NCBI GenBank assembly: GCA_029261965.1
Contig: JAJDAH010000248.1
Coordinates: forward strand, 1 to 37,636
Direction: 5' to 3'
DNA from: Polyangiaceae bacterium
GTDB lineage: Bacteria > Myxococcota_A > Polyangia > Polyangiales > Polyangiaceae
DNA: 37,636 nucleotides
Part shown: one piece after another, positions 1 through 37,636 of the stretch
How positions within the stretch are numbered: position 1 is the stretch's first letter
Layout: each line of letters starts with the position of its first letter
Notes under the pieces: model-generated
The model's database searches: none
What the model was told of the DNA's origin: nothing
What the model saw: the letters and a program-made list of their open reading frames with translations, nothing else
Made by a program: the position numbers and the translations under genes

Positions 1-395
1 TTGGCAGCGGCGTCGAACGCCGCCCGGCCCGCGGGCCCCGAGCGCGCGGCCGTCCACATCGCTGCACCCCAAAAACACGCGCGAAGTGCCGAGCGAGCGG
101 CGGGCTCGATGCGGTCTTCTCCTCGGGGTGGTGCTGCGGTCCTACGCCAGACCTCCGCCAGTAAAAGCGGAAGGCCGAGGAGGGCTACCCACGTCCACCC
201 CGTCGCCCCGCGAGCCTGCATGGCCGCGAAGCACACGTAGACGACGCCGCCCGTAGGCAGCCAATAGGAGCGAAGTCCGAGCGGCACAGGGACGAAACGT
301 TAGCGCATGGCCGAGCTTCGTGCCCGATTTGAAGCACTTCACGAAGTCGACTGCAGCGGTCGCCGCAGCAGCTACGACGCGTACGCGACTCGGGA
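1..395. other. left-edge stretch with no supportable gene
   Basis: I see no convincing gene here. Open frames exist on both strands, but they are Arg/Ala-rich and look like ordinary shadows of GC-rich DNA. None carries a recognisable motif, signal peptide or ribosome binding site. The stretch lies 3' of the small lipoprotein on the minus strand. It could hold its terminator or the edge of a gene outside the window. Confidence 0.4.
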
Positions 396-707
<312 letters not shown>

Positions 708-855
708 GCCAGGAACAAAAGCCGGGTTCCGGTCGGCAGGTCAACCCGGCGATGAAATTCTCCGCCGAAGCAGCGTTTTCTTCGGGGAAATGGTGTGTCC
801 GGTGAAGCCCGTGATGGCAGCCCGAGGCCTACTGTGTGCATATGGGGGCCCCCAG

Positions 856-2169
856 ATGCGGAAGAACTACGTCCTCGACACGAACGTGCTCCTGCACGAC
901 CCGCAGGCGATCTACAAGTTCGAAGACAACGACATCATTCTTCCGATCTACGTCATCGAGGAGATCGACAAGTTCAAGCGCGACAGCACCGAACGCGGTC
1001 GGAACGCCCGCGCGGTAGCGCGTCTGCTCGACTCGAATCGCGCTCGAGGCGGCTCCTTGTCCCAGGGGGTCAAGATGGGCGACGGGGGCTCGCTTCGCGT
1101 TTACGTCCCGGAGCGGCGACCCGAGTTGCCCAACGCGCTGCATCCGTCGGCCCCTGACAACGCGATCCTGCGAACGGTCATCGACATTCGCGACGGGTCG
1201 CCGGATCGGCCCACCATCTTCGTGACGATGGACGTGAACCTCCGCATCCGAGCCGACGCGCTCGGATTGCGCACCGAGGTGTACGAGAATCAGTCCGTCG
1301 ACGTCGACCACCTCGACACCGGTGTGATTGAGCTCGACGTCAGCTCCGCCGAGCTCGACGAGTTCTTCGAGAAGGGGGCGCTGGCTGCGCCGGATAACAG
1401 CGGTCTGTATCCCAACGTTTGCATCATGCTGCGCGACGGGCGGTCGCGGACGGCACTTGGCCGCTATCACTGCAGCCAAGGGAGAATCCGCGCCTTACAA
1501 GCAGCGCCCGAAGGCCTGCTCGGTATTCGCTCCCGCAACAAGGAGCAAAGCTTCGCGCTCGACCTCCTGCTCGACGACACCGTCCGTCTGGTCAGCATCA
1601 TCGGGAAGGCCGGCACCGGAAAGACGCTGTTGGCGCTAGCGGCTGGCTACAAACGGACGCTCGAGGACGGGATTTACGCGAGACTGCTCGTGAGCCGACC
1701 CGTGATGCCGCTCGGGCGCGACCTCGGCTATCTACCCGGTGATGTCGATCAGAAGCTCAACCCTTGGATGCAACCCGTCTTCGACAATCTCGAGTTTCTG
1801 CTCCAGGCGAGTGGTGGCAAGCGAAAGGGCGTTCGCCCGTTCGAGGAGCTTCTGGAGAGTGGTCAAGTTCAGGTGGAGCCTCTGACCTACATTCGGGGTC
1901 GAAGCCTGCCGCAACAGTACGTCATCGTCGACGAGGCGCAGAACCTCACGCCGCACGAAGTCAAGACGGTCATCACTCGATGTGGCGAGGGTACGAAGAT
2001 CGTTTTGACCGGTGACCCATTTCAGATCGACAACCCCTACGTCGACAGTGCGACGAACGGCCTGACGGTTTCGGCGGACCGCCTGCGAGACGAGGAGCTG
2101 ACGGCGAACATCCTCTTGAGCAAGGGCGAGCGCAGCGAGTTGGCCAACATCGCGGCGAACAAGCTGTGA
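856..2169 (+). CDS. phoH: PhoH family ATPase with N-terminal PIN domain (PhoH2 type)
   Basis: This encodes 437 aa. Residues 1-145 form a PIN nuclease domain: YVLDTNVLL with acidic Asp8, VIEEIDKFK near 33-41, and TMDVNLRIRA near 124-133. Residues about 225-437 form the PhoH P-loop ATPase, with Walker A GKAGTGKT (250-257) and Walker B VIVDEAQN (356-363) followed by LTGDPFQID. In the PhoH2 family this pairing gives ATP-driven RNA unwinding plus RNA cleavage, often linked to toxin-antitoxin biology or stress RNA turnover. The ATG at 856 begins the PIN domain directly; the frame stays open upstream, but that extension is not PIN-like. The stop overlaps the GTG start of the next gene (GTGA), so the two are probably translationally coupled. 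Confidence 0.93.
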   Translation: MRKNYVLDTNVLLHDPQAIYKFEDNDIILPIYVIEEIDKFKRDSTERGRNARAVARLLDSNRARGGSLSQGVKMGDGGSLRVYVPERRPELPNALHPSAPDNAILRTVIDIRDGSPDRPTIFVTMDVNLRIRADALGLRTEVYENQSVDVDHLDTGVIELDVSSAELDEFFEKGALAAPDNSGLYPNVCIMLRDGRSRTALGRYHCSQGRIRALQAAPEGLLGIRSRNKEQSFALDLLLDDTVRLVSIIGKAGTGKTLLALAAGYKRTLEDGIYARLLVSRPVMPLGRDLGYLPGDVDQKLNPWMQPVFDNLEFLLQASGGKRKGVRPFEELLESGQVQVEPLTYIRGRSLPQQYVIVDEAQNLTPHEVKTVITRCGEGTKIVLTGDPFQIDNPYVDSATNGLTVSADRLRDEELTANILLSKGERSELANIAANKL

Positions 2170-3257
2170 CGCCTCGACTCGCCGACTTCGATCGTGTGCT
2201 GCTTCATGCCGAGCGAGTGATTTCGCTTCTTGGTCGATGTGGTCCGGTCAACGCCATGGCCGAGGAGCGTCGAGTCGCCGAGGCATGGGCTCGCGGGCAA
2301 CGCGTTCGACCGGCGTTTGTCTATCGCCCATCGCCGAATCTCGACGATATCTCGTCGGTGTTGCACAGCATGGTGGAGTCGGTGTCGCGGGCCGGTCCCT
2401 GGGGCGAGCTCTATGCGGACAGAGCCAGCGAGCTCTTGGCGGAAGCCCGGATCGTGCGCAGCATCGGTTTCAGTGCGTCCATGCTCGAAAGCTCGGCATG
2501 TCGTTATCCGAGCGATGCGTCGCCGCAGCACGTGGAGGCGGAAGCGCGGGCTTGCGCTTGGGTGCAGCTCCGGCCCAAGCAGGGCGAACCGTCCTACACG
2601 AGCGACGACGAGCGAGAGCCGTCGAGTCTGCTTTCTCTCATGCGCGCGACCGTAGGAGCTTTGCGCCTCGCGCTTCGTGTCGAGGTCAGCGAAAACCTCC
2701 CCTGTTATGCCGCCGCCGGCGACGGCGTGGTCCTAATTCGTGGTGGTGTTCGTCACCGTCGGCGAGATGCAGAACGAATCGTCGTTCACGAAATCGAGGG
2801 CCACGTTCTGCCGCGGCTGCGTGCCATGAAGCACGGGCCGAGCCTGTGGCTTGCCGGCACGGCCGGCGGCGCCGACGACGAGGAGGGCAGGGCGTTGCTC
2901 CTCGAAATTCGAAGCGGATGGATGGACGAGCGGCGGAAGGCGGCCCTCGGGCGACGGCACCTGGCGGCACTCGCGGTTCGGCAAGGTGCGGATTTTCCCG
3001 ATGTGGTCGATCTGGCGCGCGGTTGGGGCGAGGATCTGGCGGAAGCGCTTTGGACGGCATTCCGGGTAACCCGGGGCGGCGGCCTGGGTCGTGAGCTCGT
3101 TTACCTACCCGCGCTTCTTCGAGTCGAGCAGGCGCTCGCAGTGGACGCCGATTTGGAGCGATGGATGGAGCGCGGCCGCGTATCGGTCGCCGCCGCACGC
3201 GTGCTTCGTAGACTTGGTGCGCCGCCGGACCGATTCGGTTTCCCGACGGCCGCCTGA
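2166..3257 (+). CDS. DUF1704 / QEGLA-motif (MATCAP-like) zinc metallopeptidase
   Basis: This encodes 363 aa. The diagnostic feature is HEIEGH at residues 208-213, an HExxxH zinc motif as in DUF1704 proteins (HEIGTH in many members). About 27 residues later DDEEGRALLLE matches the family's QEGLA motif, with Glu240 the probable third zinc ligand. Bacterial members are often named 'flavohemoglobin expression-modulating QEGLA motif protein'. The animal homologues (MATCAP/TMCP) are tyrosine carboxypeptidases acting on tubulin. Here the Gln of QEGLA is Glu and the Leu is Arg. There is no signal peptide, so it is probably cytoplasmic. It starts at a GTG overlapping the phoH stop by 4 bp. The substrate cannot be read from the sequence. 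Confidence 0.82.
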   Translation: MTPRLADFDRVLLHAERVISLLGRCGPVNAMAEERRVAEAWARGQRVRPAFVYRPSPNLDDISSVLHSMVESVSRAGPWGELYADRASELLAEARIVRSIGFSASMLESSACRYPSDASPQHVEAEARACAWVQLRPKQGEPSYTSDDEREPSSLLSLMRATVGALRLALRVEVSENLPCYAAAGDGVVLIRGGVRHRRRDAERIVVHEIEGHVLPRLRAMKHGPSLWLAGTAGGADDEEGRALLLEIRSGWMDERRKAALGRRHLAALAVRQGADFPDVVDLARGWGEDLAEALWTAFRVTRGGGLGRELVYLPALLRVEQALAVDADLERWMERGRVSVAAARVLRRLGAPPDRFGFPTAA

Positions 3258-3263
3258 GGCGGT
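3249..3263 (+). terminator. short GC hairpin at the end of the phoH/DUF1704 unit
   Basis: CCGCC-TGA-GGCGG forms a 5-bp perfect stem (plus one possible G-U pair) whose loop is the stop codon itself, followed by TTCTT. It lies between two convergent genes. The stem is short and the T run is poor, so this is only a candidate. Confidence 0.3.
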
Positions 3264-3288
3264 TCTTCGCGGCCGACGGGTAGACGCG

Positions 3289-4056
3289 CTACTCGAGGTC
3301 GACGATTACCGGTGCGTGGTCGCTCGGCTTGTTCTGACCGCGCACGTCCTTGTCGATCCAACACCTGCCGGATCGGGCGGCGAGAGACTTCGTGAGGAAG
3401 ATGAAGTCGATCCTCAGGCCCAGATTTCGTCTCAGCATCGGTCCTCGGTAGTCCCACCAACTGTAGTGTTTGGGCGCCTCTTCGTGGATCCGGAAAGCGT
3501 CGACCAGACCGAAGTCGAGGACTTTGGCCAGGGCCGCCCTCTCGTCCGGATGAAAGAGGATCTGTCCTTCCAGTCGTTTCGGGTCGTGCACGTCGCGCGC
3601 CTCGGGGGCGACGTTGAAGTCACCGCAGAGAAGAACGTCTCCTTCGGCGGTCGCGCCTTGGTCGAGGGTTTGCCGAAGCCGGGCAAGCCACGCGAGCTTT
3701 CGAGGAAAGTCCGGCGAATCCACCGACTTGCCGTTGGGAACGTAGGCCGTCATGACACGAACGCCATCGATGGTGGCGGCGATGAAGCGTTTTTCGGCGT
3801 CCTCGTCGTCGTCGTGAAGCCCCACGGAAACGTCGCTCATCGGGAGCCGGGAGGCGATGGCCACGCCGTTGTACGTTTTTTGGCCGGCCATCTCGACGGC
3901 GTAGCCGAGGCGTTGAAGGTCCTCCGTCGGAAAGTCATCGTCGACGACTTTGGTCTCCTGCAGGCAGAGAACGTCGGGTTCCGTCGTTTTCAGCCACTCG
4001 ACGACCAAGGGTTGTCGAGCCCTGATCGAATTGACGTTCCAGGTCGCGATCCGCAC
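3289..4056 (-). CDS. xth: exodeoxyribonuclease III (AP endonuclease)
   Basis: This encodes 255 aa, the usual length for the family. All signature motifs of the exonuclease-endonuclease-phosphatase fold are present: IATWNVNSIRAR with Asn7, LCLQETK with Glu34, NGVAI, AYVPNG with Tyr105, GDFN with Asp146 and Asn148, RIDFIF with Asp217, and SDHAPV with Asp246 and His247. It should cleave DNA at abasic sites and digest 3' ends during base excision repair, using Mg2+. A GTG start at 4056 is chosen because the conserved fold begins at the next residue, although the frame is open far upstream. It is convergent with the DUF1704 gene (31 bp apart) and divergent from the TonB-dependent receptor (114 bp apart). 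Confidence 0.96.
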   Translation of the reverse strand: MRIATWNVNSIRARQPLVVEWLKTTEPDVLCLQETKVVDDDFPTEDLQRLGYAVEMAGQKTYNGVAIASRLPMSDVSVGLHDDDEDAEKRFIAATIDGVRVMTAYVPNGKSVDSPDFPRKLAWLARLRQTLDQGATAEGDVLLCGDFNVAPEARDVHDPKRLEGQILFHPDERAALAKVLDFGLVDAFRIHEEAPKHYSWWDYRGPMLRRNLGLRIDFIFLTKSLAARSGRCWIDKDVRGQNKPSDHAPVIVDLE

Positions 4057-4170
4057 CGCTCGCGAGTACCACCAGGGCCCCGCAGGCCTCAAGAGTCTTC
4101 GGAGACGAGCTTTTCTCGCGGATGCCTTGTTTCGGACCGGCCGACGCGGTACCCAGAGCCGTCGAAGCTC

Positions 4171-6918
4171 ATGGGCTTTCAGGCGTTCCAGCGGAGGGGA
4201 TTCGGCCGTTGGCTGCTTGCGCTGACGATGTCGTCGGCCATCGCCGTCGCGCAGCCAGCGGACGCGCCGCCAGAGGAAGAGCCTGGTGACCGCGGCGAAG
4301 GCGCGGTTCCGCGCGGCGGCTCCGGCGCGGTGGTCAAACGTCCGCCGACGGCGAAGAAGGCCCGTCAGATCAAGCCGCCGAGGTTGCTCGAGTTCAAAGC
4401 GGCGAAGTATCCATCTGGCGCGGAAGCCGCCGGCGTTCAGGGAAACGTTCTGCTCGAGCTCACGATCGACAAGGACGGTGGCGTAATCAAGTCGGAGGTC
4501 GTCGAGCCCGCCGGCCACGGTTTCGATGAAGCGGCCCGAGCAGCCTCCCTCGATTTTCGGTTCGACCCGGCGACGATGGACGGAAAGCCCATCGTCGCGA
4601 AAATTCGCTACCGCTACGCGTTCACCTTGCAGGAGGTGGAGGCGCCGCCGCCGCCGCCGCCTTCGACCGGCGAGTTAGCCGGCCGGCTGCGCATTCTGTC
4701 CGGGGATGCGCCGCTTGCCGGAGCCGAGGTGGTCATCACTGCTCCGGACGGTGCGACCCGAGTCGTCAGGAGCGAAGCGGACGGTTCCTGGCGGCTCCCG
4801 GACCTGCCGCCGGGAAAGTATCGTGTTCGGGTCGCTGCGGAAGGTTTTGCCCCCGTCGACATCGGAGAAGAGGTTGTCGCCGGCGAAGCGACGGAGCTCG
4901 TGTATCGGCTGGCACCCGAAGCCACCGGTCTCGAAGTGTTGATCGAGGCCGAACGCCCCCCGCGAGAAGTCACTCGTCGCACTCTGCAACGGCGGGAGCT
5001 CGCACGAATTCCTGGTACCGGCGGAGACGCTCTTCGCGCTCTGCAGAGCTTGCCCGGGGTCGCTCGCCCACCGGGGATCTTCGGACTGCTGATCGTCCGC
5101 GGCTCGGCGCCCGAAGACACTGAGACGTTCATCGACGGCGCGAGCGTTCCACTCATTTTCCACTTTGGCGGCTTGACGAGTGTCGTGCCCACCGAGCTTC
5201 TGGACCGCATCGACTTCTATCCTGGCAACTTCAGCGCCAAGTACGGTCGCGTCATGGGCGGCATCGTCGACGTCGGCCTGAAGTCGCCGAACACCCGCTG
5301 CAACGCCGACTACATGAAACCGACAGACGAAACCGGCTGTTTTCACGGGTTGCTCCAGGTGGACTTGATCGATACCCGCATCCTCGTTCAGGGCCCTCTC
5401 GGCCCCAAGGATTGGACGTTCGCCGCCGGTGGGCGCCGAAGTTGGATCGACGTTTGGCTGAAACCCGCGCTCGAAGAGGCCGGCGCGACGGTGACCAGCG
5501 CGCCGGTCTACTACGACTACCAGCTCATCGCCGACAAGCGCACCGACGACGGCCGGTTGAGCGTGCGTTTCTACGGGTCGGACGACGAGTTCAAGATCAT
5601 CGTCAACGACCCTTTCTCCCAGGATCCGGGCTTCGGCGGCAACATCAGCCTCGGTACGTCTTTCTTTCGCGGACAAGTCGTCAGTGAAACGACCCTCTCC
5701 GAGGACCTGGAGCTGTACACGATGTTCTCGGTCGGTCGGGACAAGGTCGGCCTGTCGCTCGGTACCTTCGTTTTCGAAATAGATGCCACCCCCATCAATC
5801 CTCGGTCGGAATTCCGTTGGAAGGCATCCGAGGGTGTGAAAATAAACGCCGGGCTCGACTTCTTGTTGGTCCCGTTCAACGTGCTCGTCCGGTTGCCGCC
5901 GCCCCCGAGACCCGGTGAGGCGTCGCCGGGTCCGTTCACGACCCGCCCGACCCTCGAGCAGGACGAAGGTGGCGTCGCGTTCCGACCAGCGTGGTACGTC
6001 GAAGGAGAAGTCACTCCGACGCGCCGCCTGCGGCTCGTGCCGGGAGCGCGCTTGGACTATGCGCGCGACTCCAGCCACGGGGATTTCAGTCCCCGGTTCA
6101 ACGCGCGTTACGACGTCATCGCCCCCTGGGACGCCGAGGACGAAACGAAGCCCCGGAAGCGAACGACGGTGAAGGGTGGGGTGGGAGTGTTCCATCAGCC
6201 ACCGCAGTTTCAGGAGACCGACGAGGTTTTTGGCACGCCGAACATCAAGTCGAACCGTGCCATTCACTATTCGGTGGGGGTCGAGCAGGAGATCACCCGG
6301 CAGATCGAGCTCGGTGTCGAGGGGTTCTACAAGGATCTGAACCAGCTGGTTTCGCGGGAGGCGGAAGACTCGGGATTCGCCTACGACAACCGCGGCACGG
6401 GGCACGTCGTCGGTCTCGAATCGCTGCTCAAGTACAAGCCGGACAACCGTTTTTTCGGTTGGATCGCGTACACGCTATCCCGCAGCGTGCGCAAGGATTT
6501 CGCCGACGACGATCCCTACCTGTTTCAGTACGACCAAACCCACAACCTCACCGCTCTCGGGAGTTATCGCCTCGGGCGCGGGTGGGAGTTCGGCGCTAGA
6601 TTTCGCATCATCTCAGGTCCGCTCGTCACCCCCGTCTTGCCGGGACTCGCGTCGCTGTATGCCGCCGAGGCAGCGGCATACACGCCCCTGAGCGGCGAGC
6701 CGTTTTCAGAACGACTCGACACCTTCCACTCGTTGGACATTCGCGTCGACAAACGCTGGCAGTTCAAAGCGTGGCGCCTGTCGGCTTTCCTGGATCTACA
6801 GAACGTCTACAACAATCCGGCCCAGGAAGCGGTGCTCTACAACTACAACTTCACGCAGCAGACCGTGCAAGGTGGGCTCCCGTTGATCCCGAGCATCGGC
6901 ATGAGGGGAGAGTTCTGA
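4171..6918 (+). CDS. TonB-dependent receptor with N-terminal TonB C-terminal domain
   Basis: This encodes 915 aa. The order is: signal peptide (about 1-28, ending AVAQ); acidic/Pro linker; a TonB C-terminal-like domain (about 66-155: AKYPSGAEAAGVQGNVLLELTIDKDG... LDFRFDPATM); a Pro run; a carboxypeptidase-regulatory-like beta-sandwich (about 168-250); a plug (about 265-370: LQSLPGVARPP, LIVRG, FIDGASVP, YGRVMGGIVDV); and an outer membrane beta-barrel to the end. The C-terminus ends in Phe (GMRGEF), as outer membrane proteins often do. TonB's energy-coupling domain is normally in a separate inner membrane protein; here it lies in the receptor itself. The start at 4171 is the ATG giving a proper signal peptide; the frame is open upstream over the xth gene. 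The stop overlaps the next ATG (TGATG). The substrate is unknown. Confidence 0.92.
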   Translation: MGFQAFQRRGFGRWLLALTMSSAIAVAQPADAPPEEEPGDRGEGAVPRGGSGAVVKRPPTAKKARQIKPPRLLEFKAAKYPSGAEAAGVQGNVLLELTIDKDGGVIKSEVVEPAGHGFDEAARAASLDFRFDPATMDGKPIVAKIRYRYAFTLQEVEAPPPPPPSTGELAGRLRILSGDAPLAGAEVVITAPDGATRVVRSEADGSWRLPDLPPGKYRVRVAAEGFAPVDIGEEVVAGEATELVYRLAPEATGLEVLIEAERPPREVTRRTLQRRELARIPGTGGDALRALQSLPGVARPPGIFGLLIVRGSAPEDTETFIDGASVPLIFHFGGLTSVVPTELLDRIDFYPGNFSAKYGRVMGGIVDVGLKSPNTRCNADYMKPTDETGCFHGLLQVDLIDTRILVQGPLGPKDWTFAAGGRRSWIDVWLKPALEEAGATVTSAPVYYDYQLIADKRTDDGRLSVRFYGSDDEFKIIVNDPFSQDPGFGGNISLGTSFFRGQVVSETTLSEDLELYTMFSVGRDKVGLSLGTFVFEIDATPINPRSEFRWKASEGVKINAGLDFLLVPFNVLVRLPPPPRPGEASPGPFTTRPTLEQDEGGVAFRPAWYVEGEVTPTRRLRLVPGARLDYARDSSHGDFSPRFNARYDVIAPWDAEDETKPRKRTTVKGGVGVFHQPPQFQETDEVFGTPNIKSNRAIHYSVGVEQEITRQIELGVEGFYKDLNQLVSREAEDSGFAYDNRGTGHVVGLESLLKYKPDNRFFGWIAYTLSRSVRKDFADDDPYLFQYDQTHNLTALGSYRLGRGWEFGARFRIISGPLVTPVLPGLASLYAAEAAAYTPLSGEPFSERLDTFHSLDIRVDKRWQFKAWRLSAFLDLQNVYNNPAQEAVLYNYNFTQQTVQGGLPLIPSIGMRGEF

Positions 6919-7952
6919 TGTTGCTCGGACGGAGCGTCGTCGTCGCGGTGACGGTCACCCTCGTCGGATGTGCCCCATCCTTCGACTCGCAGAGCAAAGT
7001 GCAGGAGCTGCGGGTCTTCGCCATCCAGAAGGACAACCCGTACCCGAAACCCGGCGACACGGTCGACATGACGATGCTCTGGGCGGATGGAGCGCCGAAC
7101 GCGCCGCGAGACGTCGTGATCGCGTGGTTCTCTGGATGCTTCAATCCTCCGGGGGATCTGTTCACTGGCTGCCTAGAGCAGTTCGCAGGGATCGATGCGA
7201 CGACAGATCCCGCGGACCTTCCGGACACCATCGAGGTCGGGGAAGGTCCGCAGTTCTCTTTCACGATCCCGAGCGACATCATCACCCGCAAGGACCGCTT
7301 GGCCGAGGGCGCACAACCCTTCGGCACGGCGTTCGTGTTCTTTGCTGCCTGCGCTGGACGACTCGATGTCGCTCCCGACGATGGTGAAGATCTTTCCTTT
7401 CCGCTCGCTTGCTTCGGGCCTGATGAATCCATGCTCGGCGCCGACGATTTTGTCGCCGGCTACTCGCAGGTGTTCGTCTACGACGAGCTGACCAACGCCA
7501 ACCCGATCTTGACGGGCTTCGAGATTAACGGGCGCGAGGTTCAGCCCGATTGCATCGGCACCAACTGCGCGATTCAACCGATCCCCGACGTGCCCGTCGA
7601 TTGCGACGTCATGGCTTGCGTCAAAGCGTGCCCCGACGACGGCGCCAAGAGCTGCCCGGACATCCCCATCAAGCCCATCATCGATCGCTCGAGCGCCGAG
7701 CTCGATACGGCCACGACGTTCTTGGAAGACCGTGAGCTTCAAGAACAGATGTGGGTGAACTACTACGCCGATTCGGGTCGAGTCGAAGGTGACGTGCGCC
7801 TCCTCAACGACGCGCTCACCGGCTGGAACGAAGACTTCGGAACGAATTTTCGAGCGCCGAGCGAGCCAGGCGTCATGTTCATCTGGGCGGTCGCTCACGA
7901 TAACCGCGGTGGTGCAGAGTGGGTTCGAGTTCGAGTTCAGGTCAATCCATAG
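6918..7952 (+). CDS. lipoprotein coupled to the TonB-dependent receptor
   Basis: This encodes 344 aa. The N-terminus MLLGRSVVVAVTVTLVGC is a lipoprotein signal with lipidated Cys18. The mature chain looks mostly beta and has no catalytic motif I recognise. Residues about 210-250 form a Cys-rich patch with paired cysteines (DCIGTNC, DCDVMACVKAC, SCPD), probably disulfide-bonded. The ATG overlaps the receptor stop codon in TGATG, so translation is almost certainly coupled. That suggests an outer membrane accessory lipoprotein of the receptor, for example in substrate capture. The family is not recognised and the function is inferred from position only. Confidence 0.85.
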   Translation: MLLGRSVVVAVTVTLVGCAPSFDSQSKVQELRVFAIQKDNPYPKPGDTVDMTMLWADGAPNAPRDVVIAWFSGCFNPPGDLFTGCLEQFAGIDATTDPADLPDTIEVGEGPQFSFTIPSDIITRKDRLAEGAQPFGTAFVFFAACAGRLDVAPDDGEDLSFPLACFGPDESMLGADDFVAGYSQVFVYDELTNANPILTGFEINGREVQPDCIGTNCAIQPIPDVPVDCDVMACVKACPDDGAKSCPDIPIKPIIDRSSAELDTATTFLEDRELQEQMWVNYYADSGRVEGDVRLLNDALTGWNEDFGTNFRAPSEPGVMFIWAVAHDNRGGAEWVRVRVQVNP

Positions 7953-8401
7953 TCTGGCCGGTGATCGGCACGACGGTCGGCGTCGTCATCGGCGTCGTCG
8001 TGTTCGGCGGTCTGTGGAAAAGGGAGCCGGAGCCGGAGGATTCGCCCGTGGTCGGGGGTGGAGCCGCCCCCACACGCAGCGTCCCGGTCGTTCGCTTCAG
8101 CCAACGCTACCCGAGCGCGCAACCGCTCGCTTCCTCGCGTCTGGCACCCTCGCAGTACCGGCAAGCCGATCCTCGCAAGACCGACGGGCGCGAGAAGAAG
8201 GCCGGGGCACGGTTACACGAGGAAGTGCGGCCGAAGTGTCCTGACGAAAAATGCATGTACAGCGAATGTTCCGATCGATGCACTCAGTGGGTTCAGAAGA
8301 CGTACACGCCGGAGGAGATGAAAGTGGAGCGTCATCGCCAGCAGCTGTTTTTCAACTGCGTCGGGTTCTGCATCGACCCCTCCGGGGAAACTCCAAAGTA
8401 A
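7919..8401 (+). CDS. small single-span membrane protein with six-Cys C-terminus
   Basis: This encodes 160 aa from a GTG at 7919. One hydrophobic segment lies at about residues 12-33 (IVWPVIGTTVGVVIGVVVFG). A Pro/Ala linker follows, then a basic region, then a compact C-terminus with six cysteines (CPDEKCMYSEC, DRC, FNCVGFC). This suggests a disulfide-stabilised domain outside the cytoplasm. The family is not recognised. The reading overlaps the upstream lipoprotein gene by 34 bp. A second GTG at 7961, eight bases after that gene's stop, would remove the overlap but leave the hydrophobic segment at the extreme N-terminus. It appears to be the last gene of the receptor unit. Confidence 0.72.
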   Translation: MGSSSSSGQSIVWPVIGTTVGVVIGVVVFGGLWKREPEPEDSPVVGGGAAPTRSVPVVRFSQRYPSAQPLASSRLAPSQYRQADPRKTDGREKKAGARLHEEVRPKCPDEKCMYSECSDRCTQWVQKTYTPEEMKVERHRQQLFFNCVGFCIDPSGETPK

Positions 8402-8422
8402 AACGCGCTCGGTCGCTGAAGG

Positions 8423-10042
8423 TCACCCGCCGCAGCCGGGGTCGAACACGTGCACCGTCGTGTCCGGAGACGGAGCTCCCGACGTCGAGGTGAGAACGAA
8501 CCCGAAGCGGTCGCCGGCGGCCATGCCGAGCGCCGTCGGCGGGAACGCGAGGGTGACTGGAGCCGCCGCAGACAGGGACAGCGTGTCGCCGGTCCGCAAG
8601 ACTGCCCGCACGTTGCTCAACGATTGGTTGGCCGGGTTGCTCGCAGTGACGACAGCGGACGTGTCGGTGACGATGACACTTGGTCCGGCCAGCGCTTGGT
8701 TGAAATCGAAATCCGAGCCGTAGCTTTCGAGCGTCACGCTCCGACTGGCGTTGAAGGTCTCCTCGGTCCCGACCAGCAGCCATCGGTAGGCCACGCTCTG
8801 GGTTCGCGGTAGGCCCGCGTCGGAACGGGTGACTTCGTTGCTGGTCCAACCGAGCGCGCCGCTCGGACCGCCCGAGAAGAAATGCGCCGTTGGTGCGGTC
8901 GGCGCTTCGCCGGCGGTGCCGACCAGATTCTGCTCGCCGGCGTTTTGAGCCGTTCCCGTGCCCGCGTTTCGTTCGAGGCTGAAAACGGGAGCGAACCCGC
9001 TGGTCGTGTCCGTACGGTAGGTGACGAGTCGCGTCTCGCTGGAGGCCACCAAGAGTGAGGAAACCGACACGCCGGAAGACGGTTCGAGCGTCACCGTGGC
9101 GTTATTGGCGACCGGCGGAGTGAGCAAAGCCGCCGGGAAGAACTGTGCCGCGTTCTGCTTGACGACGAAAAACGATTCGGTGTTCGCGGATAGCACCGAA
9201 CCGATCGTTTCAGTGAAGTTGACGAGGGCGCCATCGATGGAGATCGAGTCCGCTCGCGGATCCGTGGGTAGGTCGAGCCAGCCGACCGAAAGCTTCCCGG
9301 TATTGACCGGTCCGAGCACCAAGATGCGGTTTCCGCTGCCGACGACCCAGCGGATGGGGAACGCAGGGCTGGCGACGGCGATCGGCTGGGGCTCGAGCGG
9401 GTTGACGATCCGCCAAGCCCTGAGACCCGACTCGGTGCCGACGACGACGACGTCGCCCATCGCCGCGATGCAGCGTGTCACGTCACCACCGCAAGCGACG
9501 TCGTCGCCCACGTCGATTTGTGTCGTACGAAAACCGATGGGCATCTCGCTTCCACAAGTATCGGTGTTGGTGTCGCAGTCCCGAGCCATGCAGACCGTCG
9601 CCGACGGGCAAATGTCGAACACGCAGCTGCCGCCGACGCACTGTCCCTCGAAGCAGGCGTTGCTCGGCGTGCAGTCGCCGTTGGTCGTGCATCCACCGGC
9701 GTCCACGCCGCCATTGCCCCCGCCGCCGCTCACGCCCGCACCGCCGCCGGAGCCTGCCGCCCCGCCGGTGCCGGCGCCCGCCACACCGCCAGTTCCACCC
9801 GCCGTACCGCCGGACCCGCCGGATCCGCTCCCGCCGCTGGTGCCGCCGCTGCCCGACGCGCCACCGGCGCTGGCGCCAGCGCCGCCACCGCTCCCCGAGC
9901 TGCCGCCGCCCCCGGTGGCCGAGGCGTCGCGTCCGTCTCCGTCTCCGTCTCCGTCTCCGATGAGGGACTTGTCGAGGTCCAGGCTACACGCGCTGCCGCC
10001 GATTCCGGTCGCGACGGCGAAAAAAAGTATCGCTCGCCGCAT
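8423..10042 (-). CDS. Gly-rich lipoprotein with Cys-rich motif and propeller-like domain
   Basis: This encodes 539 aa. The lipoprotein signal MRRAILFFAVATGIGGSAC puts the lipidated residue at Cys19. Then come a Gly-Asp repeat (about 29-37), a long Gly/Ser/Ala-rich linker (about 42-125), and a short Cys-rich segment typical of myxobacterial lipoproteins (NGDCTPSNACFEGQC, CVFDICPSATVC, DCDTNTDTC). The rest is beta-rich, with repeated 'VVVGTESGLRAWRIV' and 'SGNRILVLG' patterns suggesting a beta-propeller. The ATG overlaps the stop of the upstream TPR gene by one base, so it is the last gene of the kinase operon. It is probably a surface or periplasmic lipoprotein; no enzymatic motif is visible. 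Confidence 0.87.
   Translation of the reverse strand: MRRAILFFAVATGIGGSACSLDLDKSLIGDGDGDGDGRDASATGGGGSSGSGGGAGASAGGASGSGGTSGGSGSGGSGGTAGGTGGVAGAGTGGAAGSGGGAGVSGGGGNGGVDAGGCTTNGDCTPSNACFEGQCVGGSCVFDICPSATVCMARDCDTNTDTCGSEMPIGFRTTQIDVGDDVACGGDVTRCIAAMGDVVVVGTESGLRAWRIVNPLEPQPIAVASPAFPIRWVVGSGNRILVLGPVNTGKLSVGWLDLPTDPRADSISIDGALVNFTETIGSVLSANTESFFVVKQNAAQFFPAALLTPPVANNATVTLEPSSGVSVSSLLVASSETRLVTYRTDTTSGFAPVFSLERNAGTGTAQNAGEQNLVGTAGEAPTAPTAHFFSGGPSGALGWTSNEVTRSDAGLPRTQSVAYRWLLVGTEETFNASRSVTLESYGSDFDFNQALAGPSVIVTDTSAVVTASNPANQSLSNVRAVLRTGDTLSLSAAAPVTLAFPPTALGMAAGDRFGFVLTSTSGAPSPDTTVHVFDPGCGG
9935..9958. repeat. hexanucleotide tandem repeat, (GTCTCC)x4
   Basis: Four perfect copies of GTCTCC lie within the Gly-rich lipoprotein gene, encoding Gly-Asp repeats on the minus strand just after the lipidation site. 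Like the CTCGTC repeat near the left edge, its unit length preserves frame. Confidence 0.9.
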
Positions 10043-11001
10043 CAGAAACGCCCCTGGGCGAAGACGCCGCGAGGACCCATCGTCAACTGCGCGCTGACCG
10101 TCTTCTTTTCCTTGCTCGGGCTCAAGGTCTGCCAAACCACGATGCCAACGCCGGCCGCGGTCAGAACGCCGCCAACCGCGAACATGATGTTCGTGCGCGT
10201 CTGCAGATCGCTCGCGTGGTTGAACGTCGAGCTCGTCGGCGACTCGTTGAACGTGGTTTCGGCATCTTTGGCCGACAGTCCCAGGACGGTGGCGCCGGCG
10301 AGCGCCGCCAGCCCCGCGCCGGCCGTCGCGTACCCCGCAGTTTTCCAGATCCGGCTCGAGTCGCTCGGTCGATCGGCTTCGATGACACGAACGGGCTTTT
10401 TCACTGGCGGTGCCAGCGGGATCTTCTCGGGCGTCTCCGAAGGTTTTTCCTCGGCCGCGTCGGCGTCGATTTCTACGGACTCGCCGGCGTTTAGTGTGAG
10501 TGTGCGACGATCGACCGAGCCGTCGCTCCGAACGATGATGAGTGCGTGGCTTCCGGGTGCACCGTGGATTCGCGCCGGAATCGCGAGCTCCATGTGGTCG
10601 TCTAGCTGGACGCGAGATTCCTCTTCGCCAGCGACGACTATCGTGCCCACTTGCTTCTTGAGCTTGGCGAGCTGCTGGCGCGCGCGCGACGCCTGCTGCG
10701 AGTTCAGCGTCGGCGTCTCGAGGGCCAGGTTGTAGGCGTCGGCTGCCCGAGCGGCATTCCCCGCGGCTTCCCAGGCTTGTGCGGCCGTGTACAGAGCCAC
10801 GGCATGCCGCCTCAACTTGTGGGCAGCCTCGAACCCCAGGGCCGCCTCGGGATATCGCTTCTCTTTGAACGCTTGGGTGGCCTCGCCGTATAGGCGCCGC
10901 GCTTCGTTTTTGCTTGCTTCGTCCTGCCCGAACGCAGAAGTGGGGCTCATCACGGCGAGAGCGAGGGTTAGCGGGAGAAGAAGGCGAAGCCGTCGCGACA
11001 T
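10042..11001 (-). CDS. TPR/PEGA-style periplasmic membrane protein
   Basis: This encodes 319 aa. A cleavable signal peptide (about 1-25, SPTSAFGQ) is followed by helical repeats of TPR type (about 28-112: ARRLYGEATQAFKEKRYPEAALGFEAAHKL). A beta segment like a PEGA domain follows (about 117-172: GTIVVAGEEESRVQLDD... SHALIIVRSDG). After a Pro-rich linker there are two hydrophobic segments (about 222-245 and 272-290). This architecture is common next to Ser/Thr kinases in Myxococcota and may sense or scaffold at the envelope. It lies 72 bp downstream of the kinase gene on the same strand, and its stop overlaps the next start. The biochemical role is unknown. Confidence 0.85.
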   Translation of the reverse strand: MSRRLRLLLPLTLALAVMSPTSAFGQDEASKNEARRLYGEATQAFKEKRYPEAALGFEAAHKLRRHAVALYTAAQAWEAAGNAARAADAYNLALETPTLNSQQASRARQQLAKLKKQVGTIVVAGEEESRVQLDDHMELAIPARIHGAPGSHALIIVRSDGSVDRRTLTLNAGESVEIDADAAEEKPSETPEKIPLAPPVKKPVRVIEADRPSDSSRIWKTAGYATAGAGLAALAGATVLGLSAKDAETTFNESPTSSTFNHASDLQTRTNIMFAVGGVLTAAGVGIVVWQTLSPSKEKKTVSAQLTMGPRGVFAQGRF

Positions 11002-11073
11002 CGAGCCCCGAACCTAGCGCGGGTCCGGCCAGCGACCAACGCCCGCGCGTAATTCTGCGCCCCAAGTGCGCGG

Positions 11074-12807
11074 CTAGAAAGGGTTGTCCGGGATGTCCGG
11101 CTCGACCGGCGCGGCCGGCGGCTTTTTGACGGGGTTCGGCCGAGGGGCGGGCTTGTGAGCCGGCGTCGGCGGCGTGGCGACCTTCTCTGGCTCGATCGTC
11201 GGTTCCGGGTCGTCCTGTTTTTCGAGCTTGACCGTGATCGCGTCCGGCGCCTGGGAGTCGATCCGAATCGATCGCGCCTGGTAGCCGTCGGCTTCGACGG
11301 TGAGCGTGCCGCTTTCCCCGAAGCCGAGCCGTTCGATGGTTCGAACGCCTGGCGCAAGCTCGACACCGTCGAGCTTCAGCACGACGCCGTTCGCCGGTTC
11401 GGTCTCGATGGTGACCAAGTCCGCCGTGGGCGCGGGCGTGTTTGGCACGGTGGCGCCTTCCGGTGCCGGGGAAGGACCGAAAAGTTGATCCTTGAAAACG
11501 AAGGCGCCCCCGGCGAGCAAGACGGCGGCGGCCACCAACACCGCCCCGAAGACCAACGCGTTCGCTTTTCCGGGCGGCGGGGTCGAAGTCACTTGTGGTG
11601 GCGGCGTGCGACTACCCGGTGCGCTCGTGGATGTCGGCTGGGACGCGGCGGTTACTCCAGAAACTCCAGAAATCGACGGGAGTGAGCCTCGATTGGGGGC
11701 GCTCAGCGTGGCTGACCCCTGTGACTCGGGACCGGTGACCGACGACTCTCCGGGCCCGACGGACATGGGGGCCATGGCCGAAACGGCGGCGGCGTTCTCC
11801 ATTGCCTCGCGGATTCGTCGCTGGCGTTCCTCGACGATGTGGCCGGCGCGCTCGCGCACGACCGAGCCGATCTGTGCTCTCGTGACCACTCGCCCCGATT
11901 GGGCGATCCACTCTTCGAGCGCGTGCTGCATGCGCTCCGCCGTTGGGAACCGTTGCATCGGGTCGGGCGACATCGCGCGGAGCGTGATCGCCTCCAGACC
12001 GGGTGGATAACCCGAGAACATCTTGCTCGGGGCGTCGTATCGGCACTCGATCACCTGTTTGAGCGTCGCGAGCTGGTTTTCGCCCGCGAACGGCCGATGC
12101 CCGGTGCCCGCTTCGTACAAGCAGATGCCCAGCGCGAAGATGTCGCTACGACGGTCGACCCGTGCACCGGCCGCCTGCTCCGGCGACATGTACGCTGCTT
12201 TGCCCTTGATTTGCCCCGCGGTCGTTTGCTCGGAGGAGCTCCCGAGGGCTTTTGCCACGCCGAAGTCGGTGACCTTCACCGTGCCGTCGATGCCCACGAG
12301 AATGTTCTGGGGCGACACGTCTCGATGGACGACATCGAGGCGTTCACCCTTGTGGTTGCACAGCTCGTGGGCCGCGTGCAGTCCGGCGGCAGCGTCGGCG
12401 ATGATCCGAGCCGCCGCGCGCGGGTTGAGACGCTTGGGGACCGGCTTGCCACCCTCCGGAGGCTTGACCTTGACGAGTCGGGCAAGGCTCTCGCCGTTCA
12501 CCCACTCCATGGCCAGATACAGCACGCCCTGGTCCTCGCCGAGGTCGAAGATCTCGCACGCGTTCGGGTGATGCACGCCCGAGGCGACGCGGGCTTCGTC
12601 GAGAAACATCGTTTCGAACTGCGGATCCGCGGCGAGGGACGGGATGATCGTCTTGATCGCCACGACCTTGCTGAAGCCGCGCTGACCGAACTGCTGCGCA
12701 CCCCAGACGCGCGCCATGCCCCCCTGCGCGATCCCCACCAGGATTTGATAGCGGCCAAGCTGGGTGCCTGGCCGGACATTTCCCGTCTGTCCCGGACTGG
12801 ATGTCAC
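11074..12807 (-). CDS. transmembrane Ser/Thr protein kinase with PEGA domain
   Basis: This encodes 577 aa. The kinase domain spans about 20-300: glycine loop GIAQGGMARVW, ATP-binding Lys52 (VAIKTI), catalytic loop HRDVSPQN (161-168), DFG at 181-183, and APE-like YMSPE at 206-210. HRDVSPQN instead of HRDLKPxN is a common variant in myxobacterial kinases and keeps the catalytic Asp163. A disordered Ser/Pro linker leads to a single membrane span (about 416-436). A periplasmic PEGA domain follows (about 464-530: LVTIETEPANGVVLKLDG) and then a Lys/Pro tail. It probably senses an envelope signal and phosphorylates cytoplasmic targets. It is 78 bp downstream of a small lipoprotein gene and upstream of the TPR and Gly-rich lipoprotein genes, which likely form one operon. 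Confidence 0.95.
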   Translation of the reverse strand: MTSSPGQTGNVRPGTQLGRYQILVGIAQGGMARVWGAQQFGQRGFSKVVAIKTIIPSLAADPQFETMFLDEARVASGVHHPNACEIFDLGEDQGVLYLAMEWVNGESLARLVKVKPPEGGKPVPKRLNPRAAARIIADAAAGLHAAHELCNHKGERLDVVHRDVSPQNILVGIDGTVKVTDFGVAKALGSSSEQTTAGQIKGKAAYMSPEQAAGARVDRRSDIFALGICLYEAGTGHRPFAGENQLATLKQVIECRYDAPSKMFSGYPPGLEAITLRAMSPDPMQRFPTAERMQHALEEWIAQSGRVVTRAQIGSVVRERAGHIVEERQRRIREAMENAAAVSAMAPMSVGPGESSVTGPESQGSATLSAPNRGSLPSISGVSGVTAASQPTSTSAPGSRTPPPQVTSTPPPGKANALVFGAVLVAAAVLLAGGAFVFKDQLFGPSPAPEGATVPNTPAPTADLVTIETEPANGVVLKLDGVELAPGVRTIERLGFGESGTLTVEADGYQARSIRIDSQAPDAITVKLEKQDDPEPTIEPEKVATPPTPAHKPAPRPNPVKKPPAAPVEPDIPDNPF

Positions 12808-12885
12808 CAGCCAGCGAGTATAGAGGGCGCCCAGCGGCAGGCGAGCGGACTTGCCAACATCGGCCAGTGAGCCGAACGACGGCGG

Positions 12886-13098
12886 CTAATACGTCCCGGA
12901 TCGACGCGGCCCCGCCGCCAGGACCACCTTGTTCCCGTAGGCGGGCGGCGGCGCGACGTGGGGGGGAAGATGACGCCGTTGTTCGGGCGTGACTTGGGTT
13001 CGGGGCTGCATCTCAGTCGGGGGCGGCTTCGGGGGGGGAGCCCGGTGTGGGGCGCAGGCGAGCGCTCCCAAAGCGACGGTGGCCGCTAGCCAAAACAT
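12886..13098 (-). CDS. small proline-rich lipoprotein
   Basis: This encodes 70 aa. MFWLAATVALGALAC is a clear lipoprotein signal with Cys15. The short mature chain is Pro-rich and basic (PHRAPPPKPPP... RRHLPPHVAPPP). I chose the ATG at 13098 because the signal peptide starts there; the frame is open upstream without one. It is the first gene on the minus strand ahead of the Ser/Thr kinase, 78 bp away, and divergent from the nuclease-like gene. It may be a periplasmic partner or ligand of the kinase, but nothing in the sequence proves that. Confidence 0.65.
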   Translation of the reverse strand: MFWLAATVALGALACAPHRAPPPKPPPTEMQPRTQVTPEQRRHLPPHVAPPPAYGNKVVLAAGPRRSGTY

Positions 13099-13317
13099 TC
13101 GATGCAACGCGATCACTCTATTTACAACCTGACCTATCTGGCGCGCCCGCGCACGTCGCAGCGCGCCGGTGCAGTGCGTCACTCTGGGAGCCGGCGCGAG
13201 CCGCTCATTGCTCCCGACCCCCTCTCTGGGTGGAATACGGTTGGCCAAGACCAGGGGTTTCTGCCCGGAAGGCGACGGGTCGGCCGCTCGGCGCCGCGGT
13301 TTGGTACAAGCCTACCC

Positions 13318-13890
13318 GTGGACCGAGGCACGCGGGTTTTCTGGGGCCTGATCTTCGTGTTGTTGGGTGCGGGAGTTTTCTTCGCATTCAACGCAGAGAC
13401 GCGCCGTCGCAGCGTTCAGGCGAAAAAAGCGGCCACGGTTCAGACCGGTGAAATCGTGAGCTTTGTCCGCGCGGTCGACGGTGACTCAATCGTCGTTCTG
13501 AATCCGACTGGAGAGCGCGTCAGCGTTCGCCTGCTCGGAGTGAAGGCCTTCGCTCACGAGGGGAAGAACGCCACAGCCGTGCATGGTCGAGCGGCGTTCC
13601 AGATGCTCGAGCAGAAGCTGACGGACAAGGCCATCCGCGTGCGGCTCGAGACGACCGACAAACATGGCCGCGCGATCGCCGAGCTGTTCGTCGAGAACCA
13701 GAACCTCGGTCGGACGATGGTCCGAGAGGGGCTCGTGCTCGTCTACACCGTTTACCCGTTCAACTCGATGACGGACTACCTGGAGGAGCAGGCCACCGCC
13801 AGGGCGGAGAAAAAAGGGCTCTGGGGCAACTCGGAGACCGTCAAACAAGCCGAGCTCTTGGGTCGAGAGTGGCAGAGGCAGAGCGAATGA
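13318..13890 (+). CDS. membrane-anchored staphylococcal-nuclease-like protein, active site degenerate
   Basis: This encodes 190 aa. A single N-terminal membrane anchor (about 7-25: VFWGLIFVLLGAGVFFAF) places the rest outside the cytoplasm. Residues about 45-170 have the SNase (thermonuclease) fold signature: FVRAVDGDSIVVL with the DGD acids, VSVRLLGVKAF with Arg71, TDKHGRAIAELFV with Arg118, and ARAEKKGLWG at the end. Aligned on RLxGxDxPE, the calcium ligand corresponding to Asp40 is Lys76 and the catalytic Glu43 position is Ala79. Both arginines remain, and Glu81 lies two residues further on. The protein may therefore be inactive as a nuclease or have a shifted active site. GTG at 13318 is chosen to start just before the anchor. 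Its stop overlaps the channel's start (ATGA). Confidence 0.85.
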   Translation: MDRGTRVFWGLIFVLLGAGVFFAFNAETRRRSVQAKKAATVQTGEIVSFVRAVDGDSIVVLNPTGERVSVRLLGVKAFAHEGKNATAVHGRAAFQMLEQKLTDKAIRVRLETTDKHGRAIAELFVENQNLGRTMVREGLVLVYTVYPFNSMTDYLEEQATARAEKKGLWGNSETVKQAELLGREWQRQSE

Positions 13891-14939
13891 TTCCTACGCT
13901 CTTCCGGCTCATCGCACGGCGCGTCTTTTGTAATCCGTTGGCGCCGCTTCGCATCGGCGTGTTGTTGGCGGCGGTGTTGTTCTACGGGTCGAGCGGTTTT
14001 CTTTTTTTCGAGCTCCCCGAGAACCCCGCTCTCACCTGGGGAGACAGCATTTGGTACTCGGTCGTGACGGTGACGACGGTCGGGTACGGCGACCTGTATC
14101 CCTCGACGTTTGGCGGGCGCGTCATCGTGGCGATGCCGCTCATGTTTTTCGGTATCGGTCTTCTCGGCTACCTACTTTCGGTCGCCGCGAGCGCGCTCGT
14201 AGAGGCGAAGACCAAGGAGGCTCACGGAATGGCGAATCTCAAGCTGAAGGACCACCTGATCGTCCTCAATTACCCCGGCCTCGGCAAGCTCGAGAACGTC
14301 CTGGACGAACTCGCGGCCGACCCGGCGTTCGGAAAGTCCCGGGATGTGGCGCTCATCGACGAGAATCTGACCGAGCTACCCCCAGAGCTCGTTGCCCGCG
14401 ACGTGCACTATGTCCGCGGCAACCCCAGCCGTGACGAAACCCTGGCTCGTGCCAGCATCGACGACGCTGCCTACGCGATCGTTCTGAGCCGACTCGGGAG
14501 AGATCCTCGGTCAGACGACCAGAACGTCGTCGTCGCCCTCGCCATCGAGGCGCGCGCACCCAAGGTCCACACGGTCGTGGAATGTGTCGACGCGGCTACC
14601 GAGGAGCTGCTCAAGAAGGCTGGCTCGGACTGTGTCGTTTGCACTTCTCGGTTCGACGCGCACTTCGTCAGCGCCGAGCTCTTGAACCCCGGGGTGCAGG
14701 AAGTCATCGCCCAGCTCACCAGCAACCTCCGCGGTCAGCAGATCTACGTCACCCGTTTCGCCGGATCGAAGACCGTGGCGTTCACCGACATCGAGGCCAA
14801 GTGTCGGGAGCTGGCACACATTGCCCTGGGCGTCCAAAAGGACGGCAAAACCACGCTCAACGTCGATTCGGACCAAAAAGTCGTTCCGGGCGACGGCGTC
14901 ATCACGATGGGCGCGTCCCGGCTCGCCGAGCTGAGCTGA
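13887..14939 (+). CDS. potassium channel with cytoplasmic RCK domain
   Basis: This encodes 350 aa. Two membrane helices (about 22-42 and 78-102) flank a pore loop with the selectivity filter TVTTVGYGD (61-69). A cytoplasmic RCK/TrkA-N Rossmann domain follows (about 122-240: DHLIVLNYPGLGKLENVL, VALIDEN, VHYVRGNPSRDETLARASIDDA) and then an RCK-C-like part (about 265-350). This is the MthK-type layout: K+ flux gated by a ligand bound to the RCK ring. The nucleotide-binding glycine motif is altered (NYPGLGK in place of GxGxxG), so the ligand may differ. Start ATG at 13887 overlaps the stop of the nuclease-like gene by 4 bp, implying coupled expression and a joint function. Confidence 0.94.
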   Translation: MIPTLFRLIARRVFCNPLAPLRIGVLLAAVLFYGSSGFLFFELPENPALTWGDSIWYSVVTVTTVGYGDLYPSTFGGRVIVAMPLMFFGIGLLGYLLSVAASALVEAKTKEAHGMANLKLKDHLIVLNYPGLGKLENVLDELAADPAFGKSRDVALIDENLTELPPELVARDVHYVRGNPSRDETLARASIDDAAYAIVLSRLGRDPRSDDQNVVVALAIEARAPKVHTVVECVDAATEELLKKAGSDCVVCTSRFDAHFVSAELLNPGVQEVIAQLTSNLRGQQIYVTRFAGSKTVAFTDIEAKCRELAHIALGVQKDGKTTLNVDSDQKVVPGDGVITMGASRLAELS

Positions 14940-14962
14940 TCTTTGGCAAAAGGGGGGCGGGC

Positions 14963-14977
14963 GAGTCGTGACGACTC
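14963..14977. repeat. perfect 15-bp palindrome between two plus-strand genes
   Basis: GAGTCGTGACGACTC is a perfect inverted repeat (7-bp arms around a central G), 23 bp after the channel stop codon. It could be an operator, or a hairpin with a 5-bp stem and GTGAC loop. No T run follows, so a Rho-independent terminator is unlikely. Confidence 0.5.
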
Positions 14978-15180
14978 CCTGACCGAGAGATGACCATCGG
15001 CGGCGGTCCGCCGTGTTTCCCTCGTACGGTGAGAACCGACGAGCGGCCTAAACCTTTGCGCTCGATCGACCGTATCCTGAGAGAGAGGCCGCCCGCGAGT
15101 TCCCGCTCTGACGAGGCGTGCTCCGAGGTGTCGCGGCGCTTGCTTCGAACTTTCTGGTGGCGGATTCGCCCGTCCGCCTC

Positions 15181-15210
15181 ATACTAAAATTGCGTCCTTT
15201 TTCGTTTCTT
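15181..15210 (+). promoter_or_regulatory. AT-rich patch, possible promoter region of the phosphoesterase gene
   Basis: In a very GC-rich region, the bases from 15181 (ATACTAAAATTG, then a T-rich stretch) stand out just upstream of the gene starting at 15228. TACTAA could act as a -10 element, but no convincing -35 lies at the right distance. The rest of 14940-15227 holds only a short non-convincing open frame. Confidence 0.25.
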
Positions 15211-15227
15211 CGACCCTGACTTTCCCC

Positions 15228-16688
15228 ATGCAGCGCAAGCACAACCTCCTCGTCCTTTCGGATGTCCACCTCGGCAGTGATTTGGTTCACCACTCTCGGC
15301 CGGATGCCCCCGAACGCGCCGATTCGAGTCTCCGCAGGGATCGGGATCTGGCTGCGATGCTCGAATGGTATCGCGAGCATCGCGTGGGCAAGAAACCTTG
15401 GCGGTTGGTCATCGCGGGCGACTTCGTCGATTTCGTCGGCATGAGTGTCTCCGTGCCACAATCGAGGGTCGATATGCCGGGGGACGCTCTCGACTTGACA
15501 GAAGAGGAGCGCGCCCACGGGCTAGGTGGAGCCGTCGAGCATGCGGTTCTCAAATTGCAGATGGTGGGCACGCACCACGCCGAGGTGTTTGCGAGCCTCG
15601 CCCGATTCGTCGCCGACGGAAATCTCCTCGTGGTCGTTCGGGGGAATCACGACGTCGATTTTCATTGGGAGCCCGTGCAGCGCGAGTTTCTCTCGCTGTT
15701 GAGCGGTCACGCGCCACTCGAGCAAAGCTGTGTCGAGTTCGCCCCGTGGTTTTACTACGAAGAGGGCGAGATCTTCATCGAGCACGGGCACCAGTACGAC
15801 AGTTTCTGTTCCTACGAGAACGTCATGCATCCCGTTTCACCGCGTGACCCTCGCCGTTCCTCGCGCTCCATCTCCGACGTGTTGCTCCGGTATGTCGTAC
15901 GACCCACCCGCGGTATGCGGGAGAGCGGTCACGACGACATGACGATCGCGGACTACTTGCGGTTCGGCGCCCGGCTTGGAGCGACCGGCATGCTCGCGCT
16001 CGCACGGCGATTCTTCGGCGCGCTAGGTGCGCTCTTTGCGATCTGGCGCTACCAATTCGGCGGCGCGGCCGATTGGGTTCGTCAGGAGCACGATCGGAAG
16101 ATGCGCTTGCTCGCCGAGGCGCGTCAGATCAGCGAGTCGCGCTTGCGAGCTCTGGCAAAGCTTCAGCGTCCTCCGGCGACGAAGAGTCTGCTGATGATTC
16201 TCGCTTCGGTCATGCTCGACCGGATCGTCGTCGCCGTGCTCGGTCTCGCCCTCGTCGTGGCCGTCTTCTACTTCACCCCGACGTTCGAGTACGCCACGCT
16301 CGCCGCCGTCTTCGCGGCGAGCCTCGCGGCTGGGCTGGGCATCGCGTGGGCGCGCGCTCGAGGCCCGTTGGATGCGAGCGGCGAGCTGCGTGACTGCGCA
16401 CCTCGAGTGGCCAGGCTCTTCCCGGCGGCTTTCGTCGTCATGGGGCACACGCACTTGCCCGAAGTTCGTCAAGACGCCGACGCCGAAACGACCTACGTCA
16501 ACCTCGGCGCCTGGGCGGAAGAGGACAGCGAGGACGGGTGCGCACCCGCACTCCCAGCGACCAGAACACACCTGGTCGTTCAGAGTGTCGACGGTGAGCT
16601 CGTCGCCGAGCTGATGAAATGGGGCGACGCTGGGCCCGAGCGGTTCCAGCCGGGCTACCGGAGTGGCGCCGATCCGACGACGGCCTGA
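15228..16688 (+). CDS. calcineurin-like metallophosphoesterase with internal membrane hairpin
   Basis: This encodes 486 aa. All metal-binding motifs of the family are present in order: SDVHLG (Asp12, His14), GDFVDF (Asp65, Asp68), GNHD (139-142), EHGHQYD (His186, His188) and VMGHTHLPEV (His407, His409). The two last motifs are separated by more than 215 residues. This insertion holds a basic, helical stretch and two hydrophobic segments (about 333-348 and 354-374). The catalytic domain is therefore interrupted by a membrane hairpin, leaving both parts on the cytoplasmic side. The motif set resembles LpxH-type lipid phosphohydrolases, which would suit a lipid substrate at the membrane, but that is inference. 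The ATG at 15228 begins right at the fold. Confidence 0.9.
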   Translation: MQRKHNLLVLSDVHLGSDLVHHSRPDAPERADSSLRRDRDLAAMLEWYREHRVGKKPWRLVIAGDFVDFVGMSVSVPQSRVDMPGDALDLTEEERAHGLGGAVEHAVLKLQMVGTHHAEVFASLARFVADGNLLVVVRGNHDVDFHWEPVQREFLSLLSGHAPLEQSCVEFAPWFYYEEGEIFIEHGHQYDSFCSYENVMHPVSPRDPRRSSRSISDVLLRYVVRPTRGMRESGHDDMTIADYLRFGARLGATGMLALARRFFGALGALFAIWRYQFGGAADWVRQEHDRKMRLLAEARQISESRLRALAKLQRPPATKSLLMILASVMLDRIVVAVLGLALVVAVFYFTPTFEYATLAAVFAASLAAGLGIAWARARGPLDASGELRDCAPRVARLFPAAFVVMGHTHLPEVRQDADAETTYVNLGAWAEEDSEDGCAPALPATRTHLVVQSVDGELVAELMKWGDAGPERFQPGYRSGADPTTA

Positions 16689-16796
16689 GCCGAACGAATG
16701 CCGCCGGTAGTGGTCTCGCTGCGGCGGCGACCGCACGGATTTTCTTCTCGGGCAGGGCGCTCCTCAGCACCCTGCTAAGCTGCGACGACAAAGCGG

Positions 16797-18497
16797 ATGC
16801 GCGCCCTCTACGCTCTTCTTGTCAATCTACTGCTCCTGCTCTTTTGGCCGCTGCGGGCCTTCAGGCGGTCGCGGGCGGCGCCGCTCGGCGCGTGGGTCGA
16901 GGTCGAGATTGACGGTGCGGTCACCGAGGTGACCGGCAAACGCGCATTCTGGGACCGCCGTCCGCGCCCCGTCGCGCTCCACGCCTTGCGGAGACTGGTA
17001 GATCTCGTCGCAAACGACTCGCGGGTTCAAGGGCTGCTGCTCACCATCAAGGGACTGCACGGATCGAGCGCCACGGCGTCGTCGATCCGCGACGTGCTCG
17101 AGGGCCTGCGTGCCCGAGGTAAGCGCGTCGCGGTTCAGTTGCCCGATGGCGCGGGCACACGCGAGCTCCTCATCGCGTCCTCCGCGGACCTCTTCTTGCT
17201 CGGACCCGAGACGCATGTCGCCGCCATGGGCTTCGCGGTTCAAGCTCCCTACATCAAAGCTGCGCTGGACAAGGTCGGAGTCGAGCCGGAGGTCTTTGCT
17301 CGGGGCAAGTACAAGACCGCTGGCGAATCGCTGGTGCTTGGCGCGATGAGCGAGCCGCAACGCGAGCAGGTGGGAGAGATCCTCGATGCGTCTTGGCACG
17401 ATCTTCTGGATTCGTTGGCGAAGGGGCGTCGCGTCGATAGAGAGGTGGCGCGCGAGTGGGTCGAGCAAGGACCGTGGTCGGCCGAGAAAGCGGTGCAACG
17501 CGGGATCGCCGATGCCGTGTGTTTCCCCGATCAGGTAGCCAAAAAGCTGTCGCCAAAAAGCAAAGACGGCGCCCCGCTCGTGCCCGCTGGGCGTTACGTG
17601 CGTCGGCGTCGCCTGTCGTGGCGGCGATTCACTCGCCCCAAGGTCATCGGGGTCGTCGAGCTGCATGGCGCGATCGTCTCCAAGTCTCCTTCTCCGCTGA
17701 TGCACGTGGCAGAAGAAGGCTCGGTCAACGAGTCCCTCGAAACCGCTCGGGAAGACCGACGGGTTCTCGGGGTGGTCATTCACGTCGACTCACGCGGGGG
17801 GAGCGCTTTGGCATCGACGCGCATGCTGCACGAGATCCGTCGGCTGGCCGAAGAGAAGCCGGTCGTCGCCTACTTCGGAGACACGGCGGCCAGCGGGGGA
17901 TACATGGTGGGCTGTGGCGCTCACGCCATCGTCGCGCAGCCCAGCACCGTCACCGGGTCCATCGGCGTGGTCGCTGCGCGGCCGGTCATTGGTCGCTTGC
18001 TCGAGAAGCTCGGCATCACGATGGAAGTGGTGAAGCGTGGGGCCCGGGCGGACATGATGTCGCCCGCTCGCCATCTCGACGACGGTGAACGCGGAGCACT
18101 CGAGCAGCAGATAGAGGATTCCTATCAAGCGTTTCTTCGAATCGTGTCCGAGGGGCGCAACAAGACTGTCGACGAAGTCGATTTGTTGGCCAACGGGCGC
18201 GTGTACAGCGGTCGAGCCGCGGCGACCCACGGTTTGGTGGACCAGTTAGGCGGGTTCGACGTGGCTCTCGACCTGGTCCGCCAGAAGATCGGTCAACGGG
18301 GACATCGCCTCGAGCCGTCGGTCATCTCGAGCGCCCGAGCGAGCTCGCCCATGGCGGCGCTCACCGGGCGCACGCAAACGTGGCTCGACCTGATTCCTCG
18401 GGCCACGTCGGAGGCGGCTCTGCTGAGCATGGCGGCCCGCCGGGATAGGGTTTGGGCGTGGTGCGACGTGGGCGAGGTCGACGTGGGCGCGGAATGA
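16797..18497 (+). CDS. sppA: signal peptide peptidase SppA, long (67K) type
   Basis: This encodes 566 aa, the long two-repeat form. An N-terminal membrane anchor (about 5-18: YALLVNLLLLLFWP) precedes two ClpP-like domains. The N-terminal domain supplies the lysine in ARGKYKTAGES (Lys171 or Lys173). The C-terminal domain supplies the nucleophile Ser366 in GDTAASGGYMVG, followed by STVTGSIGVV. Membrane-bound SppA degrades cleaved signal peptides with a Ser/Lys dyad. The abundant lipoproteins and secreted proteins around it fit the role but are not proof of a link. It starts with ATG 108 bp after the phosphoesterase gene and may be its own transcription unit. Confidence 0.94.
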   Translation: MRALYALLVNLLLLLFWPLRAFRRSRAAPLGAWVEVEIDGAVTEVTGKRAFWDRRPRPVALHALRRLVDLVANDSRVQGLLLTIKGLHGSSATASSIRDVLEGLRARGKRVAVQLPDGAGTRELLIASSADLFLLGPETHVAAMGFAVQAPYIKAALDKVGVEPEVFARGKYKTAGESLVLGAMSEPQREQVGEILDASWHDLLDSLAKGRRVDREVAREWVEQGPWSAEKAVQRGIADAVCFPDQVAKKLSPKSKDGAPLVPAGRYVRRRRLSWRRFTRPKVIGVVELHGAIVSKSPSPLMHVAEEGSVNESLETAREDRRVLGVVIHVDSRGGSALASTRMLHEIRRLAEEKPVVAYFGDTAASGGYMVGCGAHAIVAQPSTVTGSIGVVAARPVIGRLLEKLGITMEVVKRGARADMMSPARHLDDGERGALEQQIEDSYQAFLRIVSEGRNKTVDEVDLLANGRVYSGRAAATHGLVDQLGGFDVALDLVRQKIGQRGHRLEPSVISSARASSPMAALTGRTQTWLDLIPRATSEAALLSMAARRDRVWAWCDVGEVDVGAE

Positions 18498-18534
18498 CGG
18501 CGGACCGTCGCCTCCCTGTCGGAAAAGGCCAAAT

Positions 18535-18556
18535 GCCACCCCGCGGGGGCTTATTT
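18535..18556 (+). terminator. candidate Rho-independent terminator after sppA
   Basis: GCC(A)CCC-CGC-GGGGGC forms a six-pair GC stem with one bulged A and a 3-nt loop, followed directly by TTATTT. It lies 37 bp after the sppA stop codon and before the next kinase gene, where a transcript end is expected. Confidence 0.45.
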
Positions 18557-18648
18557 CCGCGCTCTCGACCAAAGCCCGTGCTGAGCGATTGCAGATTTCA
18601 CCGAGATCGAGGACGCTAGCGCGACTAAAAACCAGTGAATTCGCGCGC

Positions 18649-20343
18649 ATGAGTCAGCCCACCGGAAACCCGCCGCCCCTGTCGCACGGAACCATCGTCA
18701 GCGACCGGTACGAGATCCGCCAAAGCCTCGGCAAGGGTGGAATGGGTGAGGTGTTTCTGGCGCACGATCGCAGCACGCAGGAGACGGTCGCGCTGAAGAT
18801 CGTTCGCGCCGAGGCTCGAATGCCCGGGGACGACGAGGCGCTTCGCCAAGAAGTCCTGTTGGCTCGCTCGATCGGCCATCCGAACGTCTGCCGTGTTCAC
18901 GACTTGGCGCCGAGCCAATGGGGGCCGATTCTCGTGATGGAGCACATCGCGGGACAAACGCTCCACACTCATATCCGCAGGAAAAAGGCTCAAGGCGGCT
19001 ACACCGCCGACGAGTTCCGGAAAATCGCCAGCGAAGCGTCCGCGGGGCTCGCCGCGGTGCATGCCCAGGGTTTGGTTCATGGCGACTTGAAGCCCGGCAA
19101 CGTCATGGTCACCGCGGATCGCGCGATCATCCTGGATTTTGGTTTTGCTCAAGAGCGGGCGCGTACCAGCAAGCGCCGCCCGGGAGCGCCTCCGGATGGC
19201 GGTACCCCAAACTACATGGCGCCCGAGCGCTTGCGGTCGGGGGGAGCCAGCGAGGAGGACGATATCTACGCCCTCGGCCTGACACTCTGGGAAATGTGGA
19301 CCTGTCGGGTCCCCGAGCCCGGCTATCGGCCGCGCGCCAAGCCGATGCGATCGCAGATCATGTTCGACGTGCCCGCGGGTTTGAGCGTCGACGAGGTCAA
19401 ACAGGTCTTCCGTTGTCTCACCGACGACCCCGCGATGCGCCCGCAGGCGCGACATCTTCGGTTCCACAACCCGAGCGCGCTGACGACGAGCCAAATTCAG
19501 ATCCCGCGAGAACGACTCTCTCCGGGCCCCCCGCCCGGCCGGAACGTGTCCGAGGGGTTCACACCCGCCTCGCAGGCACTGCTGCTCACGTTCGCGAGCA
19601 ACGCCCCGCAGGCGGCCGGAAGCGTCTACTCACTCGACAAACCCACGCTGACGCTCGGTCGCCGCAGTAATCAGGACATCACGATGCCCGAGGCGACGTG
19701 TTCGGGCTCCCACGCGATCGTCAAGTGGCAACAGGGCAGCTGGATCATCGAAGACACGGGCAGCACCAATGGCACCTACGCGGACCACAGCTATGAGCGC
19801 AAGAAGTCCGTGCCGCTCTTGCACGGCGGCGAAGTCCAGCTGGGAGAATGCCGCATCAAACTGGTGAGCTTCCAGGAAGGCTCTCCGGCCCACGAGCGGG
19901 CGCGGGCGTACTTGTCGCGGCGAGACGGTCTCACCGGCCTCTCCGCGCGGGACCAGTTCATGCGTCAACTCCAGGACGACCTGTCGTTCGCCGAGTGGGA
20001 TGCCGTACCGCTGAGCGTCGCCCGCTATGAAGTGCGCGGACCGAACCGCCTCGTGAGCGATCGACCGACGATTTTGGAGATGCTCGCTCTGCGGCGGGCA
20101 GCGCAACGGGTCATCGAGCTCACGGAAATGATGGTGCTCAGCATCATTCCCGTGACGGCTGGGCGTGTCGGCCCGCTCAAGTTCGCCGTGGCGATTACTG
20201 GTCCGGGTATCGAAGAGGCGCGGCACCTGGTCGAGCAGATTGTTTCGCAAGTTCAGGGACTCATGCCGGAGGCGCTCGATCTCGCGGCGACAATCGTGAA
20301 AGCCGAAAAGGGTCAGCCCGTTTCCGCGCTCGTGGATGGTTGA
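18649..20343 (+). CDS. Ser/Thr kinase-FHA-degenerate GGDEF fusion protein
   Basis: This encodes 564 aa. The kinase domain spans about 21-275: GKGGMGEVF, ATP-binding Lys50, catalytic loop VHGDLKPGN (143-151) where the usual HRD Arg is Gly145, DFG (163-165) and YMAPE. An FHA phosphothreonine-binding domain spans about 325-408 (LTLGRRSNQDI, SGSHAIV, DTGSTNGTY, GGEVQLGECRI). The last 140 residues resemble a diguanylate cyclase: RRDGLTGLSARDQFMRQL (424-441) is the typical start. Where GGDEF should stand the chain reads GRVGPLKFAVAITG (505-518), so it should not make cyclic-di-GMP. No membrane span is present. Loss of the HRD Arg suggests activation-loop phosphorylation is not needed for activity. 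ATG 18649 begins a short linker before the kinase. Confidence 0.9.
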   Translation: MSQPTGNPPPLSHGTIVSDRYEIRQSLGKGGMGEVFLAHDRSTQETVALKIVRAEARMPGDDEALRQEVLLARSIGHPNVCRVHDLAPSQWGPILVMEHIAGQTLHTHIRRKKAQGGYTADEFRKIASEASAGLAAVHAQGLVHGDLKPGNVMVTADRAIILDFGFAQERARTSKRRPGAPPDGGTPNYMAPERLRSGGASEEDDIYALGLTLWEMWTCRVPEPGYRPRAKPMRSQIMFDVPAGLSVDEVKQVFRCLTDDPAMRPQARHLRFHNPSALTTSQIQIPRERLSPGPPPGRNVSEGFTPASQALLLTFASNAPQAAGSVYSLDKPTLTLGRRSNQDITMPEATCSGSHAIVKWQQGSWIIEDTGSTNGTYADHSYERKKSVPLLHGGEVQLGECRIKLVSFQEGSPAHERARAYLSRRDGLTGLSARDQFMRQLQDDLSFAEWDAVPLSVARYEVRGPNRLVSDRPTILEMLALRRAAQRVIELTEMMVLSIIPVTAGRVGPLKFAVAITGPGIEEARHLVEQIVSQVQGLMPEALDLAATIVKAEKGQPVSALVDG

Positions 20344-20376
20344 GCAGAGCGGCGTTCGCCTCGTTGGCTGGTCGTA

Positions 20377-21075
20377 ATGGCTGGACCATCGGGACCGACC
20401 AGACCGACGCTACCCTCGTGGAGCGAGCCGGGATTCCGCCGCCTCGGCGTTGGGGGCGGTGGTGGTGGGGATCGACCCATCCGCGCCCAGCTCGTGGTCG
20501 CGCTGACCGCTGGGCTCATCTTGCTCGCCGTGCCGCTGTACCTCTGGCGGCGCCCGAGCGGCGTCGAAAACCTCCCACAAGACGCGGGCACGGTGCCGGT
20601 TCAGACCGTGCCCGCCATCATGGAGGCCGGCGCCGCCGTCGTGAAAAACGCCGAGTCCAAAGGACGCGAGCCCATCGAGCTTTCGGCGGTGCAGCAGGTG
20701 AAGTGTTCCGCGTCACCCGGAGCGAGGGGACAGACCGGGAACCTTTGTGACCGGCTGGCGTTTTTCGAGGAGGCCCTCGCCAAGGCGATCCGCGCCACCT
20801 TCGACTGTGCGCCGAAAACTGGGCGCCGCGGCAACGTCAACTACGTGCTCGCGGTCGATTTCCGGCGCCGAGGTCTTCGGGTCTATCCGGGAAAAAGCGG
20901 TCAGTGGCACGGTCCGCAGGCCAAACGAGCCGCCGCTTGCGTGCGCAAGGCTCTCCCCAAACCCGAGTGGGGCGCAATGCGCCATCAGTACAGCTATTAC
21001 CTCATAGCAATCATGGCCACGTACCTCGCGCCTCACGAGCTGGCCGATCCGGACGCTCCCCCCACGTTCGAGTGA
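20377..21075 (+). CDS. single-span membrane protein with Cys-containing periplasmic domain (AgmX-like?)
   Basis: This encodes 232 aa. After a Gly-rich N-terminus a membrane segment lies at about 37-57 (AQLVVALTAGLILLAVPLYLW). The periplasmic part has a core at about 100-215, with cysteines in KCSAS, LCDRL, DCAP and AACVRKAL and a pattern 'GNVNYVLAVDF... AAACVRKALPKPEW'. This pattern recalls the AgmX/PglI C-terminal or TonB-like domain of Myxococcota gliding and transport proteins, but the match is weak. It starts 33 bp after the kinase-FHA gene, so the two probably share a transcript and may act in one pathway. Confidence 0.72.
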   Translation: MAGPSGPTRPTLPSWSEPGFRRLGVGGGGGGDRPIRAQLVVALTAGLILLAVPLYLWRRPSGVENLPQDAGTVPVQTVPAIMEAGAAVVKNAESKGREPIELSAVQQVKCSASPGARGQTGNLCDRLAFFEEALAKAIRATFDCAPKTGRRGNVNYVLAVDFRRRGLRVYPGKSGQWHGPQAKRAAACVRKALPKPEWGAMRHQYSYYLIAIMATYLAPHELADPDAPPTFE

Positions 21076-21201
21076 CCGGAACAAATCGAGCGGCGGCAGT
21101 GTTCGCTCAATTGATCCGGGCGGGGTCGAAATTCGACCAAAACTTCTCGGAGACTCGAACGTCATAGAGGTCCACGAAGCCGCTGCCGACCAGCGCTCGT
21201 G

Positions 21202-21208
21202 AAGGAGG
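21202..21208 (+). promoter_or_regulatory. strong ribosome binding site for the ARPP-1 lipoprotein
   Basis: AAGGAGG lies 7 bases ahead of the ATG at 21216. It is a near-perfect Shine-Dalgarno sequence, which most genes in this window lack, and it fixes the start of the following gene. It suggests comparatively strong translation. Confidence 0.8.
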
Positions 21209-21215
21209 TTCCGAG

Positions 21216-22391
21216 ATGCGACAAAGGGTTCGTGGGGCAGGGGTGCGTCGTCGATTGACGCTGCTCTTTCTGTTGATCTTGACGATGGCGTTCACTGCGT
21301 GTCGATCGGCGCGCAACGACGCGGAGCCGGGCATCGCCCTCCGGGGTAACAGCTCCCCCAGCCAGCTGGCTCCCCAGCCGAAAGGCACCACCAACATGTC
21401 CGCTTCACAAAAGCTCGAGAATTATTCGATCGGTGCCCCGCAGGTCTTCGAGAACCTGACGATATTCCCCGTCACCGCCAAGACGCAGCTCGAGGTCGGG
21501 CCAATGACCACCCTCGAGACCGCGCTCGAAAAGAATCGCGCCGAGGTTCGCGAGCTCGGCGCGGAGGAAGCTCAGGGGCGAAACGATCTGGCTTCGGCCG
21601 AGGTCGGGACACTCATCATCGAGAACCGAGGGGCGGTGCCGATCTACGTGCTGGCGGGTACGATCCTCCAGGGAGGGAAGCAGGACCGTCAGGTGGGGCA
21701 GGACTTCGTCGTGAGCGCCCGCACGACGGCGCCGGTCGACGCCTTCTGCGTGGAGCAGGGGCGGTGGGACGCGAGTCGCGATGGAGAGCACACCAAGGGG
21801 CGCTTCAAGACGATGAAGTCGCTCGCGACGAGCAAGGTGAGAAGCGCGGGCCAGTACGAAAAGGATCAGTCGAAGGTCTGGTCGAAGGTGGCCGAAGCGA
21901 ACGCGTCTCAGGGGAAGAACCCGGAGTCCGGAACACTCGTGGCCACTCTCGCCGATGGGGAAGTGGAAAAGAAGCAGCGTGAGCTCGCGCAGAAGGTTCA
22001 GGGATATCTTCGGCGTGTCTCGCCGCAATCCGACGTCGTCGGATTCGCCTACGCCGTGGATGGGCGCGTGCGCTCGGTTCGCTACTTCGCGAACCACTCG
22101 GTCTACGCGCTCTACCGCGAGTCTCTGGCCAACACCGCGGCCGTGGACGCCATCACCGCCCGCGGGGGCAAACCCGCGAAGTCGCCGCCCAAGGTCAGCG
22201 ATTCGGACGTGCGGCGCTTCGTCCGCGACATCGACGCGGTTCGACAAGCCGAGGCGCGGGACACCAAAGCGGGCAACGTCAACGTCTATCGCGAGTCGAA
22301 GAAGGGGTACGGCTCGAAAACGACCCTCAAGCCGCGGAACGCGGCAAGCGCGAGCCCGGTGGAGCTGAGCTCGGACTACGCATCGAAGTAG
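21216..22391 (+). CDS. ARPP-1 family (DUF6569-like) lipoprotein
   Basis: This encodes 391 aa. The lipoprotein signal (RRRLTLLFLLILTMAFTAC) puts the lipidated residue at Cys29. Residues about 70-300 match the pattern of the ARPP-1 domain as I recall it: YSIGAPQVFENLTIFPV, an acidic helical region, VGTLIIENRGAVPIYVLAGTILQGGKQDRQVG (about 130-161), and the hallmark CVEQGRW (178-184). A helical section with Gln/Lys (SKVWSKVAEANASQGKN) follows, then VVGFAYAVDGRVRSVRYFANHSVY. The C-terminus is basic. No catalytic role is established for this family. The lipid anchor puts it at the envelope. It is convergent with the Omp85 operon's last gene. Confidence 0.85.
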   Translation: MRQRVRGAGVRRRLTLLFLLILTMAFTACRSARNDAEPGIALRGNSSPSQLAPQPKGTTNMSASQKLENYSIGAPQVFENLTIFPVTAKTQLEVGPMTTLETALEKNRAEVRELGAEEAQGRNDLASAEVGTLIIENRGAVPIYVLAGTILQGGKQDRQVGQDFVVSARTTAPVDAFCVEQGRWDASRDGEHTKGRFKTMKSLATSKVRSAGQYEKDQSKVWSKVAEANASQGKNPESGTLVATLADGEVEKKQRELAQKVQGYLRRVSPQSDVVGFAYAVDGRVRSVRYFANHSVYALYRESLANTAAVDAITARGGKPAKSPPKVSDSDVRRFVRDIDAVRQAEARDTKAGNVNVYRESKKGYGSKTTLKPRNAASASPVELSSDYASK

Positions 22392-22402
22392 GTCGACGCG
22401 GC

Positions 22403-22416
22403 GCGCTATCTAGCGC
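22403..22416. terminator. palindrome between convergent genes
   Basis: GCGCTA-TC-TAGCGC is a perfect inverted repeat located between two convergent genes, where a bidirectional transcript end is expected. The two-base loop is too tight for a full six-pair stem and there is no T run, so the assignment is tentative. Confidence 0.3.
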
Positions 22417-22455
22417 AAGTGGCTACGGTTGCTACTTCCGAGCCAGACCGTTCGC

Positions 22456-23037
22456 TCACCGTTTCTTCCGAACGTCGAGGCGTAGGCTAACGTTCGCAAC
22501 CGCTCTGCCGAGCACGTCTTTCCGGTCGTCACGTGGAGTGCGCTCTCGGAGGTCGGCGAGGTCGTCGACGAAGGCACCGACTTCGTTTTCCTCGAAGCAG
22601 CGTTCGAGCTCGACGCGCAGCTTCTTGGCTAGCGCCGGGGCTCGACCACCCGTCGAGATCGCCACCTCCAGGGACCCAGCGCGAGCCTTCGCCACGTGCG
22701 CGAAGCTGTTGAACTCCGGCTGATCCAGAGCGCAGAACAATGTGTGGCGACTTGTCGCCTCGTCGGCGATTCGTCGCGCAAGCTCGGGGTTTTGGTCTAC
22801 CAGCGTGACTAACCAGGCATCGCGGATGTCGTCGACGTCGAACTCGCGGACCACGAGGTCGATTTCGCCGTTTTCGGCCCAGCGGCGAACCGCCTCCGAG
22901 GGAGCCTCGCTCACGACCCTCACCTGGGCACCCGCGCCCAAAAGGCTCGCGACCCTCGCGTCGAGCTCGGAGCCGATCCCGACGACGACGCAGCGCCTGC
23001 CCAAGAGGTCGAGTGCGACGACGAAGGGCGTGGTCAC
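22456..23037 (-). CDS. precorrin-2 dehydrogenase / sirohydrochlorin ferrochelatase-like protein
   Basis: This encodes 193 aa and corresponds to the N-terminal (CysG-B/Met8-like) part of siroheme synthase without the methyltransferase half. Visible features are a Rossmann fold (FVVALDLLGRRCVVVGIGSELDARVASLLGAGAQVRVV, about 5-42), ALDQPEFNSFAHVAKARAG (103-121) with Asp105 at the catalytic Asp position, and LEVAISTGGRAPALAKKLRVELE (123-145). This family oxidises precorrin-2 with NAD+ and inserts iron to form siroheme. The glycine motif is VVGIGSEL rather than the usual GGGxVA, so cofactor use could differ. The GTG start overlaps the upstream stop (GTGA). Linkage to outer membrane genes, rather than other tetrapyrrole genes, is unusual. 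Confidence 0.8.
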   Translation of the reverse strand: MTTPFVVALDLLGRRCVVVGIGSELDARVASLLGAGAQVRVVSEAPSEAVRRWAENGEIDLVVREFDVDDIRDAWLVTLVDQNPELARRIADEATSRHTLFCALDQPEFNSFAHVAKARAGSLEVAISTGGRAPALAKKLRVELERCFEENEVGAFVDDLADLRERTPRDDRKDVLGRAVANVSLRLDVRKKR

Positions 23038-23738
23038 TTCTTCTTCTCCTTGGGCTTCGGCACGATGGCGCGGGCGTTCTTGGTCGTAAAAATGAGCTGG
23101 CGCTCGGCCGGGCCGATCATCCGGAGGAACAGGCTGGTGAACGTGCTGAAGAGGGCGTCGCTCGGACCCGCGGTCGCAGTGCTCGTCGGGCGACTCACCC
23201 AGCGCTTGATTTTCTTGAGGAGCTCCGGGCTGATCGGATTCACGAGTACGGAGCCCGTCATGTAGAGCGTCGCCCCAGCCGGCACTTGTGCTCCCGTCGC
23301 CGTATGAAGTCGGCGAGCCTCGGCGCAGCGGCGGAGCACGCCTTCGACGGTCAGCGTTTTTTCGACGCCGATTTTGCCCGGACGATTGATTTCTACGCGG
23401 TAGTACTCCTCCCACACCAACCACGTGACGCGGCAACTCTGCGCCGTGGCGGCCAGCGGCGTTTTCGAGCCCGTCCGATAGAGTGTGCCGGTGAAGACAA
23501 TCGTCGTCGGAAGGCCGCGACTGAGCTTCTGGCGGATCTTCCGGTCGACCGCGTCGCGAAACGACGTCGTTGCGCTGAGCTTCGAGCGCTTCTCGTCCCA
23601 GTCGAATCGAGCGCTGCGCTTGGGGGGCTCCTTGGGCTTCTTCTGCGCGACGGCCACCGCTGGCGGCAACCACACGAGCGCGGAGAAAAAAAACGAGAGC
23701 AGCGCGCGCGACAGAACGCTCTGTCGCGGCCAGTTCAT
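23034..23738 (-). CDS. secreted protein of unknown function in the Omp85 operon
   Basis: This encodes 234 aa. An N-terminal signal peptide (about 1-31, ending AVAVAQ) precedes a basic linker and a beta-rich body: FDWDEKRSKLSATTSFRDAVDRKIRQKLSRGLPTT and CRVTWLVWEEYYRVEI. The layout 'strand, short helix, L.RGLPT.I.F.G.LYR' resembles the periplasmic DUF4390 family, but I am not certain. The end is strongly basic (KPKEKKK). The start ATG overlaps the Omp85 gene stop and its stop overlaps the next GTG, so it is coupled on both sides. It is probably a periplasmic partner of the outer membrane protein. Confidence 0.8.
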   Translation of the reverse strand: MNWPRQSVLSRALLSFFFSALVWLPPAVAVAQKKPKEPPKRSARFDWDEKRSKLSATTSFRDAVDRKIRQKLSRGLPTTIVFTGTLYRTGSKTPLAATAQSCRVTWLVWEEYYRVEINRPGKIGVEKTLTVEGVLRRCAEARRLHTATGAQVPAGATLYMTGSVLVNPISPELLKKIKRWVSRPTSTATAGPSDALFSTFTSLFLRMIGPAERQLIFTTKNARAIVPKPKEKKK

Positions 23739-25474
23739 CGTCCCGCTCCCGGTCGGTTGCCGCCGTTGACAGGAATGAATCCGAGAGCGTTGGCGAACGC
23801 GAACACGAACCCGCCCGCGCTCGTGTCCATCCGGAAACCGAGGTTGCCCGTGAGGTCGATGGGCACCCGCGCCGCTCCGGAGTATCCGGTCGCGGGATCG
23901 TTGATGTCTCGACGATCCGCGAGGCCAAAGATGCCGAACGACGTGAAGAAGTCGATTCCGAAAACCGACCGTGTTCCGCGGTAGAGCGGGATCCGGTATT
24001 CCGCGGCGATTTTTCCGGCGAAGTTTCCGCGACGAACCTCGATGATGTCCGTGCCGAGAAAGTTCGGGCTCGGGCGTCGCTCGAAGTTCAACCCGAGCAC
24101 ACGCGATGGCCGAAAGTCACTGAAGTCGTTGACGTAGTACTTCTCGAAAAATGGCGGATCGCCCGCGATGGCTCCGGTGAACAACTCGAGGCGAATGACG
24201 TGGTCCCATTCGAGGTGCCACCACTTGTTCACTTCGATGTCGACGCGGGTGTACTGGTAGTCGCTCCCGATCGGCTGAAGGCTCACTTCGCCCGAAGCGG
24301 TGACGAACCAACCCCGGGTCGGCAGTACAGGGTGATCTCGGGTGTCGTGCCGAAGCGTTCCCTTGATGGTCGAGAGGATGCTGCGGTTGGGCAAGATGTC
24401 GAAGTCGATGGGCTCCCGATCCAGTCCGCGCAGATGGCTGGCAGCGTCCTTGACTTCGGCGTCGATCGCCTCGAGCCGGTAGTTCAGCCAAAGCTGCGTC
24501 GTGACCGAAAGGTCCCGACCGATTCCGAGGTTGCCGCCGAATCTGCGATACGGAACGACGGCAAAGTCCGGCACGTCGGTCGGATCTCCGGGGTCGAATA
24601 GAACTTCGTCGTTCCCGAAAAAGTCGCGTGCGTTGTTGAAGAGGAGCTCTCCGCCGGTCATCCAGCGACGGCCGAGGAACGATGCGGGGTCGACGAAACG
24701 AACCCGTATCCCGAACTGATCCTGCGGCACGCCGAACGCCATCGCCGTACCGAGAGTGATTCCCGTGCCAGCGAGATTCGTTTCCGCGGCGCTGATGCCG
24801 CCGTAGGCACTCAACGGTTTGGCCTCGCCGCCGGTCGTCGCGTTTCCGCTGAGGCCCATCCAAATGTCGCTCAGCACCAGCGTGTTGCGTTCGACGACCT
24901 CGATGACGAGGATCACGTGTCCGCGCTGAGCGCCCTTGCGTAGAGCCAACTGCACGTCGCGGAAAAAACCCGTGCCGAGCAACCGATACCGGGTCAGCTC
25001 GATGCGGGTGTCATCGACATCGAGCACGTCGCCTGCCTCGAACGGCACGTAGCGGAGCACCGTGCGGGCGCGCGTCTTTCGGTTGCCCCGAACCTCGATG
25101 GCTTGGAGCACGTAGCGGACGGCGCCGTCGGATTCGAAAGCGTCTCCTCTCGCTGTGGGAACGACCGTGGGCGAAACTCGTGCAGGGATGTCATCCACAG
25201 GAGGCGGTTCGGCCACGGCCGGTGGGGGAACGGGGGCCGATCGTTTTCCGCCGCCCCAGGTGTCCATGGGTTCGTCCGGCGGGTTGGACGGCGCTTCAGA
25301 CGCGCCCGGCTCGGGTGGTTTCGGCGCGCCGGCCTCGGGTTCGCCCTCGGGGTTCGGGTCCGGGGCGTCCGGCTGCGCCCACGCGACCGATGTCGAGAGC
25401 AGCGTCGCCCCGATGGCGGCGAGCGCGACTCGGCGCATCGTGCGTATGACGGAGCGCCCCCGCACGGGATTCAT
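23735..25474 (-). CDS. Omp85-superfamily outer membrane protein (BamA/TamA-like)
   Basis: This encodes 579 aa. A signal peptide (ending near SVAWAQ) is followed by a long Pro/Ala/Glu-rich linker. One POTRA-like module follows at about 118-205 (YVLQAIEVRGNRKTRARTVLRYVPFEAGDVL... RYRLLGTGFFRDVQLAL... VILVIEVVE). The remainder is a predicted 16-strand barrel of the surface-antigen/Omp85 type, with DTRDHPVLPTRGWFVTASGEV characteristic of the superfamily. It should assemble or translocate proteins across the outer membrane. A single POTRA is fewer than BamA's usual five. Alternative starts are the GTG at 25480 and an ATG at 25438, the latter giving a tighter signal peptide. It is the first gene of a three-gene overlapped operon. 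Confidence 0.9.
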   Translation of the reverse strand: MNPVRGRSVIRTMRRVALAAIGATLLSTSVAWAQPDAPDPNPEGEPEAGAPKPPEPGASEAPSNPPDEPMDTWGGGKRSAPVPPPAVAEPPPVDDIPARVSPTVVPTARGDAFESDGAVRYVLQAIEVRGNRKTRARTVLRYVPFEAGDVLDVDDTRIELTRYRLLGTGFFRDVQLALRKGAQRGHVILVIEVVERNTLVLSDIWMGLSGNATTGGEAKPLSAYGGISAAETNLAGTGITLGTAMAFGVPQDQFGIRVRFVDPASFLGRRWMTGGELLFNNARDFFGNDEVLFDPGDPTDVPDFAVVPYRRFGGNLGIGRDLSVTTQLWLNYRLEAIDAEVKDAASHLRGLDREPIDFDILPNRSILSTIKGTLRHDTRDHPVLPTRGWFVTASGEVSLQPIGSDYQYTRVDIEVNKWWHLEWDHVIRLELFTGAIAGDPPFFEKYYVNDFSDFRPSRVLGLNFERRPSPNFLGTDIIEVRRGNFAGKIAAEYRIPLYRGTRSVFGIDFFTSFGIFGLADRRDINDPATGYSGAARVPIDLTGNLGFRMDTSAGGFVFAFANALGFIPVNGGNRPGAGR

Positions 25475-25522
25475 CGGCACAGGAGCCTACCCGAGTGCGC
25501 GGCTTGGCGCCGCAAAACGCCC

Positions 25523-27466
25523 CTAAAACACGACTTCGGCGGGCGGGATCACCAGGAAGATAGTCTTGACGCCGTCCGCGCCGCCGAGGGCCTGACCGGT
25601 CGGAGTCTCGACCCGGAGAAGCGCGCGAACCACGACGATCGACGTCGTTCGAAGTGTCGTGTTTTCGGCGACGACCTCGAACTCGACCGTCGTGTCCCCG
25701 CGGACCCCGAAGAACGTGTGCACGTCCAGTCCGGCGTAGGGACGCGGCGGAGGTGAATCGACCGTGACGACGTCCTTCACGAGCGTCGAGGCGTCGAAGG
25801 GCATCATGGTGGATTGGTCGACGAAGTTCTCGTAGGGCGGGTCCGGGATGGAGTCGCCGTTGCAGTCTATGTTGCCGGCGCAGGAGAAGTTCTCGGTGAG
25901 CGTGGTCACGTTGTTCACACCGAGCCCAGCGAGCAGTCCGATGAGTCGAGCCACCTCGGTCGACACGTTGCCGGAACCGGTCTCGTCCGCGACGAGCGGT
26001 GTTTCCCCGGCGCCAAAAGCAGGCTCGAAGAAGAAGCTGTTCGTATCCTCGGCGAGCTTGATGAGATCGTTTCGGGCCTGTCCCGGCGTGCCGGTGTTGA
26101 CTGGAACGCCGACCACCTTCGCGCTGATCGAGTTGAGCTTGTCCAAGACCGCGGCGTAGGTCTTGGTGCCGTTCACATTGCCCCCTGGAGGCGGCCGGTA
26201 GTCGAACGCCGACGTCGGGCCATTGTGGAAGCCGGCGTCCGTGATGATGACCATGACCGGAAGCTTTCCGGGCCTGAAGCAAGCGCGGCCGATGTAGCTC
26301 GGGTCGTCGCAGTTTTGACGCCACTCTGCGGCGTCGAAGTTGCCGCTGCCTGGTGGATCTCCCGGCGGCCACGGCTCCCCGCCTCCAACCGCGCGGTAGT
26401 CCTCGTTCGTCGACGCGAGCCACAGCGCTTGAGTCGCGGCTTCGGGGGCGTCTCCGCCGCCATTTGCCGTGAGGCTGTTGAGAATGTCGCGCACGTTCTG
26501 GGGCGCACTCAGCGTTCCCGCGTTGTCGATCGGGGGCGAAACGTTGCCGTAGGTGAGCGTGCCGGTCCCGGCGAGATCGAACCGGAACCCGAGGATGCCG
26601 TCGCCGGGCGCTCCCCAGGGCGACCAGGGCACATCCTTGAAGTCCGAGATCCCGATCCATGCTCCCGGAACCGGGGGGATCGGGGGATTGGCCGTGGGAT
26701 TGCCGTTCAGGACCGAGGGGATGATCGTCGTATCGAGCGACGCACGAATGTTGTCGATAGCCGGCTGCATCGACGTCGTCGTGTCGATCATGAAGTAGAT
26801 GTCGGCGTCCCGAACTCCGGTCGAGAAGGTGAAGCGCTTTCGCTTCTCGCCATCGTTGAACGGCACCTCGAAGAACAGCTCGGCGTCCGGCGGCGTGATG
26901 TCGTCACAAGGGTCGTCGCCCGCCGCCACTTCGATGATGTCGATGGCACCGCCGGGATCTTCGTCGCAGTCGACTTCGATACGGCAGTCTTTGACACACC
27001 CCGTTTTCTCGAGTGCGTCGAGCACGCCGTCGCCATCCGAATCGGCGTCTTCGAAGTCGAACTGACCGTCGTCGTCGGTGTCAACGGGTGCGGCACAGGT
27101 GTTGGGGTCGTTGTGCCCGCGCTCGACCTGGTCGCTGATGCCGTCACCGTCCGTATCGTCGTCGTCACGATCGGGCGTGCCGTCTCCGTCGAGATCGTCT
27201 TTTCTGGCGTCGTCGAGGTCTGCCGTGCCGTCGTTTTCGATCTCGTCGGCGATCCCGTCGCCGTCTGAATCCGTCGGCTCGTTGCAGATCACCGGGCGAT
27301 TCGTCGTGACGTCGACCCCGATCGTGCCAGTACCGCCGGTGCCGCTCGCGTCCTCCTGAGGGCGGAACCCTCCCGGGGGCGCATCGGCGCTGGAGCAGTG
27401 AAGAATGAGAGCGGGCGCGACGCCCGCCATGACGAGCAACAGCGCGGTGGAACGAACCTTAGGCAT
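25523..27466 (-). CDS. surface lipoprotein with calcium-binding repeats and VWA domain
   Basis: This encodes 647 aa. A signal peptide ends at ALILHC with Cys24; His at the position before Cys makes the lipobox atypical. Residues about 64-155 are thrombospondin-type-3-like calcium repeats (DSDGDGIADEIEN, DLDGDGTPD, DTDGDGISDQ, DSDGDGVLD). A von Willebrand A domain of integrin-beta-like type follows from about 222: IYFMIDTTTSM gives the MIDAS as DxTxS (Asp228, Ser232). Later motifs are GGGDAPEA, and VMVIITDAGFH. The protein probably binds ligands through metal at the cell surface. It is divergent from the short-chain dehydrogenase. The start ATG at 27466 is chosen for the signal peptide; the frame runs further upstream. 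Confidence 0.9.
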   Translation of the reverse strand: MPKVRSTALLLVMAGVAPALILHCSSADAPPGGFRPQEDASGTGGTGTIGVDVTTNRPVICNEPTDSDGDGIADEIENDGTADLDDARKDDLDGDGTPDRDDDDTDGDGISDQVERGHNDPNTCAAPVDTDDDGQFDFEDADSDGDGVLDALEKTGCVKDCRIEVDCDEDPGGAIDIIEVAAGDDPCDDITPPDAELFFEVPFNDGEKRKRFTFSTGVRDADIYFMIDTTTSMQPAIDNIRASLDTTIIPSVLNGNPTANPPIPPVPGAWIGISDFKDVPWSPWGAPGDGILGFRFDLAGTGTLTYGNVSPPIDNAGTLSAPQNVRDILNSLTANGGGDAPEAATQALWLASTNEDYRAVGGGEPWPPGDPPGSGNFDAAEWRQNCDDPSYIGRACFRPGKLPVMVIITDAGFHNGPTSAFDYRPPPGGNVNGTKTYAAVLDKLNSISAKVVGVPVNTGTPGQARNDLIKLAEDTNSFFFEPAFGAGETPLVADETGSGNVSTEVARLIGLLAGLGVNNVTTLTENFSCAGNIDCNGDSIPDPPYENFVDQSTMMPFDASTLVKDVVTVDSPPPRPYAGLDVHTFFGVRGDTTVEFEVVAENTTLRTTSIVVVRALLRVETPTGQALGGADGVKTIFLVIPPAEVVF

Positions 27467-27944
27467 CACGACCCCGGTAAGCGAGTTTAACCAAACCGTT
27501 AGCGAGTTTAGCTCACCGACTCGACCCGGGAAAGCACGCCCCGGTCCACGGGCCGAACTACCGGGAAGGGCGTGCGTTCGGGCGTGCCGCGTGGAGGCGT
27601 CTTTGGGCGGCGCTACCGGAGCCGCGCTCGAGCAAGCGTCGAGCATCCGCACCAGTGCTTCGAACCTCCACTCGGAGTTCACTTCGTGGGCCACACGCGG
27701 TTCGGAGGGCGATCCCAAAACCGTGCCACCGACACGAATGTCCGTTCGGGTATCACGTCGCCGCCGACGTCCGCTCGGCAGAGGTTGCTCGCGCACCGCG
27801 CCCGTGAAAGCGGCCGCCCGGACATCGATGGGAGCCGCGCCGCGCCGTCAGCCGCGACTTGTCGCTCGATGGTGGCGGGGCTACTGGTCTCAGGACGACG
27901 CTCTCGTTTGGTTGGCCGTGCATGGCGGCCGACGCCTCCCGAAG
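27467..27944. other. divergent intergenic region between VWA lipoprotein and dehydrogenase
   Basis: This 478-bp gap separates two divergent genes. Apart from the direct repeat described separately, I see no convincing gene. Frames through it are extensions of the flanking genes rich in Arg, Ala and Pro. It should contain promoters in both directions, but none can be identified by eye. Confidence 0.5.
27478..27510 (-). repeat. tandem direct repeat upstream of the VWA lipoprotein gene
   Basis: On the minus strand TAAACTCGCT occurs twice with starts 21 bp apart, separated by AACGGTTTGGT. The near copy ends about 12-13 bp before the ATG at 27466. The spacing is two helical turns, as for a protein binding the same DNA face twice. 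The AT content stands out against its surroundings. It may be an operator or an activator site for the lipoprotein gene. Confidence 0.6.
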
Positions 27945-28730
27945 ATGCCCTCGCCCAACAGCAAGCCGCTCGAAGCGCGCGTCGCCGTGGTGACAGGCGC
28001 GTCGAGTGGCATCGGGGAAGCGACGGCCCTCGCCTTGGCCGAACGCGGCGCAAAGCTCGTCATCGCCGCCCGCCGAGGCGATCGCCTGGAACGCTTGCGT
28101 GATCGCCTCCAGGCGACCACCGAGGTGGATGCGGTCGTCGTCGACGTCGCGGACGCCGACTCGTGTCGATCATTCGTCGACCGCGTCCTCGAAAAACACT
28201 CGATGGTGCATGTGCTCGTGAACAACGCAGGGCTGGCGCGCGGTTTCGCGAACGTCGTGGATAGCGACGAAGCCGACTGGCGCGAAATGCTGGAAGCCAA
28301 CGTCATGGGGCTCATGCGCATGACGCGGCTGTTTCTTCCGGTCATGATCGCGAGCGGCCAGGGGGACATCGTTCATGTGGGTTCAGTCGCCGGGCTGGAT
28401 CCCTACGAAAAAGGCGCAGCGTACTGCGCGAGCAAGGCGGCGGTAGAAGCGTTCGCCAAGTCGCTCAGGCTGGAGCTCTTGGGCACGGGGATCCGGGAGC
28501 TGGTCATCGAGCCGGGCATGGTGGAAACCGAGTTCAGCGATGTGCGCTTCCACGGCGATGCGGACCGGGCAAAGCAGGTCTATCGCGGCTTGAAACCGCT
28601 CAGTGCGGCCGACGTCGCCGAGTGCATCGCTTTCGCGGTGAGCCTGCCCGCTCACGTATCGATTCACACGATGCAGGTCATGCCGACGGCTCAGGCAGCG
28701 GCTACCCGTACCCACCGAGAGCCGGCTTGA
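27945..28730 (+). CDS. classical short-chain dehydrogenase/reductase (YdfG-like)
   Basis: This encodes 261 aa. All classical SDR motifs are visible: cofactor loop TGASSGIG (17-24), AARR after the second strand (favouring NADP), DVAD, NNAG (93-96), Asn119, catalytic Ser147, and YCASK (Tyr160, Lys164). EPGMVETEF follows. The C-terminal VSLPAHVSIHTMQVMPTAQ is typical of the YdfG/3-hydroxy-acid dehydrogenase branch, which oxidises serine, allo-threonine or 3-hydroxypropionate-type substrates with NADP; the true substrate is unknown. The ATG at 27945 gives the usual short lead into the Rossmann fold. The following kinase gene starts 5 bp after its stop, so they are likely cotranscribed. Confidence 0.92.
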   Translation: MPSPNSKPLEARVAVVTGASSGIGEATALALAERGAKLVIAARRGDRLERLRDRLQATTEVDAVVVDVADADSCRSFVDRVLEKHSMVHVLVNNAGLARGFANVVDSDEADWREMLEANVMGLMRMTRLFLPVMIASGQGDIVHVGSVAGLDPYEKGAAYCASKAAVEAFAKSLRLELLGTGIRELVIEPGMVETEFSDVRFHGDADRAKQVYRGLKPLSAADVAECIAFAVSLPAHVSIHTMQVMPTAQAAATRTHREPA

Positions 28731-28735
28731 GCGAG

Positions 28736-29944
28736 ATGGGAGTCGAGGGCGCGACCGAAGCAGCCGGATCGGTTCTCGAGGATCGCTACCGTCTCGACCA
28801 GCTCATCGGCACCGGCTCCGCGGGAGCGGTGTGGGAGGGGTTCGACATCGAGCTCGGCCGGCGGGTGGCATTGAAGATTCTCCATCGAGAGTTGGCTCAG
28901 CACGGCGAGATCCGGCAACGTTTCATCGCCGAGGCACAGGCGTCGCAACGCATTGCCCATCGAAACGTCGTCGAAGTACTCGGGGAGGGGGAAACCGCCG
29001 ACGGCGTGCCGTTCCAGGTAATGGAGCTGTGCGACGGCGAGACACTCGACATCATCGTGCAGCTCCGCGGTGCGCTCGGACCGCCGTTCGCTTGTGAGCT
29101 GCTGTCGCAGGTGCTCGATGCGCTCGAAGCGGCGCACGCTTTGGGAATCGTGCATCGCGATCTCAAGCCCGCCAACATCATGGTGGTGCACCCACACCCG
29201 AACCAGGCCGTGGCGAAAGTGCTCGACTTCGGGATCGCCAAGGGCGTGCATCCCGACGGCAGCGACCCGGATGAGTCGGGACGGATCCTCGGCACACCCG
29301 GCTACATGGCGCCCGAGCAAGCGGCGGGTGACGAAGTCGATGGTCGAGCAGACATCTACGCGTCGGCTGCGATTCTCTACGAGCTGCTCACTGGGCGGGC
29401 GCCATTCGTCGGCAAAATGCCGTCGCTGGTGCTGGCGGACGTTCTGACGCGCCCCCCGAAGCCGCTCCGGTATTACGATCGCTCGATTCCGAGCGCGCTC
29501 GAACGCGTGGTTCTTCGCGCGCTTTCCAAGGACGTGCAAGACCGACCTCAGAGCGCGCTCGAGCTCAAACGCCAGCTTCGGCCTTGGATGCCGGTGGAGT
29601 CGGCGAGACCGGCGGTCCCCTCCCAATTCGATCGTGGCAGCGAGCCGCCCTTGCCTCTCGTGGCACCGCAGGGCGAACGGTCGACCGAGAACGATGCGCC
29701 GGTGGCCCGGCTGGAACTCACCCACGACACGGTGCCACCTCCGTCGGTGGCCGACTTCGCTGCGACGGATCGCCCACCAGTCGACGACCGACCAACGCAC
29801 CTGGACGCGTTGGATGACGCTCACCTCACTGACCCGGCGCCACCGCCCAGCGCTCCCCTGTCGAGCCCCCCGAGTCGACGGCTCTTGCTGCTCGCCGATT
29901 CCGAGCCACCGCCACCGAGCTCGGACGGCAACGACGACGGATGA
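28736..29944 (+). CDS. soluble Ser/Thr protein kinase with disordered tail
   Basis: This encodes 402 aa. The kinase domain spans about 16-283: glycine loop IGTGSAGAVW, ATP-binding Lys47, HRDLKPAN (140-147), DFG (164-166), GTPGYMAPEQ (187-196), RADIYAS and the end motif DRPQSALEL. After this the chain is Pro/Glu/Asp/Ser-rich with no recognisable domain and no membrane span. It is therefore a cytoplasmic Pkn-type kinase, unlike the membrane kinase at 11074-12807. Start ATG 28736 is 5 bp after the dehydrogenase stop; a TTG at 28727 overlapping that stop is possible. The dehydrogenase could be a substrate, but this is guesswork. Confidence 0.94.
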   Translation: MGVEGATEAAGSVLEDRYRLDQLIGTGSAGAVWEGFDIELGRRVALKILHRELAQHGEIRQRFIAEAQASQRIAHRNVVEVLGEGETADGVPFQVMELCDGETLDIIVQLRGALGPPFACELLSQVLDALEAAHALGIVHRDLKPANIMVVHPHPNQAVAKVLDFGIAKGVHPDGSDPDESGRILGTPGYMAPEQAAGDEVDGRADIYASAAILYELLTGRAPFVGKMPSLVLADVLTRPPKPLRYYDRSIPSALERVVLRALSKDVQDRPQSALELKRQLRPWMPVESARPAVPSQFDRGSEPPLPLVAPQGERSTENDAPVARLELTHDTVPPPSVADFAATDRPPVDDRPTHLDALDDAHLTDPAPPPSAPLSSPPSRRLLLLADSEPPPPSSDGNDDG

Positions 29945-29952
29945 ACGGGAAG

Positions 29953-29968
29953 TCGCCGTCCCCGGCGA
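29953..29968. terminator. hairpin between convergent genes
   Basis: TCGCCG-TCCC-CGGCGA forms a perfect 6-bp stem with a 4-nt loop, 8 bp after the kinase stop and ahead of the convergent DNA-binding gene. No T run follows on either strand. It may slow or end transcription, but the evidence is only the stem. Confidence 0.35.
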
Positions 29969-30002
29969 TCCAGCGCCTTGAAGCGTCGCTTCCTTCGACC
30001 AA

Positions 30003-30437
30003 CTAGCGCTTTCGCGTGTCTCGCGGCTTGCTCGAGCCCGGGCCACGGCCCACGAAGTACTTCGTCGCGCGCTTTTGGCCCTTGGTAGAAAGGCGTCCCT
30101 CGGCGACGAGCTTTCGCATCGGCAATGCCAGCTCTTTTGTCGTCGTCGAAAGAGCGTTCGAGATTTGCTCGGCGCCACGGCCGGGGTTGGCCTGTACGAA
30201 GCCGGTGATCTCCGCCCGCAACGAGTCGATTTCCGAGGCGGTACGTTTGCTACCCGTGGGCTTGCCCTTGTTGCTGGGCGCGCGGCTCGCGCGTGCCGCC
30301 GGCGCCTCGCGACCGCCCAGAGCGTTGGTCACCGATTCGAGCGCCGCCTCCTTGATGAGCGCTTCGATGTCCGTGACGAATTCGTCGACGCGTTTCTCGA
30401 TCTTTTTCCGAATGTCGCTCATCGGCGATTCGTTCAT
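30003..30437 (-). CDS. small basic winged-helix DNA-binding protein
   Basis: This encodes 144 aa. The N-terminus (about 5-45: MSDIRKKIEKRVDEFVTDIEALIKEAALESV) is a likely coiled coil or oligomerising helix. A Lys/Arg/Pro linker (about 46-68) follows. Residues about 69-130 look like a winged helix: IDSLRAEITGFVQANPGRGAEQISNAL, STTTKELALPMRKLVAEGRLSTKGQKRATKYFV. The last residues are basic. I believe similar small proteins are annotated as DNA-binding in Myxococcota, where they may bridge or organise DNA. A GTG at 30443 and a second ATG at 30422 are alternative starts. It stands alone, 30 bp downstream of the sigma factor gene on the same strand. Confidence 0.78.
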   Translation of the reverse strand: MNESPMSDIRKKIEKRVDEFVTDIEALIKEAALESVTNALGGREAPAARASRAPSNKGKPTGSKRTASEIDSLRAEITGFVQANPGRGAEQISNALSTTTKELALPMRKLVAEGRLSTKGQKRATKYFVGRGPGSSKPRDTRKR

Positions 30438-30467
30438 CGGCACCAGAAGCGCGTCAAGCCAAGCCGT

Positions 30468-31424
30468 TCAGTCAGCTCGCGCGGCTGGCCAGATTGCCGT
30501 CAGCTTCGCAGGGTTGAGTACCGTTTGGATCTCGCAGACCCTTCCAGACTCGTCGAGCTCGATGCGTAGAACCGAGCGAGCCGCGTTCGGTTTCTGAACA
30601 TCGGGGTCCTCCGCAACGAGGGCGGGCACGCCGTTGATGATTCGCACCTGCATCTTGGCGTTGGGTGAGAACCGCTGCGCCAAGTTCGAATACATCTTGA
30701 ACACCTTCTCGCGACCGACCACTGGCTTTTTTGCCGCTGGCGTCACCCCCCCGCCGTCGCTTACCGCTCGCACGCCGGTGGCGAGCATGCCTTCGAGCCC
30801 GACGAAGTCACCGGCGGCAAAGAGGGCGAGCATGCTCGTCAGTGCTTTGGCGGTTTTTTCGACCAGCTCCGGTGTCGGAGGTCGCCGAGAGTCGTCGTAC
30901 GTCGCCATTTTTGCACGGGTCCGATGATGGGTGACTTTGACGTTCGCTTCGCTCATGTCGAGTGCCTGAGCCGTTTCTCGGACCGAATAGTCGACGACGT
31001 CGCGAAGAATCAGAACGGCGCGCTGAGCTGGGGTCAGATGTTCCATCGCGAGAAGAAACGCGAACGAAAGACTCTCCATCGTGTCGTAGCGAGAGGACGC
31101 ACAGTCTTCGATTTCGTTCTCTCTGAGCCAGTCGGTGTCGAGCTCGACCGGGGACGGCAGCCAGCTGCCACGATACCCGCGCCGCCGCCGCCTCCGTAGC
31201 AGGTCCCGCGAGAGATTCATCGCGACGCGCACGAGCCACGGCCGCATCGGCGCATCGGTTTTTGGCGGTGGTTTTTCGATCGCGCGGATGAACGTTTCCT
31301 GCACCAAGTCCTCGGCGTCGGCGGCGTTGCCCGTCATCCGGTAGCAGAGGCTCCAAAGATATCGGCCGTGCTCGGCGTACAAGAGGTCGGCGTTCACGGG
31401 TCGAGGAACGATACCCGAGCTCAT
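30468..31424 (-). CDS. ECF sigma factor of ECF41 type with fused C-terminal regulatory domain
   Basis: This encodes 318 aa. Sigma region 2 is at about 15-80 (AEDLVQETFIRAIE, WLVRVAMNLSRDLLRRRRRR). Region 4 is at about 118-175 (LTPAQRAVLILRDVVDYSVRETAQALDMSEANVKVTHHRTR). A C-terminal NTF2/SnoaL-like domain of about 130 residues follows. The ECF41 signature motifs, as I recall them, are present in modified form: WLPSP (88-92, consensus WLPEP) in the linker, DGGG (223-226), and NGVPA (264-268). In this family the C-terminal domain regulates sigma activity in place of a separate anti-sigma factor. Its ATG overlaps the stop of the FAD oxidoreductase gene (ATGA), matching the usual linkage of ECF41 to an oxidoreductase-type gene. 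Confidence 0.93.
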   Translation of the reverse strand: MSSGIVPRPVNADLLYAEHGRYLWSLCYRMTGNAADAEDLVQETFIRAIEKPPPKTDAPMRPWLVRVAMNLSRDLLRRRRRRGYRGSWLPSPVELDTDWLRENEIEDCASSRYDTMESLSFAFLLAMEHLTPAQRAVLILRDVVDYSVRETAQALDMSEANVKVTHHRTRAKMATYDDSRRPPTPELVEKTAKALTSMLALFAAGDFVGLEGMLATGVRAVSDGGGVTPAAKKPVVGREKVFKMYSNLAQRFSPNAKMQVRIINGVPALVAEDPDVQKPNAARSVLRIELDESGRVCEIQTVLNPAKLTAIWPAARAD

Positions 31425-32731
31425 GCCGCCGCCGAAATCGTCCGACGCTCCATCACCGCCAGGGCCGCGGCTTTGGCACTGGCGAGCGAAGCGTCGGACA
31501 GCACGCCCTCCGGGCCCACCCAGTCTCCGGCGACGAATACGCCCCTGAGCCTCGTCGAATCGTGTGACGGGCGGCCCGGGATGCCACCGGAGTCGGCGCA
31601 GTCGAGCGCGTTGGCGACGGTGATGTGGGGCAAGTACCGGCGTTCGCACACCTGCTCGCGCCAGCCCGGTTGCGCGAGATCGAGCAAACTTTCAAGCTCG
31701 GCTTCGTCGTCTGCCGGGGCCGAGCTCGTGTCCGGTGGGAGGTATTTGGCTACGTGGATCATCGCACCACCGGGCGGTGCCAGATCGGCCGACGCAGAGT
31801 GCACCGAGAGGTAGACGGGCTGGTCGATACCCAACACGAAGCGGTTCGCCGGGCGTGGGAGCGAGTCGAGCCCGAGGTCGAGGCACGCCGCGCGCACCGG
31901 TTTTTGGTGTTGCCACGCGTCCGGTACGACCGTCCCGGCGGTTTCGATCAGACGTTTTGCCGGCCCGACCGACGTAGTGATGAGCACGTTGTCCGCGCGA
32001 TAGCTTTGGCCGTTGTCGAGCTGCGCCCGCCAGTGACGCTCTTGCCGGGTGAGAGCGACGACTTTGGCGCGGGTTCGAATCGAGGCCCCGTCCTTTCTTG
32101 CGCGGTTGGCGAGCTGATCCACCAGGGTCTGCCAGCCGCCGTCCAGGTAGAGCACGCCGGCTTCGTTCGCCAGCTTGAGCTGCCGGAAGAAAGCTCCAGC
32201 ACTCTGTCGTGCGGGGGCGTTGGCGTACGACGTCAGCCGAGCGAGAGCTTCGATCAGCTGTTGGAGCTGGCGGTCGCGCACGTTCTCGTCGAGCCATTGG
32301 CCCACGGTCGTCTCGTGGTGCTCCTCCGGGTCGATCGACAAGAGTCGGCTCATCAGGCGCCCGAGCTCGATTTTCCCCCCGAAGCTCAACAAGCCGCTCG
32401 TCAGGGTGGACCAGGGTCCCAGGGGTAGCTTCGTGAGGGCGCCGTCGAAAAGGGCGAGCCCGCGCGCCGGGGGCAGCTTGCCCCGGACCTCGATGTCGAG
32501 CTCGCGATAGATGGCGCGACCAGCGCCGCTGCGATAAAGCGCGTGAGGCCCGAGATTGAGCGAGAAATCCCCGCGCACGTCAGTCCGCGCGCTTCCGCCG
32601 ATGGCGCCGGTGGCTTCGAGCGCGACCACGCGCACCCCGGACTTCGCCAACAGGGCGGTGGCGGTGAGGCCGGCGAGCCCCGCTCCCACCACGATGGCAT
32701 CGACCTTTTCCGATTGTGAGCTTGCATTCAT
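31421..32731 (-). CDS. FAD-dependent amine-oxidase/protoporphyrinogen-oxidase-like oxidoreductase
   Basis: This encodes 436 aa. The FAD-binding Rossmann motif is VDAIVVGAGLAGLTAT (10-25) with Glu39 for the ribose. GGSARTDVRGDFSLNLGPHALY (45-66) is the second flavin motif of the amine oxidase / phytoene desaturase family. Near the C-terminus GVFVAGDWVGPEGVLSDASLASAKAAA is the conserved FAD-end motif. The substrate is unknown; the family includes protoporphyrinogen oxidases and carotenoid desaturases. ATG 32731 follows GAGGTG at a suitable distance, a better ribosome site than most here. It is cotranslated with the ECF41 sigma factor downstream, so it probably belongs to that sigma factor's own regulon. 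Confidence 0.9.
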   Translation of the reverse strand: MNASSQSEKVDAIVVGAGLAGLTATALLAKSGVRVVALEATGAIGGSARTDVRGDFSLNLGPHALYRSGAGRAIYRELDIEVRGKLPPARGLALFDGALTKLPLGPWSTLTSGLLSFGGKIELGRLMSRLLSIDPEEHHETTVGQWLDENVRDRQLQQLIEALARLTSYANAPARQSAGAFFRQLKLANEAGVLYLDGGWQTLVDQLANRARKDGASIRTRAKVVALTRQERHWRAQLDNGQSYRADNVLITTSVGPAKRLIETAGTVVPDAWQHQKPVRAACLDLGLDSLPRPANRFVLGIDQPVYLSVHSASADLAPPGGAMIHVAKYLPPDTSSAPADDEAELESLLDLAQPGWREQVCERRYLPHITVANALDCADSGGIPGRPSHDSTRLRGVFVAGDWVGPEGVLSDASLASAKAAALAVMERRTISAAA

Positions 32732-32758
32732 CGTGACACCTCGTGTTTTCAACGGGTT

Positions 32759-32785
32759 CACGCGCTCGACGTGCGGGAGGTTACA
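32759..32785 (-). promoter_or_regulatory. candidate ECF41-type promoter for the oxidoreductase-sigma operon
   Basis: On the minus strand TGTAACC, a 16-bp spacer and CGTG lie 28 bp before the operon's ATG. The published ECF41 consensus, as I recall it, is TGTCACA-N16-CGTC. Five of seven and three of four bases agree and the spacing is right. It would place the transcript start about 20 bases before the start codon and make the operon autoregulated. This is by-eye matching only. Confidence 0.35.
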
Positions 32786-32824
32786 GTGGTTGCGGGCCCG
32801 GGCTCGTTGCACCACGATTCCGGC

Positions 32825-33499
32825 GTGAAGTGGCAAAACCTCGTTTTCGTGGGGGCGTTGGCCCTCGCCGTTGGCTGCGAGAAGAAGGCGCCGGAGCCCA
32901 AGCCGGAGGCTCCCAAGGAGCCGTCGGTCTACACCGGCCCCGAGCTCCCGGGAGCCCGCAAGAGCAACCCGCACGCGAGCAACCCGCACGCTGGTGACCC
33001 GCACGCCGGGATGAAGGGTCCCGCTGGCGGTGGCGCGCAGAAGCTCGGAATCGCGTGGACGGATCCAGCCTCGTGGAGGCGGGTCGATCCCAAAAGCTCG
33101 ATGCGCAAGGCGAGCTACGCCATCCCCAAGGCGAAGGGAGATCCCGAAGACGGCGAGCTGCACCTTTTTTACTTCGGGCCCAAGTTCGGTGGTGGGGTCG
33201 ACGCCAACGTCGACCGGTGGCTCGCTCAGTTCCCCGACACCCCCAGAGACCAGGCCAAGCGGTCGGATCGGGAGGTCGGCGGCCACAAACAGACCCTCGT
33301 CGAGATCGAGCGAGGGCTGTTCATGTCCGGGCCACCAATGGGAAAAAAAGTGCCCAAGAAGGACTTTGCGCTTCTCGGCGCCATCGTGTCTTCCCCCACC
33401 GGACACTACTTTTTCAAGATGACAGGCCCCATGGCGACGGTGAAAGCGGCGCGGAAAGATTTCATCGGCCTGCTCGACTCGATCAAACCCGTCAGCTGA
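32825..33499 (+). CDS. conserved lipoprotein with NPHA-type His repeats
   Basis: This encodes 224 aa. The lipoprotein signal VKWQNLVFVGALALAVGC gives Cys18. The mature chain begins with a Lys/Pro/Glu linker, then repeated NPHASNPHAGDPHAGM (about 48-63), a His-containing repeat that could bind metal. The folded part (about 73-224) carries a pattern I recognise from uncharacterised proteins of Planctomycetes and Myxococcota: WRRVDPKSSMRKASYAIPKAKGD, GELHLFYFGPKFGGGVDANVDRW, and TGHYFFKMTGP near the end. No known catalytic motif is visible. The GTG start is chosen because the signal begins there; an in-frame GTG at 32771 is less fitting. It is divergent from the oxidoreductase operon. Confidence 0.8.
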   Translation: MKWQNLVFVGALALAVGCEKKAPEPKPEAPKEPSVYTGPELPGARKSNPHASNPHAGDPHAGMKGPAGGGAQKLGIAWTDPASWRRVDPKSSMRKASYAIPKAKGDPEDGELHLFYFGPKFGGGVDANVDRWLAQFPDTPRDQAKRSDREVGGHKQTLVEIERGLFMSGPPMGKKVPKKDFALLGAIVSSPTGHYFFKMTGPMATVKAARKDFIGLLDSIKPVS

Positions 33500-33541
33500 A
33501 TGTGGCGAGCCCCGGGTGGGCCGGCGTAGACTCGTCGAATC

Positions 33542-35881
33542 ATGGCTGACTTGTCTCTCCGGTCTGGTTTCGTTCTGCTTCCCTCGCTGCTCGCTTCCCT
33601 TGCGATGGCCGCCTCGTGCGGCGGAAGCTCGAAGGACACCCGCGGGTTCGGTGGCGCGGGTGGCGTCGGCGGCGCGACCAACACCGGAGGCGCCCCCCAA
33701 GAGGGTGGAGCCGGGACTTCGGGAACCGGTGGTAGCGGCGCCGCGGTGAACACCGACGGAGGAACCGCGTGCGCCGGCGGCTGCGACGGTGGCCAATGCA
33801 TCAACGGCGTGTGCTGCCCCGAAGACCAAGTCTGCGATACGAGTTGCTGCGGCACCGGCGACGTCTGCTCGTTCTTGAAGTGCGAAACTCCAGGAGCCGA
33901 CTGCATCGATTCGACCGACTGCGCTCCCACCGAATTTTGCGACCAGTCCCTCGGTGAGGAAGTGCCGGCAATGGATTCCGGGACGTGTCAGGGCGGAGCC
34001 GTGCTCACGACGGGCAAATGTCTGCCTAAGCCCCCCACGTGCGCTCCCGGCGTCGTGCCTGGGCCGAACGACCCACTCACGTGCCTGCCGGACTGTGAGT
34101 TCCGTCCACCATCCGGCGCTTTCACGCCCGTGCTCAAAGCGCACTGGGACAAGGCGAGCATCATGATGTCACCCATCGTCATCCAGCTCGACGACGACAA
34201 CTGCGACGGAGCGGTCAACGAACGCGACATTCCGGAAATCTTGTTCATTTCTTTTCCGAACACCTCCGACGGGTCAGGAGATTCGGTTTACAACGCCGGG
34301 CACGCGACTCTGTGGGCGATCTCGCTGGTCAATGGGGCCTTCGTGGAGAAGTGGAGCTATTCGTCGACGGTGAATCCGCTGCGTGGCTCCGTCGAGATCG
34401 CCGCCGGGAACTTCGACGGCCTACCCGGGAACGAAATCGTCGTGTGCACCTACAACGGCAAGGTGCAAGCCATCGACGCGTCGGGTAACCCGCTTTGGCT
34501 CAACGAAGAGGCTGGGTGCCGGCTCCCGTCGATCGGGGACGTCGAGGGTGACGGCCAAGTCGAGATCCTGACCAATACCCGCCTGCTGCGAGGCACCGAC
34601 GGCGTGACGCTTGCCACCTTCCCGAGCACACCGAAGGCGCTCGCCGACGTCACCGGCGACGGCGTGCTCGACGTCGTCGGGCCCGGAAGAGTGTGGGACG
34701 CCGCGGGAACCGAGCTCGCGAACGCGTCCTTACCGGGCTTTGACCTGGCGATCGCCGATTTCGACCTCGACGGCGTGCCCGAGATCACGAGCGTCGACAA
34801 ACCGAATCACCAGCTCAACGTGTGGCGGTACGACACGAGCCAACCCGGAAACTTCCGCGTGGTTCGAAGCGGCGTCGACATCAACGGCACGTTCCCGAAC
34901 AATTGCCCCGCGGGGAGCTCGGGTTCGACCACCGGTGGAGGTCCGCCGACGATCGCCGACTTCAACGGCGACGGCACGCCGGACGTGGCCGTTGCCGGCG
35001 GGATCGGATATGCCGTCGTCGACGGAACGAAGATCCTCGATATGTCGGTTCCGGCGGATCAAACGTTGCTGTGGCTGATGCAGACGCGGGACTGCTCTTC
35101 GGCGGCTACCGGGAGCTCGATCTTCGACTTCAACGGAGACGGGAGCGCGGAAGTCGTCTATTCGGACGAGAACTTCTTCCGCATCTACAACGGTCTCGAC
35201 GGGACAGAGCTTTTCAAGACGTGTAACACCACGGGCACACTCATCGAATATCCCCTCGTGGCCGATGTCGACGCCGACGGGCACGCGGACGTGGTTGTCG
35301 TGGCCAACGACTATTCCTCGATCACTTGCCCCGACGACGGTTCGAAACAGACCGGACTGCGTGTCTTCGGCGACACCGAGGGCAAGTGGGTGCGCACACG
35401 CCGGATTTGGAACCAGCACAACTATCACGTCACCAACGTGAACGAAGACGGCACCATTCCGGCGCCGGAGCTCCGGAATTGGACTCAGCCTCGCCTCAAC
35501 AATTATCGGCAGAACGTCCAGCCCGCGGGCGAGTTCAGCGCGCCGGATCTCATCGTCACCGCCTCGATCCGGTGCGCCGCCGGGACCGAGCTCGTTGCTA
35601 TGGTTCGCAACATCGGCGCGGCGTCGGTACCTCCAGGCGTGGTCGTGGGTTTCTACGATGGCGACCCCGCCGCGGGCGGCACGCGACTCGGCGAGGCCAC
35701 GACGACGCGCGAGCTCGCGCCGGCGGAGTCCGAGCAGGTTTCCATTTTCGTAACCTCGCTACCGCAGAACCAGCTCTACGCCGTCGTCGACGATGGGGGG
35801 CCACCCCACGCCTGGCAAGAGTGTCGGCCGGACAACAATACGAGCGATTCGACCGCGCCGGTTTGCCCCGGACCGCGTTGA
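33542..35881 (+). CDS. large VCBS/FG-GAP-repeat surface lipoprotein
   Basis: This encodes 779 aa. The lipoprotein signal (VLLPSLLASLAMAASC) gives Cys26. A Gly/Thr/Ala linker (about 35-75) is followed by a Cys-rich stretch (CAGGCDGGQCINGVCCPEDQVCDTSCCGTGDVC). The main body (about 205-640) consists of repeated FG-GAP/VCBS-like blades with Asp-rich calcium loops: DDDNCDGAVN, GDVEGDGQVEIL, ADVTGDGVLDVV, ADFDLDGVPEI, ADFNGDGTPDVAV, FDFNGDGSAEVV, ADVDADGHADVVV. This suggests a beta-propeller of integrin-alpha type. The last part (about 662-770) resembles a CARDB adhesion module (PDLIVTASIRC... NIGAASVPPGVVVGFYDGDP). It is a likely exported adhesin-like protein, a class abundant in Polyangia. Confidence 0.93.
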   Translation: MADLSLRSGFVLLPSLLASLAMAASCGGSSKDTRGFGGAGGVGGATNTGGAPQEGGAGTSGTGGSGAAVNTDGGTACAGGCDGGQCINGVCCPEDQVCDTSCCGTGDVCSFLKCETPGADCIDSTDCAPTEFCDQSLGEEVPAMDSGTCQGGAVLTTGKCLPKPPTCAPGVVPGPNDPLTCLPDCEFRPPSGAFTPVLKAHWDKASIMMSPIVIQLDDDNCDGAVNERDIPEILFISFPNTSDGSGDSVYNAGHATLWAISLVNGAFVEKWSYSSTVNPLRGSVEIAAGNFDGLPGNEIVVCTYNGKVQAIDASGNPLWLNEEAGCRLPSIGDVEGDGQVEILTNTRLLRGTDGVTLATFPSTPKALADVTGDGVLDVVGPGRVWDAAGTELANASLPGFDLAIADFDLDGVPEITSVDKPNHQLNVWRYDTSQPGNFRVVRSGVDINGTFPNNCPAGSSGSTTGGGPPTIADFNGDGTPDVAVAGGIGYAVVDGTKILDMSVPADQTLLWLMQTRDCSSAATGSSIFDFNGDGSAEVVYSDENFFRIYNGLDGTELFKTCNTTGTLIEYPLVADVDADGHADVVVVANDYSSITCPDDGSKQTGLRVFGDTEGKWVRTRRIWNQHNYHVTNVNEDGTIPAPELRNWTQPRLNNYRQNVQPAGEFSAPDLIVTASIRCAAGTELVAMVRNIGAASVPPGVVVGFYDGDPAAGGTRLGEATTTRELAPAESEQVSIFVTSLPQNQLYAVVDDGGPPHAWQECRPDNNTSDSTAPVCPGPR

Positions 35882-35892
35882 GGATGCGTGGG

Positions 35893-36483
35893 CTACAGGC
35901 CTTCGATTTCGAGGCCGCCAAAAAGCACGACCGCGGTCAATAGATCCTGGTAGGGGAGCACGTCGTAGCGATGTGAGCTGCCCGCGGGCATCGGGAACGA
36001 GTCCCCCGGCTCGTGCAGGACGCCGTCGTCGTCCCGATAGCTGCCCTCGAGCACGAAGACGAGCTCGTCGCCGAGGTGTTTGTGCGTGGGGAAGGGGAAC
36101 CCCGCCGGTATCCGCACGAGCCCGGTGTCGGCTTCGGCCACTCGTGGACCAGAATCGAAGTGAAACAGCGAAATCACCGGAACCGGGCCGGGCTCCCACC
36201 GCGACGGGTCGAGCGAATCCGTCAGCACCGTCTTCATCGCGTCCATTTTCAAGTCGAACATCGCGGCTAGTCGATCGAGGAAGGGGGCGTACTTCTCGGG
36301 TGGTGAAGAGACTTCGGCGAGCAAGCGGGCGCGGCCGGTAGCGCTCACATCTTCTGCCGGCTCGACGAGCGCGCCGACGAGCGCGAGCGCGTCCTGAAGT
36401 TCGGTGCAGTCCTTCTGGGAAAGGTCCTGATCTTCGAACGCTTCGCGGACGAATTCCGGCAAGCTCGAGTTGGTTTTGCCCAT
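35893..36483 (-). CDS. ChrR-like cupin, probable anti-sigma factor
   Basis: This encodes 196 aa. The C-terminal cupin (about 95-190) has the metal motif FPTHKHLGDELVFVLEGSYRDDDG with two histidines and a glutamate, followed by GDSFPMPAGSSHRYDV with the third histidine. This resembles the cupin of ChrR, the anti-sigma factor that responds to singlet oxygen. The N-terminal half is helical (FVREAFEDQDLSQKDCTELQDALALVGALVEP... RARLLAEV) but lacks the HxxxCxxC zinc motif usual in this anti-sigma class; one Cys is present. The ATG at 36483 follows AGGAG at 7 bases and overlaps the sigma stop (TGATG). It probably holds the sigma factor inactive until a signal arrives. Confidence 0.82.
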   Translation of the reverse strand: MGKTNSSLPEFVREAFEDQDLSQKDCTELQDALALVGALVEPAEDVSATGRARLLAEVSSPPEKYAPFLDRLAAMFDLKMDAMKTVLTDSLDPSRWEPGPVPVISLFHFDSGPRVAEADTGLVRIPAGFPFPTHKHLGDELVFVLEGSYRDDDGVLHEPGDSFPMPAGSSHRYDVLPYQDLLTAVVLFGGLEIEGL

Positions 36484-37043
36484 CACTCGGCTCCTCGCGG
36501 CTCGCCGAGAACGGAGCGCAACTTCGTCAATGCCGATGCCACCCTCGACTTCACCGTGCCGATCGGCACCTTGACCTGATCGGCGATTTCACTCGAGCTC
36601 AGCCCTTTGAAGTAGCCAAGGAGGAGCACGGTCCGCTGCTCTGGCGGAAGCTCGGCGAGAACCCGGCGGACGCGGCTCGCGTCGGCGCCGAGGGTGTGGT
36701 CGGCGAGGTCCGCGTGGGGAAAATTTTGCCACGTTTCGTCACGCGCGACGACACGACGGCTCACGGCGGCGGAGCGCAACAGATCGAGCGCACGGCTGCG
36801 GGTGCGGATCGTCAGCCAACCTCGAACCGTGCCTCGCCCGCGATCGTATTCGCCGGCGTGTCGCCAAGCTTCGAGAAACACGTCGTGCACGAGGTCCTCC
36901 GCGTCGCCGGCGCTTCCCAGGAGGTGACGTGCGAGGGCGAGCATGGACGGGGCGAAACGATCGTAGAGTTGTCCGAGGGCTTCGGCATCGCCCTTGGCCA
37001 TCGACGCGACGATGCCCTCGTCGGTGATTGCCTCGTCACCCAT
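36483..37043 (-). CDS. ECF sigma factor, RpoE/ChrR (ECF11)-like
   Basis: This encodes 186 aa. Sigma region 2 is at about 20-90 (AEALGQLYDRFAPSMLALARHLLGSAGDAEDLVHDVFLEAWRHA, then GTVRGWLTIRTRSRALDLLR). Region 4 is at about 125-180 (LAELPPEQRTVLLLGYFKGLSSSEIADQVKVPIGTVKSRVASAL). The length and the neighbouring cupin point to the class paired with ChrR-type anti-sigma factors, which answer oxidative or metal stress. The start ATG at 37043 precedes region 2; the open frame beyond it has no sigma-like sequence. The gene lies upstream of the cupin gene in one unit, with the formylglycine-fold gene further upstream on the same strand. Confidence 0.92.
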   Translation of the reverse strand: MGDEAITDEGIVASMAKGDAEALGQLYDRFAPSMLALARHLLGSAGDAEDLVHDVFLEAWRHAGEYDRGRGTVRGWLTIRTRSRALDLLRSAAVSRRVVARDETWQNFPHADLADHTLGADASRVRRVLAELPPEQRTVLLLGYFKGLSSSEIADQVKVPIGTVKSRVASALTKLRSVLGEPRGAE

Positions 37044-37235
37044 CAACACCGCACGGTAGCAGCGGCCGTTCGCCGGCGCCACGGTCAGAAAGAGTGGGGG
37101 TAAGCCCGGCGCCGCCTTGCCTGTCGACAATACGACCGAGGTATTTCGAGCCGCGTCCCAGTTCGATGGGCCGCGTCTGTTCGCGAACCGATGCACGTCG
37201 CAGGGGCTACGGGCCGCGAGGTCGCACGGATCGGG

Positions 37236-37636
37236 TCAAAGCGGATCCGAGCAGCACCGAAACCCGATCGAGTAGTCCTTGTAGTGCGCCGAATGGCCCT
37301 TGGTCACGTACAAACACCCCGGCCCGTGGAACGTCACGTCGCGGTAGTACCCCCCGCGAAAAGACCCTCGTGGATGTGCCGTCCATTCGTGGAGGTTTCC
37401 CACCATGTCGTAGAGCCCGCTCGGTGTCCTGCAGCCGGAGAAGCTACCGGTTTTTGCCAGGCCGCCGAGTTGGTTGATCTTGGGATTGTTGAGCTCCATT
37501 GGTCCGAGCCTGGCCGTGTCGATGCCCGCGCCGAACAGCTTGTAGAGCGGCGAGGTCGCGCTGTCATTGCACACGCGAGGCACGCGCTGGTTGCCGTACG
37601 GGAACTTGCGGTCCTTGCCCCCGCTGCACGCCGTCA
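37236..37636 (-). CDS. C-terminal part of a formylglycine-generating-enzyme-fold protein (partial)
   Basis: The frame runs off the right edge of the window, so only the C-terminal end (about 133 residues) is present. Features of the FGE-sulfatase (SUMF1/EgtB-type) fold are clear: FPYGNQRVPRVCND, GLYDMVGNLHEWT, SFRGGYYRDV, CLYVTKGHSAHYKDYSIGFRCC. The conserved 'GlyDMvGNv.EW' and the end 'y.iGFRcc' identify the family. Proteins of this fold include enzymes that make formylglycine in sulfatases and non-enzymatic surface lectin-like or regulatory domains in myxobacteria. Whether the copper-binding cysteines of true FGE are all present cannot be judged, because the N-terminus lies outside. Confidence 0.9.
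   Translation of the reverse strand, partial: TACSGGKDRKFPYGNQRVPRVCNDSATSPLYKLFGAGIDTARLGPMELNNPKINQLGGLAKTGSFSGCRTPSGLYDMVGNLHEWTAHPRGSFRGGYYRDVTFHGPGCLYVTKGHSAHYKDYSIGFRCCSDPL

Follow-up and report, generated by a model that had tools for sequence, protein, structure and literature searches.

The aldo-keto reductase fold of Kv-beta, which sits on Kv channels, is a familiar case of an enzyme fold serving as a cytoplasmic channel subunit. In the Ca2+-gated channel MthK, we take D184 and E210 to be residues of Ca2+ Site 1, and in staphylococcal nuclease calcium is presumably held by Asp21 and Asp40. The roles of Arg35, Arg87 and Glu43 in the latter enzyme are described in PMC8436206. PMC9440719 names E212 as a Site 1 residue of MthK and describes a soluble RCK copy made from Met107 of this channel. 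KefF, a homologue of flavin-binding quinone oxidoreductases, is an ancillary subunit that joins the KTN domain of KefC according to PMC2920069, and PMC5900569 describes degenerate SN domains in Tudor-SN that remain able to cleave RNA when one Ca2+-binding residue is retained. No paper describing a pair formed by an SNase-like protein and a K+ channel was found among the open-licence PMC full texts.

Such a pair is encoded in the stretch of DNA analysed here, which comprises 37,636 nucleotides from a Polyangiaceae bacterium and is called the window below. Both open reading frames are present and overlap by an ATGA stop/start, exactly as the preliminary description of this DNA had it, and the following features were assigned to the locus:

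13318..13890, + strand: gene for a putative membrane-anchored SNase-fold pseudo-nuclease, 190 aa, GTG start
13336..13395, + strand: predicted single transmembrane helix (residues 7-26), followed by the Arg/Lys-rich flank ETRRRSVQAKK; helix 3-37 in the AlphaFold model
13447..13827, + strand: SNase domain (about residues 44-170) with D54, D56, R71 and R118
13537..13551, + strand: GVKAF segment (residues 74-78), replacing the metal/base segment D/N-[AT]-P-E
13543-13545, + strand: Lys76 codon
13831..13881, + strand: C-terminal helix (residues 172-188) with Trp185; the Trp185 helix is found in 27/27 family members
13887..13890, + strand: ATGA stop/start overlap of the two genes
13887..14939, + strand: gene for an MthK-like 2TM-RCK potassium channel, 350 aa
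14076..14093, + strand: selectivity filter TVGYGD
14229..14231, + strand: candidate internal start Met115 with AAGGAGG upstream (14214-14220), likened to Met107 of MthK
14244..14936, + strand: RCK gating domain, N and C lobes

In support of the GTG start at 13318, the same start position is usable in the orthologues L003-L010, and in L004-L006 a stop codon lies just 3-5 codons upstream of the equivalent start.

The SNase OB-fold of the first protein was recognised by Pfam, by profile alignment and by structure search. The protein matches Pfam SNase PF00565 (E 2.5e-16), its AlphaFold model has a mean pLDDT of 89, and Foldseek returned staphylococcal nuclease as the best match to this model (E 4.6e-11), with an rmsd of 1.7-2.2 Å over about 130 columns in 38 of the 50 hits listed. 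Residues were mapped by aligning a profile of 13 relatives to solved staphylococcal nucleases, and each site was then counted in 27 family members and, as controls, in 30 ordinary SNases from the same searches. In this alignment G74-V75-K76-A77-F78-A79 of the window protein correspond to L38-V39-D40-T41-P42-E43 of staphylococcal nuclease, so that Lys76 occupies the Ca2+-ligand position and Ala79 that of the general base, in agreement with the earlier assignment. The ligand change extends through the whole family: the Asp40 position is K in 22 members, R in two, and Q, Y or F in one each, with Asp or Asn in 0/27, against D in 22 and N in 8 of the controls (30/30 Asp/Asn). At the Pro42 position, 25/27 members have F or L, the commonest family form of residues 74-78 is G-[IVL]-K-[AS]-[FL], and the position of Tyr85 is taken by His in 15/27 and by Arg in 6/27. 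The claim about the general base holds for the window protein and less well for its relatives, since this position is acidic in 11 of the 27 (Glu in 3, Asp in 8) and non-acidic in the remainder; Glu43 is therefore lost or changed in 24/27 members, compared with Glu in 30/30 controls.

At the same time, other parts of the site are retained. The window protein keeps the DGD acids D54 and D56 and both phosphate-contacting arginines, as had been noted before, and within the family D54 is present in 25/27, D56 in 26/27, R71 (Arg35) in 24/27 and R118 (Arg87) in 27/27 members. The SNase-like protein of L044 (752-1426) is extremely degenerate and lacks both the DGD motif and the Arg35 equivalent R71, yet a channel gene lies directly downstream of it; L013 and L092, which belong to the same family f16, keep the DGD and Arg35 equivalents. 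The genome of the window additionally contains an ordinary SNase (L002 1360-1719) with the segment VDTPE, in which D and E are intact, and no channel was found within the 3.2 kb fetched around it. An active site shifted onto Glu81 and a nearby Asp, which the preliminary description had named as the alignment that would tell against a crippled nuclease, was rejected, as position 81 is E in just 2/27 members and never D. Judged by its residues, the SNase-like protein is quite probably a dead nuclease, i.e. one with a dead site; the acidic residue found at the Glu43 position in 11/27 members speaks somewhat against complete loss, and the weight given to a dead site was reduced accordingly. Since RNA cleavage persists in degenerate SN domains of Tudor-SN, the death of the site is something that we infer and do not observe.

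The channel gene follows the SNase-like gene directly in 26/26 members found through the SNase-like protein, and with L044, which was found by the channel search, the total is 27 distinct pairs. The stop of the SNase-like gene and the start of the channel gene overlap by four bases in 19 pairs and by one base in three (22/27 overlapping); in the other five, the channel starts 2-60 bases after the stop. When 377 genomes of the phylum were searched with the SNase-like protein, 106 matched at E ≤ 1e-3. The first 13 genomes (the window's own included) all reach E ≤ 2.9e-24 and are clearly set apart from the next match, which stands at 1.5e-13; the channel adjoins the SNase-like gene in all of these 13 genomes and is not beside the SNase gene in the other 18 loci fetched in this search. 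The reciprocal search with the channel matched 111 of the same 377 genomes at E ≤ 1e-15. Among the 30 channel loci examined of these 111, the best 14 (E ≤ 2.2e-69) all have an SNase-like gene upstream, and for the next 16 no upstream SNase-like match is stronger than E 0.013; the stretch searched was about 0.9 kb, shortened by the end of the sequence to about 0.4 kb in L055 and L056. A search of the class found 20/240 genomes at E ≤ 2.3e-44, followed by three weak hits near 1e-21; the nine new members all have the channel, that of L090 being cut by the contig end. The 30 ordinary SNase loci, examined over 2.4-6.4 kb, contain this channel in 0/30.

Beyond the phylum, the genome_contigs collection was scanned with patterns built from seven close relatives, so that distant members elsewhere may be missed. 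Eleven loci were obtained: two hold ordinary SNases and lack the channel, and the other nine are relatives, each accompanied by the channel. Five of the nine belong to genomes already in the set, and the remaining four carry the labels Burkholderiales, Proteobacteria, Comamonadaceae and Verrucomicrobia. The pair is thus mainly myxococcotal and is also present in Burkholderiales- and Verrucomicrobia-like contigs. The family is rare outside Myxococcota, judging by the two groups searched: matches as strong as those of true members came from the starting genome alone in the order of L069 (300 genomes, with seven further matches at 1e-20 to 1e-23 that are ordinary SNases) and likewise in the class of L070 (188 genomes). 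A binning artefact was rejected for L069 and L070, because the best match of a neighbour gene in L069 is 63% in its own order vs 43% in Myxococcota, and that of the immediate neighbour of the pair in L070 is 68% in its own class vs 56% in Myxococcota. As these neighbours resemble the labelled groups more, the pair has probably been transferred between phyla. The question posed at the outset, whether the adjacency is conserved in related genomes, was consequently answered in favour of the pair, in Myxococcota and beyond.

Selection on the pair is purifying, as far as codon comparisons can tell. In the closest pair of loci, L005/L006, the SNase-like gene has a dN/dS (NG86) of 0.051 and the channel gene one of 0.073, and the other three NG86 comparisons gave dN/dS of 0.15-0.30 at dS of 0.66-0.79. 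Decay to a pseudogene is disfavoured by the low dN/dS of the closest pair together with intact SNase-like frames in 27/27 members. The pairwise identities of the two proteins are correlated (r 0.86, Mantel p 0.0001; 26/27 pairs, L090 dropped); correlated distances and low dN/dS are also expected from linkage and shared ancestry. In a tree of 26 paired and 8 unpaired channels, the paired label needs two changes, a number as low as this being reached in 0/500 shuffles, and with 13/31 inner branches open the tree is compatible with a single origin of pairing.

The channel protein matches Ion_trans_2 and TrkA_N in Pfam and has two helices, a K+ filter and an RCK domain with both lobes, so that the channel and RCK motifs read initially from the window, TVGYGD included, were recovered. 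Its best PDB sequence match is MthK (residues 20-343, E 5.6e-16), and its structure model is poor in the pore (mean pLDDT 70). The filter T-[VI]-G-Y-G-D is found in 26/26 paired channels. At the same time, MthK Site 1 is incomplete in these channels: the E212 position is V, I, L or Q in 26/26, the D184 position is N in 14/26 and D in 10/26, and the E210 position is E in 24/26. The unpaired relative L046 has the same E-C-V pattern, so the incomplete Ca2+ site is not specific to pairing and by itself gives no pointer to the partner as a sensor. Additionally, an AAGGAGG followed by ATG (Met115) in the channel gene at 14214-14231 of the window forms a possible internal start of the MthK type. Met115 is Met in 24/26 channels and AAGGAG lies upstream in 16/26, these bases also encoding a conserved Lys-Glu; the unpaired L046 has them too.

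The surroundings of the pair differ between loci. Among nine loci with 4-kb flanks, no gene except the pair recurs in all, and a larger operon was rejected on these grounds; kinase genes lie in the flanks of L062, L064 and L067, several neighbours are common to L067 and the window, and the closely related L065 and L066 also have neighbours in common. In the window itself, a Ser/Thr protein kinase is encoded at 11074-12807 (- strand), with a 65% match near the pair in L067, and a Ser/Thr protein kinase with an FHA domain at 18589-20343 (+ strand), with an 84% match near the pair in L064. A 232-aa open reading frame at 20377-21075, which has no Pfam match, precedes a gene for an ARPP-1 domain protein (21216-22391, E 1.4e-52). 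A metallophosphoesterase with apparent membrane segments (15228-16688) is encoded 288 bases downstream of the channel, and of the 21 short-flank loci searched only L009 has a piece of a homologue downstream of the pair. Phage or plasmid cargo was also considered and is unsupported by record searches: four phage records matched with at most 66% of the query covered, 3179 plasmid records matched at less than 60% identity throughout, and one of the ten plasmid matches seen among these 3179 is a cyanobacterial thermonuclease with no channel annotated nearby. Viral contigs yielded two weak relatives (26-28%), and PADLOC gave no match to a defence family.

A dedicated functional partnership of the two proteins is very likely. 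We propose that the probably dead, membrane-anchored SNase-fold protein is a dedicated ancillary or sensor subunit of the RCK K+ channel, with its domain in the cytoplasm; because the partnership, the dead site and the cytoplasmic placement have to be taken together, this composite reading is tentative and about as readily doubted as believed. The two genes would give a dedicated two-protein module in which the SNase-like protein, encoded just before the channel, joins it. With an N-out/C-in anchor, the SNase domain would be cytoplasmic and lie close to the membrane face of the RCK ring, and the membrane helix and the C-terminal helix may contact the channel. Lys76 might occupy the old metal site and form, with the kept arginines, a cationic pocket that binds an anionic ligand without calcium or cutting, a nucleotide or nucleic acid being the candidate; alternatively, the domain might just brace the RCK ring. 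Either ligand binding or bracing would alter K+ flux. A bolder version, possible and in our judgement rather unlikely, is that the ligand sensing of the channel has been handed to a retired nuclease on the cytoplasmic gating ring, and that the former active site of this nuclease, where Lys replaces the Ca2+ ligand, binds a nucleotide, a second messenger or a fragment of nucleic acid. If true, this would couple nucleic-acid breakdown or a nucleotide alarm to the membrane potential.

The same partnership could instead operate with the pseudo-nuclease domain outside, where it would sense extracellular nucleic acid or polyanion and gate the channel from that side. The short N-tail before the hydrophobic segment indeed looks like a signal anchor, signal-like hydrophobic segments occur in 29/30 of the ordinary SNases examined, and the hydrophobic stretch of some family members has a V-x-A-like end. 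The distribution of Lys and Arg stands against this placement and does not bear out the initial view that the bulk of the protein lies outside the cytoplasm: Lys+Arg are more numerous after the helix than before it in 24 of the 27 members, tied in three and fewer in none, with family means rising from 1.5 ahead of the helix to 3.6 in the 15 residues that follow, some family starts (L014 and L088 at least) having been placed by alignment and not by start codon. For the ordinary SNases (29/30 above the hydrophobicity cut; L017, below it, was left out), Lys+Arg average 2.0 before the hydrophobic segment and 1.07 after it, with fewer after than before in 15/29 and more in 6/29, in counts for which the control starts were guessed and the family and control windows were cut by different scripts. 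Under the positive-inside rule, this distribution favours the N-out/C-in orientation; the rule can fail, and the 6/29 ordinary SNases with more Lys/Arg after the segment resemble the family in this respect. Moreover, the helix (mean pairwise identity 0.35) is about as conserved as the SNase domain (0.38; linker 0.23), with L15 in 26/27 and an aromatic residue at position 22 in 27/27 members, which is easier to reconcile with a helix that has partners than with a signal that is cleaved off. A cytoplasmic SNase domain on an N-out/C-in anchor is therefore likely from these sequence features, and an outside domain unlikely.

Three further explanations keep the gene pair and change the task of the first protein. 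It might be an assembly or stability factor that aids folding, insertion or tetramerisation of the channel and senses nothing, which would suit overlapping genes with the partner encoded first (22/27) and the tolerance of extreme loss of pocket residues in L044; retention of R118 in all members, of D56 in 26/27 and of Lys at the metal position in 22/27 suggests a kept pocket and not a mere scaffold, and we consider this explanation quite unlikely. A nuclease that still works through a rebuilt or metal-independent site, with the channel controlling or following its activity, a stress or defence effector being one example, would account for the DGD motif and both arginines in most members and for the Glu (3/27) or Asp (8/27) at the Glu43 position, and PMC5900569 gives a precedent in the degenerate yet active SN domains of Tudor-SN. 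It is nevertheless improbable, given that the Asp40 position is never Asp or Asn, that position 81 is non-acidic in 25/27 members, that the window protein has Ala79, that L044 lacks most site residues, and that no PADLOC defence family was matched. Finally, the genes may be merely co-transcribed and their proteins act separately. Neighbouring bacterial genes often share an operon without contact between their proteins; here the pairing recurs in every member found, mostly in differing neighbourhoods, and the pair is present as a unit in other phyla, which makes simple co-transcription very improbable.

Under the preferred reading, in which the SNase-like protein is an ancillary or sensor subunit with a cytoplasmic domain, the altered ligand pocket of the partner could fill a gap, namely the stimulus of this clade of RCK channels with an incomplete MthK calcium site. 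A conserved partner would offer a direct handle on channel gating and provide a new example of an enzyme that became a channel subunit, in a pair as small as 190 + 350 residues.

Compared with staphylococcal nuclease (PF00565), the family shares the fold, the DGD motif and the Arg35 and Arg87 positions; it differs in that Asp40 is lost, Glu43 is changed in 24/27 members (to Asp in 8) and the Tyr85 position is His or Arg in 21/27, and it adds a membrane helix with an Arg/Lys-rich flank, a C-terminal Trp helix and an adjoining channel gene. The likeness to MthK lies in the matched stretch, to which the candidate internal start for a soluble RCK copy might be added; in contrast to Ca2+-gated MthK, the paired channels have an incomplete Site 1 and an extra pseudo-nuclease gene beside them. 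Tudor-SN/SND1, as described in PMC5900569, also carries SNase folds with degenerated metal residues, but these belong to eukaryotic multidomain RNA-binding proteins without a channel, some of whose domains cut RNA. KefC-KefF, as described in PMC2920069, similarly joins an enzyme-fold partner to an RCK-controlled K+ pathway, as is proposed here by analogy; KefC-KefF is an efflux system, whereas in the present case an SNase fold with its own membrane anchor stands beside a channel. By this analogy the pair would work like the known enzyme-derived subunits of K+ pathways, but with a different fold and as a separate family. The same holds for Kv-beta, which has another fold, sits on another channel and belongs to another lineage.
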